From positions 248,001 through 312,000 of the forward strand of contig CAJTDN010000006.1 of NCBI GenBank assembly GCA_910574865.1: 64,000 nt of DNA. The letters run 5' to 3'. The notes under the pieces are model-generated. The model ran no database searches, had not been told where the DNA came from, and was given only the letters and a program-made list of their open reading frames with translations. A program made the translations under genes and the position numbers. Within the stretch, counting starts at the first letter, position 1. Each line of letters begins with the position of its first letter. Positions 1 through 64,000 of this stretch are shown one piece after another. Source of the stretch: Lachnospiraceae bacterium. GTDB taxonomy: Bacteria > Bacillota > Clostridia > Lachnospirales > Lachnospiraceae.

Positions 1-2
1 TG

Positions 3-506
3 ATGCCGTTTGTAAATCATGGAAACCTTTTGTTTTATTTTTTGGCGGGAGCATTCATATTTGAATATCGTGAGTGGGTCAAGGAAAAATTTGGGAGATA
101 TAAAGTTATCTTATTTCCTCTTATATGTGCTGGTACAATGGGGCTTGTACTTGTAAAGTATATTGATTCCGGGTTGCTTATTTGGGGCGGGGTGTATTTG
201 TCCGAAGGCTATAGTCATATGATGACATCAGTGATTTCGGTTGGAATGTTTCTGCTGTTCATGTGGCACGATTGGGAGTGGCGGCATGTAAATCATTTTT
301 TGGCAACGTACATAGGACGACATACGATGGGAATTTATTATATGCATTATATTTTGTTGGCTGTATGTAGTGCCTTTATTTATCCGATGATACGAACCCA
401 TTATTCCTTTGCTATGAATGTTATCAAGACAGTGATAGTGACGGCGTTTTGTGTGATGATTATTATGTTGTTGAAAAAGATTCCGTGGGTTAAAAATCTT
501 TTTTGA
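3..506 (+). CDS. Acyltransferase-3 family membrane protein, C-terminal part
   Basis: Integral membrane O-acyltransferase fragment (Acyltransferase_3/OatA-WecH type) that would acetylate or acylate a surface sugar. The frame is open to the left edge, so the true N-terminus, with the usual catalytic His region, probably lies outside the window. What is visible is a chain of hydrophobic helices and the typical late motif IGRHTMGIYYMHY, where family members have a conserved Tyr and His. It is AT-rich like the related gene at 1502 and unlike the GC-rich HAD gene between them. The first ATG at position 3 may be internal. The family call is good; the acceptor is unknown. Confidence 0.7.
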   Translation: MPFVNHGNLLFYFLAGAFIFEYREWVKEKFGRYKVILFPLICAGTMGLVLVKYIDSGLLIWGGVYLSEGYSHMMTSVISVGMFLLFMWHDWEWRHVNHFLATYIGRHTMGIYYMHYILLAVCSAFIYPMIRTHYSFAMNVIKTVIVTAFCVMIIMLLKKIPWVKNLF

Positions 507-822
507 CATGTATGGGAAAATAGAGAATGTGTTTCAAATGGATGGATAAATTTACTGAAAATTAAAGAAAATTGTTATTTTTAAAAAGACTATAGATAAT
601 TTAATGCAGTCATGGTATGATAAATAAAGTGCACTCAAGGGTATTTCTTAACACCGGTCCCAAAAGGCAGGTGGACTTTGTGAACTTGTCAAAGTATACC
701 CGTCTGGGCATACCGTATCAAACGCGCTTCGCGCTAGCGAACTCTTAGAGTCCATTAAAGTATAGAAAAGGGATAAGCATGAGATTGTAAAAAAAGAAAA
801 ATGTTTATTGGAGGTTTGAAGC
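507..822. other. Intergenic region, 316 bp
   Basis: No gene is visible. The left half is AT-rich. The right half holds small inverted repeats: ACTTTG/CAAAGT near 672-695 and GCGC-TTCG-GCGC near 725. The end carries the Shine-Dalgarno TTGGAGG for the next gene. No convincing promoter pair was found. Confidence 0.4.
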
Positions 823-1401
823 ATGAACGTGTATGATTTTGACGGGACGATTTATGACGGGGACGCGACGGTGGGGTTTATTTTTTATACGCTGCGGCAT
901 CACCCGCTGGCGATGCTAAGGGCGCTGCCGAGGCAGGTTTCGGCGGTGGCGGCATATGCGGCGGGGAGGATTGACAAGACACGGATGAAAGCCAGGTCCT
1001 TTTTGTTTCTTCAGTATTTAAACGACGTGGAAGGCGACGTGAAGGATTATTGGGATAAAAACCAGCATAAAATCAAGGCATGGTATCTTGCCCAGCAGAA
1101 AGAGGATGACGTGATTATCTCGGCTTCCGCCGAGTTCTTGTTAAGCGACATCTGCGGGCGGCTTGGCATTCGCCATTTGATTGCCACGAGGATGAATCCA
1201 CACACAGGGGAAATTTCCGGGGCGAACTGTAAAGGAAAGGAAAAGCCGGGGCGGTTTTACGAAATTTTTCCAGAAGGGGAAATTGACGGGTTTTATTCGG
1301 ACCATGATTCCGACCGTTATATGGCGGCATTGGCGAAGAAGGGATACCTGGTGAAGAAAAATGACCTATTTGATTGGCCGTTTTCTGACAAGGAGGCATA
1401 A
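823..1401 (+). CDS. HAD superfamily (IB-like) phosphatase
   Basis: Cytoplasmic haloacid-dehalogenase fold phosphatase of 192 aa. All four HAD motifs are readable: motif I DFDGTIYDGD at residues 5-14 (nucleophile Asp and Asp+2), motif II Ser in SASAEF, motif III Lys in the NCKGKEK stretch, and motif IV SDHDSD near residue 160. The cap between motifs I and II is short and helical, as in the subclass IB SerB/PGP-C-like enzymes. The start has a strong TTGGAGG 8 nt upstream. It lies between two acyltransferase genes, which suggests but does not prove a role in glycolipid or polysaccharide metabolism. The substrate is not predictable. Confidence 0.85.
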   Translation: MNVYDFDGTIYDGDATVGFIFYTLRHHPLAMLRALPRQVSAVAAYAAGRIDKTRMKARSFLFLQYLNDVEGDVKDYWDKNQHKIKAWYLAQQKEDDVIISASAEFLLSDICGRLGIRHLIATRMNPHTGEISGANCKGKEKPGRFYEIFPEGEIDGFYSDHDSDRYMAALAKKGYLVKKNDLFDWPFSDKEA

Positions 1402-1501
1402 ATTTTTTTGTTGTTTAACAATGGAATTAGAGGGTAGATTGAACGAATGCTGAAGTTTCTTGAAGGATGAAAAAGATGCCAAATTCTTTGGAGTATAAAA
1501 A

Positions 1502-2512
1502 ATGAGTGGGAATGACATGATGTTAAAGAAAAAGGAACGAATAGAATGGATTGACGTGGCAAGGGGAATCGCCATTTTGCTGGTCATACTTGGGCACAGT
1601 CTGGAAATGGGGAGCATGGTGAGAATGTGTATCTATTCGTTCCATGTTCCGCTCTTTTTCGTGTTAAGTGGTTTTTTTTATAAGTATGGAGCATTTTTGC
1701 CGTTTTTGTGGAAAAACGTGAGGCAAATATTGATTCCTTACGCCCTGACATTATTTGTGAGATATATTATATATGTCTTGTTGAAGAGAATGGCATGGAA
1801 GGTGGCTCTGCAAAAATGCTTTTGCACCATTTTTGCAGGAATGATCATGTCTAATGAGCAAGTGGGGCCTATTGGGGAGTTATGGTTTTTGGTGACATTG
1901 TTTGGAGTTAGGATGTTATTCTGGATTATTTCAAAATGTTGTAGAGAAAACGAAATGTCACGGGTGTTGATTGTTTTACTTGCAGTTATGTGTGAATTGT
2001 ACTTGTCACAGAACTGGCAATTGTCATTGTGGTATGTACCGTGGTGCCTTGACATTGTCCTGGTGGCGGTCGGATTTTATTATATGGGGTATTTGCTTAA
2101 AAAGCGGGATGGGATTCTAACTTTGACAAGGAACATGCGTTATATTTTGCCATGTTGTTTGATTTGGGGATTGGGAGTGTGTCGTGGAATTTCCTTGGAA
2201 CTTGTATTTCGAAGCTATCCGGGTGAGTTTACAAGCCTGGTTGTTGCCGTTGCAGGAAGTATTATTTGTTGTGCGGTTGCTTATCGTTTAGATAAAATTA
2301 AAGTAGTAAAAAATATTTTGGCCTGGATGGGAAGGGGGTCTTTGATCATTCTTTGCATTCACCATTTGGAAAAGGATTTGATCGTGTATGGAGGCCTGCC
2401 CTTGGGTTGGAGGCTGTTTGGCATCAGGCTGGCATTGATTTTATTGGGATATCTATTGTTTTGTGCAGGAAAACAAGTAAGCCATTGTTTAATGGCGAAA
2501 ATTGTGGTATGA
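1502..2512 (+). CDS. Acyltransferase-3 family membrane protein
   Basis: Complete 336-aa polytopic membrane protein of the Acyltransferase_3 family, which transfers acetyl or other acyl groups to cell-surface carbohydrate. The N-terminal signature is clear: IEWIDVARGIAILLVILGHS, with the conserved Asp and catalytic His, followed by FHVPLFFVLSGFF. About ten hydrophobic segments follow, and the late motif IILCIHHLEKD carries another family His. GGAG is 8 nt before the ATG. The gene is AT-rich with long hydrophobic runs and resembles the truncated gene at the left edge, so the two probably belong to one surface-modification locus. The acceptor is unknown. Confidence 0.85.
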   Translation: MSGNDMMLKKKERIEWIDVARGIAILLVILGHSLEMGSMVRMCIYSFHVPLFFVLSGFFYKYGAFLPFLWKNVRQILIPYALTLFVRYIIYVLLKRMAWKVALQKCFCTIFAGMIMSNEQVGPIGELWFLVTLFGVRMLFWIISKCCRENEMSRVLIVLLAVMCELYLSQNWQLSLWYVPWCLDIVLVAVGFYYMGYLLKKRDGILTLTRNMRYILPCCLIWGLGVCRGISLELVFRSYPGEFTSLVVAVAGSIICCAVAYRLDKIKVVKNILAWMGRGSLIILCIHHLEKDLIVYGGLPLGWRLFGIRLALILLGYLLFCAGKQVSHCLMAKIVV

Positions 2513-2662
2513 TAGGAAAGGCATAAGCTCAAAGGATGTCGAAGGGCGTTTGAAGTCGGCCGTGGGAAAGTGGAATCGACATTCGATTGGCCTTTATGCC
2601 ATACGTGATATGGACAGATATAAGAAAATATGGGAAGATACACGGCGGCGAGGAGGGTTGAC

Positions 2663-3151
2663 ATGAATTATGCGAATATCAAGAATTATGACGTTGCCGA
2701 CGGTCCGGGCGTGCGCGTGAGCCTTTTCGTGTCCGGATGCCGCCACCATTGCAGGGGGTGCTTTAATGCCGAGACGTGGGACTTTGATTTCGGGCAGCCC
2801 TATACAAAGGAGACCGAGGACGAGATTTTAAAGTTCCTGGAGCCGGACTATATCCAGGGCTTCACGTTGCTTGGCGGCGAGCCGTTCGAGCCGGAGAACC
2901 AGGTGGAACTGGTCGGTCTTTTACGCCGTATCAGGCAGTCGTTTCCGAAGAAGGACATCTGGTGCTACACGGGATACCTTTATGACGTGGACTTGGTGGA
3001 AGGCGGCAAGGTGTTCACGGACGTGACAAGGGAGATGCTGTCCTATGTCGACGTGCTGGTGGACGGGGAGTTCGTCGAGGCGGAGAGGGATTTGACACTC
3101 CGTTTCCGGGGGAGCAGAAACCAGCGGATCATTGAGCTTTTGCATGATTGA
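2663..3151 (+). CDS. nrdG: Anaerobic ribonucleotide reductase activating protein
   Basis: Radical SAM activase (162 aa) that generates the glycyl radical on the class III reductase NrdD. The SAM/4Fe-4S cysteines are in CRHHCRGC (CX3CX2C) near residues 26-33, and the glycine-rich LLGGEPF motif typical of NrdG follows. An in-frame ATG 11 codons upstream is ignored because AGGAGGG sits 6 nt before the ATG at 2663. The usual partner nrdD is not next to it: the upstream neighbour is an acyltransferase, and the next gene is a metal-sensing repressor 18 nt downstream, probably cotranscribed. Family assignment is firm. Confidence 0.93.
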   Translation: MNYANIKNYDVADGPGVRVSLFVSGCRHHCRGCFNAETWDFDFGQPYTKETEDEILKFLEPDYIQGFTLLGGEPFEPENQVELVGLLRRIRQSFPKKDIWCYTGYLYDVDLVEGGKVFTDVTREMLSYVDVLVDGEFVEAERDLTLRFRGSRNQRIIELLHD

Positions 3152-3169
3152 CGGGCGGGGAGAGAAGGC

Positions 3170-3694
3170 GTGGAAATACAGAAGAACGATATAAAAATAC
3201 AAAATCTCAAGATGGAAGCGGGAACGGCGCATGTACATACGCATGTGGACGAGGCCGGGCACATTTACATGCATGAGCATGAGTACCAGGCGGGCACGGC
3301 AAAGAACGGTTATGAGCATGAACACCTCGTGAAGGGAGCGTACGCCGGAAGCGACAAGGAGCGTTCCCTGGGGGAGGCGGAAGCCGTGCCGGCCGTGGAG
3401 ACTGCCAGGGCGGCCGAGGGACATCGGCACGTACACACGCAGGCGGAGAAGAAGGCGGTGCTAAACCGTATGGCAAAGGCAATCGGCCACATGGAGGCGG
3501 TCAAGCGCATGGTGGAGCGTGACGAGGACTGCGGCGCGGTCCTGATTCAGTTGGCGGCGGTGCGCTCTGCAATCAACAACACGGGAAAGGTCGTTTTAAA
3601 GAACCATATCAACCATTGCATCATGGAAGCGGTGGAGGAGAACGACCAGGAAGCGATTGCCTTGTTGGACCAGGCGATTGACAAATTCATGTGA
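3170..3694 (+). CDS. CsoR/RcnR-type metal-sensing repressor with His-rich N-terminal extension
   Basis: The C-terminal ~85 residues are a DUF156 four-helix repressor domain (starts LNRMAKAIGHMEAVKRM). The Cu(I)-type ligand pattern is present: Cys in DEDCG and His/Cys in HINHC. Family members are usually 85-100 aa; this one is 174 aa because of a ~95-residue N-terminal extension rich in His (HVHTHVDE, HEHEYQ, YEHEHL, EGHRHVH), which could bind or buffer Ni, Co, Cu or Zn. The start is GTG with GAGAAGG upstream. No efflux pump or copper chaperone is adjacent, so the target is unknown. The link to nrdG is by proximity only. Confidence 0.85.
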   Translation: MEIQKNDIKIQNLKMEAGTAHVHTHVDEAGHIYMHEHEYQAGTAKNGYEHEHLVKGAYAGSDKERSLGEAEAVPAVETARAAEGHRHVHTQAEKKAVLNRMAKAIGHMEAVKRMVERDEDCGAVLIQLAAVRSAINNTGKVVLKNHINHCIMEAVEENDQEAIALLDQAIDKFM

Positions 3695-3950
3695 TGATGC
3701 CAGGGTCAAAAGGGCATGTATGGCATGCTTGCATGCCAATACATGGCTTTGGGACCCGCAAAACACCGAAAAGTAGCCACTTTCCGCAGGAAAGTGAGCG
3801 GATTTGAGGTGTTTTAGGATTACGGAAGCACGTAGTGCGGAGTGATCCGTGGGTATCATGGGGACAAAACGGGTTTTGTCCCCAACAACATGATGATGCC
3901 AGGGTCAAAAGGGGAATGTATGGCATGCTTGCATGAAAAGGCGTCTTGAA
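3695..3950 (+). repeat. Dispersed CATGCTTGCATG repeat, copy 1
   Basis: Non-coding block made of consecutive hairpins: a CATGTATGGCATGC palindrome, a CCACTTTC/GAAAGTG stem, ACGTAGTGCGGAGTGATCCG and GGGACAAAAC/GTTTTGTCCC. The opening GATGCCAGGGTCAAAAGG recurs near 3893, so the unit is partly duplicated. Related blocks lie at 8270-8528 (opposite orientation) and 63622-63955 (two tandem units). No protein is credible here. Confidence 0.8.
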
Positions 3951-4046
3951 GCGGACGCCGCGTGGCAAATAAGGGAAACTCGGGTTCAATGCAAGTTCGA
4001 ACCCGAAGGGATTACATTAGCGAAACATGGATAAGGGGTGCTACGA

Positions 4047-5117
4047 ATGAAAAAATCAAGATGGGAAGAGGCACGGGACTGGTTTATACTGGTGGTATGG
4101 AAGCCCTTGCGGGAAAAAGACTGGAAACAGGAAGGCAGGAAGGCGGGAAAAAAGGTACGGAGTGCCGGGGCGCCTGAAGAATGGAAAGCCGGGAACAAGT
4201 GGATTTTGGTTATGTGTTCCATGCTTTGTGTTGCATTGGTATTTGTCGGCGTGTTCCTTCTCTTGCGGGGCGGGGAAGATAAAAGAGGGGTCGAGGCCGC
4301 GGATAAAAAGCAGCAGGAACAAGGCAAGCAGCCCGATGAAGAGGATGGAAAGGGACAGAATCAGGGGCAGGCGACGGATTCGGAAGATGGGCAGGAACCG
4401 TCCCAGGAGGCGAACACGGCTCCTGAAGTGACGGATCCGCGGGCGGCCTTTGCCGTGCAGCCTGGAAACGTGCCTTCAAATTTTGAGGCGGGCGAGGAGA
4501 AGGTGGTGTATTTGACGTTTGACGACGGGCCGTCGCGCAACACGGAACGCGTATTGGAAATCCTTGACCGCTACCAGGCGAAGGCAACGTTTTTCATCAC
4601 CGCGCAGTGGCCCGAATACAAGGGGATGATAAAGGAAGCCTATGACCGCGGGCATACGATAGGCCTGCACACGTATTCGCATGACTATGCGGCGGTGTAC
4701 TCGTCGGTGGACGCCTACTTCCAGGACTTGTGGGCGGTGGGCGAGCTGGCGAAGGAGCAGATTGGGTACGTGCCTTGTTTCATCCGATTCCCGGGTGGCG
4801 CGTCAAACACCATTTCCGCGAATTATTCGCAGGGCATCATGACGCAGCTGTCCGCTTTGGTGCAGGAGCAGGGATTCCAGTATTATGACTGGAACGCGTC
4901 CAGCGGTGACGGCGGCGTGTGCACGACGGAAGAGCTGATTCAAAATTCGACTTCCTATACACAGAATAAAATCATGCTGTTGTGCCATGACAGCGGGGCG
5001 AAGGATAACACGGTGGAAGCGCTGCCGACAATTATTGAACATTTTCAAAGCCTGGGATACACGTTCAAGGCGATTGACCGCGAGAGTTACGTCGTGCATC
5101 ATGGCGTGAACAACTGA
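4047..5117 (+). CDS. Membrane-anchored polysaccharide deacetylase (CE4/NodB)
   Basis: Predicted peptidoglycan or glycan N-deacetylase of 356 aa. There is a cytoplasmic basic N-terminus, one transmembrane helix at about residues 52-73, a low-complexity E/G/Q-rich linker and a NodB domain over the last ~200 residues. NodB motifs are readable: LTFDDGPS (metal and base Asp), HTYSHDY (metal His pair), RFPGGASN, the DWN motif and MLLCHDS. The chosen ATG has AAGGGG 8 nt upstream; a GTG three codons earlier overlaps that site. It probably acts outside the membrane on the cell wall (PgdA-like). A Maf gene follows about 100 nt later. Confidence 0.88.
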   Translation: MKKSRWEEARDWFILVVWKPLREKDWKQEGRKAGKKVRSAGAPEEWKAGNKWILVMCSMLCVALVFVGVFLLLRGGEDKRGVEAADKKQQEQGKQPDEEDGKGQNQGQATDSEDGQEPSQEANTAPEVTDPRAAFAVQPGNVPSNFEAGEEKVVYLTFDDGPSRNTERVLEILDRYQAKATFFITAQWPEYKGMIKEAYDRGHTIGLHTYSHDYAAVYSSVDAYFQDLWAVGELAKEQIGYVPCFIRFPGGASNTISANYSQGIMTQLSALVQEQGFQYYDWNASSGDGGVCTTEELIQNSTSYTQNKIMLLCHDSGAKDNTVEALPTIIEHFQSLGYTFKAIDRESYVVHHGVNN

Positions 5118-5218
5118 GTGGTGTGCCATGCGGGCCGGCCGAGGGACGGTATCGGCGGGAAAACCGGCCCGCGCGGGCTGGCCGAGGGACGGCATGGCAG
5201 GCTCGGAACGGAGGGATT

Positions 5219-5878
5219 ATGAAACGGATCATATTGGGTTCGGCATCTCCCAGGAGGCGGGAACTGTTGCGGCTTATGGGTGTCGAGTTCGAAGTCATGG
5301 TGAGCGGGGAGGAAGAGCATTATCACGGCACCTTTCCGCAAGACGTCGTTAAGGAACTGGCGTTGGCGAAGGCCGAAGGCGTGGCAAGGCTTTTGGACGA
5401 GGAGGCTTTGCACAAGGTGATGGATAATTCCATCCCGGCGGTGGGAACCGAAAGCCAATCCGTGGTCGGGGCGGCGTCCGTGCCGGAGCCGTGCCTGGTT
5501 ATCGGGGCGGATACGGTGGTCGTCAAGGACGGGAAGATTTTGGGAAAGCCCAAGGACGAGGGGGAGGCATTCGCGATGCTGCGCGGCCTGCAGGGTCGTT
5601 CGCACGAGGTGTACACCGGCGTGGCCTTGTTGGAACTTGCCGGTGGTGTCGTGCATGTGCGTTCCAGCCATGCGGAAGGGACTAGGGTTTTCGTGCACGG
5701 GATGGGCGATGACGAGATACGCGCGTACATTTCCAGCGGGGAGGCGATGGACAAGGCCGGCGCGTATGGGATACAAGGAAGGTTCGCGGTGTTCGTTGAC
5801 CGCGTCGAGGGAGACTATTACAACGTGGTCGGCTTGCCGGTGGCATATTTGTACCGGCAACTGAAGCGTTGGGGATGA
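5219..5878 (+). CDS. maf: Maf family nucleoside triphosphate pyrophosphatase
   Basis: House-cleaning pyrophosphatase (219 aa) that hydrolyses non-canonical or pyrimidine nucleoside triphosphates. Family motifs: ILGSASPRR at the N-terminus, VIGADTVV with the catalytic Asp, the LGKPKDEGEAFAML helix, VYTGVALL, and GAYGIQGRF near the C-terminus. The ATG at 5219 has GGAGGGA 5 nt upstream; the long upstream reading frame crosses a GC-rich repeat with GGCCGAGGGACGG twice and is not used. About 30 extra residues sit between ELALAKAEGVARLL and VIGADTV compared with a typical ~190-aa Maf (see the low-complexity insertion finding). Probably cotranscribed with the deacetylase. Confidence 0.88.
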   Translation: MKRIILGSASPRRRELLRLMGVEFEVMVSGEEEHYHGTFPQDVVKELALAKAEGVARLLDEEALHKVMDNSIPAVGTESQSVVGAASVPEPCLVIGADTVVVKDGKILGKPKDEGEAFAMLRGLQGRSHEVYTGVALLELAGGVVHVRSSHAEGTRVFVHGMGDDEIRAYISSGEAMDKAGAYGIQGRFAVFVDRVEGDYYNVVGLPVAYLYRQLKRWG

Positions 5879-5967
5879 TTTCGGTTGTCATTGCAGGAAA
5901 TTGTGTTTTAGATGGTTGCCGGACAATTAGCGCACAGGTGGGTATAATTTTGAAGGGATGAATTTTT

Positions 5968-7581
5968 ATGGAGAAACTACAGGGAGTACGCTCGATCATC
6001 GAGATGATGAATGACGTGTTGGGCACGGTAAGGGATTATTATGATTCGGAGTATGCATATTATATTGAGAAGAACGACGAGGAAATCCTTAACGTTTACG
6101 AATGGTGTGCCGAGGGGATACCATGGCAGCGCGACCGCCTGATGATGCTGTCGCCGGAAAAATTACCGAAGTGGGCGAGGAAGGAGAACACGGACACGAC
6201 AGCGGACAGTTATAGCATTATTTTGCCAATCGAGGAGGACCGGGTGGCCGTCCTGGCGGCCGTGGGCGTGCACCGCGGCGGCTGCGAATTGTCGCTTCTG
6301 CGAACGCTCCTTCCATATATAACGGAAATGCTGGCGTTCCAGAAGATGCAAAAACGGCATGAATATTTAAGTTATCATGATACGTTGACGGGACTTTTGA
6401 ACCGCAACAGCTTCGTAAATTATCTGGAAGAGACGAAACAAAAGAAGTTGAAGTCGCTAGGGGCGCTCTCGGCGGACATCAATGGGTTAAAGTTGTTTAA
6501 CAAAGAATTTGGAAGGGAATATGGGGACGAGGTCGTCGTCCGCGTCGGAGAGGTGCTCGAGGAGTATTTCCATGGGGCGTTTGTGTATCGCTTGTCGGGG
6601 GACGAGTATCTCGTGCTTGCGGAAAATATTTCCTATGAGCAATTTATGGCCAACGTCCGTGGCGCGCAGGAAAAACTGGACAACATCAGCCTTGGGCTGG
6701 TGACGTTCGGTTACGCGTGGGAAAAGATTGACATTGACGTGGGAACGGTGGTAAATGGCGCGGAAAACATGATGCACGATGAAAAGGCAAAATATTACAA
6801 GCATTTGAAGAAAGGGCACCACGAGCCGATTATCAAGGAAGACTTGCTGGCGGACATTGAAAACGGCCGCTTTGTCGTCTGTCTCGTGCCGGTCATGGAC
6901 GCGGCGACGGAGGACGTGGTGGGCGCGGAAGCCGTGGTGCGCTACCATCACCAGGATCTTGGTATCATGAACCCGGAGCGTTACATCACGATGTTAGAAG
7001 AAACGAGGCTGTCACATTATTTGGATTTGCACGTGTTTGAGGAAGTGTGCAAGACGCTTCGCCGATGGGAGGTCCAGGATTTGCCGATGATTCCCATCTC
7101 CGTCAATTTTTCGGGGGCGACGTTGCGCCAGGCGAATGTCGGCGACAAGATCATGGGATTGGTGGAGAAGCACCACGTATCTTGCGAGTACCTCCAGATC
7201 GAGGTCGCGGAAGGGCGGGAAATGAACCAGGAAATGCTGGCCGAGACGAGCAATAAGATCCGCAAGGCGAACGTGCGTGTCCTGCTCGACCATTTTGGGG
7301 CCAAGGATTCCAGTTTTTCAATTTTGTCCATCATGGAATTTGACGCGTTGAAGTTGGATAGCAGCATTATCAACAGCATCATCAGCAACGGGCGTAGCCA
7401 AATCGTGGCGAAGGCGGTCATTGACATTTGCCGGCGCCTGGGGGCGATGGTGTACGCGGCCGGAATCGAGACGCAGGACCAGCTTAACATGTTGAAGGAG
7501 TTGGGGTGCGACTATGTCCAGGGGACGCTTTTTAACAAGCCGATCACGATAGAGACGTTCGAGGTGCGCTACATGCAGTGA
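5968..7581 (+). CDS. GGDEF-EAL domain protein with degenerate EAL site
   Basis: Cyclic-di-GMP family protein of 537 aa with no transmembrane segment. Residues 1-130 form a GAF-like sensor, 135-290 a GGDEF domain and 300-530 an EAL domain. The GGDEF signature reads SGDEY, which can be active. EAL landmarks are altered: EAL is EAV, the DDFG loop is DHFG, and the late EGVET is AGIET, so phosphodiesterase activity is doubtful and a c-di-GMP or GTP binding role is possible. AAGGGATG precedes the start. A near copy of the last 20 codons of this gene occurs just after tadA at 13979, showing that a second paralogue once existed. Confidence 0.88.
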   Translation: MEKLQGVRSIIEMMNDVLGTVRDYYDSEYAYYIEKNDEEILNVYEWCAEGIPWQRDRLMMLSPEKLPKWARKENTDTTADSYSIILPIEEDRVAVLAAVGVHRGGCELSLLRTLLPYITEMLAFQKMQKRHEYLSYHDTLTGLLNRNSFVNYLEETKQKKLKSLGALSADINGLKLFNKEFGREYGDEVVVRVGEVLEEYFHGAFVYRLSGDEYLVLAENISYEQFMANVRGAQEKLDNISLGLVTFGYAWEKIDIDVGTVVNGAENMMHDEKAKYYKHLKKGHHEPIIKEDLLADIENGRFVVCLVPVMDAATEDVVGAEAVVRYHHQDLGIMNPERYITMLEETRLSHYLDLHVFEEVCKTLRRWEVQDLPMIPISVNFSGATLRQANVGDKIMGLVEKHHVSCEYLQIEVAEGREMNQEMLAETSNKIRKANVRVLLDHFGAKDSSFSILSIMEFDALKLDSSIINSIISNGRSQIVAKAVIDICRRLGAMVYAAGIETQDQLNMLKELGCDYVQGTLFNKPITIETFEVRYMQ

Positions 7582-7620
7582 CGGTGTTTCATCCAGGTGC
7601 CGGCTTGCCAGTGGGTACGC

Positions 7621-8184
7621 TTATCCGCTTGTCCACAGCCGGTTTCCGTTTTCCCTAAGCCATTTCTGCCGCGTTTTGTAATCTGGCAGAACCGACTCGA
7701 CGATTGCGTAAAACGCTTTTGAATGGTTCATTTCCCGCCGGTGCGCCAGTTCGTGCACCACGACGTAGTCCAGCACGTCCCCGGGGGCAAAGATGAGCCG
7801 CCAGTTGAAATTGAGGTTTCCTTTGTTACTGCAGCTTCCCCAGCGGGTTTTCTGCTCCTTTATGGAAATGCGTCCGTAGGTGACGTTCATGATTTCGGCA
7901 TAATAGGCGACCTTTTGGGTGAATATGTCGCGCGCGATACTTATATAATGGCGGCGCGTGGCCGCATCCGGCGCGGGCGTGTCCCCGGGTTTTGGCCGGC
8001 TCTCGCGTGCCTTTTGCAAATGTTTGAGAACCCAGCCTTCCTTTTCCGTCAAAAAGCGGTCGATGGTTGATTTGGGAGTGCGCCTTGGCGCGCGCACGGT
8101 CACCCGGCCTTGTGCGCTGATTTGGATGGCCAGGGTCTTGCGGCCGGAATAAATGACCTCATATGGAAAAGGATGTGCATTCAT
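7621..8184 (-). CDS. YgjP-type (DUF45/SprT-like) zinc metallopeptidase
   Basis: 187-aa cytoplasmic protein of the YgjP/WLM metallopeptidase group. The zinc motif HELAHRREMNHS (HExxH plus a third His) is near residue 145, preceded by KTRWGSCSNKGNLNFNWRL, a hallmark of the family. Function is poorly known in bacteria; relatives include SprT and Wss1-like proteases. It is transcribed against the GGDEF-EAL gene (40 nt convergent gap). The start ATG has AGGAGG-like AAAAAGGAGG upstream on the minus strand. Confidence in family is high; the substrate is unknown. Confidence 0.9.
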   Translation of the reverse strand: MNAHPFPYEVIYSGRKTLAIQISAQGRVTVRAPRRTPKSTIDRFLTEKEGWVLKHLQKARESRPKPGDTPAPDAATRRHYISIARDIFTQKVAYYAEIMNVTYGRISIKEQKTRWGSCSNKGNLNFNWRLIFAPGDVLDYVVVHELAHRREMNHSKAFYAIVESVLPDYKTRQKWLRENGNRLWTSG

Positions 8185-8269
8185 GTTTTTCCTCCTTTTT
8201 TATGATCCTCTTGCGATGCATGGATTTCTGGCCAATTTCCCTTTTGCATAATTGGCCCTTCTCGAAAAT

Positions 8270-8528
8270 TATATCATGATGTTGGGTTCAAAACAAGTTT
8301 TGCCCCCATGATACCCACGGATTACTCCGCACTACGTGCTCTCGTTGTCTCCGCTCCGCTACGGTCGGCACTAAGCGAACGTCCACTGGACGTTCAGTGC
8401 CCTAAAACACCTCAAATCCGCTCATTTTCCTACGGAAAATGGCTACTTTTCGGTGTTTTGCGCACTTCCAAAGTCATGCTTTTCCATGCAAGCATGGAAC
8501 ACATGACCTTTTACCCTGGTATCATATC
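8270..8528 (-). repeat. Dispersed CATGCTTGCATG repeat, copy 2 (inverted)
   Basis: The same repeat family as 3695-3950 in the opposite orientation. It runs from a GTTTTGCCCCCATGATACCCACGG-like end, here split by a ~60-bp insert carrying GAACGTCCACTGGACGTTC, through CCTAAAACACCTCAAATCCG to CATGCTTTTCCATGCAAG and ACCTTTTACCCTGG. No plausible coding content. Confidence 0.75.
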
Positions 8529-8631
8529 ATTTTTTATGAGAAAAAAATAGAGAAAAAAGCTTGGGAATTTGCGTGACATTTGTCGGATGTCACAAAAAAC
8601 GTTGATTTCTAAAAAAAATATAAATTGCCGG

Positions 8632-8660
8632 TTGACATTTGGAAAACCAAGTGCTAAGAT
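8632..8660 (+). promoter_or_regulatory. Sigma-A promoter of amtB
   Basis: TTGACA at 8632-8637, a 17-nt spacer, and TAAGAT at 8655-8660. Transcription should start near 8667, leaving a leader of about 330 nt before the amtB start codon. Confidence 0.8.
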
Positions 8661-8677
8661 ACACGGCATAAAGCAAG

Positions 8678-8713
8678 GGTGCTGCGGGATGGATTCGTGG
8701 CACCTTTCTTTTT
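8678..8713 (+). terminator. Promoter-proximal attenuator-like terminator in the amtB leader
   Basis: GGTGC (8678) pairs with GCACC (8700-8704), extended inward by weaker pairs and outward by A-T pairs, then TTTCTTTTT. It lies only ~10 nt after the expected start site, so transcription must pass it to reach amtB. The apical segment GATGGAT can be drawn as a hexaloop with A at position 1 and G at position 4, the ANTAR-binding signature, but the register is not unique. Confidence 0.6.
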
Positions 8714-8773
8714 AACATATATTTGGTAAAGTCATGGAAATGAGTTTTGGAAATGAATGCAAAGATAAGGAAT

Positions 8774-8822
8774 GAGGCGACGGGGCCAAGGTATTGGGGC
8801 ACCCGCCGCCTCGTTTCGTTTC
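8774..8822 (+). promoter_or_regulatory. Second strong hairpin in the amtB leader
   Basis: GAGGCG-A-CGGG pairs with CCCG-C-CGCCTC, with an inner CCAA/TTGG stem, followed by GTTTCGTTTCT. It could be a second attenuator or a structural element. Covers 8774-8812 plus the T-rich tail. Confidence 0.55.
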
Positions 8823-8842
8823 TGAAATGGATTTCCAGAAGG

Positions 8843-8970
8843 CACTAGGCTCGTGGAAGACCTCGCCAAGTGGAGGTAAGGAAGTTGCGCTGTCACTAGG
8901 CTCGTGGGGAACCTCGCCAAGTGTCAGGCAACTACATTCGCACTAGGCTCGTGGAAGACCTCGCCAAGTG
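8843..8970 (+). repeat. Three tandem 30-nt hairpin repeats in the amtB leader
   Basis: Near-identical 30-mers at 8843-8872, 8894-8923 and 8941-8970, each starting CACTAGGCTCGTGG and ending CTCGCCAAGTG. Each folds as CACT/AGTG, GG/CC and CGTGG/CCTCG stems. The loop is AAGA in copies 1 and 3 and GGAA in copy 2. The spacers (21 and 17 nt) are unrelated. The last hairpin ends 13 nt before the Shine-Dalgarno of amtB. Confidence 0.85.
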
Positions 8971-8998
8971 CTCATAGTAAGAAAGGAGAATGGGAAAA

Positions 8999-10747
8999 AT
9001 GACAGAGGAGATTTTGAGCGTTGTAAACGGCCAGGTGTTCGCGGTCTGGTTCTTGATTGGCGCCGCGCTGGTGTTTTGGATGCAGGCGGGGTTTGCCATG
9101 GTGGAGGCGGGATTTACGAGGGCAAAAAATGCCGGGAACATTATCATGAAGAACTTGATGGATTTTTGTATCGGCACGGTGACGTTCATCCTGATAGGAT
9201 TTAGTTTGTTGCTGGGAGAGGACCTGCTGGGATTTATTGGAAAACCGGGTTTTGATATTTTCACGAATTATGCGGATTTTGACTGGTCCAACTTCGTGTT
9301 CAACCTGGTGTTTTGTGCGACGACGGCCACCATCGTTTCCGGGGCAATGGCGGAGCGGACGAAGTTTTTGTCCTACTGCGTGTATTCCGCGGTGATATCG
9401 GCGTTGATTTATCCGGTCGAGGCGCACTGGATTTGGGGCGGCGGCTGGCTGTCGCAGATGGGATTCCATGATTTTGCCGGTTCCTGCGCGATTCACATGG
9501 TGGGCGGCGTTTCCGCGCTGATCGGGGCGAAAATCCTCGGGCCGCGCATCGGGAAGTTCGTCAAGGACAAGAGTGGGAAAGTCACGAAAATCAATGCCTT
9601 TCCGGGACACAACCTCCCAATTGGCGCATTGGGCGTGTTCATCTTGTGGCTGGGCTGGTATGGGTTTAACGGGGCCGCGGCCACGAGCGTGGAGCAGTTG
9701 GGTTCCATTTTCCTGACAACCACCATCGCGCCGGCGATTGCCACGGTCACTTGCATGATTTTCACGTGGGTACGTTATGGGAAGCCGGACGTGTCCATGT
9801 GCCTCAACGCGTCGTTGGCGGGTCTCGTGGCCGTCACCGCGCCTTGCGACGTGGCGGACGCTTTGGGGGCGGCAATCATCGGCCTCGTCTCGGGCGTGCT
9901 GGTGGTGTTCGGGGTCTGGTTCTTGGACAGCGTGCTACATATTGACGATCCGGTCGGGGCGGTCGCGGTACATTGCTTAAACGGTATCTGGGGAACCGTC
10001 GCGGTGGGCTTGTTCGCGACAACCGCCGCGCCGGGAAATGACTCCCTTACGGGTTTGTTCTATGGCGGCGGATTCAAGCTCCTGGGAATCCAACTCCTGG
10101 GAGTGCTTTCCGTTGTTGCCTGGACGGCGGTGACGATCACGGTCACGTTCCTTTTGATTCGGGCGGTTTTCGGCCTGCGCGTGAGCGAGGAGGAGGAAAT
10201 TGTCGGCCTGGACGCGACGGAACACGGCCTCGCGTCCGCTTATACGGGCTTTAGCATCATGGACGTTTCCAACACGATGACGATGGACGTCAATGAAAAC
10301 ACGAACATCGGTACCAGTGATTATGTCGCGGCTTCACAGGTGCAAAGGGACGCGGCGGTGAAAGTCGTAAAGGTGCCGGTCGTGTCCGAAAGCGGTATTT
10401 ACAAGGTGGTCATCATTGCCAAACTGACCCGGTATGAGAAGTTGAAAAAGGCGATGAACGACTTGGGCGTGACCGGCATGACCGTGACGCAGGTGATGGG
10501 CTGCGGCGTGCAAAAAGGAGCGGGGGAGAAGTACCGCGGGGTCGAGATGGACGCGACATTGCTCCCGAAGGTGAAGGTCGAGGTCGTCATTGGCAGCATC
10601 CCGGTTGACGACGTAATCGAGGCCGCGAAAAAGACGCTTTACACGGGCCATATCGGAGACGGGAAGATTTTCGTTTACAATGTCGACCGCGTGGTCAAAA
10701 TCCGCACGGGCGAGGAAGACGTGGCGGCGTTGCAGGACGTGGAGTAA
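8999..10747 (+). CDS. amtB: Ammonium transporter AmtB fused to a PII signalling domain
   Basis: 582-aa fusion. Residues 1-410 are an Amt/MEP/Rh channel (about 11 membrane helices) conducting ammonium, with the pore twin-histidine pair recognisable in CAIHMVGG and VAVHCLNG. Residues ~470-575 are a complete GlnK/PII domain: start YKVVIIAKL, T-loop GCGVQKGAGEKYRGVEM, B-loop TGHIGDGKIFV. The Tyr that is uridylylated in E. coli (RGAEY) is Met here, so control must be by ATP/ADP/2-oxoglutarate binding. ATG 8999 is preferred over ATG 8990 because AGGAG (8984-8988) is 10 nt from the former and overlaps the latter. A long structured leader suggests post-transcriptional nitrogen control. Confidence 0.93.
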   Translation: MTEEILSVVNGQVFAVWFLIGAALVFWMQAGFAMVEAGFTRAKNAGNIIMKNLMDFCIGTVTFILIGFSLLLGEDLLGFIGKPGFDIFTNYADFDWSNFVFNLVFCATTATIVSGAMAERTKFLSYCVYSAVISALIYPVEAHWIWGGGWLSQMGFHDFAGSCAIHMVGGVSALIGAKILGPRIGKFVKDKSGKVTKINAFPGHNLPIGALGVFILWLGWYGFNGAAATSVEQLGSIFLTTTIAPAIATVTCMIFTWVRYGKPDVSMCLNASLAGLVAVTAPCDVADALGAAIIGLVSGVLVVFGVWFLDSVLHIDDPVGAVAVHCLNGIWGTVAVGLFATTAAPGNDSLTGLFYGGGFKLLGIQLLGVLSVVAWTAVTITVTFLLIRAVFGLRVSEEEEIVGLDATEHGLASAYTGFSIMDVSNTMTMDVNENTNIGTSDYVAASQVQRDAAVKVVKVPVVSESGIYKVVIIAKLTRYEKLKKAMNDLGVTGMTVTQVMGCGVQKGAGEKYRGVEMDATLLPKVKVEVVIGSIPVDDVIEAAKKTLYTGHIGDGKIFVYNVDRVVKIRTGEEDVAALQDVE

Positions 10748-10969
10748 GGCATGACATGGCTGGAAACCATTATGACTTATGGCGGCTAAGCCGTAAATTG
10801 TAACAATTTTAAGGTTTCTTCAGAAAGTTTTAGGAATCTTGCCGCTTGTTTCTTCTGTTTTGTCTGGTAGATTAATGGCATGGGCAATGGATGGCGTGCC
10901 GACATTTGCGTATCAGCGTTGCAAAATCGGACGAAAACGATGAAAAGACAAGTAAGCGGGGTGCAAGTG

Positions 10970-11479
10970 ATGAATTTTGAAATGTTGACGGATTATTTTC
11001 TGGAGTATGGAGCGGTTTTTATTTTCTTGATTGTGTTTTTGGAATACCTGAACCTTCCCGGGTTTCCGGCGGGGGTCATCATGCCGACGGCGGGGATATG
11101 GGCGGCGAAGGGGGAAATCAGTTTTCCGCTGGTGATGCTTTTGACCGTGGCGGCCGGGCTTCTGGGGAGCTGGATGCTGTATTTCCTCGGGAGGTGGGGC
11201 GGCGCGAAGGTGTTTGGCTGGTATTTTAAAAAATTTCCCAAGCAGAAGCCGGTCATCGAGGAGAAAATGCAAATGTTGCGGGAGAAAGGCGGCATCGGCG
11301 TTTTCGTGAGCAAGCTGCTGCCGATGGTGCGCACCATCATTTCCATTCCCGCGGGCATGGTCAAGATGAACTTCGTGAAGTATACCGTGAGCTCCATGCT
11401 GGGCGTGTTTTTATGGAACCTGGTGTTTATCGGGGCGGGATATTTCTTGGGGGAATCCGTGATAGGAATGTTGGGATGA
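10970..11479 (+). CDS. DedA family membrane protein
   Basis: DedA/SNARE-associated membrane protein of 169 aa, related to proteins implicated in lipid flipping and membrane homeostasis. The start MNFEMLTDYFLEYGAVFIFL is the normal family opening, followed by LEYLNLPGFPAG and the conserved F/GR loop FLGRWGG plus a late FVSKLLPMVRTIISIPAG. Four to five hydrophobic segments are visible. An in-frame extension to 10880 would add a non-hydrophobic tail and is not used; GGGGTG precedes ATG 10970. A bidirectional terminator follows. Function in this organism is inferred from family only. Confidence 0.82.
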   Translation: MNFEMLTDYFLEYGAVFIFLIVFLEYLNLPGFPAGVIMPTAGIWAAKGEISFPLVMLLTVAAGLLGSWMLYFLGRWGGAKVFGWYFKKFPKQKPVIEEKMQMLREKGGIGVFVSKLLPMVRTIISIPAGMVKMNFVKYTVSSMLGVFLWNLVFIGAGYFLGESVIGMLG

Positions 11480-11530
11480 GAAGGAATGCCATAACGTAAT
11501 GTCAAGACGTAATGCTGGTCATGGAAGAAA

Positions 11531-11562
11531 AGGGAGCCGTTTTCGTGGGCTCCCTCTTTCTG
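11531..11562 (+). terminator. Bidirectional terminator between dedA and deoC
   Basis: AGGGAGCC (11531) and GGCTCCCT (to 11555) form a perfect 8-bp stem with a 9-nt loop. CTTTCTGCGTTTT follows on the plus side, and on the minus side TTTTCTTCC follows. It serves two convergent genes. Confidence 0.85.
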
Positions 11563-11608
11563 CGTTTTGATTCGTTATGCCATGGTTCGCACATTTTATA
11601 CGGTTTAA

Positions 11609-12274
11609 TCACGTCGCGTCGGTTTCCGCGGCTTTTACGAGCTTGACCAGCTTGCTCGTGCCCAGCCGGTCCGCGCCGAGGCGAATCAGTTCTTCCGCGT
11701 CCTCGAAGCAAGAAATGCCTCCTGCCGCCTTGACTTTCACGTTTTTTCCGACATGGGACTTCATCAGCGCGACATCGTCGGGCGTGGCCCCGGCGTTCGA
11801 GAAGCCGGTGGAGGTCTTGACATATTCGGCCCCGGCGTTCGTGACGATTTCGCACGCCTTGATTTTTTCCTCATCCGTCAAAAGACACGTCTCGATGATG
11901 ACTTTGAGGATTTTCCCGCCGCATGCCCCGTGTACTTGGCGGATTTCGTCTTCTACCTCCCGATATCGTCTGTCCTTCAAGAAACCGATGTTGATTACCA
12001 TGTCGATTTCGTCCGCCCCGTCCATAACCGCGTTTTTCGCCTCGTAAACCTTGACCGTCGCCGCGTGGTAGCCGTTTGGAAAGCCGATGACCGTGCAAAT
12101 GGGCACCCGCCCGTCCACGTACTCGGCCGCTTGCTTCACGTATGCGGGCGGGACGCAGGCGGAGGCCGTCTTGTACGTCATCGCGTCGTCGAGAACCTGG
12201 CGGATTTCCTCCCAAGTGGCCGTCTGGGTAAGCAAGGTATGATCTACGGCTTTTAATATTTCTTTTCTTGTCAT
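11609..12274 (-). CDS. deoC: Deoxyribose-phosphate aldolase
   Basis: Class I aldolase (221 aa) cleaving 2-deoxyribose 5-phosphate to acetaldehyde and glyceraldehyde 3-phosphate in deoxynucleoside catabolism. Key sites: DHTLL at the N-terminus, GFPNGYH, the Asp of [10 protein letters not shown], the Schiff-base Lys of YVKTSTGF, and the second Lys of [11 protein letters not shown] 12274 is chosen because AAGGGG lies 9 nt upstream; a TTG three codons earlier would overlap the preceding gene. It starts 5 nt after the stop of the AIM24 gene, so the two are an operon. No nucleoside phosphorylase is adjacent. Confidence 0.95.
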
Positions 12275-12279
12275 GTCAA

Positions 12280-12960
12280 TCAACCCCTTGCCGGCATGAA
12301 TTTGAGGATTTCGTTTGCCACGGCGTTAATAGGCATCGTCTGTAGCCAGATGTGTCCCGGGCCGGTGATGACGGTGTTGAAAAGTCCCTCGCCGCCAAAG
12401 ACCATGTTTTTCAGGCCGGGTACGGACTGGATGTCCATGCTGCAAGTCGATTCGAGCGCGGCCAAATATCCGGTGTCCACGATAATCTGCTGCCCCGGTG
12501 CCAGGTCATATTCCACGATGTGCCCGTCAAACTCGACGAACGCGGTTCCCTGGCCGGACAGGCGCTGCATGATGAAGCCCTCGCCGCCAAAGAGGCCGGC
12601 TCCGATTTTTTTCTGGAAAAACACGGAGAGGTTCACGCCGATTTCGGACGCGAGAAAACCGGCCTTTTGCACGATCATGTCACGTCCCGGCTCGATGTCG
12701 AATGCCAGGATTTTTCCCGGGAAGCTGGACGCGAAAGCAATCATGCCCGCCCCGCCCATGGCGGTATATGTATTCTGGAACATGGCCTCGCCGGAAAACA
12801 TCCGCCCGAAAGCTTTTCCCAGGCCGCCGTTCGTGCCGGTCTCCATCTTCATGTTGGGGGACATCCAACTCATGGAACCCCTCTCCGTAATCATCTTTTC
12901 TCCGTTTTCCAGTTCGCAAACGACGACCGGAAGCGTCTCGCCTTTGATTTCGTATCTCAT
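12280..12960 (-). CDS. AIM24 family (TIGR00266) protein
   Basis: 226-aa protein of the AIM24/DUF124 family, a beta-rich fold of unknown biochemical role found widely in bacteria. Family features seen: [13 protein letters not shown] start, a glycine-rich middle ([14 protein letters not shown]), repeated beta-strand blocks with FGGEGF and VFGGEGLF, and the C-terminal [12 protein letters not shown]. Start chosen at 12960 because GGAAGGGAG is 7-8 nt upstream; the frame is open further upstream without sense. It sits directly before deoC in one transcription unit. The function is unknown. Confidence 0.88.
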
Positions 12961-13090
12961 AAGTAACTCCCTTCCTTTTTCATTTTTCCGGGGACAAAAT
13001 TCTGTTCGCCCGGGCATCATAATTATGGAAAAACCAGTCTTATTATAACGCGGGAAGGGAAGGCGTGCAAGTAAAATGCACATGAATTTA

Positions 13091-13119
13091 TTGACTGTCA
13101 GGAATGAAATGCGTATAAT
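13091..13119 (+). promoter_or_regulatory. Sigma-A promoter, copy A of a duplicated promoter block
   Basis: TTGACT at 13091, 17-nt spacer, TATAAT at 13114. A block of ~46 bp around it is identical except one base to 17301-17346. It reads toward the CPBP relic and tadA. Confidence 0.8.
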
Positions 13120-13121
13120 GG

Positions 13122-13409
13122 GTGGGGACGGATTATTATGTGCTCATGTTTTTGCAGGAGGCGGGGGCGGTCATCATGTTCGCACTCATGCGGCTGAGCG
13201 GCCTGGAGGGGGTGTGGCACCGCCGGGAAATCGGTTTTGGGCGGGGACTTTTGGTGGGCATGGTGCTTGCCGCCATCTATTTCCGCTGTGGTTGTATCTG
13301 GGTCACGGTGTTCCTGCACGGGGGCATAGATATCGCGGGCACGATTGTCACGGGCATCTATGTTGGTGATGCCGTTACAGTCCGCGGCCGGTTAGGCCGT
13401 GAACTGTAA
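13122..13409 (+). pseudogene. CPBP (Abi) family intramembrane protease relic
   Basis: A 95-codon frame with pieces of a CPBP membrane protease: a hydrophobic segment LQEAGAVIMFALM, a FGRGLLVGMVLAAIYF stretch, and the terminal motif GCIWVTVFLHGGIDIAG, where the conserved His of motif 3 is visible. The catalytic EExxxR motif 1 and most helices are missing; family members are normally 200-300 aa. It therefore looks like the product of an internal deletion. It lies just after a good promoter and ends in a GTTAC palindrome. Confidence 0.6.
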
Positions 13410-13410
13410 C
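13374..13410. repeat. GTTAC-ended palindrome
   Basis: GTTACAGT...ACTGTAAC inverted repeat with an inner GGCC/GGCC pair, 37 bp. Member of the GTTAC palindrome family described in the findings. Confidence 0.75.
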
Positions 13411-13479
13411 CGGGGAAATGCCGCGACATGGGGAATGCCGCGGGTGACAGGTGGAAAATGGATGGGGAGTTGTCGGACG

Positions 13480-13977
13480 ATGGAGAATGATGAAAAGTAC
13501 ATGCGGGAGGCCATCAGGCAGGCGAAAAAGGCGTACGCCCTGGACGAGGTTCCCATCGGGTGCGTGATTGTTTATGAGGGGAAGATTATCGGGCGCGGGT
13601 ACAACCGGCGCACGGTGGACAAAAGCACGCTGGCGCACGCGGAACTTCTAGCCATCCGTAAGGCGGGGAAAAAATTGGATGACTGGCGGCTCGACGGCTG
13701 CACGATGTACGTGACGCTTGAGCCTTGCCAGATGTGCGCGGGGGCCATTATCCAGGCGAGGATTAAGCGGGTAGTGGTGGGCTGCATGAACCCGAAGGCG
13801 GGGTGCGCGGGATCCATTCTGAATCTGCTCGACGTGGAACGGTTTAACCATCAGGCGGAGCTGACGACGGGGGTCTTGGAGGAAGAGTGCAGTGAGATGA
13901 TGAAACGCTTTTTCCGTGAATTGAGGGAAAGGCAGAAGAAGATGAAGGCCGCGGGGAACGCGGATTATGGAAAATAA
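13480..13977 (+). CDS. tadA: tRNA-specific adenosine deaminase
   Basis: 165-aa zinc enzyme converting the wobble adenosine-34 of tRNA-Arg(ACG) to inosine. Cytidine-deaminase fold motifs are complete: LAHAELLAI (HAE, zinc His and proton-shuttle Glu) and LEPCQMCAGA (PCxxC). The start MENDEKYMREAIRQAKKA fits the family, with GGGGAG 10 nt upstream; a longer frame to 13399 runs through the repeat and is ignored. One nucleotide after the stop codon begins a remnant of another gene (EAL tail). Confidence 0.95.
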   Translation: MENDEKYMREAIRQAKKAYALDEVPIGCVIVYEGKIIGRGYNRRTVDKSTLAHAELLAIRKAGKKLDDWRLDGCTMYVTLEPCQMCAGAIIQARIKRVVVGCMNPKAGCAGSILNLLDVERFNHQAELTTGVLEEECSEMMKRFFRELRERQKKMKAAGNADYGK

Positions 13978-13978
13978 T

Positions 13979-14041
13979 GAGGGAACGCTTTTCAACAAGC
14001 CGGTTACGATAGAGACGTTCGGAGCACGTTACATGCAGTGA
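13979..14041 (+). pseudogene. 3-prime tail of a GGDEF-EAL gene
   Basis: The last 20 codons plus stop read EGTLFNKPVTIETF and on to YMQ, matching the end of the GGDEF-EAL protein at 7521-7581 in 17 of 20 residues, with third-base differences at the DNA level. No upstream part survives. It begins one base after the tadA stop, so the remainder of a paralogous gene was deleted or replaced by the tadA block. Confidence 0.85.
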
Positions 14042-14078
14042 CGATGGAATTGCGGGCGCTGAACCGTAACGTACATTC

Positions 14079-14114
14079 GTTACAAATCACGGCCTAACCG
14101 GCCGTGATTGTAAC
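14079..14114. repeat. GTTAC-ended palindrome
   Basis: GTTACAAATCACGGCC pairs with GGCCGTGATTGTAAC (one unpaired base), 36 bp. Same family as 13374, 37478 and 59359. Confidence 0.75.
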
Positions 14115-14164
14115 GGCATCCAGCCATTTAAAATTGCCTGCGGCAATGGGCTGGATACCCTATC

Positions 14165-14225
14165 GACACCATTACTTTATCGGACGGTGGCCGTGCGGCA
14201 AGGCGCACAGCCCCGTGAACAGTAA
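14165..14225. repeat. 61-bp dispersed repeat ending in GTAAC
   Basis: ACTTTATCGGACGG followed by GGCCGTGCGGCA and CCCGTGAACAGTAAC. A close copy lies at 20865-20924 after the DUF2974 gene and a shorter one at 47803-47834. Confidence 0.7.
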
Positions 14226-14264
14226 CGCACATTCTCCTAGATTGTGTTTTCTGCAAAAAACCGC

Positions 14265-14292
14265 TTGATTTTTTTCAGTAATCCCATACAAT
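14265..14292 (+). promoter_or_regulatory. Promoter of the AAA/PD-(D/E)XK gene
   Basis: TTGATT at 14265-14270, 16-nt spacer, TACAAT at 14287-14292, followed by AAAGGAGAGGAG as ribosome binding site. Confidence 0.6.
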
Positions 14293-14313
14293 GAAAGGAG
14301 AGGAGAATCATGT

Positions 14314-16029
14314 ATGGAGGAGGTGCATGGGATGGATAATATGGCAATGAAGAAGAAACTCCCGGTGGGAATCGAAAGTTTTGAAGAAATTCGGACGGAG
14401 GGTTTTTATTATGTGGATAAGACCGCGATGATTCGGGATTTGCTTTATAATTGGGGGAAGGTGAATTTGTTTACGAGGCCGCGACGTTTTGGCAAGTCGT
14501 TGAACATGAGCATGCTTCGCGCGTTTTTTGAGATTGGTTGTGACAAGGCGTTGTTGTTCGATGGGCTGGCCATCTCAAAGGAGAAGGAATTGTGCGACAC
14601 GTATATGGGGAAATTCCCGGTCGTATCCGTCAGTTTGAAAGGCATAGACGCTGAAAATTACGAAACGGCGCGCGGCATGGCGGTAAGAGTGGTGAATGAG
14701 GAGGCAAGGAGGCATAAGTATCTTCTTGATAGTGCCCGGCTTTCCGTAGAAGAAAAGGAAATGTTTTCCCGGCTGATGAATCCGGAAATGAATGACGAGG
14801 TGCTAAGATATAGTTTGCGGGAGTTGTCGGAGGTGCTCTGGAAGCATTATGGGAAAAAGGTGATTATGCTGATTGATGAATATGACGTACCTCTGGCAAA
14901 GGCGAATGAGAATGGATATTATAAACAAATGATTTCGTTTATCCGCAGTTTGTTCGCGCAAGCACTAAAAACGAACGAGTATCTTCATTTCGCGGTATTG
15001 ACAGGTTGTTTGCGTGTGGCGAAGGAGAGCATTTTTACCGGCCTCAACAATCCGAAAATCCTTTCTATCACGACGGTTCGTTTTGATGAATATTTTGGCT
15101 TTACGGATGGCGAGGTTCGGGAATTGCTTGAGGATTATGGCTTTACGGACGCGTATGATTCGATAAAGTCCTGGTACGACGGGTATCAGTTTGGTAACGT
15201 GGAGGTTTACTGTCCTTGGGATGTCATTAATTATTGTGACGAATTGCAGGATGATGCGTCCATGGCACCGAAGGACTACTGGTCGAACACCAGTGGCAAC
15301 GACATCGTGAGGCGATTCCTTGCCAAGGCGGGTGCCGGGGTGGCGAAACGGGAAATAGAGGCTTTGGTTGAGGGAGAGACGGTGACGAAGGAGATACGCG
15401 AGGAACTGACATATAATAATCTGTATGATTCCATCGATAACATATGGAGCGTATTGTTTACCACGGGGTATTTGACGCGACGTGGCAGGCCGGATGGAAA
15501 GCGGTTTCAATTGGCCATCCCTAACATGGAAATTCGGAACATTTTCACGGAACAGATTATGGAAATGTTTAAGGCGGATACCCAAAAGGACGGGGAGACG
15601 TTGCAGGCGTTTTGCGAGGCACTGAAAACGGGGAACGCGGGCGAGGTGGAACGGTTGTTTAACGGATATTTGGAGAAAACTATCAGCATCCGTGATACGT
15701 TTGTCCGGAAACCTACGAAAGAAAACTATTATCATGGGATTTTGATTGGAATCCTTGGTTTCAAGGGCGACTGGTACGTCAAGTCCAACAAGGAGTGCGG
15801 GGATGGGTACAGTGACATCCTGGTTGAGGTTGAGAGGGAACGGATTGGCATTGTCATCGAGGTGAAATACGCCGAAGGCGAAAAATATGGCGATACATGC
15901 CGGGCGGCTTTGGAACAGATTGAGAGAGGGAAATATGCCGACGCGTTAAAGGAACATGACATGGAGACGGTTCTGAAATACGGCATCGCCTGCCATAAGA
16001 GAACATGTAAAGTGCTGCTTTCGTTATAG
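14314..16029 (+). CDS. AAA-ATPase-like/PD-(D/E)XK nuclease protein (DUF1703 group)
   Basis: 571-aa member of the large AAA-ATPase_like plus PDDEXK_9 family, common in Clostridia and Bacteroidetes. The N-terminus LPVGIESFEEI, then YYVDKT, precedes a Walker A-like RPRRFGKSLNMSML near residue 57. A Walker B-like LIDEYDVPL lies near 190. The C-terminal nuclease-like core has DILVEVERERIGIVIEVKYAEG (D...ExK) near 510. These proteins occur in many copies per genome and are suspected of roles in selfish-element or phage conflict, but activity is not established. ATG 14314 has GGAGAGGAG 9 nt upstream; ATG 14332 is also possible. It is more AT-rich than tadA before it. Confidence 0.85.
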   Translation: MEEVHGMDNMAMKKKLPVGIESFEEIRTEGFYYVDKTAMIRDLLYNWGKVNLFTRPRRFGKSLNMSMLRAFFEIGCDKALLFDGLAISKEKELCDTYMGKFPVVSVSLKGIDAENYETARGMAVRVVNEEARRHKYLLDSARLSVEEKEMFSRLMNPEMNDEVLRYSLRELSEVLWKHYGKKVIMLIDEYDVPLAKANENGYYKQMISFIRSLFAQALKTNEYLHFAVLTGCLRVAKESIFTGLNNPKILSITTVRFDEYFGFTDGEVRELLEDYGFTDAYDSIKSWYDGYQFGNVEVYCPWDVINYCDELQDDASMAPKDYWSNTSGNDIVRRFLAKAGAGVAKREIEALVEGETVTKEIREELTYNNLYDSIDNIWSVLFTTGYLTRRGRPDGKRFQLAIPNMEIRNIFTEQIMEMFKADTQKDGETLQAFCEALKTGNAGEVERLFNGYLEKTISIRDTFVRKPTKENYYHGILIGILGFKGDWYVKSNKECGDGYSDILVEVERERIGIVIEVKYAEGEKYGDTCRAALEQIERGKYADALKEHDMETVLKYGIACHKRTCKVLLSL

Positions 16030-16102
16030 CAAAATAAATTATTACAATTCGTCCTCATGCCCGGCGCGGTGATTGGGAGAGGGTGAAAACATGAAATTCG
16101 GT

Positions 16103-16844
16103 CTAAGTTGGTTGCGTGCCGAGGCCGCGCCAGGTTTTTCTGTACTGGGTGGGCGAGGTTTCCATATACTGCCGGAAAGTACGGCAAAATGCATTATGAT
16201 TTTCATAACCTGACAATCTGGAAATCTCGCCGACCGAAAAATCCGTGTAACGTAATAGTTGAAGTGCGACATTAATCCGGGACTTTATGATGTATTCCCA
16301 AATGGTATTTCTGTTATCATATCCGTGAGAATACGGTTTACGATAATTTCAGTAGTCGGACCTTTCACGATGAGTTCTTTAAAAAGTTCCTGAAACAATG
16401 CTTGAAATTTTGAATCTTCATCGAAATGAAATTTTACGTTATAGTGGGAAAGAATCTGCATGTAATAGTCCTGCATGATATTACCGTCAAAATGTGCCAA
16501 CCGGTATCCCCACCCATGTTCGTCGGATGAAAAATATTCATGTTCTTTTCGGCAGTCAATCAAACAAACGTCATCTTTTTCCAGCATGTACTCGTTCCCC
16601 TCATATCGAACCCCCCTTTTCCCGTAAAGGTTTGCAAAAGAAGATAGGAGAGATTCTTGCGCTGTGTAAAATGGTGCTTGTCAAAAGTGGCGGAGCTTAA
16701 AAGCTGGACGTACAGAAGCGACTTGCGGGCATAGATGGACGGAAATAAATATTGATTATAGTGCAAGATTACGTTTGATGCTTCGTTTTTACCGGACATA
16801 CAGCTTGCGGCAAACGGTTGGTCGTGAAAAGTTTCCATGATCAT
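16103..16844 (-). pseudogene. AraC-family regulator pseudogene
   Basis: Pieces of one AraC protein in three frames. The N-terminal frame ends SYLLLQTFTGKGGF at a run of six G, after which the +1 frame continues RYEGNEYMLEKDDVCLIDCRKEHEY (cupin-like sensor, similar to the intact AraC at 29843). That frame stops near 16285. A third frame then encodes only the second helix-turn-helix, VGEISRLSGYENHNAFCRTF, and a normal end. The first helix-turn-helix is deleted. It faces a broken symporter gene, repeating the layout of the functional AraC-symporter pair at 29.8-32.4 kb. Confidence 0.85.
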
Positions 16845-17043
16845 GTTGTCCAGCGTTTATGCATAAAACTATACAAAAATGAAAGGAGAAAATCTGAAAT
16901 ATAATGTGGGGGTATCCCGGATGAAAATATCAATATTTGCAAAATGTGTTCGATGTACAAGATTTGACATCGTAGATGGCGATGGCTCGTTTAGGGAGAA
17001 AAGTTTGTTTTTCATGTAAAATACAAAACGGAGGTCAAAGAAA

Positions 17044-17296
17044 ATGAATGACAAGATAAAAATAAAAGACAAGATAAAAATAAAAGAAAAATTGGCGTTT
17101 GCCATGACGAACGTCGGAAACATTCCGATTCAGACACTCATCGGTTCGTTTCTGCTGATTTTTTACACAAATATCGTGGGACTGGATCCTGCGGCATGCG
17201 CGACATTGTTCTTGGTTGCGCGTATCCTTTTAATGACCCGTTTATTGGTTTTGCCTTGGATCATTTGCCGACAACCAAATATTAGTGCACGTAAAA
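17044..17296 (+). pseudogene. GPH-family sugar symporter, truncated N-terminal relic
   Basis: Starts after AAACGGAGGTC with a Lys-rich tail and the GPH opening KEKLAFAMTNVGN, then TLIGSFLLIFYTNIVGLDPA. After LFLVARIL the frame breaks, and the normal continuation NDPFIGFALDHLPTTKY is found in another frame, ending at a TAG. The rest of the ~450-aa transporter is missing: the sequence runs directly into a duplicated promoter block at 17301. The decayed partner of the AraC pseudogene at 16103. Confidence 0.85.
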
Positions 17297-17300
17297 AGCG

Positions 17301-17391
17301 CATGAATTTATTGACTGTCAGGAATGAAATGCGTATAATGGATGGGGAAATGCCGCGACATGGGGAATGACGCGGGTGATAGGTGGAAAAT
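17301..17391 (+). repeat. Duplicated promoter block, copy B
   Basis: Contains TTGACT (17311), a 17-nt spacer and TATAAT (17334), then GGGGAAATGCCGCGACATGG. It matches 13081-13128 joined directly to 13413-13460, so the 13-kb copy carries a 285-bp insert (CPBP relic plus GTTAC palindrome), or this copy lost it. The promoter points toward the 3-prime end of the SRP RNA gene, which could give antisense transcription. Confidence 0.8.
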
Positions 17392-17416
17392 AAAAATCCC
17401 GCGGTGAAGCGGGAGA
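17385..17416 (-). terminator. Terminator of the SRP RNA gene
   Basis: On the minus strand TCCCGC and GCGGGA form a 6-bp stem with loop TTCACC, followed by TTTTTATTTTCC. Located ~15 nt past the predicted RNA 3-prime end. Confidence 0.85.
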
Positions 17417-17428
17417 GAAAACTTTTTA

Positions 17429-17690
17429 CGTGCATTACGCTTCGAATGGAAATTCCCAGACGTTACCCTGACAGCCAACTCAACCCAGGCACCCTCACAA
17501 CACCCGCGAGGTTCTGCTTAGTGCTGCTCCGTTCCCGACCTGACACGGTTCACAGATTCACGTCGCGTGAGACCCAAATTTTCAACATCGCTTTTCAGGG
17601 GCGGCTCTGCAAATCGCCACCCTCCGCGTAATATCACCCCTGCTATAGCGGATTGCAGGTACAAGGTACCGCTAACACCCCGGCTGCACG
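17429..17690 (-). ncRNA. ffs: Signal recognition particle RNA (large Gram-positive type, scRNA)
   Basis: About 262 nt on the minus strand. The 5-prime Alu domain shows GTACCTGCAATCCGCTATAG with AGCAGGGG, typical of Bacillus/Clostridium scRNA. The S domain helix-8 has GTGTCAGGTCGGGAACGGAG then CAGCACTAAG, the Ffh-binding motif. The two ends pair through CGTGCA/TGCACG, which fixes the approximate ends. It has its own promoter and terminator. It binds Ffh and targets nascent membrane proteins to the translocon. The Gram-positive form with Alu domain supports the Firmicute assignment. Confidence 0.95.
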
Positions 17691-17697
17691 AGTCTTT

Positions 17698-17726
17698 ATT
17701 TTACATTGTTTTAACGGAAAAGTCAA
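17698..17726 (-). promoter_or_regulatory. Promoter of the SRP RNA gene
   Basis: On the minus strand TTGACT (17721-17726), a 17-nt spacer and TAAAAT (17698-17703), with the expected start ~6-8 nt downstream at the SRP RNA 5-prime end. It overlaps the upstream region of the plus-strand radical SAM gene. Confidence 0.85.
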
Positions 17727-17746
17727 GATGGCGGGAGGATATGTTT

Positions 17747-19654
17747 ATGAAAATTTTACTGGTCGCAATCAACGCAAAGTACATTCATTCCAATCTCGCG
17801 GTGTACAGCCTGCGTGCCTACGCGGCGGAGGCGGAGCCGCACCGTGCGGGCGAGGTGGAAATCGTGGAGTACACGGTGAACCAGACGGTGGACGACATTT
17901 TGATGGACTTGTATGGGAAAAGGCCTGACGTGCTTTGCTTTTCGTGTTATTTGTGGAATATTGAATATGTACGGGGGCTGTCGGCGGAGTTGTCCAAGAT
18001 ATTGCCCCGGGTGGAAATCTGGTTGGGCGGACCGGAAGTGTCGTACCACGCCGAACGGATTCTGGAAGGTTTCCCGAATGTTGCCGGAATCATGTGCGGG
18101 GAGGGCGAGGAAACATTCCTGGAATTGTTACGTTTCTATCACGGCGAAGTGGAGGGCTTGGAGGCGATTGCCGGGCTCGTTTACCGGGAAAGGCCGGAAA
18201 GCCGGGGGGAAATAGCGGTCGGCGGCGGGCCGGCCGGGACGGAACATGTACAATGCCAGGTTGCCGGGGCGGGGCGCGGCCGATGCAAAAGTACCGCATC
18301 GGGAGGCGGAATTTTCTCCACCGGTCCGAGGCACCTGACGGACTTAAGCCGTGTGCCGTTCGCCTATCGGGACATGGACGCTTTCAAAAACAAAATCATT
18401 TACTACGAGTCGAGCAGGGGGTGTCCGTTTTCCTGCAGCTACTGCTTGTCTTCCGTGGACAAGGAGTTACGTTTCCGTGATTTGGACTTGGTGAAGAGAG
18501 AATTGCAGTTCTTTATTGACCGGAAAGTTCCGCAGGTGAAGTTCGTCGACCGCACGTTCAATTGCCGCCACGACCGTGCGATGGAAATATGGTCGTATTT
18601 GAAAGAACATGACCAGGGACATACGAATTTTCATTTCGAGGTGGCGGCGGATTTGTTGGACGAAGAGGAACTGGGGCTGATTTGTTCCATGCGCCCCGGA
18701 TTGATACAGTTGGAAATCGGCGTGCAGTCGACGAATGAACGGACGGTTCAGGAAATCAGGCGTAGCATGTTCTTTCCCAAGGTGGCCGAGGTGGTGGGCA
18801 GGATTCGCGCCGCCGGAAACGTCCACCAGCACTTGGACTTGATAGCGGGGCTTCCCTTCGAGGATCATGAAAGCTTTCGGAAATCGTTTTGTGACGTGTA
18901 CGCGCTGCGTCCGCAACAACTGCAGTTGGGGTTTTTGAAAGTGCTCAAGGGGTCACCGATGGAGGAGAAGGCGGCGGAGTACGAATTACGCTACCAGGAT
19001 AGGCCGCCTTACGAGGTGCTTTCGACCAAGTGGCTTTCTTACGCGGACGTCATTCGATTGAAAAGAATCGAGGAAATGGTCGAGGTTTATTATAATGGCG
19101 GCCAGTTCGTGCATACGATGGAATTGTTGGAGCGTGAGTTTTCCGACGCGTTTTCCATGTACGGGGCGTTGGCGGAGCATTACGGGGAGCATGGATATTT
19201 CGCGGTCAACCACACGCGGATTGCCAGGTACGAGATTTTGTTCGCTTTTCTGGAGGAACGCCTGCGAACGCGAGGGGCGGCCCAGGCAGGTGGCGCGGTG
19301 GGGGACGAGGCGGGGGGAAACGTGGCCGGCCGGGAGGCCGTCGTCCGTCCCGGGCTTGAAAAATTTCGCCAGGCGTTGGTCTACGACTTGTATTTGCGGG
19401 AAAACGTGAAGAACCGTCCCGCGTTTGCCGGGGAAGAGACCGTGACGAAGGAAGAGGCGGCGAAAGTGTATGAAGTGGAAGCGCGGGAGCGCCGCCATCT
19501 TGCAGGCTATGGGCGGTATGACAAGCGGCAGTTGCGGAAGATGACGCATTTGGAAAGAATCAACGGGGAACTGTTGTTGTTTGATTACCAGAATCGTGAC
19601 ACGCTCACGCGGCAGGCGCGGGTGTGCCGCGTGGACGACGCGGAAAGCGTGTAG
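17747..19654 (+). CDS. B12-binding radical SAM protein (DUF4080)
   Basis: 635-aa protein: N-terminal cobalamin-binding Rossmann domain (residues 1-145, MKILLVAINAKYIHSNLAVY), radical SAM domain (about 215-430) with the cluster motif GCPFSCSYC, and a C-terminal DUF4080 region. Family members are widespread in Clostridia and their reaction is not known; B12-radical SAM enzymes often methylate or rearrange unactivated carbons. Two low-complexity insertions are evident at residues ~152-195 (G/A/S-rich, before HLTDLSRVPF) and ~510-535 (GGAVGDEAGGNVAG). ATG 17747 has GGGAGGA 7 nt upstream; ATG 17741 is too close to it. It is divergent from the SRP RNA gene. Confidence 0.85.
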   Translation: MKILLVAINAKYIHSNLAVYSLRAYAAEAEPHRAGEVEIVEYTVNQTVDDILMDLYGKRPDVLCFSCYLWNIEYVRGLSAELSKILPRVEIWLGGPEVSYHAERILEGFPNVAGIMCGEGEETFLELLRFYHGEVEGLEAIAGLVYRERPESRGEIAVGGGPAGTEHVQCQVAGAGRGRCKSTASGGGIFSTGPRHLTDLSRVPFAYRDMDAFKNKIIYYESSRGCPFSCSYCLSSVDKELRFRDLDLVKRELQFFIDRKVPQVKFVDRTFNCRHDRAMEIWSYLKEHDQGHTNFHFEVAADLLDEEELGLICSMRPGLIQLEIGVQSTNERTVQEIRRSMFFPKVAEVVGRIRAAGNVHQHLDLIAGLPFEDHESFRKSFCDVYALRPQQLQLGFLKVLKGSPMEEKAAEYELRYQDRPPYEVLSTKWLSYADVIRLKRIEEMVEVYYNGGQFVHTMELLEREFSDAFSMYGALAEHYGEHGYFAVNHTRIARYEILFAFLEERLRTRGAAQAGGAVGDEAGGNVAGREAVVRPGLEKFRQALVYDLYLRENVKNRPAFAGEETVTKEEAAKVYEVEARERRHLAGYGRYDKRQLRKMTHLERINGELLLFDYQNRDTLTRQARVCRVDDAESV

Positions 19655-19737
19655 TGACGCGGTTTCGGGAGAATGGCGGCATGGGAGCGGCGGATGGCAA
19701 ACGGGCATTTGTAAGTGGGAAATGAGAGGTGTGTGGA

Positions 19738-20847
19738 ATGGGGAACATGATGGATTACCTGGACTGGCGGGGGGATTTGACGTTGGAGCGAGAGCCGTTT
19801 GGCGAGGTGGACAATCTTTTGATGACCTACCTGGCGTACGTGCGGATGGACGGTATCGCGCCGACCTTCGGGGAGCCGAAAAAGTCGCTCCGGGAGATTT
19901 CAAAAGTGTTTTTTGAGACGCATTCGGTAGAAAAATTAAAAAAGGAAAAATCATTGACCAGGCTGGCGTGGAAGGTCATGCCGAAGCTGGTGGAAAGCGC
20001 GCGTTTCGGAAACATCTGGATTCAGAATTATGTGAATTATGTCAGCCAGGAAAAAGAGGTCCAGTTCTGCGCCATGGAAATCCTTTTGGACGACGGCACA
20101 TCGTTCGTGGCCTACCGGGGAACTGATGACACCATCGTGGGCTGGAAGGAGGATTTCGCGTTAGTCATGGGGGAAGTCACGGCGCAGGTGGCGGCGGTGG
20201 ACTATTTAAACCGGGTGGGGGGTGAAAGCGAGCGGATGCTTCGTGTCGGCGGGCATTCCAAAGGCGGCAACCTGGCGGTCTACGCTTCCGCGAGGTGCAA
20301 GGAAGAGGTGCGGAAGCTGATTTTGAAGGTGTATGACAATGACGGGCCGGGATTTCGCAAGGAGTTTTTGGAAAGTCCGGAACTTTTGGCAATTACGCCT
20401 AAAATCATACGCATCATACCAGAATATTCCATCATCGGGTTGCTACTGTTGCACAATGTGGAACCGTTGGTCGTGAAAAGTTCGCAGAAGGTTGCCATGC
20501 AGCATGACGGCATGACTTGGGAAGTACTGGGGAACCATTTTGTGCATGCGAAGGAGGTCAACGCGGCCAGTATCGTGTTTGACAAGGTGTTAAAGGACTG
20601 GATGGGTGAAATCGAGGAAGAGAGGAGGGCGGCGTTTATTGACGACTTCTTTTCCGTCTTGCAGGCGCCGGGGGTAGAAACCTTGACGGAATTGCAGGAC
20701 GGGGGGATGCGGAACTTAAAGGCGATATTGTCCCGGGCGGATGAACTGCAACCGGAAAGCAAGAAAATCATACGGCAGCTGCTGAAAGGGCTTTTGAGCA
20801 GTTCCGGCGAGCTTTTGACCGCGCCGTTGCTGGCGCGGAGGGAGTAA
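19738..20847 (+). CDS. DUF2974 (Mbeg1-like) alpha/beta hydrolase
   Basis: 369-aa cytoplasmic protein with a lipase-class-3-like core. The nucleophile elbow is GGHSKGGNLAVY near residue 165, with VAYRGTDDT upstream (oxyanion region) and DNDGPGF downstream. These DUF2974 proteins are common in Lachnospiraceae and lactic acid bacteria, sometimes linked to bacteriocin immunity or lipid cleavage, but substrates are unknown. The start ATG is chosen with GAGAGG 8 nt upstream. It follows the radical SAM gene by 83 nt and may be in the same transcript. A 60-bp dispersed repeat lies right after the stop. Confidence 0.83.
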   Translation: MGNMMDYLDWRGDLTLEREPFGEVDNLLMTYLAYVRMDGIAPTFGEPKKSLREISKVFFETHSVEKLKKEKSLTRLAWKVMPKLVESARFGNIWIQNYVNYVSQEKEVQFCAMEILLDDGTSFVAYRGTDDTIVGWKEDFALVMGEVTAQVAAVDYLNRVGGESERMLRVGGHSKGGNLAVYASARCKEEVRKLILKVYDNDGPGFRKEFLESPELLAITPKIIRIIPEYSIIGLLLLHNVEPLVVKSSQKVAMQHDGMTWEVLGNHFVHAKEVNAASIVFDKVLKDWMGEIEEERRAAFIDDFFSVLQAPGVETLTELQDGGMRNLKAILSRADELQPESKKIIRQLLKGLLSSSGELLTAPLLARRE

Positions 20848-20864
20848 GGCGGGATGCCCGCTAG

Positions 20865-20924
20865 CACCACTACTTTATCGGACGGCGGCCGTGCGGCAGG
20901 GTGCACGGCCCGCGAACTGTAACC
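20865..20924. repeat. 60-bp dispersed repeat ending in GTAAC
   Basis: Copy of the element at 14165-14225: ACTTTATCGGACGG, GGCCGTGCGGCA, then CGCGAACTGTAAC. It lies between the DUF2974 gene and the AT-rich cassette. Confidence 0.7.
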
Positions 20925-21010
20925 AAAAAGTTTCATTTTGAACATAGGATGATATTGACTTATCGTATTCTAAATTGTATTATTAGCATGTTGGGAAGCA
21001 TGTATTGTCT

Positions 21011-21105
21011 TGTTACTATTCACAGCCGGATGAAAAGGGGCAAGCGGCTTCCTGCAAGCAAGCTTGCTCCTTTTCATCCGGCTGTGAATAGTAACACTTT
21101 TTTGA
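21011..21105. repeat. 35-bp near-perfect inverted repeat at the left edge of the AT-rich cassette
   Basis: Arms 21011-21045 and 21062-21096 begin TGTTACTATTCACAGCCG and are complementary at 34 of 35 positions (the exception can form G-U), with a 16-nt loop. CTTTTTTG follows, so on the plus strand it is also a very strong terminator. The ends are GTTAC/GTAAC, as in the smaller palindromes of the window. The methyltransferase gene starts 46 nt later. Confidence 0.9.
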
Positions 21106-21141
21106 TAAATTCTAATGAAAAAGTGTGGGCAGGAGGAAAAA

Positions 21142-22482
21142 ATGAATCTAAAAAAAGATTATAAGCAGTATTTTACTCCTGCCAAATTGGCAGAATACAT
21201 GGTAAATATGATTCCGGATGAGCAAATTGATTCCGTGATAGACTTGTCCATGGGAGAATGCGGCTTGCTGGAGGAAACAAAAAAAAGATGGGGGGCTGTC
21301 GCGTTATATGGCGCGGATATAGATGAAACATTGATTTCAAGAATACATGCGCGAAGCCCTTATATTCATACATATTTAGGTGATAGTTTGTCCTCTGACA
21401 TAGAAAGCTGGGAAGGATACAATAAAATCGTCGACGCGGGAGGATTTGATTTGGCGATTGCGAATCCACCGTTTAATTTTTATGACCAAAAAGAAGTTTG
21501 TCTGAATGGTGAAAAGCTTTCTTTGCCGATTGAAATACGTTTTCTCTTGAAATATATCGATATCGTGAAAGAGGAAGGATTTATTTGCATCATATTACCA
21601 TATGGTTTTTTGTCCTTGGACTTGTATGAAAATTTTCGTATGAAAATTTTGTCAAAAGTCACAATTATAAAAATAGTAAAAATTTTCAGGGGTTGTTTTG
21701 AAAAGATAGACGCGGATACATGTTTGGTCTTGATGAAGAAGAACAGGATGCATGAAGCAGTTGCCCAAAAGAAAATAACCATAGGATATTTGTCAGACGA
21801 GTATAAATTGATAAATAAGCATGTCGTGTCAACGGCGAGGGTAAAGAGATGGGATTTGGAATATCAACAGTTGTTGGCAAGTGAATGTTTATTTTATACT
21901 CGATTTGAAAAAGTAGCGTTGAAAAAATATATAAAAGAATGTAGAAGAGGGAAATCTATTACAAAGAATAGGGGGTTGCTTTCAGAAAAAGGAGTGCGGT
22001 TTATTCATACGACGGATGTTAAAAAACTATATATATCAAATGAATGTAAGCAATATATAAATGATTCGAAAAATATATTTAAAAATGCCGCTCTTAAAAA
22101 AAACGATGTTTTAATTGGCAGGGTCGGGCAAGGATGTATAGGAAAAATTGGAATTGTGTCAAAGAAATATCCCAAACTATTTTTTAGTGATTGCCTGTTC
22201 GCGATAGAGAGCGTGAATATTAATCCATATTATTTGACTTTGTTTCTAGCATCTGATTTTGGCCAGATGCAACTTAAGGGCATGGCGAAAGGTTCTTGCA
22301 GCAAGTATATAACCCGTGAGGATTTGCTTCGGCTTTGCGTATTAGTTCCAGATAATTGTATGCAGGAATATTTTGGGAGCAAGTATAAACTATTGTTAAG
22401 CAGGCCGGGAAGAGGGAACAAAGAGGTCTTGTTTGGTAATCTTTTGACAGAATTAAATGAAGTGATAAGGCAGAAAGGGTGA
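21142..22482 (+). CDS. N6-adenine DNA methyltransferase with fused specificity domain
   Basis: 446 aa. Residues 1-220 form an N6-adenine methyltransferase: YFTPAKLAEYMV (HsdM-like entry), an acidic SAM motif region VIDLSMGECGLLEE, GADIDE, and the catalytic NPPFNF (NPPY class). Residues ~230-446 resemble an HsdS-type target-recognition domain (FYTRFEKVALKKYIK through KNDVLIGRVGQGCIGKIGIV and GMAKGSCSKYITREDLL). It looks like a compact M-S fusion. GCAGGAGG precedes ATG 21142. It is AT-rich, leads a four-gene cassette and overlaps no R subunit. It would modify host DNA at a specific site; the restricting partner would have to be the ATPase module. Confidence 0.82.
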   Translation: MNLKKDYKQYFTPAKLAEYMVNMIPDEQIDSVIDLSMGECGLLEETKKRWGAVALYGADIDETLISRIHARSPYIHTYLGDSLSSDIESWEGYNKIVDAGGFDLAIANPPFNFYDQKEVCLNGEKLSLPIEIRFLLKYIDIVKEEGFICIILPYGFLSLDLYENFRMKILSKVTIIKIVKIFRGCFEKIDADTCLVLMKKNRMHEAVAQKKITIGYLSDEYKLINKHVVSTARVKRWDLEYQQLLASECLFYTRFEKVALKKYIKECRRGKSITKNRGLLSEKGVRFIHTTDVKKLYISNECKQYINDSKNIFKNAALKKNDVLIGRVGQGCIGKIGIVSKKYPKLFFSDCLFAIESVNINPYYLTLFLASDFGQMQLKGMAKGSCSKYITREDLLRLCVLVPDNCMQEYFGSKYKLLLSRPGRGNKEVLFGNLLTELNEVIRQKG

Positions 22483-22487
22483 TGTAA

Positions 22488-23285
22488 ATGGCATGGTCTT
22501 CCTATGCGCACTTGCCGAATGGGGAAGAAGAGTACCGAAAGATATTGTCCGAACTGAATAATGAGATGTCTGTTTCCGAAGTGGATGAAGTGATTGCCAA
22601 GGTGAAAGGTAAAGGGCATGTCTCACATCATTATCGAAGTAATTTGGCCCGTATCGGATTGTTTGACGTGCGTGACGAGAAAGTATATTTGAATTATGAT
22701 GTGTCAATGTTGAAAAGAGAAAAGCCGTATTTAAAAAAAATCTTGTCGGAGAGCTTGCTGCGTTGTAAAAAAATGGAAATTGACATTGTCAAATCAATTG
22801 TTTGGAAAAACAAAACGTATGATTTAAAAAAAGTGGTTGAACTTTTGAAAAATGAATATCCGGAATTGGAGAAAAACAATATAGTCAGGTGGATACGTCC
22901 CGTTGTCAATTTGCTGAAAATTATTGATTGTTTAGGCCTGTCAAAGGCGGAAGAAAGAAGAGGGAAGGGAGAAGGGTTAAGAGAGGGGCGTTTAGATGCG
23001 GATGGACCAGAAGTGGATAAATGTAAATGTTTTTTGCAACAGTCTTATTTGAATTTGGCGAAGGAATTCGGGAAAGTAACCGCCCTGGAGGAGATAGAGA
23101 AAGAGCTTAAAAGGATAGAGGAATCTTATGACATCGTTGACTTTTTGGAAAAATTGCTGCTGGACGGAAAGGAAAAATTCAAAATAGAATTACTGATGAT
23201 GCCTACATGGGCGACGAAAAACGAGGCTTATAAAATAAGCGGGGACTATTATACGCATTTGAGGATAAAGAGTGATTTACTATAA
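22488..23285 (+). CDS. Unknown protein of the methyltransferase-ATPase cassette
   Basis: 265 aa, not recognised. It starts 5 nt after the methyltransferase stop, with AAAGGGTG as binding site, so it is translated from the same message. The sequence is charged and helical: an N-terminal segment (SVSEVDEVIAKV, HHYRSNLARIGLFDV) reads like a winged-helix fold, and a second such unit may follow (DIVKSIVWKNKTYDLKKVVELL). A low-complexity G/R/E/D-rich stretch occurs near residues 155-175. The C-terminus has a coiled-coil-like run (LEEIEKELKRIEESYDIVDFL). A DNA-binding or adaptor subunit is a guess. Confidence 0.75.
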   Translation: MAWSSYAHLPNGEEEYRKILSELNNEMSVSEVDEVIAKVKGKGHVSHHYRSNLARIGLFDVRDEKVYLNYDVSMLKREKPYLKKILSESLLRCKKMEIDIVKSIVWKNKTYDLKKVVELLKNEYPELEKNNIVRWIRPVVNLLKIIDCLGLSKAEERRGKGEGLREGRLDADGPEVDKCKCFLQQSYLNLAKEFGKVTALEEIEKELKRIEESYDIVDFLEKLLLDGKEKFKIELLMMPTWATKNEAYKISGDYYTHLRIKSDLL

Positions 23286-23585
23286 AAGTCCCGGACAGCG
23301 GCTATGTTATGGAGGATGCTTGCATCCGCAATAACATGGACATTGGACGGGCTAACCCGTATGAACAAGTAGGGCGATAGCCCGGATTGTGAATTTGGGT
23401 GGCGATTGTGGGAGTGCGTAAGCACGGAGCAATCGACTTTTATTCCCGCGAGCAACGAGCCAAAGTCATGCTTGCATGACCTTGGCGACTGCCGCGAGGG
23501 TGCGATATCCCGCGGCTTGCTGCGGAATATTGCACTTATAGTGGTGTCGCCGTCAGGCGACATGTCAGTTTAGGGAGGAATCGGC
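23286..23585. repeat. 300-bp hairpin-rich spacer inside the cassette
   Basis: No gene. At least five hairpins in a row: ATGTTAT...ATAACAT enclosing GGATGC/GCATCC, GGGCTA/TAGCCC, GTGCGTAAGCAC, GCCAAAGTCATGC/GCATGACCTTGGC (23459-23486), and GTCGCC/GGCGAC just before the next ribosome binding site. Related to the dispersed repeats at 3.7, 8.3 and 63.6 kb. Confidence 0.75.
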
Positions 23586-25244
23586 ATGAGAAAACATATT
23601 TCTGCAAGTGAATGCAATAAGATGTTTGATGATAGATTTGATACATTGACAATGAAAGAAATAGGAATAGAATTAAAACATTTTATGACGGGGACGGCTC
23701 CTGAAAGTCCTTCTTTTTTGGTGAATCAGGAAGAGCTGAAGAAAGAGCTCGTGGAAAAGTTCCGTGTGTTTTTTGACGAAGATAAATCTCAGGGTCTGGA
23801 AATTGTTTTTTTAAAAAGTAATTACGGGAATGGAAAATCTCATTTTATAAGGATGATATATACCTTTTTAAATGAATATGAGAACGTGTTTGTGAGAAAG
23901 GTGTCCTTTAAACAAGAGGAAACGGATTTGAAAAAGATTATTCTTGAAAGTATCAGCCAGAAAAAATTAAAGGAATGTGCATGTTTTTTGGTTGACATGG
24001 CAGAAAAAGAAGCATTGTCAAGGGGGAAGGATGCCGTCATTTCTTCCATTGGCGAAAAATACTCCGTTGGCGCCAAGCTTTCTCAAATACTGTATGAAGC
24101 GGCAAGGAGTACGGATATCACCAGGCAGATTCAGGCGATGGCCATTTTGAAAGGAACTTATCTGCCTGATTATTTGAAGAACTTTGATTGCAGGAATAAA
24201 GACATGTCAGATGAATTTTTTTATGACGTAATTGAATTGCTCTCTATTTATTTGAAAGAGGCGAGGCAATACATCGTAGTAGTTCTTGATGAATATGAGC
24301 ATGTGTTTTCGTGGAAAAGCAATATGGCAAGGAAGAAGCTATATGCGGATATTAAGTGGTTTACGGAAGGAATGGATTCTTTCAGCAATCTTTTTTTTGT
24401 TTTTGGCGAGAGTGAATCGGCAGAAAGCCGAACGGAAATCAGGGACGACCCGGCATGGGTGTCGAGAAAACCGAACCTGACATGCCAGATAGCGGACATC
24501 TCTTCAGAAGGCGAGGTGGAACGGTTATTTGAGATGATTTTGAAACGCTATCAAAAATATTATTCTGTTTCTTTTGAAGAGCATAAAGATGACATATTAA
24601 AAATGGTGGGCGAAGATTCGATGGTAAAAGCGAAGACGAATTATAGGAGTTATACGCAGGCCATCATGAGGGCGTTGGATGAATTCAGAAATAATCCGTC
24701 GGGATTAAAAAGAAAGAAAGACGATGCCGATACGAATGAAAAAAATATTTCGAAGGAAAATATGACGGTAAAAGAAATTGGAGATGTGAATGACAGGATT
24801 TTAAAATGGAAGAATGCGACGTCCATTACAAAAAAGACGATGTTATGCGAAGTGTTAGAGGCAATGTTGCAAAGGGCTCATGAGGAAGTACTTTCGAAAA
24901 GCAAGAAAAAGGGGGAATATGTTACAAGGATAGGAAACGTGAGGAATTTATATTATGTTGTTTCTACGGAGAATCCCAGTTTAAAGGATTTAAAAAAGAG
25001 ATATGATACCATGGTAAAGGAACTACATGACGGGGATTCCTTGTATGTCTTGTATCCTGCCATACAAGGTACGTTGGACGTGGAGGATAGGGGAATGATG
25101 GTCTTTTATGATGAGACTACGGCAGGCAGGGCGTTTGAAGCGATTCACGATGGCGAATGTGACACCATGTATTCGTATTTGAATATTTTGAACGTAGATG
25201 AGCAATCCCCCACTTTAAGTGCGCGGAGTACTAAGCGGAGGTAA
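23586..25244 (+). CDS. BREX-like (DUF2791/BrxC-BrxD type) P-loop ATPase
   Basis: 552 aa. The N-terminus resembles the ATP-binding proteins of phage-exclusion systems: a domain naming a substrate-binding region, then the Walker A FLKSNYGNGKSHFIRM at ~82-97 and Walker B IVVVLDEYEHV near 225-235. A sensor-like stretch FFVFGESESAESR and a helical lid follow. The family call rests on the YGNGKSHF/FIRMIY style and domain order; other AAA ATPases remain possible. The start has TTAGGGAGG 8 nt upstream. It is AT-rich and separated from the previous gene by a 300-bp repeat spacer. It probably couples ATP hydrolysis to DNA sensing in the cassette. Confidence 0.6.
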   Translation: MRKHISASECNKMFDDRFDTLTMKEIGIELKHFMTGTAPESPSFLVNQEELKKELVEKFRVFFDEDKSQGLEIVFLKSNYGNGKSHFIRMIYTFLNEYENVFVRKVSFKQEETDLKKIILESISQKKLKECACFLVDMAEKEALSRGKDAVISSIGEKYSVGAKLSQILYEAARSTDITRQIQAMAILKGTYLPDYLKNFDCRNKDMSDEFFYDVIELLSIYLKEARQYIVVVLDEYEHVFSWKSNMARKKLYADIKWFTEGMDSFSNLFFVFGESESAESRTEIRDDPAWVSRKPNLTCQIADISSEGEVERLFEMILKRYQKYYSVSFEEHKDDILKMVGEDSMVKAKTNYRSYTQAIMRALDEFRNNPSGLKRKKDDADTNEKNISKENMTVKEIGDVNDRILKWKNATSITKKTMLCEVLEAMLQRAHEEVLSKSKKKGEYVTRIGNVRNLYYVVSTENPSLKDLKKRYDTMVKELHDGDSLYVLYPAIQGTLDVEDRGMMVFYDETTAGRAFEAIHDGECDTMYSYLNILNVDEQSPTLSARSTKRR

Positions 25245-25363
25245 GGGGGATGCTCGTGTCAGTGGGAGTAAAAGCTCCCACTGACAAACGGCGAAGCTGG
25301 TTGCGTTCATGAGGAAGTAGCTAAGCGGATTCCGAATGTCCGCATTACTAAAAGGAGTAATTG
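25245..25363. promoter_or_regulatory. Spacer with a strong hairpin between ATPase and last cassette gene
   Basis: GTCAGTGGGAG-TAAAAG-CTCCCACTGAC (25258-25285) is a perfect 11-bp stem. There is no U-tract, so it may be an RNA-processing or stability element rather than a terminator. AAGGAG for the next gene is at 25352. Confidence 0.6.
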
Positions 25364-26248
25364 ATGCAAAGGAAAATCGAATTACTAGAGAAAATATCAG
25401 AAAACGCTTTGTTTCATATTGATGAATTCTCATTTCAGCTGACTGTGGAAGATAAAGGGAACATGAGAAAATATTTCATGGAGTTGAAAGTGGCAGGCCA
25501 GTCTCCTTCGGACGTGAGATTTTTCTTGGAGGAGGTTGCCCCTGAATGGGAATTTCTTTTGGAGTCACCGAAGGAATTGACAGATTACATAAAAAGTTAT
25601 GAGGAAGACAACAACCCGAATGACGAGAGTTTGTTCCATGATTTGAGAACTAAATATGTTGAATTTTTGAAGAGACGTGAATCGGATTCTTTTGATGCCA
25701 CTGAAAGAATAATAATATTGGGATTTAGTGTTGTTGAAGAAAAAATCTACATGGTCTTAAAAACGTTTTCATTGAACGTGCTTTCGACGTTTTTGGAAAA
25801 GTTGAAACAATATTGCCGGGAGAACGAGATGGAGATTGTCATGTCCGAGGATGTACGATGGATAGAATTGAATCAATACGTCGTCAGGCAAAAGGAGGTG
25901 GTAAGAGGATTACAGAGCGAGGAATTTCTAAAAAGGACATTGGTGAAGAAGCTTTTTCCTAGATTTTTGAGGATTTTTAAATTCATTGACATGGATGGTT
26001 ATTTCGAGAAAGGGATTTATGACGAGGTCATGTTTCAGAAGGAGGCGTATCCGAATGGAAGCGTGAAGAAGGTTGAGATTCGTCAAGTGAGCCGGTTCTT
26101 TTCTTCATATTGGAAATATAGGCTTAGTGCAAAAGATAAAGAAATTCTGTGTTTGCATGATGAAAAACCGGATGATAAGGGGATTGAGAAATACGTATAT
26201 ACATTTAAGCCAAGTCTTTTTATAAAAGATGTTTTTGAAAATTGGTGA
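25364..26248 (+). CDS. Unknown protein, last gene of the methyltransferase-ATPase cassette
   Basis: 294 aa, not recognised by eye. ATG 25364 is preferred over TTG 25361 because AAGGAG sits 6 nt upstream. The protein is highly charged with no membrane segment. It has an N-terminal helical part (IELLEKISENALFHIDEF), a central block with alternating strands (RIIILGFSVVEEKIYMVLKT), and a C-terminal part rich in Arg, Lys and aromatic residues (FPRFLRIFKFIDMDGYF). No catalytic motif stands out. It shares the AT-rich composition of the cassette. It may be an effector or sensor; function is not assignable from sequence. Confidence 0.75.
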   Translation: MQRKIELLEKISENALFHIDEFSFQLTVEDKGNMRKYFMELKVAGQSPSDVRFFLEEVAPEWEFLLESPKELTDYIKSYEEDNNPNDESLFHDLRTKYVEFLKRRESDSFDATERIIILGFSVVEEKIYMVLKTFSLNVLSTFLEKLKQYCRENEMEIVMSEDVRWIELNQYVVRQKEVVRGLQSEEFLKRTLVKKLFPRFLRIFKFIDMDGYFEKGIYDEVMFQKEAYPNGSVKKVEIRQVSRFFSSYWKYRLSAKDKEILCLHDEKPDDKGIEKYVYTFKPSLFIKDVFENW

Positions 26249-26289
26249 AAATGAGGGGATGGGTCAAATCTGAACCAAATGCTGTTCTA

Positions 26290-26321
26290 TTTCGGCGCTG
26301 GCGCGGTGCCGAATTGTAACC
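26290..26321. repeat. GTAAC-ended palindrome at the right edge of the cassette
   Basis: CGGCGC-TGG-CGCGGTGCCG followed by AATTGTAAC. The same CGCGCTGGCGCGG core occurs at 37490-37518 and 51160-51183. Confidence 0.6.
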
Positions 26322-26356
26322 TGATTAAAAAAAGTGGTTGTATTTGTTGTGGATGG

Positions 26357-26385
26357 TTGAATTAGAGCCGCGTACATGGTATACT
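26357..26385 (+). promoter_or_regulatory. Promoter ahead of the Uma2 relic and rpiB
   Basis: TTGAAT at 26357-26362, 17-nt spacer, TATACT at 26380-26385. Confidence 0.6.
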
Positions 26386-26479
26386 TTCAGATTGGAGGAG
26401 AAATGTATTTTTGCTGAAGACGGTTGGGGAAGTCCCCGGGCGTGACAACGCCGGTGTTGGCGGTAAGGAGGAATCATTT

Positions 26480-26630
26480 ATGGCATTACCAGCAAAGCAG
26501 GTGTGACATACATTCACCGACTGCCTTGCATGGAAGGGGGACGCACGAAGTCTGCCAGAAGGGGGACGCGGCCAGGGGCGGTGTTCTGGATGGATGTTTT
26601 GTTGATTTGGGAAAGGTGTTTTCCGAATGA
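26480..26630 (+). pseudogene. Uma2-family (DUF820) nuclease relic
   Basis: After AAGGAGG, the frame MALPAKQV is followed in the next frame by a TFTDCLAWKGDAR stretch, the usual opening of a Uma2 protein. It is then joined to VLDGCFVDLGKVFSE, the usual last residues of the family. The ~150 residues between, including the PD-(D/E)XK core, are missing. The identification rests on the two ends only. Confidence 0.5.
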
Positions 26631-26704
26631 GTGAAAGGATGGGAAATCTGTATTTTATGGTGGGGAAAGGCCGGGTAAATATTTGAGTACGGAAGGAGAA
26701 GAAG

Positions 26705-27178
26705 ATGAGGATTGGAATTGGAAATGACCATACGGCATTAGAATTAAAGGCGGAAATCATCGAGTTTTTGAAGGAGAACGGCCATGAGGTGGTCGACTAC
26801 GGGACGAAGGAAGCGGGGAGTTGTGATTATCCGGTATATGGGGAAATCGTGGCGCGTGCCGTGGTGGCGGGCGAGGTGGAGCGCGGCATCCTGATTTGCG
26901 GGACGGGGCTGGGTATTTCTTTGGCGGCCAACAAGGTGAAGGGAATCCGGGCGGCCGTTTGCAGCGAGCCGTATACGGCGAAGATGTCCCGGGCGCACAA
27001 TGACTGCCAGGTACTGGCGTTCGGCGCGCGGATTGTCGGGGCGGAGCTGGCCAAGATGATCGTCGACGTGTGGCTGAACACGGAGTTCGAGGGGGGCAGG
27101 CACCAGCGGCGGGTGGACATGATAAACGCCGTCGAGGCCGAAAGCAAGTTGGCGGATCCAAGCGGAAGCGCAGGATGA
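26705..27178 (+). CDS. rpiB: Ribose-5-phosphate isomerase B
   Basis: 157-aa RpiB/LacAB family isomerase of the pentose phosphate pathway, interconverting ribose 5-phosphate and ribulose 5-phosphate. Motifs: GNDHTALELK at the N-terminus (phosphate binding), the catalytic Cys in ILICGTGLGISLAANK, and SRAHNDCQVLAFGARIVG. GGAGAAG precedes the ATG. Slightly longer than the usual ~145-150 aa because of a polar C-terminus. A sugar-specific relative (allose or galactose 6-phosphate) cannot be excluded, but no sugar operon surrounds it. A 9-bp perfect hairpin AGGAACTGT/ACAGTTCCT lies between it and glmM. Confidence 0.9.
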   Translation: MRIGIGNDHTALELKAEIIEFLKENGHEVVDYGTKEAGSCDYPVYGEIVARAVVAGEVERGILICGTGLGISLAANKVKGIRAAVCSEPYTAKMSRAHNDCQVLAFGARIVGAELAKMIVDVWLNTEFEGGRHQRRVDMINAVEAESKLADPSGSAG

Positions 27179-27388
27179 GCTAAGTGCGAGGCCGTTCTTT
27201 GAGATTAGCGAGGCCGAAAGCCGGGCTTGGCGAAAAGAACTTCCTTGAAAGCAACTGGTATTGAGCACTTAATGAGCGCAGAAAGCGCGAATTTGGCACA
27301 AGGTATTTCGCATATGATGTAAGGAACTGTTAAAGAATGAATCTTCACAGTTCCTAATCGTGAATATTAAGAAAAGAGGATGAAAAAG

Positions 27389-28735
27389 ATGGGCAAGTAT
27401 TTTGGAACGGACGGATTTCGCGGGGAGGCAAACGTGGCGCTGACGGTGGATCACGCGTTCAAGGTGGGACGCTTCCTTGGATGGTATTATGGACAGGAGC
27501 ATAAGGCACGGGTCGTGATTGGAAAGGATACCAGGCGCAGCAGCTACATGTACGAGTACGCGCTGGCGGCGGGACTTACGGCTTCCGGGGCGGACGCGTT
27601 CCTTTTGCACGTGACGACTACCCCCAGTGTTTCTTACGTGGTGCGCACGGAGGAGTTTGACTGCGGCATCATGATTTCCGCCAGCCACAACCCATATTAT
27701 GACAATGGCATCAAGGTCATCAACGGGCAGGGCTACAAGCTGGAGGCGGATGTCGAGGAGAAAATAGAAGCCTACATTGACGGGAATCCGGCGGAACTTC
27801 CGCTTGCCAAGGGCGAGGACATCGGGCGGACGGTGGACTTCGCCGCAGGGCGCAACCGTTATATCGGGTATTTGATCAGCCTGGCGACGCGTTCGTTCAA
27901 GGACAAGAGGGTCGGGCTCGACTGTTCCAACGGCAGCGCGTCGAGCATTGCCAAGAGCGTGTTTGACGCCCTGGGGGCGAAGACCTACGTCATCAACAAC
28001 GAGCCGGACGGCACGAACATCAATCGGAAATGCGGTTCCACGCACATTGAGACGCTGCAGGCGTTTGCAAGGGAGAAGCGTCTGGACGTGGCGTTTGCCT
28101 ACGACGGGGACGCGGACCGCTGCATCGCGATTGACGAGAACGGAAACGTGGTCAACGGCGACTTCATCCTTTACGTTTGTGGGAAATATTTGATGGAGCA
28201 GGGCAGGCTGTACGGGGACACCATCGTCACCACGGTCATGTCCAACCTGGGACTTTACAAGGCATGCGACAAGATTGGCATGAAGTACGAGCAGACGGCC
28301 GTGGGTGACAAGTACGTGTATGAAAACATGCAACAGAACGGCTTCCTGCTTGGCGGCGAGCAGTCCGGACACATTATTTTCAGCAAGCATGCCAGGACCG
28401 GCGACGGTATCCTTACCTCGTTGATGGTGATGGAAGTGATGCTGGAAAAGAAGCAGCCGCTGGGCAAGCTTTGCGAGGAAGTGAAGATTTACCCGCAGCT
28501 TTTGAAGAACGTGCGGGTGAAGGATAAGAAAGAGGCGCAGGAAAATCCGGCCGTGCAGCGCGCCGTGGCGGACGTCAAGGAGGCGCTTGGCAGCGACGGG
28601 AGAATCCTTGTGCGCGAGAGCGGCACGGAGCCGGTCATCCGCGTGATGGTGGAGGCGGCCACGGATGGACTGTGCGCGAAATACGTGCAGCAAGTCGTGG
28701 ACGTGATTGAGGCGGAAGGCCTGGTCGTGGCGTGA
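27389..28735 (+). CDS. glmM: Phosphoglucosamine mutase
   Basis: 448-aa alpha-D-phosphohexomutase converting glucosamine 6-phosphate to glucosamine 1-phosphate for peptidoglycan precursors. All four family loops are seen: FGTDGFRG at the start, the phosphoserine loop MISASHNPYYDNG near residue 100, the metal loop AYDGDADR, the sugar loop GGEQSGH, and the C-terminal phosphate loop RESGTEPVIRVM. The start is placed at ATG 27389 with AAGAGG 9 nt upstream; the ATG three codons earlier overlaps that site. A terminator-like palindrome follows. Specificity as GlmM rather than another mutase is by overall similarity. Confidence 0.92.
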   Translation: MGKYFGTDGFRGEANVALTVDHAFKVGRFLGWYYGQEHKARVVIGKDTRRSSYMYEYALAAGLTASGADAFLLHVTTTPSVSYVVRTEEFDCGIMISASHNPYYDNGIKVINGQGYKLEADVEEKIEAYIDGNPAELPLAKGEDIGRTVDFAAGRNRYIGYLISLATRSFKDKRVGLDCSNGSASSIAKSVFDALGAKTYVINNEPDGTNINRKCGSTHIETLQAFAREKRLDVAFAYDGDADRCIAIDENGNVVNGDFILYVCGKYLMEQGRLYGDTIVTTVMSNLGLYKACDKIGMKYEQTAVGDKYVYENMQQNGFLLGGEQSGHIIFSKHARTGDGILTSLMVMEVMLEKKQPLGKLCEEVKIYPQLLKNVRVKDKKEAQENPAVQRAVADVKEALGSDGRILVRESGTEPVIRVMVEAATDGLCAKYVQQVVDVIEAEGLVVA

Positions 28736-28759
28736 TAAAAGCAGCATGGTTCATTAAGG

Positions 28760-28863
28760 AAGGGGCTGTCGGGAAATGACTGCAGGCCCACAATATATGC
28801 CGTGGCGCATCTGGATTTGCCACCATATATTGTGGGCTTTCCGCATTACCCGACAGCCCCTTT
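28760..28863. repeat. 105-bp palindromic repeat, copy 1
   Basis: Outer arms GGGGCTGTCGGG/CCCGACAGCCCC and inner arms CCCACAATATATG/CATATATTGTGGG. A second copy is at 52480-52583. The outer stem is flanked by A and T runs, so it can end transcription in both directions; here it sits between glmM (+) and the amidase (-). Confidence 0.85.
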
Positions 28864-28939
28864 GTCAATAGAAAAAATATTTCTGATGAAATCTTATAGT
28901 TACTGTTATGGGCGTATCGCAAAGATTGGGCGATGCAGG

Positions 28940-29716
28940 TCACTCCCGCACGATGACGGTCTGGTAGCCGGCCCGGCGGAGCCGTTGTTCCATCTCGCTG
29001 GCATCGTCCAGGTTGGCATACTGGCCGACCCTGACGCGGAACAAGCCGTCCCCTTCCGAGATGGCGGCCGGAAAGTCCTGCTCCAGCAGTTCGTTCAACA
29101 TGCGGTTCGCGTACACCGGATTCCGAAATGCCCCGGTCTGCACGCGGAACGTGTAGTCGGCCTGGTCGGGATTTTGTGCCCCGCCGCCGTTGATGGTCAT
29201 GAGGATGCCGTTCGCGATGGCCTGCGCGACGGCGTCAAAATTCTGGTCGAGCAAGGCGTTGTCCGTGTTGGAATTGATGAAGCCGACCTCCACCAGCACG
29301 GCGGGCATCTGCGTGCGGCGTAAGACGATCAGGTTCGGCCTGGCCTTCACGCCGAGGTTTTTAAAGCCGATGGCCTCGAGCTGGGCATTGATGTTTTCCC
29401 CCATTTCCAGCTTGATTCCCGACAAGTCATAGACGAGGGATTCCACGCCGGACACGACGTTGTCCGTCGGGAAGGAATTCCGATGTATGGAAACAAAAAA
29501 ATCTACCCCGGCCTCGTTGGCCTCCGTGGCTTTTTGTAAAGGTGATTCGTAGATGTCGGTGGTTCGGGTGTATAGCACGTCGATATCATTACTCTGTAAA
29601 ATCTCCCCGACGGCCAGCGTAATGCGGAGGTTGTCGTCTTTTTCCCGGCGGCCATTGTAGACGGCTCCCGGGTCGCGCCCGCCATGGCCGGCATCTAACA
29701 TGATAGAATAAGGCAT
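28940..29716 (-). CDS. N-acetylmuramoyl-L-alanine amidase with SPOR domain (CwlC-like)
   Basis: 258-aa zinc amidase cleaving the muramoyl-alanine bond of peptidoglycan. Residues 1-170 are Amidase_3: the zinc His and acidic residues in MLDAGHGGRDPGA, FVSIHRNS, and the catalytic Glu in VLVEVGFINS. Residues ~185-258 are a SPOR domain (FRVQTGAFRNPVYANRM...LFRVRVGQY). There is no signal peptide, as in B. subtilis CwlC, which acts at mother-cell lysis; a lytic role at the end of sporulation is a reasonable inference. ATG 29716 has AAAGGAA upstream; the longer frame is not used. Confidence 0.88.
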   Translation of the reverse strand: MPYSIMLDAGHGGRDPGAVYNGRREKDDNLRITLAVGEILQSNDIDVLYTRTTDIYESPLQKATEANEAGVDFFVSIHRNSFPTDNVVSGVESLVYDLSGIKLEMGENINAQLEAIGFKNLGVKARPNLIVLRRTQMPAVLVEVGFINSNTDNALLDQNFDAVAQAIANGILMTINGGGAQNPDQADYTFRVQTGAFRNPVYANRMLNELLEQDFPAAISEGDGLFRVRVGQYANLDDASEMEQRLRRAGYQTVIVRE

Positions 29717-29842
29717 AAGATGCGTTCCTTTCAAAATTTCTCTGTTACAGTATATGTGGATGGGAGAAATGTGTGCGGGGATTGGCTTTTGCATGGGCAA
29801 CCCTTCCTCCATTTGGTAGGTTTGTGGTGGATACGCGGCATA

Positions 29843-30826
29843 CTATCCTTGTAGCCCTTTCCGATATTTAAGGGGGGTGATGCCCACCGTCTGCTTAAAC
29901 ATTTGCACGAAGTGGGCGGTGTCGTGGAAGCCGCTCCTGGCGGCGGTTTCCTCGACGCTTAGCGAAGTTTGGGCCAATAGCTGTTTGGCATGGCTGATAC
30001 GCAGCGTGAGGACGTATTTTTTAAATGTGAAGCCCGTGTAACGTTTGAATTCCCTGCAAAGATTGGTACGGCTGACGGCGAATTGACGCACCAGGGAGTC
30101 GAGCGTCAAATCCTCCGCGAAATGTTCCTGGATGTGGGAAATGACGTCGCCATAGACGTCGGCATTTCCGGCCGGGCGCGCGGGAGAGGATTTCGTGGTC
30201 AGGAGCTCCGTCAAGAGAATGTCAATCAGGCAGGAAATCTTATGTTCATAATGGGGGACGGCCCTTTGCGTGGCCTTTAAAAGCTGGAATTGCAGCATTT
30301 CGAAATTGGGGCAGGATTCGGCATGGAAAGTGACGTCCCCGTCATCGGCGAAGGCGCGGAAAACATAGGGCATCTGCGGCCCGTCAAGATGCAGGATCGT
30401 GCAGTTCCAGAAATCGCCGCCCGTATAATATAAATGCGGCTTGCGGCAGTCGATGAGGAAGCCGTCCCCCTTGTTTAACGTGTACGTCTGCCCCCCGTAT
30501 TCCAACTTGCCCCGCCCGTCCAGGGTGAAACGCAATTCGTAAGACTCAAGGCCGCTTCGGTTGGTAAAATAATCCGCCTCGGACTCCATCATGCAAAATC
30601 CTTGTGGGTAGTAGAGGTGTTTTTTTGCCTCGTCACTGATGAGAAATTCCGGCATCAGGTGGTTCGTGCCGCACAAATGGAACGTTCCGACGTGGAACGT
30701 GCTGATTTTGTCAATCAGCTCCGAACTCAGCTCACGGTGGAGTCTTTGGTAACGTAGATTTTTGGTTCTTTCATTAAAAGAACCGCGCGCCGTGTAAAAC
30801 GGCAGCTCAGAATAATTGATGGACAT
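29843..30826 (-). CDS. AraC-family transcriptional regulator
   Basis: 327 aa: N-terminal cupin-like sugar-sensing domain (KGDGFLIDCRKPHLYYTGGDFW near residue 110-130) and two C-terminal helix-turn-helix motifs (LTLDSLVRQFAVSRTNLCREFK and VEETAARSGFHDTAHFVQMFK), ending with the typical TPLKYRKG. AAGGAG is 9 nt before ATG 30826. It is divergent from a GPH symporter-rhamnosidase operon and is most likely its activator in response to a rhamnoside or related sugar. A pseudogene at 16103 is closely similar in the sensor region. Confidence 0.9.
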   Translation of the reverse strand: MSINYSELPFYTARGSFNERTKNLRYQRLHRELSSELIDKISTFHVGTFHLCGTNHLMPEFLISDEAKKHLYYPQGFCMMESEADYFTNRSGLESYELRFTLDGRGKLEYGGQTYTLNKGDGFLIDCRKPHLYYTGGDFWNCTILHLDGPQMPYVFRAFADDGDVTFHAESCPNFEMLQFQLLKATQRAVPHYEHKISCLIDILLTELLTTKSSPARPAGNADVYGDVISHIQEHFAEDLTLDSLVRQFAVSRTNLCREFKRYTGFTFKKYVLTLRISHAKQLLAQTSLSVEETAARSGFHDTAHFVQMFKQTVGITPLKYRKGLQG

Positions 30827-30844
30827 GGTACGCTCTCCTTTGTA

Positions 30845-30888
30845 GTTACTTTTTAGCCCCGGGCCAGTCACTACGCTGACTGGCCCGG
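30845..30888. repeat. Covarying hairpin element, copy 1
   Basis: GTTAC at 30845, then CCGGGCCAGTCA-CTACGC-TGACTGGCCCGG (12-bp perfect stem) and AGGATGCACG. The copy at 37363-37406 has different stem bases that keep pairing. It lies in the AraC-symporter intergenic region. Confidence 0.8.
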
Positions 30889-31033
30889 AGGATGCACGCA
30901 TATCTAACCTTTTGTACGAATCTTATATTTTTCTGGATGTTATTCTATATCTTTCCCTATTTGAAAGTATTATTATTTAAAATATCAAATGAAATATAAC
31001 ACATTTCCAACAAAAAGAAAAGGAGAAGAAAAA

Positions 31034-32410
31034 ATGGGAAAAGAAAGAAAAATCGGAGGAATGGATTATTTTGCGTATGCCTGTTCGGCGCTGGTGTACA
31101 TCTTGCCGCAGTATTTGCTGAGTTCATTTTTGTCCGCCTACTATACGGACGTGGCGTTGGTTTCGGCGGGCGCGGTCGGCGCGGTGGTGCTCGCCATGCG
31201 TTTTACGGACGGGATTAGCGACTTGTGCATGGGCAGGATTATTGACAAGACGAATTCAAGGTTTGGAAAGGCGAGGCCGTGGCTCCTTGTCGGTACGGTT
31301 GGCCTCGCTGTCACGCTTTTGACCGTGTTCCACGTACCGGCGGGGCTGCCTGCCGTGGCCAAAATCGCCTGGCTGGCCGTGGCCTATTTCTTGATTATGA
31401 CGGTGTTCGGGACGGTGCAGGGCGTGGCTTCCAACACGATGATCATTTACCTGACCAATGACTCGCAGAAACGCAACAAGTTCGGGGCCTCCAACATGGC
31501 GGGCGTTTATGTCGGCGGCCTGGTGGCGACGACGGTCACCACGGTTTTACTGGGAGCGTTTGGCTATACGCAGGCCGGGTATGACAAGACGATGTACATT
31601 TATTCGGCGGCGGTTCTGTTTTTTGGCATCTTTTCCTTTGTCCGCCTCAAGGAAACGCAAAATGAGACGAATAAGGATATGGCCGGCGAGAAAGTCCCGA
31701 TGGGAACCATTGTCCGCAGCATGTTCCAGAATCATTATTACGTGTTCGCGGTCGTGGCCGGACTTCTGCTAAATCTGACGAACGGAATCATAACCGGGCT
31801 GGGCGTATATTTTTGCCGTGACATTTTCGGCAACGCGAACCTTTATGCGTTGGTTACGCTGGCACTGTTGCTCCCGACGTTGTTTGCCCTGCCGCTGGCC
31901 GTCATGGTGGCAAAAAAGCTGGGTCATCATAAGACGTTGATGTATGGAAGGGTCGGTTATATCGTGGGCGTCGTCGTGGAAGGTATCGCGCTTTTGATGA
32001 CCAACCTGCCGCTGTTTTTCGTGGGAGTCGCATTTAGTGGTTTGTGCAGTTCCACGTTTGCGGCCTGCTTTACGGCGCGGGTGGCCAACATTTGTGATTA
32101 TGGCGAGTGGAAATATCGGACGAACGCGTCTGGAATCATGATGAGCGCGACCAGCTTTTGCAATAAGGTCGGGTTGGGGCTTGGCTCGGCAATCACGGGC
32201 GTGATTTTGGAAATTGCCAGGTACGACGGCGCGTTGGCCAAGGCCGGAGCGGCACAATCTGCATATACGGTTGCCGTCGAGCGTTACGCGGTGGCGTTCG
32301 TTCCCATTGTTTTAAACATCATTGTGGCCGTTTGCGTGTATAAGAGCAACGTGGATCCGCAGATGGGGCAGGTGCAAAAAGGGCTGGCGGAAAGGAGAGG
32401 CGAGAAATGA
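31034..32410 (+). CDS. GPH-family (glycoside-pentoside-hexuronide) sugar:cation symporter
   Basis: 458-aa MFS transporter with 12 predicted helices. GPH features: IGGMDYFAYAC opening, DGISDLCMGRIIDKTNSRFGKARPW loop (the D-x-D/R-x-GKxRPW signature between helices 2 and 3) and ANICDYGEWKYRTNASG late in the protein. AAGGAG precedes ATG 31034; an upstream ATG at 30989 is ignored. The stop overlaps the rhamnosidase start by 4 nt (ATGA), so the two are translationally coupled. It probably imports rhamnose-containing disaccharides or glycosides for the cytoplasmic rhamnosidase. Confidence 0.9.
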   Translation: MGKERKIGGMDYFAYACSALVYILPQYLLSSFLSAYYTDVALVSAGAVGAVVLAMRFTDGISDLCMGRIIDKTNSRFGKARPWLLVGTVGLAVTLLTVFHVPAGLPAVAKIAWLAVAYFLIMTVFGTVQGVASNTMIIYLTNDSQKRNKFGASNMAGVYVGGLVATTVTTVLLGAFGYTQAGYDKTMYIYSAAVLFFGIFSFVRLKETQNETNKDMAGEKVPMGTIVRSMFQNHYYVFAVVAGLLLNLTNGIITGLGVYFCRDIFGNANLYALVTLALLLPTLFALPLAVMVAKKLGHHKTLMYGRVGYIVGVVVEGIALLMTNLPLFFVGVAFSGLCSSTFAACFTARVANICDYGEWKYRTNASGIMMSATSFCNKVGLGLGSAITGVILEIARYDGALAKAGAAQSAYTVAVERYAVAFVPIVLNIIVAVCVYKSNVDPQMGQVQKGLAERRGEK

Positions 32411-34821
32411 CAGAAACAGGAGAGCTGTTAAAGGTGCTTTTTGTCGAGCTGGAAGGCGTGATTGACGAAAGAAAGGAGCAGCCCGCCTCATATGTGCGAA
32501 AAACCTTTTTCGTGGAGCGCGGGGTAAGGCGGGCCGGGCTATCGATGACCGCGCTGGGCGTATATGAGGGTTATGTCAATGGCAGGCGGCTGGGGCAGCA
32601 GGTGCTGACCCCTGGATATACGGATTATCACTATCGCGTGCAATATCAGACATATGACGTGACGGCGGATTTGGTGCCGGGAGAAAACGTGGTGTCCGCG
32701 CTGGTAGGCGACGGGTGGTATCGGGGGTGCATCGGCATCGGCAGCAATCGGAACAGTTACGGGAGCAAGACGAAGTTCGCTTGTTGTTTGCATATTTCCT
32801 ACGAGGACGGCACGGAAGAGGTCATTTGCACGGACGAAAGCTGGCGCGCTTGTCAAAATGGCGCGCTCCGTGAGAACAATATCAAGACGACGGAACGTTT
32901 TGACGCGGGGATGGAACTGCGTGGGTGGAATTTGCTCGGTTATGACGATGGGGGATGGCGGCAAGTGTCGCGCGCGTCTTATGGTGGTCAAGTGGTGCCG
33001 CAGGAGGGCGAACTGGTTTTGGAACACGAATATTTCACGCCGACGGTATTGCACACGCCGGACGGGGGAACCGTGCTGGACATGGGGCAGAATTTTGCAG
33101 GATACGTCAGTTTCAAGGTGGCGGGGCCTGCCGGGCATGTGGTCGCGCTGACGATGGGCGAGGTGCTGGATGAAAACGGGAATTTCACGATGAAAAATCT
33201 GTCCGCGGAAGGGGCCGGCATCATCAGCGGCGAGGTCGGACAGCGGCTGGAATATACTTTGGCGGGCGAGAAAAACGCGGCAGATGAGAAGAATGGGGCA
33301 GATGGGAAAAGTGCGGAAAAAAACGCGGCAGATGGGAAAAGCGTGGCAGGGGATGCCGCATCGGAGCAGGAAGCGGTAAGAGAAACGTACAAACCGCATT
33401 TCCTGGTCAGTGGATTTCGCTACGTGCTGGTGGAGGACTGGCCGGAGGAGGTGCGTGCGGAAAATTTCACCGGCATCGCGGTGTACTCGGACATTCCGTT
33501 CGCGGGTACGTTTACATGTTCCAATCCACTGGTCAATCAGTTGGTGGAGAACGTGCGCTGGAGCCAGAAGGGCAATTTCGTCGACATCCCGGCCGATTGC
33601 CCGACACGGGAGCGCAGCGGCTGGACGGCGGACATGGCGGTGTTTTGCGAGACGGCATGCTACTTGAGCAATCCGCGAAAATTTTTGAAGAAGTGGCTGC
33701 AGGACTACAAAGCGGAGCAGGGCGAGGACGGGAATCTGCCGTATGTCGTGCCGGCCGCCGGAAAGACGATGCGGCAACGGGGATGCATGGGATGGTCGAC
33801 GGCAATCGCCCAGATTTCACTTGTTTTGTATCGGTTTTATGGGGAAAAGGCGGATTTGGAAGACGTTTACGAATGTGTCAAAAGGTTTGTGGAATTTAAC
33901 GTCCAAAGGGCGCGGGAGCGCAATCCGTTTTTCTTCTTTAAACGGGGGGCGCATCGGAAGTATATCATAGAGACCGGGTTCCATTACGGGGAATGGGTAG
34001 AGCCGGGGCGGGCGATGTACCAGGACTTTTTCAAGGATCTGCTCTATCCGGATACCGAGGTGACGACGGCGTGGTTCCACGAATTGACGGTGCAGCTCGT
34101 GGAGATGGCAGAAATTTTGGGAAGGACGGGGGACGTGCAAACCTATACGGAACTGGCAGGACATATTTACGACGCGTACCAGAAGGAATTCATTAAAAAG
34201 GACGGCGTGCGTTCGAAGCGGATGTGCCGTTACGTGCGGCCGCTCGCGATGCATTTGGTGTCGGAGGGGCAGGCGAAAAAAATTGCCCGGCAGCTGAATG
34301 AAATGTGTATTCGAAACGAATACCGTGTCGGGACGGGGTTTTTGACGACGTGGCAGATTTTACAGACGCTGACGGAAGCCGGGTACGTGGATACGGCCTA
34401 CCGCATGTTGGAAAACGAGGCGCAACCGGGATGGCTCTTTGCCGTGACCAGGGATGCGACCACCACGTGGGAAAATTGGTACGGGATTACGAAAGAGGGA
34501 GTTCCGGTGGACTCACACAATCATTTCGCGCCGGGAGCGGTCGTGGCGTGGCTGTTTTCCCATTGCGCGGGCATTCGGCCGCTGGAGCCGGGATTCTCGA
34601 AGGTGCAAATCAGGCCGGTGCCGGGCGGCACGTTTGCTTATGTCAATTGCAGCTATGGAAGTGTCAAGGGAACGGTTGTTTCAAACTGGAAACGGGAGGG
34701 GAACGCGTTCAAGCTGCACGTGGAAATACCGAAAGGGGTCGCGGCGGAAGTGGTGCTGCCAAACGGGGAAACACATGAAGTGGTCGGAGGAAAACACGAT
34801 TTGCAGTGTAGTGTCGCGTGA
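32407..34821 (+). CDS. Alpha-L-rhamnosidase (GH78)
   Basis: 804-aa glycoside hydrolase family 78 enzyme removing terminal alpha-L-rhamnose. Beta-sandwich domains at the N-terminus (LGVYEGYVNGRRLG, LVPGENVVSALVGDGWYRG), then an (alpha/alpha)6 barrel with the catalytic region DIPADCPTRERSGWTADMAVF, and the late TTWENWYG and SHNHFAPGAV motifs, ending in a beta-sandwich. There is no signal peptide, so it acts on imported substrate. An insertion of ~35 residues with tandem KNAADEKNGADGKSAE-like units sits at DNA 33265-33380. A catalytic Asp variant (RERSGW rather than RDERLGW) is seen and may affect activity. Confidence 0.88.
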   Translation: MTETGELLKVLFVELEGVIDERKEQPASYVRKTFFVERGVRRAGLSMTALGVYEGYVNGRRLGQQVLTPGYTDYHYRVQYQTYDVTADLVPGENVVSALVGDGWYRGCIGIGSNRNSYGSKTKFACCLHISYEDGTEEVICTDESWRACQNGALRENNIKTTERFDAGMELRGWNLLGYDDGGWRQVSRASYGGQVVPQEGELVLEHEYFTPTVLHTPDGGTVLDMGQNFAGYVSFKVAGPAGHVVALTMGEVLDENGNFTMKNLSAEGAGIISGEVGQRLEYTLAGEKNAADEKNGADGKSAEKNAADGKSVAGDAASEQEAVRETYKPHFLVSGFRYVLVEDWPEEVRAENFTGIAVYSDIPFAGTFTCSNPLVNQLVENVRWSQKGNFVDIPADCPTRERSGWTADMAVFCETACYLSNPRKFLKKWLQDYKAEQGEDGNLPYVVPAAGKTMRQRGCMGWSTAIAQISLVLYRFYGEKADLEDVYECVKRFVEFNVQRARERNPFFFFKRGAHRKYIIETGFHYGEWVEPGRAMYQDFFKDLLYPDTEVTTAWFHELTVQLVEMAEILGRTGDVQTYTELAGHIYDAYQKEFIKKDGVRSKRMCRYVRPLAMHLVSEGQAKKIARQLNEMCIRNEYRVGTGFLTTWQILQTLTEAGYVDTAYRMLENEAQPGWLFAVTRDATTTWENWYGITKEGVPVDSHNHFAPGAVVAWLFSHCAGIRPLEPGFSKVQIRPVPGGTFAYVNCSYGSVKGTVVSNWKREGNAFKLHVEIPKGVAAEVVLPNGETHEVVGGKHDLQCSVA

Positions 34822-35021
34822 CGGGGCACGCCGTGAGGATACTGTCAGATGTAGCGTCGGTGTATGGATCAATCGTATTTTTAATCTCATTTTGAAAGTA
34901 AACACAACATAATATCACGGATTGGAAATTTTGTCAAGCGCATATGAACTGCATTGTCATAATGTAAATTAGGCCTTATAATACTTTTGAGGCAAGACGG
35001 ATACGGCGGATGGAAACCATG
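34822..35021. other. Intergenic region after the rhamnosidase
   Basis: AT-rich, no gene. Contains one TAGCGTCGGTGTATGG element near 34853, related to 44194, 47267 and 61829. Nothing else recognised. Confidence 0.4.
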
Positions 35022-35053
35022 AAAAACGGGGCAAGGGGAAGTTCCCTTTGCCC
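35022..35053 (-). terminator. Terminator of the Xre gene
   Basis: On the minus strand GGGCAAAGGGAA/TTCCCCTTGCCC stem (one G-U) followed by CGTTTTTCATGG. Lies ~90 nt after the stop of the Xre regulator. Confidence 0.7.
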
Positions 35054-35141
35054 TGATACAACATTGTCGTAAAATGGAACATGCTGCCGTTTACGCGGTG
35101 ATGTAGCCGTCGGTGCATCGGCACCACCGTTGAAAGAGACG

Positions 35142-35399
35142 TCAATGTTTTAAAATGTTGGACGAGGCCCGTTTCGTTCTGGAATCTTCCGTGCCGGATT
35201 TGTTAGGGGTTCTGCCGAGCAGGTAATCTACAGTAACCCCATAATAATCAGCCAGTTTTATAAATACATCGATGGGGATGTTGATTTTGCCTAGTTCATA
35301 TTTTGAGTAGGTTGTTTGAGTGACGTTTAAATAGTGGGCCAATTCTCGTTGTGTCTTGTCATTGTCTTCTCTAAGGTTTCTTATGTTATTGAATATCAT
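35142..35399 (-). CDS. Xre/Cro-type HTH regulator
   Basis: 85-aa protein with one helix-turn-helix: NIRNLREDNDKTQRELAHYLNV and TQTTYSKYELGKINIPIDVF, the standard HTH_3 pattern with recognition-helix Tyr-Ser-Lys-Tyr-Glu. A short basic C-terminal tail may aid dimerisation. It is divergent from a lone condensation-domain gene; repeated GACTAT/ATAGTC half sites lie in the shared promoter, so it likely represses both directions. Small Xre regulators of this size accompany mobile or secondary-metabolite loci. AAGGGAATCC precedes the ATG. Confidence 0.9.
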   Translation of the reverse strand: MIFNNIRNLREDNDKTQRELAHYLNVTQTTYSKYELGKINIPIDVFIKLADYYGVTVDYLLGRTPNKSGTEDSRTKRASSNILKH

Positions 35400-35483
35400 G
35401 GTGGATTCCCTTTCGTGGTTTTGTTGTAAAAGCCCTGGGGCTGAAAAATGACCAATTTTACCTCAATTATAAAAAGGCCTAAT

Positions 35484-35530
35484 AGGACTATTGCAAAATA
35501 GTCGGGATGCGACTATAATATCAATAGTTG
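35484..35530 (+). promoter_or_regulatory. Promoter with operator half-sites for the condensation-domain gene
   Basis: TTGCAA at 35491-35496, 17-nt spacer, TATAAT at 35514-35519. The spacer contains a perfect 7-bp inverted repeat ATAGTCG-GGATG-CGACTAT; further GACTAT (35486) and ATAGT (35524) copies flank it. Probably bound by the divergent Xre protein. Confidence 0.75.
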
Positions 35531-35645
35531 TGCCACGACTACGTCAAATTTATAGAAAAGACAAAGGAAATGACACACGGATGGAGGAAAAATTTCGGTT
35601 GGGGATGGAGGGGAAAATTTCAGAGATGAATAGGGGGGATGAAAA

Positions 35646-36920
35646 ATGTACGATTTGTCCAAACCACAAAGGTCGGTTTATGAGATAGAAACCTATGCGG
35701 GCGGTTCCATTTCCGTCGTCTGCGGCAGCATGTTCCTAAAAGGAACAAGGAGCTTGGAAGAATTGCAAAATGCCGTGAACAAGATATATGAGATAAATGA
35801 TGCATTGCGTCTTTGCATCGTCAGGACGGAGCATGGCGTGCAACAAAAAGTGGAGGAATTTGTGGAACAAGATGCCGAAGTGTTGGGCTTTAAGAAAAGG
35901 GAGACGTTTGATCTCTATGCCGACGCATGTGCAAAAGACCCGCTGGATCTTTATGGTTTGCTTTGCATCATTAAAATTATTTTGCTGGAAGACAGGTATG
36001 GAATTTTAATCAAACTTCACCATGTCATCGGGGACGCATGGGCGTTGTCTTTGATTTGTTCACAATTTAACTCCATCTTATCCGGTGAGGTTCCCAAGGC
36101 TTATTCTTATGTCGAATATTTGGATAAGGAAAAATTCTATATGAAGGGTATTGGCCAGGGGAAGGACAAGGCGTTTTTCCTGGGACGTTTTAAGGAATGC
36201 GGCAAGGTTACCTATCTTTCTGAAAAAGGGGGCAAGTCATTTTGTTCCGTGCGCAAGACATTTGTGTTGGATGTAAGGAAGAGCGGCCAAATCGTGACAT
36301 ATGCCAAGGCGCGGAACGTGTCTTTGTTTGTTTTGTCCATGGCGGTGTTGGCCGTTTATATGAGCCGCACAAAGTGGAACGTTGACAAGTTCTATATTGG
36401 CACGGCGGCCCTCAACCGTGCGGGCGGGCACGATAAAAACACTGTGGGAATGTTTGTCAACAGTTTGCCGATGCTGATATGCCTTGACAATGAAAAATCT
36501 TTTTGGGATAATTTGTTGCAAATTAGGCAGGAATCGTTTTCCGTATTCCGTCATCAGCGCTATGGTTATAGCGAAGTCTTGAAGGATATTCGCGAGGCGT
36601 ATCATTTTAATGAAAAACTTTACGACGTGGTTCTGAACTGTCAAAATACCACGGTTTTCGGTGGTGGCGAGGAAGTGGAAACCACATGGCATCATAACGG
36701 CATGCAGGTGGAAAGCCTGCAGATACATATTGATAATCAGGATGAGGAGGGGACTTTTCGGATGCATTATGACTACCAGGTCGAAAAGTTTGCGGAGAAA
36801 GAAATTATTCGAATGCATGGCCAGATGATGAGCTTGTTGTTTGACGCAATGGTCGATGATGGCAAGAAGCTATACGAGTTGGAGATGCTTTCTGATGTCG
36901 AGTGCAAAAAGAAATTGTGA
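35646..36920 (+). CDS. Stand-alone NRPS-type condensation domain
   Basis: 424-aa condensation/acyltransferase fold protein. The HHxxxDG motif appears as KLHHVIGDAWALSL near residue 130 (Gly replaced by Ala), and the later NTVGMFVNSLPM motif is clear. The end, YELEMLSDVECKKKL, resembles the linker that normally leads into an adenylation domain, but the frame stops there, so this is either a free condensation-like enzyme or the remnant of a larger synthetase. No adenylation, carrier or thioesterase domain is nearby. A binding site AGGGGGG is 7 nt upstream. AT-rich; downstream a truncated Rpn nuclease overlaps its end. Confidence 0.75.
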   Translation: MYDLSKPQRSVYEIETYAGGSISVVCGSMFLKGTRSLEELQNAVNKIYEINDALRLCIVRTEHGVQQKVEEFVEQDAEVLGFKKRETFDLYADACAKDPLDLYGLLCIIKIILLEDRYGILIKLHHVIGDAWALSLICSQFNSILSGEVPKAYSYVEYLDKEKFYMKGIGQGKDKAFFLGRFKECGKVTYLSEKGGKSFCSVRKTFVLDVRKSGQIVTYAKARNVSLFVLSMAVLAVYMSRTKWNVDKFYIGTAALNRAGGHDKNTVGMFVNSLPMLICLDNEKSFWDNLLQIRQESFSVFRHQRYGYSEVLKDIREAYHFNEKLYDVVLNCQNTTVFGGGEEVETTWHHNGMQVESLQIHIDNQDEEGTFRMHYDYQVEKFAEKEIIRMHGQMMSLLFDAMVDDGKKLYELEMLSDVECKKKL

Positions 36921-37320
36921 ATGGGATGGAACGTTGGATTTGCTCAACATTGTCTTGATTGGCATGTCCAAGGAGCTGTCGGCGCAGGAAGGGCACCATG
37001 AATTGCACCGCTTGCTTGGGGCACTGTTGTCTGCAAAATTGCCCGTCGAAGAAAAATTAGACATCCTTGAAATGGAGTATGAAATTCCGATGGAGGAAGA
37101 GGAAAAGGAGGAAGTGAGAGTCATGTGCAATTTGGGAGAAGGAATCCGGGAGAAGGCGGAAGCCAGGGGAAAAGCCATTGGGGAAGCCAGGGGAGAAGCG
37201 AAGGTTATTTTGGGGATGTATCGTAAAGGATACTCGTTGGAGCAGATTGCGGACGTGGCGGAAAAGAGCGTCGAGGAAGTCCGGGGTATCGTGGAGAAAA
37301 GGGATACGGTACTGGCGTAG
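36913..37320 (+). pseudogene. Rpn/PD-(D/E)XK nuclease-transposase, C-terminal remnant
   Basis: From NCEWDGTLDLLNIVLIG onward, the frame matches the C-terminal half of the Rpn (PDDEXK transposase-like) family: LHRLLGALLSAKL, EEKLDILEMEYEI and the hallmark MCNLGEGIREK with a Glu/Ala/Gly/Arg-rich tail and a final helix-turn-helix-like MYRKGYSLEQIADVAEKS. The nuclease N-terminus is absent. It overlaps the last codons of the condensation-domain gene in another frame, indicating a deletion joint at about 36910. Confidence 0.75.
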
Positions 37321-37360
37321 AAGGGGCTCTCATGGATGTGTGGTGATTTTGTATAATTTG

Positions 37361-37518
37361 AGTTACAGTTCAGCCCCCGGCCAATCACCTAAGCTGATTG
37401 GCCGGGAGGATGCACGTAAATCTGGTCGATGCATCACCCGCTTCGCCGTAGGCGAATTAAAAATGCGGGTGATGCCCGTTACAATTCGCCCCGCGCTGGC
37501 GCGGGGCTTAATTGTAAC
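37361..37518. repeat. Cluster of three palindromes (covarying hairpin copy 2 and GTTAC palindrome)
   Basis: (a) 37376-37406 CCCGGCCAATCA/TGATTGGCCGGG, preceded by GTTAC and followed by AGGATGCACG as at 30845. (b) GCATCACCCGC/GCGGGTGATGC at ~37429-37475 with inner TTCGCC/GGCGAA. (c) 37478-37518 GTTACAATT/AATTGTAAC with inner CCCCGCGC/GCGGGG. Confidence 0.8.
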
Positions 37519-37532
37519 TAATTTGAAAAAAG

Positions 37533-37566
37533 ACGCAAAGGTAGTTTTTACCCTTGCGTTTTTTTC
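37533..37566 (+). terminator. Terminator before the MFS operon
   Basis: ACGCAA-A-GGTA-GTTTT-TACC-C-TTGCGT stem followed by seven T. Confidence 0.8.
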
Positions 37567-37581
37567 ACCATATGCTATGAT
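37554..37581 (+). promoter_or_regulatory. Promoter of the MFS-DUF2804-ATPase operon
   Basis: TTGCGT (37554) overlapping the terminator stem, 16-nt spacer, TATGAT (37576-37581). AGGAAGGAGAG follows before the start codon. Confidence 0.5.
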
Positions 37582-37619
37582 ATTCTTGTATCGGACGTTG
37601 AAGAAAGGAAGGAGAGACC

Positions 37620-39122
37620 ATGGGGAAGGAAAGGCAACAAGAACAAAGGCAAGGACGGCAAGGACAATCGGAGCGGGGGAAACAGAAAAAGCGATACGGC
37701 GCAATGAGCGCACCGAGGTTCTGGCTCATTGTCTGGGGGATGGGCATTGCCGGGCAGTTGTGCTGGAACATGGAAAACCAGTGGTTCAACACGTTCGTGT
37801 ACGCGAAGATTTCGGGCGACGTGAACATCGTCTCGTGCATGGTCATCGTCAGCGCCATCGTCACGACGATTTCCACCTTCGTGTTTGGCACGATGTCGGA
37901 CAGGAAGGGTAAACGTAAGCGGCTCGTGTCGGTGGGATATGTCATCTGGGGCGTGACGACGATTATTTTTGGCATGACGGAGTACATAAGGTCGTCGTTG
38001 CCGATGTTGTCCGTGGCGTTCATGGGCTTTGTGGTCGTGCTCACGGATTCGGTCATGAGTTTTTTCGGCTCCATGGGATGTGATTGCGGGTACAACGCGT
38101 GGCTCAACGACCACACGAACGACAGCAACAAGGGACAAGTGGGGGCGGCCCTGGCGGCCATGCCGATTTTTGGCACGGTGGTCGGCACCGTGGTTGGCGG
38201 CATGCTGGTAAACAGCGGCAATCCCACGGTCAACACGGCGAATTATGATCCGGCACTTGACAATTACCAGCTTTTGTTCTGGGGGATGGGGCTGTTCGTG
38301 ATTGCGATGGGCGTGCTTTCATTACTTATCATGAAGGATTCGCCGGACATCCGGCCGTCGAAGGAGGGGAGCTTCTGGGAACAATTGACGTCCGTCTTCC
38401 ATTTTTCCACCTTGAAGGGAAATAAGACGAACAAGGAAATGTTCTTGGCGTGCCTGGTTGCCTGCGCGTTTTTCGTCCCGTTTAATTTTTATTTCGTACA
38501 TATGGGAAACTGGATGATTTATGACATCGGCTTTACGGCGGGCGACATGGGGCTGGTGGAAGGAATCGCGCTTTTACTCGCGGTGCTCGTCACCATCCCG
38601 TTCATCAAGCTGATTAACGCGGACAAGATTCCGATGGTGACTTGTATTTCCGTCGTCACCAATGCCTTGGGACTGATTCTTTTGGCCGCGTTTATCAAGG
38701 ATTCGTCCTGCGTGGACAACGCGGATCTGTTTTCGGTGAAAAACATCCCCTTGTTTGCCTGCGTGTTCCTGGTCGGCATGGGATACGTGCTAATCATGCA
38801 GACGTGCATGATTTGGGTGAGGGGACTGTTCCCGGAGAAAAACAAGGGGCAGTTCGAGGGCATCCGCGTGACGTTCTTCACGCTGATACCGATGCTTGCC
38901 GGGACGCTGATTGGCAACGCGATTATCAAGGGCACGCCGCAGGAACAGGTGATTGCGGACGTGTACGGCAACCCCATTGACGTGCCGCAGGAAAATTTGT
39001 TTCTATATGCGGGGCTGATGGTTTTGCTGACCTTTATCCCGTTAGGGTTCGCGTGGAAGGAATACAACAAGCGCATGCGGGAGAAACACGCGCCGGGGCA
39101 TGGCGGTATGGAGGTGAAATAA
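37620..39122 (+). CDS. MFS/GPH-like transporter
   Basis: 500-aa 12-helix transporter with a polar, Gln/Lys/Arg-rich N-terminal tail of ~27 residues before MSAPRFWLIVWGM. Features: the loop MSDRKGKRKRLV after helix 2-3, NAWLNDHTNDSNKGQVGAALAAMP (GPH-like), and TCMIWVRGLFPEKNKGQFEGIR late in the protein. It resembles clostridial MFS proteins that accompany DUF2804 or glycosidase genes. The stop codon TAA directly abuts the ATG of DUF2804 at 39123 and GGAGG lies inside its 3-prime end, so they are cotranscribed. The substrate is unknown, perhaps a glycoside or lipid. Confidence 0.85.
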   Translation: MGKERQQEQRQGRQGQSERGKQKKRYGAMSAPRFWLIVWGMGIAGQLCWNMENQWFNTFVYAKISGDVNIVSCMVIVSAIVTTISTFVFGTMSDRKGKRKRLVSVGYVIWGVTTIIFGMTEYIRSSLPMLSVAFMGFVVVLTDSVMSFFGSMGCDCGYNAWLNDHTNDSNKGQVGAALAAMPIFGTVVGTVVGGMLVNSGNPTVNTANYDPALDNYQLLFWGMGLFVIAMGVLSLLIMKDSPDIRPSKEGSFWEQLTSVFHFSTLKGNKTNKEMFLACLVACAFFVPFNFYFVHMGNWMIYDIGFTAGDMGLVEGIALLLAVLVTIPFIKLINADKIPMVTCISVVTNALGLILLAAFIKDSSCVDNADLFSVKNIPLFACVFLVGMGYVLIMQTCMIWVRGLFPEKNKGQFEGIRVTFFTLIPMLAGTLIGNAIIKGTPQEQVIADVYGNPIDVPQENLFLYAGLMVLLTFIPLGFAWKEYNKRMREKHAPGHGGMEVK

Positions 39123-40217
39123 ATGCAGCATGAGATTTTAAAGCGAACGTTTTTACTGGATGACGATGGCCGGCTGGCAGAGCCAGGGTACGCCACGAAA
39201 ATGAATTTCGTCTATAATCGGGAGAAAGTAAAGAAGACTCCGTTCAATCTCAAGGAATGGAATTTTTACCAGTTCATCCAGGATCATTGGGTCGTGCAGA
39301 TGACGGTTGGGCACGTGTCTTATATGTGCAGCGCGACGGCGACGTTGCTTGACCTGGACACGGGGGAAAAGTACGAGATAAACAGCATGCGGCCGTTTTT
39401 TATTCCCCGGCTGGATGACGACCCGGAAAGAAATTCCGTCAGCGGGTACCGGGAAGACGGTTTCGTGATGCGCTTCAAGGTGTCGGACGACATACGGTTC
39501 TTGGATTTTCACGGAAAAAATAAGCAATATGGGGACGTGAGGTTCCATTTGGAAGTGGAAAATGACGTGGCAAACGAGAAAATGGTCATCGCCACTCCGT
39601 TTGAAAAGCCGGAGCAATTTTATTTGAATTATAAGGAAAACTACTATCAGGCGAAGGGGTTCGTGAAGTTTGACAAGCTGCGGGTGGATTTGGACGGCGC
39701 GCGCGGGCTGATGGACTGGGGGAGGGGCATCTGGCCCTATCGCCATGAATGGTACTGGGGCAGCCTCACGGCGCGGCTTGGGGCGTCGGATTCGTCGTGC
39801 GCCGGTGCGGGCAGTGTGGGTCATGACTTGTTTCATGCCAGCGCGGGCGGTGCTGGTCGCTGTACCCTGGATGATGGTGCGGATTTTGGATTTAATATCG
39901 GCTGGGGCTTCGGAAATCTTGACAACGCGACGGAAAACATGTATTTTTATAAGCGTAGGGCTTATAAGGTGGGAACTCTCGAGGTGAAACGTGACGGCGG
40001 CTACATGGAACCGTGGCACCTGAAAGACGGTGAGGGGAAGATGGAGTTACACTTCCGCCCCGTTTATGACAATTACACGCAAAATAAGCTGCTGGTCGTG
40101 GACACGCATTGCGACCAGGTATATGGCATGTTTGACGGGTTCGTGATGACGGACGAGGGCAGGGTGGAATTCCACGACCTGCTGGCGTTTATCGAACATG
40201 CGGTAAACCGGTGGTAA
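39123..40217 (+). CDS. DUF2804 family protein
   Basis: 364-aa protein of the DUF2804 family (beta-rich, lipocalin/hydroxyneurosporene-synthase-like fold in relatives), function unknown. Typical elements: EILKRTFLLDDDGRLAEPGYA at the N-terminus (related proteins start with a short xLLxxxG...PGWA motif), KEWNFYQFIQDHWVVQMTVG, and FGFNIGWGFGNLDNATENMYF near the C-terminus. An in-frame Gly/Ala/Ser/Asp-rich insertion of ~33 residues splits the conserved WGS...FGFN segment (DNA 39765-39885). Coupled to the transporter before it; an ABC-class ATPase gene follows after ~50 nt. Confidence 0.82.
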   Translation: MQHEILKRTFLLDDDGRLAEPGYATKMNFVYNREKVKKTPFNLKEWNFYQFIQDHWVVQMTVGHVSYMCSATATLLDLDTGEKYEINSMRPFFIPRLDDDPERNSVSGYREDGFVMRFKVSDDIRFLDFHGKNKQYGDVRFHLEVENDVANEKMVIATPFEKPEQFYLNYKENYYQAKGFVKFDKLRVDLDGARGLMDWGRGIWPYRHEWYWGSLTARLGASDSSCAGAGSVGHDLFHASAGGAGRCTLDDGADFGFNIGWGFGNLDNATENMYFYKRRAYKVGTLEVKRDGGYMEPWHLKDGEGKMELHFRPVYDNYTQNKLLVVDTHCDQVYGMFDGFVMTDEGRVEFHDLLAFIEHAVNRW

Positions 40218-40268
40218 AGATTGCCGCCAAGATGGCGTGCGGCCGGACGCGTGCCGCGCGAAAGTAAA

Positions 40269-41999
40269 ATGGATAGAGAGGTTGTGAATTTAACGATGCA
40301 GACATCAACGGATTTGAGGAACTTATTGAACCGGATTGACCATAGGGGATATCCGGCGTACAAGGACACGAAAGGCATGTACCAGTTTCCGGGGTACGTG
40401 CTTTCCATCGACCACGTGCAGGGCGACCCGTTCGCCGCACCGTCGAAGGTGAGCGTGCACGTGAAGGGCGCGCAGGCGGGATTTTTGCCGGAACTGTATT
40501 GCGGGGCGCACCAGCGGATTGCCCTGCAGGACGAGTTGAACCGTCAGTTCGGGCGCGAGGCCGGAAAGTTCGCGTTCCAGGCCAAGGGTTCGGGCAAGAG
40601 CGGCTTGATTTCTGTCAGCCGTTGCGGGCAGGAGGTATTGGAGCGGACGGCGTGCCAGATTGACGCGAAAACCGGCGACGTGATTTTGCGGATGGAAATC
40701 GGCTTCCCGGCCAACGGGCGCACGATTAACGCCAGGGAACTGGAAAAAATCTTGTTCGACTTTTTGCCGCGTTGCGTACAGCAGGCGTTATTCTATAAGA
40801 ATTGTGACAAGGCGCGCCTGCGCAAAATCTGTGACTTGGCCGAGGACCAGCAGTACATCCGCGAGCAGCTTGACAAGATGGGGCTGGTGGCGTTCGTGGC
40901 CAATGGGGCCATTTTGCCGAGGGAGTCCGGCATTTCACCAAGGCCGATGAAAGGCGCGGTGGCGTTTGAGTCGCCGAAGGAAATGGAAGTGATGATGGAA
41001 CTCCCGCACAAGGGAGTGCTTAAGGGCATGGGGATTCCAAAAGGAATCACGCTCATCGTGGGCGGCGGCTACCATGGAAAGTCAACGCTTCTAAAGGCGT
41101 TGGAGCTGGGCGTGTACAATCACATTGCCGGGGACGGGCGCGAGTACGTGATTACCGACGCGACGGCCATGAAAATCCGTGCCGAGGACGGCCGCAGCAT
41201 CAAGAAGACGGACATTTCCATGTTTATCAATGACTTGCCAAACGGCAAGGACACGCGCGGATTTTATACCGAGGACGCCAGCGGCAGCACCTCGCAGGCG
41301 GCGAACGTAATTGAGAGCATGGAGGCGGGGGCGAAGACGCTCCTGATAGACGAGGACACGAGCGCGACCAATTTCATGATACGCGACGAATTGATGCAGC
41401 GGGTCATTCACCGCGACATGGAGCCGATTACGCCGTTTATCGACCGCATTCGCGAGCTATATCAGGAATATGGCGTTTCCACGGTTATCGTGGCGGGCAG
41501 TTCGGGCGCGTATTTCCATATCGCCGACCACATCGTGCAGATGGACCGTTACGTGCCGAAGGAGATTACTGCGATGGCGAAGAAGGAGGCCGAAGGATTC
41601 CCGGCACTTTCAGGCTTGGAGAAACCGGCGGAGAAGCCGGTGTTTACGAGATGTCCGGGACAGAACCGGGAATATCGCGGAAATGACCGTATCAAGATGA
41701 AGACGATGGGGCGCGAGGCTGTGTCGATTAACCGCGAGACGATTGATTTGCGCTACGTGGAGCAGCTCGTGGACAGCGAGCAGGTTTCGGCGCTGGGATA
41801 TTGCATCCGTTACGCGGAGAAGCATCTCTTCGGGGGACGCACGAGCGTCCGGGACGTGGTGCGAAAGTTGGAGGAAAAAATCGCCAGGGACGGCATGGCG
41901 GGGCTGTGTGAAAGCTCGTCGAGCGTGGCGGCGCTGGCCGCGCCGAGGCCGCAGGAAATCTTCGCCTGTGTCAACCGCTATCGGGGGCTGGTATTGTAA
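40269..41999 (+). CDS. ABC-class predicted ATPase (PF09818)
   Basis: 576-aa cytoplasmic ATPase of the ABC_ATPase (PF09818) group. N-terminal conserved block LRNLLNRIDHRGYPAYKDTKG, Walker A IVGGGYHGKSTLLKAL near residue 265, a signature-like DASGSTSQAANVIE, and Walker B AKTLLIDEDTSATNFMIRD near 360, with a switch region VIVAGSSGAYFHIADHIVQM. No membrane domain; the role is unknown, though relatives occur next to DNA-repair or toxin-response genes. Start uncertain: ATG 40269 is used, ATG 40296 would also begin near the conserved block, and neither has a strong Shine-Dalgarno. Last gene of the MFS-DUF2804 operon. Confidence 0.83.
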   Translation: MDREVVNLTMQTSTDLRNLLNRIDHRGYPAYKDTKGMYQFPGYVLSIDHVQGDPFAAPSKVSVHVKGAQAGFLPELYCGAHQRIALQDELNRQFGREAGKFAFQAKGSGKSGLISVSRCGQEVLERTACQIDAKTGDVILRMEIGFPANGRTINARELEKILFDFLPRCVQQALFYKNCDKARLRKICDLAEDQQYIREQLDKMGLVAFVANGAILPRESGISPRPMKGAVAFESPKEMEVMMELPHKGVLKGMGIPKGITLIVGGGYHGKSTLLKALELGVYNHIAGDGREYVITDATAMKIRAEDGRSIKKTDISMFINDLPNGKDTRGFYTEDASGSTSQAANVIESMEAGAKTLLIDEDTSATNFMIRDELMQRVIHRDMEPITPFIDRIRELYQEYGVSTVIVAGSSGAYFHIADHIVQMDRYVPKEITAMAKKEAEGFPALSGLEKPAEKPVFTRCPGQNREYRGNDRIKMKTMGREAVSINRETIDLRYVEQLVDSEQVSALGYCIRYAEKHLFGGRTSVRDVVRKLEEKIARDGMAGLCESSSSVAALAAPRPQEIFACVNRYRGLVL

Positions 42000-42077
42000 A
42001 GTGGGCAGATTTGAGATGCTTGCTAACGGCGATGCTCGTTGTTTCGATATGTTTGAATGCTGCGGCTTGCGCGATGC

Positions 42078-42896
42078 TTAGGGCTCGCCAGTTGTTTGTT
42101 CGTTTTCCAAAATATACATGTCTTCCGGTTCCGCGTCGCAATCTGCGGCGCGGAAGAGCATGGGATTGTCCATCAGGCCGGATTCGTACTGTTCGATGAT
42201 AAATTCTTCCATTGGAAAATCACGAAAGGTATACACCTTGTGTTTCGCGTCACCATTCACGGTGCCGATTTGATTTGACATGTCGGCTTTCTTTGGGAGG
42301 CCGTAGGGGTGGTATTCGATGCCGTCGTGGAGAATCTTCGTCACGGACGAATCATCGGGCATTTGAAAATCCAAGGATGGTTCGGATGGATCCTCCGGCG
42401 TGCGAGAATCTGGGAACGGTTCGGATGAATCGTCCGAGGCTAGAGGATTCGATGCCGAACCAGACGGCTCCATTTGGCATGCGGCAAGAAGACGGAGGTA
42501 CTCTTCTTCATCCATCTGATAAATGCCGTTGTAGGGCTGCTCAATAAAATATTTTCCGTTTTTTTCGTAAATGAACAGCGTGGAGGCTCCCCCTTCGGCA
42601 AAGTGGAAGTCAACCCTTATTTCCCCGTCGACGTTGACCGGCGCGTCTTGTATGCTCTCTTCCTTCGTCGTTCTCTGGGTTCCGCCGATTATATTTAATA
42701 TTTCATTTATTTTCTTATTATCAAGAATGACTTTGCCTGTTTCGCCTTGAGCCAGGGAAATGCGGTCCAAGTCATCAGCCTGTGGCAAGTGGAGTTCGTA
42801 AGTCCTCCGAAACATAAAATGATAAATGGCTCCAAACGCCAATGCGGCGATGATGATTGCTCCCAATGCGACAAATAATCGTTTCTTGCGTTTCAT
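42078..42896 (-). CDS. DUF5301-like membrane-anchored protein
   Basis: 272-aa protein with a basic N-terminus (MKRKKR) and one membrane helix at about residues 7-28, the rest outside the cell. The part around residues 35-150 resembles the small DUF5301 domain of Lachnospiraceae (LPQADDLDRISL, INEILNIIGG, GKYFIEQPYNGIYQM). A Ser/Asp/Pro/Glu-rich linker with repeated S-E-P-x-D units follows, then a second short domain. No catalytic residues are recognised. ATG 42896 is preferred since GGAGG lies 10 nt upstream and the earlier ATG overlaps it. Single gene, convergent with the ATPase operon. Confidence 0.7.
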   Translation of the reverse strand: MKRKKRLFVALGAIIIAALAFGAIYHFMFRRTYELHLPQADDLDRISLAQGETGKVILDNKKINEILNIIGGTQRTTKEESIQDAPVNVDGEIRVDFHFAEGGASTLFIYEKNGKYFIEQPYNGIYQMDEEEYLRLLAACQMEPSGSASNPLASDDSSEPFPDSRTPEDPSEPSLDFQMPDDSSVTKILHDGIEYHPYGLPKKADMSNQIGTVNGDAKHKVYTFRDFPMEEFIIEQYESGLMDNPMLFRAADCDAEPEDMYILENEQTTGEP

Positions 42897-43293
42897 AAGG
42901 CTGGTTCCTCCCATGGGTTTGTTTTGAGTGTTTGACTTTGCACGGCTTGGGGCGTTCCGTTTTCCCTGCCATGTCCATGGAATGTATCATAACATATCGT
43001 ATATTATTTTTCAAGATAAAATTATTGATTTTCAATAAAAATATATTGAATTTTGAATTACTTGTAGATTGAGAAAAAATTGAAGATGGAAAGGAAATAT
43101 TATATATGCTGGATGCTTATAGAAAATTAGCATTGCTATTTGGAAAGGTATTTTTTTGATTATTTCTACAATTGTATGAAAATTGTCGGTTGCAATGCGC
43201 ATACCTCTGATGTTACAATAATAAATAGATTGTTAGAAAAATGACAAAGTGAAATTGTCCAATCAAAAAAGTAAAAAGAGAGGTATGGTGACA
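42897..43293. other. AT-rich divergent intergenic region
   Basis: 397 bp between the DUF5301-like gene (-) and the SDR gene (+). Very AT-rich with TATATT/ATATTA runs near 43020-43110; likely holds both promoters, but no clear -35/-10 pair was assigned. No small gene is convincing. Confidence 0.4.
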
Positions 43294-44124
43294 ATGGGAA
43301 ATGTTTGTGTTGTAACCGGCGGCGGTAGTGGGATGGGTCTGGAAGCGGCCAAGATTTTGGGCAAGGAGCAAAAAATCATCCTTGTCGGGCGTACGGTTTC
43401 CAAGTTGGAAAATGCGATTGCCGAGTTGAAGGCGTTGGGGATTGACGCGGAAAGCTATCCGGGCGACGCGTCGGATCGTGAGTCCATGAAGAAGCTGGCG
43501 GCATACGCGGCCTTGCAGGGAACGGTGAAGACCGTGATTCATGCGGCGGGCGTGTCCCCGCACATGGCGGACGGAGAAAAGATTTTCAAGATTAACGCGG
43601 TGGGAACCATCAACATTGACGAGGAATTTGCGGAAGTAATGGAAGCGGGGAGCTGCATTTTAAACGTGTCTTCCATGTCCGCTTACATGATGCCCGCCGA
43701 CCGCGTGCCGAAGCAGGTCTACAAAATGGCGCTTTCCGACGTTGCGGCGTTTGAAGGCGCGGTGGGCCAGATTATCGCGGGCGTGCCGGAAGAGCAACGT
43801 CCGGGAATGGCTTATACGATGTCGAAAAATTTCGTCGTATGGTATACGGCGAGGCAAGCGGTGAAGCTGGGCAAAAAAGGCATTCGCGTCGTTTCCATTT
43901 CCCCGGGGACGTTTAAGACACCGATGGGAGAGGTCGAGGGCGAGCAGGCCGCATCCTTTGCTTTGAGGGGAGCAATGGGAAGACTTGGCGAGCCGGAGGA
44001 AATCGCGAAGATGATGGCGTTCATGGTCAGCGACGAGTGCAGTTACCTCTGCGGCGTGGACGTGCTTTATGACGGTGGTTCCGTGGCGGCGATGAATGCC
44101 ATGATGGAAGATAGGGTACAATAA
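43294..44124 (+). CDS. Short-chain dehydrogenase/reductase
   Basis: 276-aa Rossmann-fold oxidoreductase. Cofactor motif VTGGGSGMGLEAA at the N-terminus, followed by VGRT (Arg suggests NADP(H)); NAVG-like KINAVGTIN; catalytic Ser in NVSSMSAYM and YxxxK in MAYTMSKNF near residue 180. About 30 extra residues lie between the Ser and Tyr, as in 3-alpha-hydroxysteroid dehydrogenase of Comamonas, so a sterol or bile-acid substrate is possible but unproven. ATG 43294 has AGAGAGG ~10 nt upstream; ATG 43285 is too close. A stem made of TAGCGTCGG/CCGGCGCTA lies after the gene at 44194-44241. No partner genes. Confidence 0.85.
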   Translation: MGNVCVVTGGGSGMGLEAAKILGKEQKIILVGRTVSKLENAIAELKALGIDAESYPGDASDRESMKKLAAYAALQGTVKTVIHAAGVSPHMADGEKIFKINAVGTINIDEEFAEVMEAGSCILNVSSMSAYMMPADRVPKQVYKMALSDVAAFEGAVGQIIAGVPEEQRPGMAYTMSKNFVVWYTARQAVKLGKKGIRVVSISPGTFKTPMGEVEGEQAASFALRGAMGRLGEPEEIAKMMAFMVSDECSYLCGVDVLYDGGSVAAMNAMMEDRVQ

Positions 44125-44193
44125 GAAAAACCTGGAAATGCGAGGCACGGGTCAATTCAGGGATGCCAAGAGATAGAATAGTAAGTAAATAAA

Positions 44194-44241
44194 TAGCGTC
44201 GGTGCATGAATAGATAAATGGTCATTTCTGTACCGGCGCTA
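44194..44241. repeat. TAGCGTCGGTG palindrome
   Basis: TAGCGTCGGT pairs with ACCGGCGCTA (one G-U). Single-arm relatives at 34853, 47267 and 61829. Confidence 0.55.
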
Positions 44242-44499
44242 ATAATGGCAGAGAGAAACATGGTGCTTGATTTGTGCGTGTGATGGCAAAACCATGTGGC
44301 ATGCGCCTTGTCGTGTGGATATTGAAAAATGGTGATGTCATTGTCTTATGGTTGAAGGAGAATGAATAGTGGAGGAGACGGGATACGGCTCCTACATGGG
44401 TGGTTACGATGACATGGAGCGAAAGCAGGCGGTTTACACTGCCACGTTCGATACGGTGCGGCGGGCGATTACGTCCGAGTGGTCCTTTTTTCCGGCGTG

Positions 44500-44745
44500 A
44501 CCATGAGGGGAAGCGTTGGATTGTGGAAAATCATGTCAAAGAGCCGTTGTGTCACCGTGTCGTCGGACATTTTCCCGGAGCGCACTTTTTTCGTGCCGGA
44601 GAGGATGGATTTGACTTTTTCGACATCCCCGTGTTGGACATGGTTTAAAAATAATTTCTCGGTTCGGTAGGCGTTGAGACGGTCTTCTTCTGGCATATCG
44701 TTTTTAGGCAGTGTATGATATTGTCTGGCGTAGGCGGACAAGCCG
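44500..44745 (-). pseudogene. AraC-type regulator fragment
   Basis: Minus-strand frame encoding NAYRTEKLFLNHVQHGDVEKV and KVRSGKMSDDTVTQRLF, which matches the linker part of AraC proteins that precedes the DNA-binding domain (compare RYSLEEPILAAISKGNVAES in the intact gene at 60597). No helix-turn-helix remains. It faces a symporter tail at 44840, giving the usual AraC-symporter layout. Confidence 0.5.
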
Positions 44746-44839
44746 TGAAGCTGTTCTTCCTTTGCTTTTTTGGGACGAAGGAGCGGGTGACGGCCGAGGT
44801 GACGGGGCAGTACGACGAGGTTCCCGTGATGACGGCACG

Positions 44840-45004
44840 TTGGCGATACAGCCGGAGTCGGCATTGCACATGATCCAGGCATTGTTTTTGTATCCTTCGA
44901 TTATTATCAGCGCGATTAATATCGTGATATCGTGTTTTTACGATTTGGATAAACGATATCCGTCCATCATCGAGGATTTAAAAAAGCGTGGCGAGAAAGC
45001 ATGA
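44840..45004 (+). pseudogene. GPH symporter C-terminal relic
   Basis: LAIQPESALHMIQALFLYPS then a hydrophobic helix and FYDLDKRYPSIIEDLKKR, the standard end of GPH transporters (YxLDKxYPxIxxDL). All upstream helices are missing. Second decayed AraC-symporter locus of the window. Confidence 0.75.
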
Positions 45005-45208
45005 GAAATGATTCGCGGGCATGGAGTTTTTGTAGATTTTATGAATTTTACCGCCAGTTTATTGACAAAACATGGAATTGAGAGGAAAATAGAATGCGGA
45101 CGTCGGGAGGGGCGAGGCCTTCCCGGCATCCGCGTTTTGCATATCATACGCTTTATGGGGCGGAAGTGGCAGGGTGGCAGCGCGTGAAAGAAAAGGGGTT
45201 TGACGGTT

Positions 45209-45616
45209 ATGAAAGAAAAATTGATTCGTTTTATGCAGGGAAGGTATGGCGTGGATACGCTTTCGAAGTGCATGGTTTGGGTCGCCCTGGCGGCGATGCT
45301 GGTTTCCATGTTGCTGGGGGAGAATAGGCTTGCGCCCATGTTTTCGATATTGAGCTTCGCGGCGTTAATTTATTGCTATTTTCGCATGTTTTCGCGAAAC
45401 GTCAGCAAGCGGTATGCGGAAAACCAGGCGTTTTTGGCGAAGACGGCAGGGCTGCGCGGGGCGTTTGCCAGGCAGATGAACGTGTTAAGGCAGCTTAAGA
45501 CTCACCACATTTATCGTTGTCCGGGGTGTAAGCAGAAGATTCGGGTGCCTCGCGGCAAGGGGAGGATTGAGATTCGCTGCCCGAAGTGCAGCGCGACGTT
45601 TATCAAGAAAAGCTGA
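45209..45616 (+). CDS. Small membrane protein with C-terminal zinc ribbon
   Basis: 135 aa. Two hydrophobic helices (about residues 20-39 and 44-60), a basic cytoplasmic segment, and a zinc ribbon CPGCKQKIRVPRGKG...CPKCSATF with two CPxC knuckles. Such proteins (zinc-ribbon MJ0042-like type) are commonly found next to DnaJ-domain genes, and indeed a J-domain protein starts 10 nt after the stop. The upstream AAGGGG is 11 nt from ATG 45209. Possibly a membrane partner in chaperone recruitment; the role is not established. Confidence 0.78.
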   Translation: MKEKLIRFMQGRYGVDTLSKCMVWVALAAMLVSMLLGENRLAPMFSILSFAALIYCYFRMFSRNVSKRYAENQAFLAKTAGLRGAFARQMNVLRQLKTHHIYRCPGCKQKIRVPRGKGRIEIRCPKCSATFIKKS

Positions 45617-45626
45617 GGAGAAGAAA

Positions 45627-46388
45627 ATGCAAGATCCATATCAGACATTGGGGGTGGCGCCGGACGCTTCGGAGGAGGATGTCAAGAAGGCGTATCGGAC
45701 GTTGAGCAGGAAGTACCATCCCGATGCCAATATCAACAATCCGCTCAAGGACGAGGCGGAGGCGAAGTTTAAGGAGATACAGCAGGCTTACCAGAAAATC
45801 ATGGACGACAGGGAGCGGGGGTATTCTTCGGGCTATGGCGGGAGCGCGTATGGTCCGGGTTATGGCAAAAGTCCGTATGGTTCGGGTTATGACGGGGATG
45901 GTGACGCCGGTTCGTTCGGCGGTTTTGGTTCGTTTGGCGGCTTCGGGCCGTTCGGCGGTTTTGGTTCCTTTGGCGGGCGGGCAGGACGTGCGCCCGGCGG
46001 GGAGAGCGAGACGGACATGCACCTTCGGGCGGCGGCCAATTATATCCGGGGCGGGCGTTACAAGGAGGCGCTGTATGTCTTGGACGGAATCAAGGAGCGG
46101 GGGGCGCTCTGGTATTTCTACAGTGCCTCGGCCAACTCCGGCATGGGGAACAACGTGACGGCGTTGGGGCACGCGAAGGAGGCGGTGCGCCTGGAACCGG
46201 GTAATTATCAATACCAGGTCTTGCTAAACCGCCTGGAGGGCGGCGGCCGCGTTTATCAGGGACGGCAGGGCATGTATGGTTATGGCTTTCCGGTCGGGGA
46301 CACCCGCCAATGTTCCAATTTGTGCATGACGATGATGCTCTGTAATTTTTTTGGCGGAGGGTGTTTCTGTCCGATTTTTTGCGTGTAG
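45627..46388 (+). CDS. J-domain (DnaJ-like) protein with Gly-Phe and TPR-like regions
   Basis: 253 aa. Residues 1-68 are a J domain (DPYQTLGVAPDASEEDVKKAY, HPD in RKYHPDANI), which stimulates DnaK ATPase. Then comes a Gly/Phe/Tyr/Ser-rich linker with tandem GGFGSFGGFGPFGG repeats, a TPR-like helical part (AANYIRGGRYKEALYVLDG), and a hydrophobic Cys-rich C-terminus (CNFFGGGCFCPIFCV) that may bind metal or a membrane. It lacks the DnaJ zinc finger and substrate domains, so it is a specialised co-chaperone. GAGGAG precedes the start. Operon with the zinc-ribbon protein. Confidence 0.88.
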   Translation: MQDPYQTLGVAPDASEEDVKKAYRTLSRKYHPDANINNPLKDEAEAKFKEIQQAYQKIMDDRERGYSSGYGGSAYGPGYGKSPYGSGYDGDGDAGSFGGFGSFGGFGPFGGFGSFGGRAGRAPGGESETDMHLRAAANYIRGGRYKEALYVLDGIKERGALWYFYSASANSGMGNNVTALGHAKEAVRLEPGNYQYQVLLNRLEGGGRVYQGRQGMYGYGFPVGDTRQCSNLCMTMMLCNFFGGGCFCPIFCV

Positions 46389-46427
46389 GGAGCGCATGGT
46401 ACGTAAGATGTCAGGAGGGAACGGGAC

Positions 46428-47216
46428 GTGGAAAGTGAGTTGGCGGGCGAGGAAATAAGGGATTCGGAAATAGGGGATGTGGAAAAAATGCCGGGCGGAC
46501 GCTGGAGGCGAGTGCTTGTCAGGTTGGCCGCCGTGATTGGGATTCTCGTGGTTTTGGTGGCAATCGTGTTGGGGGTGCGGCATTTTCTCCTGCTCTCTCC
46601 GTATCGGGATTTGCCCCATGTGACGGAGGCCGATTTGGATGCGTTGGACTTGGAAGGTTTTAACAAGGTGATGATCGTGGCACATCCCGATGACGAATTG
46701 CTCTGGGGCGGGCAGCATTTGGTTGAGGATGATTATTTCGTGCTCTGCATTACCAGGGGGGATGACAAGGTGCGGCGCGCGGAGTTCGAGGCGGTGATGG
46801 TAGCCACGGGCGACAAGGGGATGATTTTGTCCTATCCGGATAAGATTGGCAACACGCGGAGCGACTGGGTGTCTTGGCGGGACGACATCGAGGCGGACAT
46901 TGCCACGGTCTTGCGCTACAAGGAGTGGGAACTGGTGGTCAGCCATAACGAGGAGGGCGAGTATGGGCACCGGCACCATGTCATGACGCACGAGAGCGTG
47001 AAAAAGGAGTACGGGGAAGTCGGCTGCCGGGCCAAGTTGTATTGGTTTGGCAAATATTACGTGTTTGACAAGGTTCCCTATGACTTGGAGGAAATGGAAA
47101 AGCCGGTTTATAATGAAAAGCGGGAGATTGGAAAGCTGTACAAGAGCCAGTGGGCGACGTTTCGAAAGCTCTATCATATGATGCCATATGAGCATTGGGT
47201 AGAGGAAGAGACTTGA
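46428..47216 (+). CDS. PIG-L family deacetylase, membrane-anchored
   Basis: 262-aa LmbE/PIG-L fold N-deacetylase. One membrane helix at about residues 23-47 follows an acidic N-terminus. The zinc site is complete: MIVAHPDDELLWGG (AHPDDE) near residue 84 and the later His pair in YGHRHHVM near 183. The family removes acetyl from N-acetylglucosamine-type substrates (glycolipids, mycothiol-like compounds). The start is GTG with AGGAGGG ~8 nt upstream. It follows the J-domain gene by 39 nt and may share its message. The substrate is unknown. Confidence 0.85.
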   Translation: MESELAGEEIRDSEIGDVEKMPGGRWRRVLVRLAAVIGILVVLVAIVLGVRHFLLLSPYRDLPHVTEADLDALDLEGFNKVMIVAHPDDELLWGGQHLVEDDYFVLCITRGDDKVRRAEFEAVMVATGDKGMILSYPDKIGNTRSDWVSWRDDIEADIATVLRYKEWELVVSHNEEGEYGHRHHVMTHESVKKEYGEVGCRAKLYWFGKYYVFDKVPYDLEEMEKPVYNEKREIGKLYKSQWATFRKLYHMMPYEHWVEEET

Positions 47217-47365
47217 CAACGAATAAATATCGAGTAAAATAAAGCGTGACTTTGATTTTGCTCATGGTAGCATCGGTGTACAGAAGGCAACATGGTCGAT
47301 GAAGGGCATATTTCCCCTCTTTCACGACTCTAAACGGGACAAGACACTAGGAATGGTCGTGCCGC

Positions 47366-47797
47366 ATGTATGTAATTAGACATTTAGAAAAACAAATATT
47401 GGAAGCGTCCCGGTTTTACCCCGTTGTCATGGTTTGTGGACAGGGGCGGGTGGGAAAGTCCACGATGCTGAACCATATAAAAAGAGGCGGGACGTATTGC
47501 GGTTTTTGACATGTCGTCACGGAGATTGTTAAAAGCTATTATAATGCCGGAAAAAAGGCGGATTTATATTATTACCGGGATATGGATAAGAAGGAAATGG
47601 ACCTTGTCATCGTGGACGCGGATAAAATATACCCGATAGAGATAAAGAAAAGCAAAGCACCCGGCCATCCTGATAAAAACTTTAAGGTTTTAGAAAAGTT
47701 CCAAATGGACGTTCAGCCGGGGATTATCCTTTGCATGAGTGGCGGGTTGATTCCCTATAATAGAAACGCATGGTATTGCCCGATATCGTTGCCATAG
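47366..47797 (+). pseudogene. AAA_14/DUF4143 ATPase pseudogene
   Basis: The first part, MYVIRHLEKQILEASRF and CGQGRVGKSTML (Walker A), runs into a stop at ~47507. The C-terminal part then appears in another frame: VVTEIVKSYYNAGKKADLYYYRDMDKKEMDLVIVD and PIEIKKS, the usual nuclease-like end of DUF4143 proteins. About 250 residues in between are missing. A typical full-length family member is ~400 aa. Confidence 0.88.
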
Positions 47798-47802
47798 GCC
47801 GT

Positions 47803-47834
47803 GTGGCGGGTACGTAGCCCCGTGAAAAGTAACC
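47803..47834. repeat. Short copy of the GTAAC-ended dispersed repeat
   Basis: GGCCGTGTGGCGGGTACGTA then GCCCCGTGAAAAGTAAC; compare 14165-14225 and 20865-20924. Confidence 0.6.
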
Positions 47835-47871
47835 TTGTTGAAAAATATTTGTTGAAAATAGAAATTAGGTC

Positions 47872-47901
47872 TTTACAAATGGTATATACTTGTGGTAAGA
47901 T
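47872..47901 (+). promoter_or_regulatory. tRNA-Leu promoter
   Basis: TTTACA (47872-47877), 18-nt spacer, TAAGAT (47896-47901), 12 nt before the tRNA. Confidence 0.6.
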
Positions 47902-47913
47902 ATCATTTGTCGA

Positions 47914-47997
47914 GCGGAAGTGGCGGAATGGCAGACGCGCTAGATTCAGGTTCTAGTGGGAGTTTATCCTGTGAGAGTTCAAGTCTCTTCTTCCGCA
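47914..47997 (+). tRNA. tRNA-Leu (CAG)
   Basis: 84-nt type II tRNA with acceptor stem GCGGAAG/CTTCCGC, D-arm TGGCGGAATGGCAGACGCGC, anticodon loop ATTCAGGT (anticodon CAG), a variable arm, and T-arm GAGTTCAAGTCTC. The terminal A73 is encoded but not CCA (GTA follows). Confidence 0.95.
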
Positions 47998-48062
47998 GTA
48001 TATGGCGCAAAATCGAATCGTCGCGGTTCGGGTTTGCGCCGTTTTGCGCATTGTACCGAGAG

Positions 48063-48104
48063 CACCAGATGCCGTAAATTGGGCGGTTTCTGGTGTTTTT
48101 CTTT
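48063..48104 (+). terminator. Terminator after tRNA-Leu
   Basis: CACCAGA/TCTGGTG stem with inner CCG/CGG, followed by TTTTTCTTT. Confidence 0.75.
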
Positions 48105-48223
48105 GCCACATAATAAAAAATGGGGCAAACGCGAAAATGGATGAGCTACACTATTTTCACATGGGCGAGCTGCGTGTTATTTTTTCTCTAAATGAGTGAT
48201 AGAATAGCACCGCCAGAAACAAA

Positions 48224-48463
48224 CTAATTAACTGGATGCCCCAAAGATGATACATTGTCCACCGAGATGTCGGCAATGCTGGACGGAGCGGGGATTGGTT
48301 GATTGTTTTCAGTCAGGCTGACGAGATACAAGCCTAACGTTTCACGAGCCATTTCCATAGTTTCTTCCAGCGTGCTTCCGTTCGTGAAGCATCCGGACGA
48401 ATCGGGAAATTCCATCCAATAACCTTCTTCTTCGTGGATAATCGCTGGATATACCTTTGTCAT
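48224..48463 (-). CDS. hicB: HicB-type antitoxin, orphan
   Basis: 79-aa HicB-like protein with a partial RNase-H fold: YPAIIHEEEGYWMEFPDSSGCFTNGSTLEETMEMARETLGLYL. Short version without a C-terminal DNA-binding domain. HicB neutralises the mRNA-cleaving toxin HicA. Upstream on the same strand lies only a stump of hicA (first ~17 codons) running into the hicB start, so the antitoxin is orphaned. AAAGGAG precedes the ATG. It may now act on a HicA from elsewhere or be decaying. Confidence 0.88.
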   Translation of the reverse strand: MTKVYPAIIHEEEGYWMEFPDSSGCFTNGSTLEETMEMARETLGLYLVSLTENNQPIPAPSSIADISVDNVSSLGHPVN

Positions 48464-48515
48464 AATGTCTAACTCCTTTCTTTTTTAGGAGTTTCACAAG
48501 TTCTTTTCCTTTCAT
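48464..48515 (-). pseudogene. hicA stump
   Basis: After GGAGGAAACC, ATG starts MKGKELVKLLKKKGVRH, the conserved HicA opening, but the frame then runs into the hicB ribosome binding site and start. The rest of the ~60-codon toxin (including the catalytic His) is gone. Confidence 0.75.
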
Positions 48516-48540
48516 GGTTTCCTCCTTACAATCTCATCAT

Positions 48541-48585
48541 ATTATATAATTTATATAATGCCAAGGGGGATATAAATTATATAAT
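48541..48585. promoter_or_regulatory. Palindromic operator/promoter of the hicAB locus
   Basis: A perfect 16-bp inverted repeat, ATTATATAATTTATAT and its complement, 13-nt loop, ending 26 nt upstream of the hicA start codon. It contains TATAAT on both strands, so it is probably both promoter and Hic-complex operator. Confidence 0.65.
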
Positions 48586-48664
48586 GAAAATGCGTTGGTT
48601 ATCACTCCTTGATTTTCCCCGGTATCTTTCCCGGGCAAACGACATCGCCATCGCCGCGTGGTTT

Positions 48665-49579
48665 TCATCCCCGCGCCATTTTCTGGTATTTCATGGGAGA
48701 AACGCCGTATTCCGACTTAAACGCGCGGTAAAAGGCCGAGTATTCGGAAAATCCCACCGCCAGGCTCACCTGCTCCATCGAATACCCCTTGTGGATTAAA
48801 TTTTTCGCCTCCGCCAGGCGGCGTTGCGTGACGCACTTGTAAAAGCCCGTCTTCAATTCCCGTTGGAAAAGATGGGTGAGGGTGCTCTCGCTGACGTGGA
48901 AGTGCTGCGCGGTCGCGCCGACGGACAGTTTGCCGTCCAAATTGTCCTGGATGTATTCAAGCACCTTTTCCAAAAGTTCCTCGCTCTGCGAGGGACGTAC
49001 CGTGGCCGAGTCGTGCGTCGCCCTTGCCAGGTGCGCGACGAGCTGCGCCGTATTGCCCCCGAGGCACACTTCCCAGCCGGGGGCCTGCGCTTCCGCCTCC
49101 TTGACCCCCGTACAAAAATATCGGGAAAGATATTCCCACTTCGTGCCCGCCGTATGGAGGACGGCGGCTTCCTGAAAATCGGCCAGCACGGAATTCGCGT
49201 GGTTCAGGATGTTTGCAAAGGCGGCGCTGATCCAGATGACGTAACGCTCGTACGGCATCTCCAGCGGGTTCGCCAGGATGGGGCTGTGGATGATGCCGGG
49301 CGGGATGATGATAATGTCGCCGGTACCGACCTGGTAGCGGCGGACTCCCAACAAATAGGTAAGGCTGCCCTGCACGCAATAAATCATCTCGTAAAACATG
49401 TGGCTGTGCTGCTCCATGTAATCCGCCAAATAGCTGATGTCCTGGTGGGAGTCCACCAGGGCGGAATCCATCTCCGTTTCTTGGTAAATGTTCCCCAGAC
49501 CCATGGAATAGGACTTTTTCCGTATGTCGTCCCTGGACATGCCGGGTGTGAAACACTGGATCATCTCGCTTCTTTTCAT
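48665..49579 (-). CDS. AraC-family transcriptional regulator
   Basis: 304 aa: cupin sensor (QHSHMFYEMIYCVQG, GDIIIIPPGIIHSP near residue 90) and two helix-turn-helix motifs (LSVGATAQHFHVSESTLTHLFQ and MEQVSLAVGFSEYSAFYRAFK), ending VSPMKYQKM. GAGGG is ~7 nt before ATG 49579. It is divergent from a GPH symporter-creatininase pair and probably controls it. The inducer is unknown. Confidence 0.9.
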   Translation of the reverse strand: MKRSEMIQCFTPGMSRDDIRKKSYSMGLGNIYQETEMDSALVDSHQDISYLADYMEQHSHMFYEMIYCVQGSLTYLLGVRRYQVGTGDIIIIPPGIIHSPILANPLEMPYERYVIWISAAFANILNHANSVLADFQEAAVLHTAGTKWEYLSRYFCTGVKEAEAQAPGWEVCLGGNTAQLVAHLARATHDSATVRPSQSEELLEKVLEYIQDNLDGKLSVGATAQHFHVSESTLTHLFQRELKTGFYKCVTQRRLAEAKNLIHKGYSMEQVSLAVGFSEYSAFYRAFKSEYGVSPMKYQKMARG

Positions 49580-49736
49580 CGTTTTTCCCTCGTTTTGCTT
49601 TCTGCATTTTCTTTTATGTAGCGTAACACATGCTTGCCAGATTTGCAAGGAAAAGTGCCGAAATCTCAATTACATTTCGAAAAAGTTTTGTGTAAAATAA
49701 CAATAAGTAAAAAATACATGGAAGGGAGATACACCA

Positions 49737-51152
49737 ATGAAAAAAACGCAAAAAAATTCTTCTGGTGGATTGACAAAGAAGCATCTGGTAGGTTATGCTT
49801 TGGGTGATTTGGGGGGATGCATGACCTTCGCCCTGATGGGGGCCATGGTCACCCGCTATTACACCAACGTGTTGAAGGTTGACACGTTCGTCCTGGCCAT
49901 TTTGCTGGCCGTGTGGAACATCTGGGATGCCGTCAACGACCCGATGATGGGGGCTCTGATGGACAAGATGTTCGCCAAGAAACAGCATTCGCAGGGGAAG
50001 TTCCGCCCGTGGCTGCTGCGCGCCACGCCTTTGCTGGCCATCACGTCCATCGTGTTCTGGACCGTGCCCACCTTCTTTGAAGGGACGGCCATGATTTGTG
50101 TCTTGTTTATTTGCAAGATTTTGTACGAGGGGTGCTACACGATGTTCAACATTCCCATGGGCGCACTGCTTTCGGCCATGGCCAACACCGACGAGGAGAG
50201 GGCGGCGTTGTCCTCGGCCAGGGGATTTGGCGGCACGATTGGCAACATGGTTCCGATGATTCTGTTTCCAATCTTGCTGCAAATATTCGGGGACAGCAAT
50301 TCCGTCGGCTACAGCGCCGGGGCGACGGTTTGCGCGTTGATTGGGGCCGTGTTCTGCTTTTTGCATTACCGGTGGACGACGGAGCGCAATATCGTTGAAA
50401 ATACGCCCGAGGAGGCGAAAAGCATCAAGCTGACCGACATTTTCCAGGTGTTTCGGAAGAACCGGGCGTTCCTGGCGCTTTGCATCCACGGCATTTGTAT
50501 TTGCACCAACCAATACGTGAGCCAGACGCTGGGAAGCTACATGTACGCCGACGTGCTGGGAAATATCGGTATGATGAGCCTTGCCTCCATGCTGACGATG
50601 CCGATCATGTTCGTCACCTTGATTGTCTCGCCGAAGATTGCCAAGAAGATCGGGCTTGAAAACATGATCCGCATCGGCCTGCTGCTTGGCTGCTTGTTGA
50701 GTTTTGCCTTGTTCTGCATGCACATGCTGTTTGCGGTGCCGGCACTCGTGCACATGATTTGGGTAAGCGTCGCCTCCGCGTTTTCGAGCGTTTCCATTTA
50801 CATGCAGTGGGGGCTCGTGGGCGAGGCCATCGACTACAATGAATACCTGACCGGCAAGCGTACCGAGGGTTCGATTTACGGGACGTTCAACTTGAGCCGC
50901 CGCATTGGGCAGACCATCGGCAATTCGGCTGCCGTCCTGATGTTGGGATGGATTGGTTACGACACCGCCGTGGCAAGTGCCGGGGGCGTTCAGGCGGCCT
51001 CCGTCATCACCGGCATCAAGGTGCTGTGCGTGCTGCTGCCCGCGATTTTCTCCCTGGGAAGCTGGGCGGCGTTCAAATTTGTCTGGAACATCACCCCGGA
51101 GGTGCGCGAGAAGGTATCCGACTTCTACGCGGCGAAGAAGGAGCAGGGCTAG
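49737..51152 (+). CDS. GPH-family sugar:cation symporter
   Basis: 471-aa 12-helix MFS transporter. GPH features: KKHLVGYALGDLGGCMTFALMG at the start, NIWDAVNDPMMGALMDKM with RPWLLRATPL after it, and IDYNEYLTGKRTEGSIYGTF in the second half. GGAAGGGAGA precedes the ATG. It is divergent from the AraC gene at 48665 and followed by a creatininase-family hydrolase 129 nt later. It likely imports a glycoside or amidic sugar derivative. A GTGCCAAATTGTGAGC repeat related to the GTTAC family lies directly after the stop. Confidence 0.9.
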   Translation: MKKTQKNSSGGLTKKHLVGYALGDLGGCMTFALMGAMVTRYYTNVLKVDTFVLAILLAVWNIWDAVNDPMMGALMDKMFAKKQHSQGKFRPWLLRATPLLAITSIVFWTVPTFFEGTAMICVLFICKILYEGCYTMFNIPMGALLSAMANTDEERAALSSARGFGGTIGNMVPMILFPILLQIFGDSNSVGYSAGATVCALIGAVFCFLHYRWTTERNIVENTPEEAKSIKLTDIFQVFRKNRAFLALCIHGICICTNQYVSQTLGSYMYADVLGNIGMMSLASMLTMPIMFVTLIVSPKIAKKIGLENMIRIGLLLGCLLSFALFCMHMLFAVPALVHMIWVSVASAFSSVSIYMQWGLVGEAIDYNEYLTGKRTEGSIYGTFNLSRRIGQTIGNSAAVLMLGWIGYDTAVASAGGVQAASVITGIKVLCVLLPAIFSLGSWAAFKFVWNITPEVREKVSDFYAAKKEQG

Positions 51153-51281
51153 TATAATCCGCGCTGGCGCGGTGCCAAATTGTGAGCAAGGTGATATTGC
51201 GATTCCCCGGCCGGCCGCCAGGACGGCGGGGAGTGAAATGGAATTGGAAAAAGATTCATACCAGGAAAGGAGCGACATCTT

Positions 51282-52160
51282 ATGGAACTGCGTACCCGTA
51301 TCCTGCCCAAAATGCTGAATGGCGAGGTGCAGGAATACCTGAAACAAAACGATATTGTTATCGTGCCCGTGGGCACGGTGGAAATGCATGGCGGCCTGCC
51401 GCTGGACGTCGAGACGAACATCAGCGAGGCGGTGGGACTCAAGATGGCGGAGGCTTGTGACGGCCTGCTGTTGACCGGACTGCAGTACTTTTACGCGGGC
51501 GCGACCGCGTCCGGCCGGGGGACGGTACAAGTATCCGTCCGCCAGGGAATTGATTATTTGGGGGCCGTTGCCAGGAGCCTTTTGCGCCAGGGCTTCAAGC
51601 GGCAGGTTTATTTAAGCCTTCACGGACCCGCCCACATGACGGTCGGCCCCATGGTGCGCGATTTTTACGACGAGACGGGCGTGCCGATTTTGTACCTGGA
51701 CATGACGATGCAAATGTTTGGCCAGGCGAAGGACTTGTTCCAGGCGGATTCCCTTGGAAAGGATCCGAAAGCGTTCATGAAGCTTTTGGATTCCATGTTC
51801 GTGGGCGCGTACCAGATCATGGGGAGGCTTGGGGACGTTCCGCTGACGACGGAGTATGACGTTGCCATCGGGCAGAGTTGCGCCCCCTTTAACGATATCC
51901 TGAACCTGGCCTACCAAAGCTCGGCGGTCGGATATTGTTTCGGGGAAAATACGGACCACGTGCCGACCACGGCCATCCCGGACGAGAAGACAAGGCAGGA
52001 GATGGCGGACAAGGGCCAGGAATTGATCGAGGAGCTGGTCAGGCGGCTTGACATGCCGCATGTCGTGGAACAATTGCGAAGACTGGAGCAATATGGTTTG
52101 GAAAATGAGGAGAAATATCCGTGGATGCCCAGCGCGTATAATAAGAAACGTGAGAAATAG
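51282..52160 (+). CDS. Creatininase-family amidohydrolase
   Basis: 292-aa member of the creatininase/ArfB/MftE family of metal-dependent amidohydrolases. The metal-binding N-terminal motif is GTVEMHGGLPLDVETN (Glu, His, Asp), and a further His lies in SLHGPAHM. Members hydrolyse cyclic or linear amides (creatinine, formamidopyrimidines). Placed behind an AraC-controlled symporter, it may cleave an amidic or glycosylated nutrient taken up by that transporter. AGGAAAGGAG is upstream of the ATG. A strong terminator follows at 52215. Confidence 0.85.
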   Translation: MELRTRILPKMLNGEVQEYLKQNDIVIVPVGTVEMHGGLPLDVETNISEAVGLKMAEACDGLLLTGLQYFYAGATASGRGTVQVSVRQGIDYLGAVARSLLRQGFKRQVYLSLHGPAHMTVGPMVRDFYDETGVPILYLDMTMQMFGQAKDLFQADSLGKDPKAFMKLLDSMFVGAYQIMGRLGDVPLTTEYDVAIGQSCAPFNDILNLAYQSSAVGYCFGENTDHVPTTAIPDEKTRQEMADKGQELIEELVRRLDMPHVVEQLRRLEQYGLENEEKYPWMPSAYNKKREK

Positions 52161-52214
52161 AGGGCGGTGGAAGAGACGGGAATACCCCGTGCATCATAAA
52201 GTCAAAACAAGGAG

Positions 52215-52250
52215 GCTGGAGACCGGTAAAGGTCTCTGGCTTTTGCTTTT
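52215..52250 (+). terminator. Terminator of the symporter-creatininase operon
   Basis: GCTGGAGACC/GGTCTCTGGC 10-bp stem (two G-U), loop GGTAAA, tail TTTTGCTTTT. Confidence 0.85.
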
Positions 52251-52479
52251 AGGCCAATGCAAAATAAAACATAATACGAATGAAATTGTGAAAAATCCGT
52301 AAAAATATTGATATAGAATTGTAAAAACGGTATGTTATAAAAAAAGAGGCGGTAGCGTCGGTACAATTTAAAGTGAAAAATGTAGCTTCCATTTTCCTTT
52401 GAGGATGGCAAGGACAATTCGAAGACGGAAGTTTTCAAAATCCAATCCGACGCTTCGTTTGAGAAGGATTGTTTTAGCG

Positions 52480-52583
52480 GGGGGTGTCGGGAAATGACTG
52501 CAGGCCCACAATATATGCCGTGGTGAATATGGATTTGCCACCATATATTGTGGGTTTTCTGCATTACCCGACAGTCCCTTTGT
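52480..52583. repeat. 105-bp palindromic repeat, copy 2
   Basis: Same outer (GTGTCGGG/CCCGACA) and inner (CCCACAATATATG/CATATATTGTGGG) stems as 28760-28863, with differences mostly in the central loop. Confidence 0.85.
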
Positions 52584-52641
52584 ATTGTATAACGGGTCAT
52601 TCTTGGCTATAGGAGTGATGACGTGTTCTTTCACCGAAATT

Positions 52642-53643
52642 TCACCGAATCAAGTCATTTTGTACCGGCTGATAGAACAGCCGCCGTATTTCTTCCAAGT
52701 CCCTTGCTTGTCCGAGAACCCACATCAGCTTGGTGACGACCGCTTCCAGGGTCATGTTGTACGCCTCGATGACGGGATAGCGTTCCTTGACCTGCTTGCC
52801 CACCTGGTAGACCGACATGTCGCTGCCCTCGTAAGGCACCTGCGTCATCATCACGAACGCCCTTCCGCTGTCAATCCACCCGCCAATCGCACGGGCAAAA
52901 TCCCCGTCGCCGCCGCCCGGCAGGCCGCCCACCCCGAACGACTGGCAAATGACGGCCCGATAGTCGTCCTTGAGTTTATACAAGGCGTGGGGGGTCATTC
53001 CGGGAACCAGGGTGAGCAAAAGCACCCGTTCTTCCAGGTTGTCAAAAAAAAGCGGTTTCGCGCCGGATGGGTAGGATTTCGCGGCCAGGTAACGGATCAT
53101 CCTCCCGTCGCGGATGACGGCGATTTCCGGATAATCGACGCTGGAGAAGGCGTTGTAGCTTTTCGTCCGCTCCTTCCTCGCGCGCGTTCCCAGGATCACC
53201 TTTCCGTCAAACACGAGGCTGACGTCGTGGGACGCGTCGTCCGTCGCGTAGAGGAAGCTGTTTAATAGGTTCATGCGGGCGTCCGTGTCATTTAACGAGA
53301 TAGATTTCTGCGAGCCCGTAATGACGATGGGTTTCGGCGAATTTTGCACGAGGTAGGAGAGGGCCGCCGCCGTGTAGGCCATCGTGTCCGTGCCGTGCGT
53401 GATGACGAAGCCGTCGTAACGGTCGTAGTGTTCTTCGAGGGCGGCGCGGATTTCAAGCCAGTGGGCGGGGCAAATGTTCGTGCTGTCGAGATTCATCAAC
53501 TGCAGCGCCTCCACCTGGCAAAAAGAGCCGATTTCGGGAACATGGCACAAAATTTCCTCCGAGGTGATGCAGGGGGAGAGGCCGTGCCCGCCCTCGCGGG
53601 AGGCGATGGTGCCGCCCGTGGCCAACATTAAAATGCGCTTCAT
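52642..53643 (-). CDS. L-asparaginase
   Basis: 333-aa asparaginase converting asparagine to aspartate and ammonia. Nucleophile Thr in LATGGTIASREGG near residue 10, the second catalytic set in FVITHGTDTMAYTAAAL near 85, and Lys in VITGSQKS. There is no signal peptide, so it is cytoplasmic (type I-like). ATG 53643 has AAAGGAT upstream. It lies ~550 bp before glnA on the opposite strand; both handle nitrogen release or assimilation, though no shared promoter is seen. Confidence 0.92.
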   Translation of the reverse strand: MKRILMLATGGTIASREGGHGLSPCITSEEILCHVPEIGSFCQVEALQLMNLDSTNICPAHWLEIRAALEEHYDRYDGFVITHGTDTMAYTAAALSYLVQNSPKPIVITGSQKSISLNDTDARMNLLNSFLYATDDASHDVSLVFDGKVILGTRARKERTKSYNAFSSVDYPEIAVIRDGRMIRYLAAKSYPSGAKPLFFDNLEERVLLLTLVPGMTPHALYKLKDDYRAVICQSFGVGGLPGGGDGDFARAIGGWIDSGRAFVMMTQVPYEGSDMSVYQVGKQVKERYPVIEAYNMTLEAVVTKLMWVLGQARDLEEIRRLFYQPVQNDLIR

Positions 53644-53760
53644 AGAGATCCATCCTTTCGTAAAAACTATCTGTTTAAAGCATACTGGCACGACATGCGT
53701 TTGTCAACCGAAATTCATTTTCCACCCGTTTGACCTGGTCAGTTTCCGATTGCGTTTCAC

Positions 53761-53847
53761 ATGAGTAAATCCAGCATGTGCCAGAAATGCGGGCTTACGC
53801 CCAAAGAATATCGCAAGACGTGGGCGGCCTTGCCGCAACGATTTTAG
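53761..53847 (+). pseudogene. AraC C-terminal tail relic
   Basis: 28 codons, MSKSSMCQKCGLTPKEYRKTW then ALPQRF and stop: the end of an AraC protein (xxxGLTPxEYRKxW). Nothing upstream matches. Confidence 0.55.
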
Positions 53848-53898
53848 GGGGAATTGATTTTTTCCTTGATGAGGGAACAAAAAAATTTAAAACATTGT

Positions 53899-53927
53899 TT
53901 GACATTTGCATGTCATGCGGTTATAAT
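53899..53927 (+). promoter_or_regulatory. Sigma-A promoter of glnA
   Basis: TTGACA (53899-53904), 17-nt spacer, TATAAT (53922-53927): near consensus. Expected start at ~53934, giving a leader of ~255 nt. Confidence 0.85.
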
Positions 53928-53940
53928 ATCTTCGGAACAA

Positions 53941-53974
53941 GGGCGTTCTCTATAGGTGGAGAACGCCCGTTTTA
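53941..53974 (+). promoter_or_regulatory. ANTAR-type attenuator hairpin in the glnA leader
   Basis: GGGCGTTCTC/GAGAACGCCC perfect 10-bp stem. With a closing U-G pair the loop is AUAGGU: A at position 1 and G at position 4, the signature bound by ANTAR domains. GTTTTATG follows. The arms recur as CAAGAACGCC/GGCGTTCTTG at 54056-54078, so alternative pairing is possible. Confidence 0.65.
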
Positions 53975-54055
53975 TGCACATGGGACAGAAAGGCATATCA
54001 GATGGCAGGCGCACAAAGATGTATTTTGCCAGCATGGCTGACTTGTGCACCGCCG

Positions 54056-54138
54056 CAAGAACGCCGGTGGCGTTCTTGAAGCTGTTTACATAGCTTGTCC
54101 CGGCGCGACAAGTAGGGGGAAAATCGTCCCTACTCGAC
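54056..54138 (+). promoter_or_regulatory. Downstream hairpins of the glnA leader
   Basis: CAAGAACGCC-GGT-GGCGTTCTTG (54056-54078), CTTGTC/GACAAG (54094-54112) and AGTAGGG/CCCTACT (54111-54134). The first can pair with either arm of the attenuator at 53941. Confidence 0.6.
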
Positions 54139-54189
54139 AAAATGGGTATTTTATATGGTAATCAAGTTCGGGCGAAGGAGGCATGTGGG

Positions 54190-55524
54190 ATGCATCATTA
54201 TACAAGAAAAGAGATTTTGGAGATGGTGGAAGAGGAGGACGTGGGATTTATCCGGCTGCAGTTCACGGATATTTTCGGCACGATGAAGAACATGGCCATC
54301 ACGGTCGGCCAGCTTAAGCGGGCGCTTGACAATGACTGCGTGTTCGACGCGGCGGCAATCGAGGGGTTCGCGGATTGTGGCGGGGATACGGATCTTTATT
54401 TGTACCCCGATTTGAACACGTTCGAAATCTTTCCGTGGAGGCCGCAGCAGGGGAAGGTGGCACGGCTGATTTGCGACGTGTACCGGCCGGACGGCACACC
54501 GCTTCCCTGCGACCCGCGCAACATTTTAAAGAGGGAGGTCCTCAAGGCGGAAAAGATGGGATATGCGTTGAACGTCGGGCCGGAGTGCGAGTTTTTCTTG
54601 TTCCATTTGGATGACGACGGCCTGCCGACCACGATTACCCACGAGCAAGGCGGCTATTTTGACGTGGCGCCGCTGGATTTCGGGGAAAATGCCAGGCGCG
54701 ACATCGTTTTGACGCTCGAGGACATGGGATTTGAAATCGAAGGCTCCCACCACGAGATTGCGCCCGCCCAGCATGAGATTGACTTCCGTTTCGGGGAGGC
54801 CATGCAGACGGCGGACAGTATCATGACACTCAAGATGGTGGTCAAGACGATTGCCAAGCGTCACGGCCTGCACGCCACGTTCATGCCCAAGCCGAAAGCG
54901 GACTGCCACGGTTCAGGGATGCACGTGAACCTTTCCTTGTGGAAGGACGGGAAAAACAGGTTCCAGGACGACGCGGATGAGAACGGGCTAAGCCGGGAGG
55001 CGTATTATTTTCTAGGGGGATTGTTGAAGCACATGAAGGCCATCACGTGCATCGCCAATCCGACCGTCAACTCGTATAAGCGGTTCGTGCCCGGTTACGA
55101 GGCGCCGACGTACATCACGTGGTCGAAGAAGGCGAAAAGCCCGCTGGTGCGCGTCCCGGCCAGGAAGGGCGAGCGCACGCGGCTGGAGCTTCGCAGTCCC
55201 GATTCGGCGGCCAACCCGTATTTGACGCTGGCCGTGTTGCTGGCGGCGGGCATGGAAGGCATACAAAATCAAATCGAGCCGCCAAGAAGCGTGGACGAGG
55301 ACGTGCAGCGGATGCAAAAGGACGTGCGAAAAGGGCTTGGCATCGAAAGGCTGCCAAAAACCCTGGAGGAAGCGGTGTCGGAGTTGGAGCAAGACGACCT
55401 GGTCAAGAACGTGCTTGGCGAGAAATTGGCGGCGAAGCTCATCGTGTCATACCGAAAGGCGTATGAGGAGTACAACGTGCAGGTGACGGACTGGGAGTTG
55501 TCCAATTATCTGCACAGGCTGTAG
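54190..55524 (+). CDS. glnA: Glutamine synthetase, type I
   Basis: 444-aa GSI enzyme making glutamine from glutamate, ammonia and ATP, forming dodecamers in the cytoplasm. Sites: VGPECEFFLF (metal Glu), the DADSIMTLK region, the ATP site in KPKADCHGSGMHVNLSL, NPTVNSYKRFVPGYEAP, and the R-loop RLELRSPDSAANPYL. The adenylylation Tyr region of the beta type is absent, so this is the GSI-alpha style of Firmicutes. AAGGAGG is 8 nt before ATG 54190. The long leader has ANTAR-type attenuator features, and an ANTAR regulator follows 107 nt downstream. Confidence 0.95.
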   Translation: MHHYTRKEILEMVEEEDVGFIRLQFTDIFGTMKNMAITVGQLKRALDNDCVFDAAAIEGFADCGGDTDLYLYPDLNTFEIFPWRPQQGKVARLICDVYRPDGTPLPCDPRNILKREVLKAEKMGYALNVGPECEFFLFHLDDDGLPTTITHEQGGYFDVAPLDFGENARRDIVLTLEDMGFEIEGSHHEIAPAQHEIDFRFGEAMQTADSIMTLKMVVKTIAKRHGLHATFMPKPKADCHGSGMHVNLSLWKDGKNRFQDDADENGLSREAYYFLGGLLKHMKAITCIANPTVNSYKRFVPGYEAPTYITWSKKAKSPLVRVPARKGERTRLELRSPDSAANPYLTLAVLLAAGMEGIQNQIEPPRSVDEDVQRMQKDVRKGLGIERLPKTLEEAVSELEQDDLVKNVLGEKLAAKLIVSYRKAYEEYNVQVTDWELSNYLHRL

Positions 55525-55631
55525 GGCCATGCCGGGGTGTTCTGAAAATGGACGCGCGTCGTGGCGCGTGGCTCGTTTGGACACGGCGGGCCGGCGGCCA
55601 TGGACGAAAATGACGGGAGGTGTGGGCTGGC

Positions 55632-56180
55632 GTGAATGACATTGTCGTCGTATTTCCGAAAAAGGAAGTCGCAATCAATATTCGCAATGTCCTGGTGCGC
55701 GGCGGCATTGACGTGTACGGGGTCTGCACCACGGGCGCGCAGGTGTTGCAGGCGATTGACAATCTGGACGAGGGCGTCATCATCTGCGGTTATCGCCTGA
55801 AGGACATGGTTTATACGCAATTGCGGGAGAGCGTGCCGGAGTCGTTCGAGCTGCTGTTAATCGCCTCGGCGGACAAATGGAGCCGGGAACTGGCCGAGGG
55901 CGTGGTGGGCCTAAGCCAGCCGTTCAAGGTTTATGACTTGATAAACACCGTGGAAATGATGCTAAAGGCCCAGCAGCGGCGGCGCAGGAAACGCCGCGAG
56001 GAGGCGAAGCGGAGGAATCCGGCACAGCGTGCCGTCATTGAAAAGGCCAAGTCGCTTTTGATGGAGCGAAACAATTTGACAGAGGAAGAGGCGCACCGCT
56101 ATCTGCAGAAAAACAGCATGGAGAGTGGCACCAACATGTTGGAGACGGCGCGGATGGTGCTGACGATCATGGGAGAATAA
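55632..56180 (+). CDS. ANTAR response regulator (NasT/AmiR-like)
   Basis: 182 aa. An N-terminal CheY-like domain (NDIVVVFPKKEVAINIRNVLV, VIICGYRLKDM) lacks the usual phosphoacceptor Asp: the position after the third strand reads CGY. A coiled-coil linker of Arg/Lys (QQRRRRKRREEAKRR) leads to the C-terminal ANTAR domain (IEKAKSLLMERNNLTEEEAHRYLQ...ARMVL), which binds paired RNA hexaloops and prevents termination. The start is GTG with GGGAGG ~11 nt upstream. Probable targets are the glnA and amtB leaders in this window. Its signal input is unknown; no histidine kinase is nearby. Confidence 0.9.
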   Translation: MNDIVVVFPKKEVAINIRNVLVRGGIDVYGVCTTGAQVLQAIDNLDEGVIICGYRLKDMVYTQLRESVPESFELLLIASADKWSRELAEGVVGLSQPFKVYDLINTVEMMLKAQQRRRRKRREEAKRRNPAQRAVIEKAKSLLMERNNLTEEEAHRYLQKNSMESGTNMLETARMVLTIMGE

Positions 56181-56216
56181 GCGGTATCGGCGCGGTGTTG
56201 TTTGCGCGGGTAACGG

Positions 56217-56245
56217 GCCAAAGTCATGCTTGCATGAACTTGGCG
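56217..56245. repeat. GCCAAAGTCATGCTTGCATG hairpin
   Basis: Short copy of the core of the dispersed CATGCTTGCATG repeat; the same 28-mer with few changes is at 23459-23486. Confidence 0.7.
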
Positions 56246-56267
56246 AAAATGATGGGAGAATGATTGT

Positions 56268-57104
56268 ATGAAGTTTACAAAAATGCAGGGCTTGGGCAAT
56301 GATTACGTGTACGTAAATTGCTTTGAGGAAAAAGTGGAGAATCCGTCCGAGGTGGCAATACGGGTGAGCGATCGGCATTTCGGCATCGGATCGGACGGGC
56401 TGATTTTAATCAAGCCGTCAAGCGTGGCGGATTTTGAGATGGAGATGTACAACGCGGACGGCTCGCGCGGGGAAATGTGCGGGAACGGCATCCGCTGCGT
56501 GGCGAAGTACGTCTATGATTATGGATTGACGGACAAGACGGGCATTTCCGTGGAGACGCTGGGCGGAATCAAGTACCTGGAATTGACCGTGGAAGAGGGA
56601 AAGGTGAAGCTGGTGAAAGTGGACATGGGAAGGCCGGAGTTAAGCCCGGCGCGGATTCCGGTCGTCGCGAGGGGGGATGCCGCCATCGACGAGCCAATCA
56701 AGGTGGGCGATGCGACGTACCGCATGACCTGCGTGTCGATGGGGAATCCGCACGCGGTCGTCTTCGTCGATGACGTGGACGGCCTGCCAATCGAGAAAAT
56801 CGGTCCGCTGTTTGAAAACCATGGGCGGTTTCCACGGCGGGTAAACACGGAATTTGTAAAGGTGGTGGATGAAAATACCGTGCAGATGCGCGTATGGGAG
56901 CGCGGCTCTGCGGAGACGCTGGCCTGCGGGACGGGAGCCTGCGCGGTGGCAGTGGCTTGCAGCTTAAACGGCCTTACGGGGGACGAGGTGACGGTAAAAC
57001 TTCTCGGCGGCGACTTGCAGGTTCACTGGGACAAGGAAAGAGATGCCGTGTTTATGACGGGGCCGGCCGAGGTCGTGTTTGACGGGACGTGGGAGAAGGC
57101 GTGA
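56268..57104 (+). CDS. dapF: Diaminopimelate epimerase
   Basis: 278-aa epimerase converting LL- to meso-diaminopimelate for lysine and peptidoglycan. The two catalytic Cys are in MCGNGIRC and [10 protein letters not shown], and the start [12 protein letters not shown] and [11 protein letters not shown] are typical. A preceding ANTAR gene ends 87 nt upstream, with a repeat hairpin between. It is followed after 58 nt by dapL, whose product is its substrate, so both are cotranscribed. Confidence 0.95.
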
Positions 57105-57162
57105 CAGGGCGCGTCGGCAGGGATGGATTCAAACGGAAAAGGAAAGAGAGGGAATACGGACG

Positions 57163-58377
57163 ATGTTCAAGGTAAATGAAAATTATTTGAAACTGCCGGG
57201 GAGCTACTTGTTTTCAACGATTGGGAAGAAGGTGGCGGCCTATTCGGCGGCCAACCCGGACAAGACGATTATCCGCCTGGGAATCGGCGACGTGACGCAG
57301 CCGCTGGCCCCGGCGATTATCCAGACGTTGCACGAGGCCGTGGACGAGATGGCGTGTGCGGAGACGTTTCGGGGGTACGCGCCGGATTTGGGGTACGAAT
57401 TTTTGCGAAGCGCGATGGCGAAAAACGATTATCAGGCGCGGGGCTGCGACATTTCCGCGGACGAGGTGTTCATTTCCGACGGGGCGAAGTGTGATTCGGG
57501 AAACATCCAGGAAATTTTTTCCACGGACAATAAAATCGCCGTCTGCGACCCGGTGTATCCGGTTTACGTGGACACCAACGTGATGGCGGGCAGGACGGGC
57601 ACGTACGATCCGGCCAAGGAGACGTGGAGCGACGTGATTTATATGCCGTGTACCGAGGCGACGAATTTTGCACCGGAGCTGCCGAAAGAAATACCAGACA
57701 TCATTTATTTGTGTTTTCCGAACAATCCGACCGGCTCGACGATTACGAAAAACCGGCTTCAGGAATGGGTGGATTACGCGAACAAGGTCGGGGCCGTCAT
57801 CATTTACGATGCCGCCTACGAAGCCTACATTTCCGAGAAGGACGTGCCGCACACGATTTATGAGTGCGAGGGCGCGAGAAGCTGCGCGATCGAGCTTCGA
57901 AGCTTTTCCAAGAATGCCGGGTTTACCGGGGTGCGGCTGGGGGCGACGGTTATCCCGAAGGACGTAAGGTGCGGGGACGTGACGCTGCACTCGCTGTGGG
58001 CGAGACGGCACGGGACGAAATACAACGGCGCGCCCTACATCGTGCAGAAAGCCGGCGAGGCGGTCTATGGCGAGGCCGGGAGGGCGCAGCTGAAGGAGCA
58101 GGTTGCCTATTACATGCGAAACGCCAAGGTGATTTACGAAGGCCTGAAGGACGCGGGATACCGCGTGTCGGGCGGCGTCAACGCGCCGTACATCTGGCTG
58201 AAGACGCCGGGGGACATGACCTCCTGGGAGTTTTTTGACATGCTCCTTACGCGGGCGAACGTGGTCGGCACGCCGGGCTCGGGATTCGGACCCTCCGGGG
58301 AAGGGTATTTTAGGCTGACGGCGTTTGGCAGCCATGAAAACACGGTGGCGGCAATCGAGCGTATCAAGGCGATGTAA
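57163..58377 (+). CDS. dapL: LL-diaminopimelate aminotransferase
   Basis: 404-aa PLP aminotransferase making LL-diaminopimelate directly from tetrahydrodipicolinate, bypassing the acylated intermediates. PLP Lys in [14 protein letters not shown] near residue 245; [12 protein letters not shown] near the N-terminus and [11 protein letters not shown] are family hallmarks. ATG 57163 is used (AAGAGAGGG upstream); the longer frame to 57079 overlaps dapF. The last 14 bp overlap the convergent AraC gene. Together with dapF it gives the DapL pathway, usual in Clostridia. Confidence 0.95.
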
Positions 58378-59341
58378 AGGGGGACGGTGACCGTGTGGCG
58401 TGCAAGGGGGCGGCGGGCGTTTTTTTCCGGTAATGGCTCGGACTTAGCCCATAATATTTTTTGAAAGCCGTGGAAAAGTGTTCCATGGAAGAGTAGCCCA
58501 ATTGTTCGGCGATGGCCGTGATGCTCATCGGGCTTGCGAGCATGACGGCGGCGGCGGACATGCGGGCTTCTATTTTTTTCTCCTGGAAGGTCTTTCCGTA
58601 TTGGGTTTTGAGCAGGCGTTCCGTTTGGCGCGGGCTTAAAGAAAGGCGGCGGGAAAGTTCTTCCAGTGACAAGTTCTGGTATTCATAGAGAAAATAGTCC
58701 TCGAGGATGACGGTCGTCTGGCCGGAAGGGGCGGTTTCGTCAGGGAGGGCCTGGCGGCTGTCATGCCCGTAATTTCGGGCGCACTTTATCAATAATTGTG
58801 TGAGCAAGGCGCTCACCATCGTCTTGTATCCGGCAGGATGCAAGGTCAGTTCTTCAAAAATCTGTTCCATCAGCGGCAGCAGGTTTTCTCGGTCGGCCCC
58901 GAACCAAAATGGCGTGCTGCAAAAATCAGACATTGTGCCGTCGTGGCCGTTTTTGTGCCTGCCGTCCTTGTCGGCACCGTCTCTGTAACGCTTTCCGTCC
59001 GTGGCATATTTGTGACCGATATCGAATTTACGGCCTTTGCCGGGAGACAGTTTTTTGACGTAAATGCAATATTCCCGCATGGGGTCGGCCTCGTTGAAAA
59101 ACTGGGAGTGCTCCACATGTGCGCCCGTGACGTAAAGCGTTTTCGGGACAATGGCGTAGGAGGAGTGGGCGGCCCGCAGGGCGCCGTATCCGGCGGGGAT
59201 GTAGTGGATTTCGTAAGTGCCGCTTCCGTGGCTGTGCTTGGGGATGTTGCGCTCCAGCTTTTCAAAAATCGCGTTGAGAAGCTGGAAAGAAACGTCGCCG
59301 ATGGAAAATTCGATGTTCAGGTTTTGGAATGATTTTCGCAT
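58364..59341 (-). CDS. AraC-family transcriptional regulator
   Basis: 325 aa. N-terminal sensor domain ([30 protein letters not shown]), then a ~30-residue low-complexity insertion rich in Asp, Lys, Gly, His and Arg (DNA ~58915-59030), then two helix-turn-helix motifs ([22 protein letters not shown] and [21 protein letters not shown]), ending [11 protein letters not shown] 59341 has GGGAGG 8 nt upstream, GTG 59350 overlaps it. Target genes are not evident: it faces dapL convergently and its upstream neighbour is an ATPase relic. Confidence 0.88.
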
Positions 59342-59358
59342 AAATTGCACCTCCCTTT

Positions 59359-59388
59359 GTTACGGTTTGGCCAAGGCTGAACCGTAAC
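59359..59388. repeat. GTTAC-ended palindrome
   Basis: GTTACGGTT and AACCGTAAC arms, 30 bp, with inner TGGCC/GGCTG. Located between the AraC start and the ATPase relic. Confidence 0.75.
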
Positions 59389-59396
59389 GATGCCCG

Positions 59397-59857
59397 TCAC
59401 TCGCATAGTAATGTCAGTATGTCATGATAGGTTACCAGTTCCACGCTTTCTGATTTTTTCGCCAAATCTATGCAACCCTTGGTGAATCCGTTTTTTGCAA
59501 ATAGAAAGAGTCTTGTTTTTTTATAACGAAATAGGAGGCTCCGGTCGCGATGCCGTAAGGATATTCGTCGATGGCCAAAATCAGGCGTTTTTCTTTGGCC
59601 AGCCTGAAAACATGCTCCAAGGCGGCCTGGAACGAAAGGAAGGCCGTTTCGGTTGGGGCATCCATGGAAAACTCCAGAATGCTTTGACTAAGGTTTTCCA
59701 GGTTTTGCCTGGCGCTGCTCTCCACGCCCATGAAGTAAATCGCCTTTTTGTCCCTGATAAATTGAGTGATAATCGCGGTTTTTCCTACGCGGCGGCCATA
59801 AATGACCACGAACTCAAACTTGTCTGACGTATATAATTTGTCCAGTGAAGAAGCATC
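59397..59857 (-). pseudogene. ATPase_2/DUF234-type ATPase pseudogene
   Basis: DKLYTSDKFEFVVIYGRRVGKTAIITQFIRD is the usual start of an ATPase (PF01637) but one Arg of GRRRVGKT and the first ~20 residues are lost. It continues to a Walker B LILAIDEYPY. After a large internal deletion near 59540, the C-terminal DUF234 end FLFAKNGFTKGCIDLAKKSE appears in another frame and runs to a normal stop at 59397. A full-length member is ~450 aa. Confidence 0.88.
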
Positions 59858-59872
59858 CTCCCAGGGTAAATG

Positions 59873-60202
59873 TCAAAGTGTTTCTTTTGGGGCAATGTGC
59901 AGGCATCTCATATAATCGCTTTTGCCATATAAAATTCGATCGACAAGCATGGCATTCTTTTCCAGACGATAAAATGCCATGTAGGATTTAAAGACGACAA
60001 AATAGTATCCGGTAAAACTGTTTTCATAATAAAGGGGAGAGCCGGACTTAGGGCGATTTGTCAATGATTCGATTGTATCCATCAAGTCGTCAATATACTT
60101 GGTTGCGATATCGTGACTTTGTGAGACTCCGAAAACTTCCGACCATACCCGATCCAAATCGCGGACTGCCTTTTTTGAGTATTCAATTCTACACCTTTTC
60201 AT
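59873..60202 (-). CDS. ParE/RelE-type toxin
   Basis: 109-aa ParE/RelE superfamily toxin: IEYSKKAVRDLDRVWSEV (family opening), IESLTNRPKSGSPLYYE, and YFVVFKSYMAFYRLEKNAMLVDRILYGKSDYM (the beta-sheet with Tyr and Arg). The ATG overlaps the stop of the antitoxin gene by 4 nt (ATGA). ParE poisons gyrase, RelE cleaves mRNA; the sequence alone does not decide. The gene pair is small, intact, and close to an AraC gene. Confidence 0.88.
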   Translation of the reverse strand: MKRCRIEYSKKAVRDLDRVWSEVFGVSQSHDIATKYIDDLMDTIESLTNRPKSGSPLYYENSFTGYYFVVFKSYMAFYRLEKNAMLVDRILYGKSDYMRCLHIAPKETL

Positions 60203-60462
60203 GGCTTTTTACCATGAAAATATGCTCGCACTTTATCTGACGTGACATATCCTTCTTCCTCGCCGGAGCGTCTGCCTTCGTTAAGCTCGCACATCAAGCG
60301 GAGCATGGCTTTTGTTTTCTCGAATTCCTCGTCCTCTGCAATGTCGCGAATCGTATATTTTCCTCTTCCATTGACTGTCAGGTATACGGGAGAACCAACG
60401 GATACTTTTTCAAGAACCGTATTATAATTACGTAAATCTGAAACTGGACTTATGATGGCCAT
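60199..60462 (-). CDS. Phd/YefM-type antitoxin
   Basis: 87 aa: the DNA-binding N-terminus VSDLRNYNTVLEKVSVGSPVYLTVNGRGKYTIRD has the Phd/YefM fold pattern, and a flexible acidic C-terminal part follows to neutralise the toxin. It is upstream of the toxin with a 4-nt overlap and has its own promoter at 60489-60517. AAAGGAAG precedes the ATG. Expected to repress its own promoter together with the toxin. Confidence 0.88.
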   Translation of the reverse strand: MAIISPVSDLRNYNTVLEKVSVGSPVYLTVNGRGKYTIRDIAEDEEFEKTKAMLRLMCELNEGRRSGEEEGYVTSDKVRAYFHGKKP

Positions 60463-60488
60463 AAGGTCACTTCCTTTCTGTTTTTCAT

Positions 60489-60517
60489 ATCATAGCATGA
60501 TGGAATGTTTTAAGCAA
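60489..60517 (-). promoter_or_regulatory. Promoter of the Phd-ParE pair
   Basis: Minus strand TTGCTT (60512-60517), 17-nt spacer, TATGAT (60489-60494), 27 nt before the antitoxin start. Confidence 0.65.
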
Positions 60518-60596
60518 TATTTTGTGCGAAATTATTCTAAATATTTATTTCGTCACTTTTCGCGGGGGGATGCCCAAACGGTTGCGAAAAGCAGCA

Positions 60597-61805
60597 TTAT
60601 TTCCGCAAGTTCTTCCGATATTCGCTCGGCGTGCAGCCGATGCATTTCTTGAACGTCCGCGTATAGTAATTGAAGTCCAGCATCCCGACGTAGGCGGCAA
60701 TCTCCTGGACCTGCATGTTCGTGGCGCTCAAAAGCCGCAGGGATTCGTGGATGCGCAGGTTGGTCACGTAGTCGGTGACGGTCGCGTCCATTTCCTTCTT
60801 GAAGATTCGGGAGAGGTAGGGCGCGCTGACGTGGAAATAGTCGGCCAGCGTGGACAAGGTCAGGGTGCCGCTTAAGTTGAAGTCGATGTAATTTAATACG
60901 TCCTTGACTAGCTTGGAATATTTTGTCCGTGACTTGTTTTGCACCAGCAGGCAGTAGTTGCGGATGATTTTTTCGTGTAACTTGTTTAGCTGCGCGTCGG
61001 ATCCGGCCTGGTTGATGAGCTTGACATGTCGGCCGGAAAGCTCGTGGATGAAAACCGGATGGACGTGCCCTAGTTTTGCGCCTTGCCGCATGAGGGTGTT
61101 CATCGAAATGAGTCCGGCTTTCTTGTCATACAGCGGGTCGCTGATGCGGGGGGCGTACAGCATGCTCATGAAGCGACGTGACAGTTCCAGGGATTCGGCG
61201 ACGTTGCCCTTCGAAATGGCCGCTAGAATCGGTTCCTCAAGGCTATAGCGTTCCTCCGTGGCCTTGACGTTCAGCATGTAATTGTCGACGGGCACGTAGT
61301 CGGTATCCGTCGTTTCCACGTCGGGATCCAGTTCCTTAAAATCAAAATCGGCTTCCTGCGGCGAGATGTAATCCATCAGGTCGTACAAGATGGAAATCAG
61401 GCGGAGATTATTGTTAAATACGGGAAGCTGGTTTAGGAGGTCGCCAATCGTCTCCGCTTCGTCGTGGTTCAAGTGGTGGGTCCAGATGACGTGGTCCATG
61501 TATTCCTGGTCGGCATCGGTTTTCAAGAAAGGGCCGATGGTGACCACGTCCTTGCCGTCCCCATAAGGACGGAACAAAATGTAATGGAGCAGGTAGCGGT
61601 CGCAGTATTCGGTGAACGTATGCGTCTCAAGGTTCTCCATGATGCCGTGGATGGTTCCGTAAAGGCGCGCGGAGTCCTTAAGTCCCTTGCGCAGGCCGAG
61701 GTCGACGGAAGAAATGTCGGAAAACGGCCATGAAAAATAATTGAAGTTCAATGCCAGCGCGTCGCGCAATAATCTTTGTAAAAAATGAATCAAAGCGATA
61801 TCCAT
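60597..61805 (-). CDS. AraC-family transcriptional regulator, two-domain
   Basis: 402 aa. A long N-terminal ligand region (~300 residues; no cupin GD motif seen, but RYSLEEPILAAISKGNVAES and LISMNTLMRQGAKLGHVHPVFIHE as in nutrient-sensing AraC proteins), then two helix-turn-helix units: LTLSTLADYFHVSAPYLSRIFKK and VQEIAAYVGMLDFNYYTRTFKK, with the end CTPSEYRKNL. Divergent from the sugar ABC ATPase gene at 62116, for which it is the likely regulator. The start codon ATG has AGGGATTATG-like GGAGGGATT upstream. Confidence 0.9.
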   Translation of the reverse strand: MDIALIHFLQRLLRDALALNFNYFSWPFSDISSVDLGLRKGLKDSARLYGTIHGIMENLETHTFTEYCDRYLLHYILFRPYGDGKDVVTIGPFLKTDADQEYMDHVIWTHHLNHDEAETIGDLLNQLPVFNNNLRLISILYDLMDYISPQEADFDFKELDPDVETTDTDYVPVDNYMLNVKATEERYSLEEPILAAISKGNVAESLELSRRFMSMLYAPRISDPLYDKKAGLISMNTLMRQGAKLGHVHPVFIHELSGRHVKLINQAGSDAQLNKLHEKIIRNYCLLVQNKSRTKYSKLVKDVLNYIDFNLSGTLTLSTLADYFHVSAPYLSRIFKKEMDATVTDYVTNLRIHESLRLLSATNMQVQEIAAYVGMLDFNYYTRTFKKCIGCTPSEYRKNLRK

Positions 61806-62115
61806 AACATAATCCCTCCGTGATGTCTTTAGCGTCGGTGTACGGAGGGCAACATGCCTGGTGACTAAAAACGGCAGCCGCCCTTGTTTAGGTATTATAG
61901 AAGATACTTTTGAAAATGTAAATACAAGAATTGACCTAAATCACCCTAAAATCAAAAATATGGTTAAAATAATGCTAAAATGGGCTAGAATTATGATAAC
62001 GGCTTGTTTAAAATTGTGCTAATATTAGTCCATCACAAGAGAAGGTGCCTTTGGCATTGGGACACGGTTCATTTGGTTCCCGCTTGGGCGCGAATGGCAT
62101 CGGGAAAGGAGCGGT
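61806..62115. other. Divergent intergenic region between AraC and sugar ABC genes
   Basis: 310 bp. Contains a TAGCGTCGGTGTACGGAGGG element near 61829 that is a close copy of 47267-47295, then an AT-rich stretch (61910-62030) likely holding both promoters; no unambiguous pair assigned. AAAGGAG lies 4 nt before the ABC start. Confidence 0.45.
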
Positions 62116-63621
62116 ATGGGAGAGGAAGTTTTGGAAATCAGGCACATGCATAAGGCGTTCGGGCCGACCATCGCCTTGAAGGACGTGGACGTCACGTTGA
62201 AAAAGGGCGAGATTCGCGGGCTGATTGGGGAAAACGGTTCCGGGAAATCGACCATCATGTCCATCGCCTGCGGTATGCAGCCGCAAACGAGCGGTGAAAT
62301 GCTTTATCAGGGAAAACCGTGGCGCCCGTCGAACATGGTGGAGGCGCAGGCGGCGGGCATTTCCATGATTTTGCAGGAGGCCAACACGATTCCCGGGGTC
62401 ACGGTGGCGCAGAACATTTTTGCCGGGCATGAAAAGGAATTCTCGCGCATGGGCATCATCAACATGGAAAAAATGTACCGTGAGGCCGAGCGCCTGTTGG
62501 AGAAGTTCGGCATCGAGCGCATCCATGCCAGGGACGCCATCAATCATTATAATTTTGAAGACCGCAAGCTGATTGAAATCGTGCGCTGCGTCACCGACGA
62601 GACGCGGATTCTGGTGGTGGACGAGACGACGACGGCGCTTTCGCTGGAAGGCCGCGAAATCCTTTATAAGTTGATTCACAAGATGGCGGAGGAAGAGGAC
62701 AAGACCGTCGTGTTCGTCTCCCACGACATGGACGAGATTTTGGAGCATTGCTCGGTGCTGACGGTGCTGCGCGACGGCGAGATTGTCGGGGAGTTAAGCC
62801 GCCAGGAGATGGACGCGCCGGATGCCGTGCAAAAGATTCGATATTTGATGGTAGGACGTGAAATCGGGGAGAAATATTACCGCGAGGATTTTGATTCCAG
62901 CCATGGCAAGGAAGTGGCGTTGGAGCTTGAAGACGTTTCCTGGGGGCCGATCAAGCATTTCAACCTGAAGCTGCACAAGGGGGAAATCCTGGGATTTGGC
63001 GGTCTGTCCGGTTGCGGGATGCATGAAATCGGGCGCATCGCCTATGGAATCGAAAGGCCCGAGGGCGGAAGGGTGCTAAGGAACGGCAAGGAAATCAAGA
63101 CCCCGCTGGCGGCAATCGAGAGCGGAATCGGTTACATTTCCAAAAACAGGGATCAGGAGGCGTTGGTATTGGACGCGTCCATCGAGCAGAACATCGTGTT
63201 GCCGTCGCTGAAGTCGTTGGAAAAGGGCATCATGGTCCTGCCTGGGGACGAGCATAGGATGGCGGGCAAGGAAATCGAGTCGTTTCGAATCAAGTGCCAT
63301 GGCGGTCGGCAGCTGGTGAACACCTTGTCCGGCGGCAACAAGCAGAAGGTGTCGTTTGCCAAATGGTCGGCGAAGGGATCCGAGGTTATCATCATGGACT
63401 GCCCCGCGCGGGGCGTGGACATCGGCGTCAAGCAGGCGATGTACGCGTTGATTGAGCAGATGAAAAAAGACGGCAAGGCGGTCCTGATGATTTCCGAGGA
63501 GTTGTCGGAACTGGTGGGGATGGCGGACGAAATCGTCATCATGAAGGACTACGAGGTGACGAAGACGTTTACGCGCGCGCCGGAATTGAAACAGACGGAC
63601 ATCGTTGAATATATGATTTGA
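62116..63621 (+). CDS. Sugar ABC transporter ATP-binding protein (RbsA/MglA type)
   Basis: 501-aa tandem ATPase of a ribose/galactose-type importer. First cassette: Walker A LIGENGSGKSTIM near residue 40, Walker B ILVVDETTTAL; its signature is degenerate (NHYNFEDRK). Second cassette: Walker A replaced by GGLSGCGMHE (usual in RbsA-type proteins), full signature LSGGNKQKVS, Walker B EVIIMDCPARGVD. It needs a permease and a binding protein; the next start codon at 63989, past a repeat block, is the natural place for them. AAAGGAG is close (4 nt) to the ATG. Regulated probably by the divergent AraC protein. Confidence 0.93.
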   Translation: MGEEVLEIRHMHKAFGPTIALKDVDVTLKKGEIRGLIGENGSGKSTIMSIACGMQPQTSGEMLYQGKPWRPSNMVEAQAAGISMILQEANTIPGVTVAQNIFAGHEKEFSRMGIINMEKMYREAERLLEKFGIERIHARDAINHYNFEDRKLIEIVRCVTDETRILVVDETTTALSLEGREILYKLIHKMAEEEDKTVVFVSHDMDEILEHCSVLTVLRDGEIVGELSRQEMDAPDAVQKIRYLMVGREIGEKYYREDFDSSHGKEVALELEDVSWGPIKHFNLKLHKGEILGFGGLSGCGMHEIGRIAYGIERPEGGRVLRNGKEIKTPLAAIESGIGYISKNRDQEALVLDASIEQNIVLPSLKSLEKGIMVLPGDEHRMAGKEIESFRIKCHGGRQLVNTLSGGNKQKVSFAKWSAKGSEVIIMDCPARGVDIGVKQAMYALIEQMKKDGKAVLMISEELSELVGMADEIVIMKDYEVTKTFTRAPELKQTDIVEYMI

Positions 63622-63955
63622 GATACCAGCGTCAAAAGGTCATGTGTGACATGCTTGCATGTCAGTACATGACCTTGGGACGCGCCGAACATGAGAAAGG
63701 AGCCCGGAAGGGCGGATTTCGAATGTTTGAAGGAGTGCGTGAGCGCGAAGCGCGGAGCAATCCGTAGGTATCGTGGCAAAGATGATGTTGGGGTCAAAAG
63801 GTCATGTGTGACATGCTTGCATGTCAGTACATGACCTTGGGACGCGCCGAACATGAGAAAGGAGTCCGGAAGGGCGGATTTCGAATGTTTGAAGGAGTGC
63901 GTGAGCGCGAAGCGCGGAGCAATCCGTGGGTATCGTGGCAAAGATGATGTTGGCA
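63622..63955 (+). repeat. Dispersed CATGCTTGCATG repeat, two tandem units
   Basis: Two ~165-bp units (about 63622-63790 and 63790-63955) that differ at only a few positions. Each has GTCAAAAGGTCATGTGTGAC, CATGCTTGCATG, GCGTGAGCGCGAAGCGCGGAGC, GGTATCGTGGCAAAGATGATG. A 136-codon minus-strand frame over it is judged non-coding. It separates the ABC ATPase gene from the next gene of the operon. Confidence 0.85.
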
Positions 63956-63988
63956 TCATGAGTTAAAATGATTTTAAGGAGAAGAGAA

Positions 63989-64000
63989 ATGCAAGAAGCA
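63989..64000 (+). CDS. Start of the next gene, cut by the window edge
   Basis: ATGCAAGAAGCA follows AAGGAG (63976-63981) at a good spacing of 7 nt. Only four codons (MQEA) are visible, so no family can be named. Position after the sugar ATPase suggests the permease subunit of the same importer. Confidence 0.45.

Follow-up and report, generated by a model that had tools for sequence, protein, structure and literature searches.

LlaJI (PMC1459862) combines two 5mC methyltransferases with an McrB-like GTPase that serves as the specificity subunit. In the DUF499 BREX-Related (BR/Hma) systems (PMC12839542), an ATPase with DUF499 is accompanied by a DUF1156 methyltransferase and by a helicase-nuclease of the Swi2/Snf2 kind. 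According to the same paper, BrxD is an ATPase that stands alone, has no known role, and is linked to BREX of Type 2 and the helicase of that system. The cassette described here lies in a 64,000-nt stretch of a Lachnospiraceae bacterium contig (the whole stretch analyzed, hereafter the window). Its family is like LlaJI in having four same-strand genes and in combining methylation with an AAA+ NTPase subunit and a putative separate PD-(D/E)XK nuclease subunit, whereas it differs in its single N6 M-S enzyme, in an ATPase that is BrxD-like, and in a further protein of 265 aa. With BR/Hma, it shares an RM-like set of N6 methyltransferase, predicted ORC/Cdc6-type AAA+ ATPase, and, putatively, a REase domain, but its methyltransferase is of the fused M-S form and a helicase is absent from the insert.

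The cassette consists of four ORFs on the plus strand (g1 to g4), at the positions given by an earlier, sequence-only reading of the window. As that reading had noticed, the genes are AT-rich and g2 begins 5 nt past g1; their GC content is 0.36 to 0.39 compared to 0.53 to 0.60 in four flanking genes. Their GC3 (0.37 to 0.44) is above that of the relatives (0.22 to 0.30) and below that of host genes (0.70 to 0.78). The first gene, g1 (21142 to 22482, 446 aa), is by its matches an M-S protein, in which an N6-adenine DNA methyltransferase with an NPPF motif is joined to a single target-recognition domain of HsdS type, an assignment that had already been made from the letters alone. It matches Pfam PF02384 N6_Mtase at an E value of 6.3e-16, and residues 235 to 418 match PADLOC Specificity_I, the best type I specificity model, at 3.8e-18. 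Its identity to seven relatives is 49 to 72%. The start was set at 21142, where the relatives begin, though a longer frame opens at 21115. Upstream of g1 are an inverted repeat with 35-nt arms (21011 to 21096) and, on the plus strand, a promoter-like site (20955 to 20983, consensus match 10/12), a kind of site found 21 times against a shuffle mean of 14.3 (sd 4.5) and thus not in excess of chance.

The fusion of an N6 methyltransferase with an HsdS-like domain is also a likeness to type I R-M and MADS, and the two halves of g1 match PADLOC mad2 (E value, 3.9e-16) and NCBIfam MAD5 (8.8e-14). Both systems were rejected because genes are missing and the scores fall far under the NCBIfam cut-offs (MAD2, 46.1 bits compared to 720; MAD5, 51.2 compared to 400). 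No HsdR-like translocase was matched among g1 to g4, nor was DUF499, DUF1156, or a helicase matched there in Pfam at E ≤ 1. LlaJI-type components, an McrB-like GTPase and 5mC methyltransferases, are replaced here by BrxC/D-type g3 and N6-type g1.

The ATPase g3 (23586 to 25244, plus strand, 552 aa) had been placed in the BREX group by the sequence-only reading, and profile comparisons support this: as far as they tell, g3 belongs to the BrxC/D ATPase group. It scored 24.6 bits against PF10923 BrxC_BrxD, where the curated Pfam cut-off is 22.2, and hhalign against an alignment of PF10923 proteins gave a probability of 98.1% (E value, 6.7e-14; 297 columns). Among the relatives, g3 of L010 scored 25.4 bits and that of L006 21.5, just under the cut-off; a PF10923 genome scan at E ≤ 0.001 did not list the window g3. 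The Walker A and B motifs (GNGKS and DEYEH) are intact. With a 1,178-aa BrxC from L008, the hhalign match was confined to the Walker A region (probability, 38%), and on these comparisons g3 resembles BrxD more closely than BrxC. No significant PADLOC match was obtained for g2, g3, or g4. The likeness to BREX, especially Type 2, lies in the BrxD-like g3 and the N6 methyltransferase, and g2 could act in a BrxA-like way. Unlike BREX, the insert carries no BrxC, PglZ, PglW, or BrxHI and no BrxB that sequence comparison would recognize, which agrees with the earlier remark that canonical parts are missing: with g3 at only 552 aa, the ∼1,200-aa BrxC/PglY is absent from the cassette, and no PglZ match was found among the four genes of the insert (20848 to 26310). 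Direct hhalign comparisons of g2 with a BrxA-like protein and of g4 with a BrxB-like protein (one L008 protein each, named from its position beside BrxC) gave no match. BREX was rejected on these grounds, the lack of BrxC and PglZ in the insert and of BrxA or BrxB matches to g2 and g4.

The second gene, g2 (22488 to 23285, plus strand, 265 aa), probably encodes a winged-helix DNA-binding protein. This is suggested by a weak PDB profile match to the regulator HpaR (E value, 0.011); profile searches returned no Pfam or PADLOC family. Its AF2 model has a pLDDT of 82 and a pTM of 0.55. It is 42 to 61% identical to seven relatives, and ∼24 residues around positions 152 to 172 are an insertion absent from them. 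It may serve as an adaptor.

The four genes travel together, as the sequence-only reading had expected. Eight further distinct loci have the same order; four of them are complete, the other four are truncated by contig ends, and no locus breaking the order was found. Loci L009, L020, and L047 represent a single contig, which is almost the same as L010 in sequence and was counted together with it; the weak hits G217 (an ordinary large BrxC, L008), G096 (E value, 6e-4), and G312 (8e-4) were left out. Defense or mobile-element neighbors were present at four of the five loci whose flanks were examined. Two sister species have an empty site, and therefore the cassette was inserted; comparison with these two genomes sets its extent at 20848 to 26310. 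In the other four of the six sister regions, Mbeg1 is not beside rpiB, so they are uninformative on this point. A scan of genome contigs with g3 alone gave no match. Plasmids and viral contigs held no match to g2, g3, or g4, phages held none to g2 or g3, and PHROGs gave nothing significant. The same set was not found described in open-licence PMC papers. The cassette is a rare, previously unlabelled bacterial gene set.

In the window copy, the operon is split by repeats. The 300-nt gap between g2 and g3 is filled by a genomic repeat (23276 to 23573, plus strand) with a Clostridiales-1 RNA (Rfam RF01699, 116.5 bits) at 23283 to 23442; it has 47 matches in its own genome, five of them near full length, the window copy among these. 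The corresponding gap in the relatives is −20 to 17 nt. A second repeat-like insert (25245 to 25360; three own-genome matches including itself) separates g3 from g4, genes that overlap by 17 nt at four of the five relative loci measured and lie 2 nt apart at the fifth. The Clostridiales-1 match accounts for one intergenic insert, not the others. Neither this RNA-bearing repeat nor the internal deletion in g4 had been picked up in the sequence-only reading.

The window g4 (25364 to 26248, plus strand, 294 aa; in the ORF list from a TTG at 25361) is a shortened protein. The g4 proteins of the five distinct full-length relatives are all 445 to 452 aa long and have a PD-(D/E)XK-like motif at their end, whereas the window protein consists of the N-terminal domain (∼288 aa) and the last 8 residues of the ∼450-aa form. 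An in-frame deletion of 156 codons has removed exactly the PD-(D/E)XK-like region, and window position 26220 aligns to two L010 positions that are 468 nt apart. The retained C-terminal residues match the relatives, and the D...ExK motif is gone. In the five relatives, WFEDF, FNFF, REID, and IAxECKKT are invariant, and the D sits 17 residues ahead of the E of ExK. Such spacing is the rule for PD-(D/E)XK enzymes. Sub-threshold Pfam matches of this C-terminal region include DUF234 (E value, 0.0024), RE_BsaWI (0.033), and UPF0102 (0.086), which we take to be PD-(D/E)XK families, and also, at similar or better E values, the unrelated UvsY (0.017), D5_N (0.014), and Vpu (0.025). No nuclease-family profile matched g4 significantly, the best PADLOC match was Cas10 (0.018), and no nuclease was among the PDB profile matches of g4 or its C-terminal domain. 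Judged by these motifs, g4 of the relatives appears to carry a nuclease-like PD-(D/E)XK domain, presumably an active one. A tblastn search of window positions 25001 to 27000 with the five relative proteins found no nuclease remnant 3′ of g4, as nothing but the N-terminal domain and the final residues rose above background, and neither a g4-like gene nor a second copy of the nuclease region was found elsewhere in the genome at E ≤ 0.001.

Because this domain is deleted here, the window copy most likely modifies only. We therefore consider it probable, from gene content and motifs, that the family is a four-gene ATP-dependent R-M-like defense system of which the window copy now retains just the modification. 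The earlier proposal of a reduced phage-exclusion system withstands both of the refutations named with it, since the ATPase falls in the BrxC/D group and the genes travel together, but as a working system it describes this copy less well; of the two unknown proteins once suggested as the restricting and sensing parts, g4 is probably the restricting part, in the relatives but not in the window. In such a system, g1 would methylate adenine at recognition sites of the host, g2 would bind DNA and couple recognition to the ATPase, g3 (ORC/Cdc6-type AAA+) would assemble on unmodified DNA and license g4, and g4 would cut through its C-terminal domain. The window copy would have been acquired horizontally, then lost the nuclease domain in frame and with it restriction, and would now methylate without cutting.

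It is unlikely, by comparison, that the shortened cassette still defends in a BREX-like manner, with the ATPase and the g4 N-terminal domain sufficing or with a nuclease encoded elsewhere. The in-frame deletion with four ORFs open, the intact Walker motifs of g3, and an intermediate GC3 suggestive of long residence without gene loss all speak for this, as does an AAA-ATPase_like/PDDEXK_9 gene at 14314 to 16029. However, the PF09820/PF08011-domain family is without a shown link to the cassette, the domain is kept in all five full-length relatives, the repeats split the operon, and g3 and g4 evolved faster here. The window/L010 branch length ratios were 1.24 for g1, 1.13 for g2, 2.7 for g3, and 1.9 for g4, meaning that g3 and g4, not g1 and g2, were ∼2 times faster on the window branch than on the sister branch, a shift that reached significance with one outgroup, the nearest (Fisher P = 0.005), and not with the two others (P = 0.21 and 0.24). 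Somewhat more doubtful is a toxic or abortive g4 effector, e.g., an RNase or host-acting nuclease, by which the cassette kills infected cells: the domain was called by motif alone and a toxic domain would be readily lost by deletion, as in the window, but the ExK-type motif with its D 17 residues upstream speaks against this, and the co-encoded sequence-specific M-S methyltransferase points to self/non-self discrimination of DNA. An assembly artifact or one isolate's private mutation in a species whose system is intact is very improbable, since the site lies within a 337-kb contig, the number of deleted nucleotides is exactly divisible by three, the C-terminal residues that remain match the relatives, and the neighboring Uma2 gene, whose own internal deletion might mark an unusual region of a species represented by one genome, bears an independent early stop too.

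Beyond modification-only R-M, a more specific and tentative proposal is a distinct ATP-dependent R-M in which a small, helicase-free BrxD-like ORC/Cdc6 ATPase may load a separate PD-(D/E)XK nuclease at M-S-unmodified sites through a winged-helix adaptor, the window copy being a natural in-frame removal of the cutter that turned restriction into an epigenetic system while the other parts persisted. If so, the role of BrxD-like ATPases could be studied in a small and tractable setting, where such an ATPase is joined by just a methyltransferase, one adaptor, and a nuclease. The window copy, which lacks the presumed cutting domain, offers a natural comparison that separates modification from restriction. 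Speaking against the modification-only reading, none of its four ORFs is interrupted, and the shortened system may be in use.

Further analysis of the g4 gene (25364-26248; 294 aa) showed that an internal region has been lost from it in the window. The complete g4 proteins of five distinct relatives were 445 to 452 aa long and carried the invariant motifs WFEDF, FNFF, REID, and IAxECKKT in the region absent from the window. By general motif rules, they are compatible with a PD-(D/E)XK active site. By blastn, window position 26220 matched two positions 468 nt apart in L010, the sister of the window in the branch comparison, so the loss of 156 codons left the reading frame unchanged, with the final eight residues retained (IKDVFENW; IKDIFENW in L010). 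The branch lengths were computed on a topology that pairs the window with L010, in agreement with pairwise identities; given this pairing, a loss of the domain in the window lineage would be simpler than repeated gain. Support for a putative nuclease in the relatives is limited. The g4 matches to Pfam families DUF234, RE_BsaWI, DUF4143, and UPF0102 were below threshold, and unrelated families, also below threshold, gave similar or better values. Profile searches of the PDB with g4 found no nuclease, and PADLOC gave nothing beyond Cas10 (0.018). An effector acting on the host is a working alternative for g4.

The other three genes lie on the same strand as g4, and an Mbeg1-like gene and rpiB flank the four. 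First, g1 (21142-22482) encodes an N6 methyltransferase with one HsdS-like recognition domain, with matches to N6_Mtase in Pfam (E 6.3e-16) and to PADLOC models of type I specificity (E 3.8e-18); among eight sequences, mean pairwise identity was lower in the recognition half (0.50) than in the catalytic half (0.62). Second, g2 (22488-23285; 265 aa) matched no family in Pfam or PADLOC. In its AlphaFold2 model (pLDDT 82, pTM 0.55), the N-terminal part runs helix-helix-helix-strand-strand and reads as a probable winged helix, and a g2 profile weakly matched the MarR-type regulator HpaR (E 0.011). Third, the ATPase g3 (23586-25244) is predicted to be BrxD-like rather than BrxC-like, because it matched PF10923 BrxC_BrxD (24.6 bits, above the cut-off of 22.2), a BrxC matched it only around Walker A, and the best PADLOC match of six g3 members was BrxD (0.0024, in one member). 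It also aligned with PF10923 proteins over 297 columns (98.1%, E 6.7e-14). However, g3 of the L006 cassette fell just under the PF10923 cut-off, and the window's own g3 was absent from the matches of the genome-wide PF10923 scan. The available passages of a survey of BREX-related systems link BrxD to Type-2 BREX and do not describe this four-gene set (PMC12839542), nor did we recognize a description in the open-licence PMC literature.

The cassette is most likely an ATP-dependent restriction-modification-like system. In this scheme, g1 would mark self DNA, g2 and g3 would recognize unmarked DNA and assemble there, and g4 would cut it; the cutting step should be absent in the window strain. A cassette still active as a non-cutting system is a second working alternative. 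The proposed restriction-modification-like mechanism resembles that of LlaJI, in which an AAA+ NTPase acts with a PD-(D/E)XK subunit to restrict DNA that partner methyltransferases have not marked (PMC1459862), and that of BR/Hma systems (PMC12839542), but by the membership tests of each the cassette falls outside both. Branch comparisons modestly supported a relaxation of constraint on the predicted restriction arm. With L011, L014, and L015 as outgroups, the window and L010 branch lengths were 0.255 and 0.205 for g1, 0.360 and 0.319 for g2, 0.447 and 0.167 for g3, and 0.447 and 0.235 for g4, respectively. With L011 as outgroup, a site-count test separated g3 plus g4 from g1 plus g2 (p 0.005); L014 (0.21) and L015 (0.24) gave no such separation.

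The cassette family is rare: each sampling of 299 to 398 genomes (family, order, phylum, class) held it in at most two genomes besides the window. The g3 search matched 4 of 299 genomes of the family (the window genome, G278, G170, and G217), of which the G217 match was an ordinary 1178-aa BrxC and was excluded. Searches of 392 genomes of the order, 12 of the genus, and 391 of the class added G572 (with two other weak matches in the order), G638, and G1306, respectively, and 398 genomes of the phylum gave no match except the window; a g2 alignment used as query against genome contigs found eight loci. With copies of one locus merged, and L009 counted together with L010, to which it is nearly identical, eight distinct loci remained besides the window, five from Lachnospiraceae records, one (L015) falling in the window's family, one from a Lutispora MAG, and one from another family of the class. 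Cassettes were complete in L010, L011, L014, and L015/L006, and those cut by contig ends (L012/L007, L013, L016, and L046) kept the order as far as the sequence reaches. The nearly identical cassettes of L009/L047 and L010/L048 come from genomes assigned to different families, so either the cassette was transferred recently or a 5.3-kb MAG contig was misbinned.

Two sister genomes (L049 and L050) have the radical-SAM, Mbeg1, rpiB, and pgm genes in the same order without the cassette; the extra DNA in the window (20848-26310, ∼5.46 kb) stands in place of 30 to 86 nt, with no integrase or transposase gene among its listed ORFs. The intact cassette of G638, from the same genus, has a different neighborhood. 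Cassette genes had a GC content of 0.36 to 0.39 and a GC3 of 0.37 to 0.44, compared to 0.70 to 0.78 for four flanking genes and 0.22 to 0.30 at seven relative loci. Genes at relative loci are tightly packed (gaps of −20 to 17 nt). Two repeats have entered the window cassette since its insertion, one bearing Clostridiales-1 RNA between g2 and g3 and another between g3 and g4. The first, a repeat RNA, splits the operon; its ∼298-nt unit (23276-23573), matched 47 times across the genome (assembly of 5.33 Mb in 82 contigs), has a predicted fold far more stable than those of shuffled sequences (z −9.1). Five copies of Clostridiales-1 RNA (RF01699) occur in the 64-kb window, at 3695-3858, 8309-8524, 23283-23442, 63621-63773, and 63783-63935. 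Another interspersed repeat family, with dozens of copies in this and related genomes of the genus, lies between rpiB and pgm (∼27138-27295). A Uma2-family (PF05685) gene intact in L049 and L050 is a remnant at 26480-26704, with an early stop and a ∼425-nt deletion; thus, only a few hundred bases separate the g4 deletion from another disrupted gene of a nuclease family.

Flanks were examined at five loci. HEC-01A/B genes lie downstream in L010 and a type III restriction gene upstream in L013. In L014, two methyltransferases and a ResIII protein are encoded on the upstream side and a phage integrase on the downstream side. The L006 cassette has PDC-S31 and TnsA-like genes downstream, and the neighbors in L011 are housekeeping genes. 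In L006 (9928-14869), adjoining the [Clostridium] polysaccharolyticum cassette, the TnsA-like gene is followed by ORFs resembling TnsB, TnsC, and TniQ (TnsA alone was matched by search, and the others were read from the ORFs), suggesting that this cassette can travel as Tn7-like cargo. In the window, an AAA-ATPase_like (PF09820) protein that ends in a PDDEXK_9 domain at its C terminus is encoded at 14314-16029, ∼5 kb upstream of the insert, and a bacterial large SRP RNA (RF01854) lies at 17428-17691 on the minus strand.
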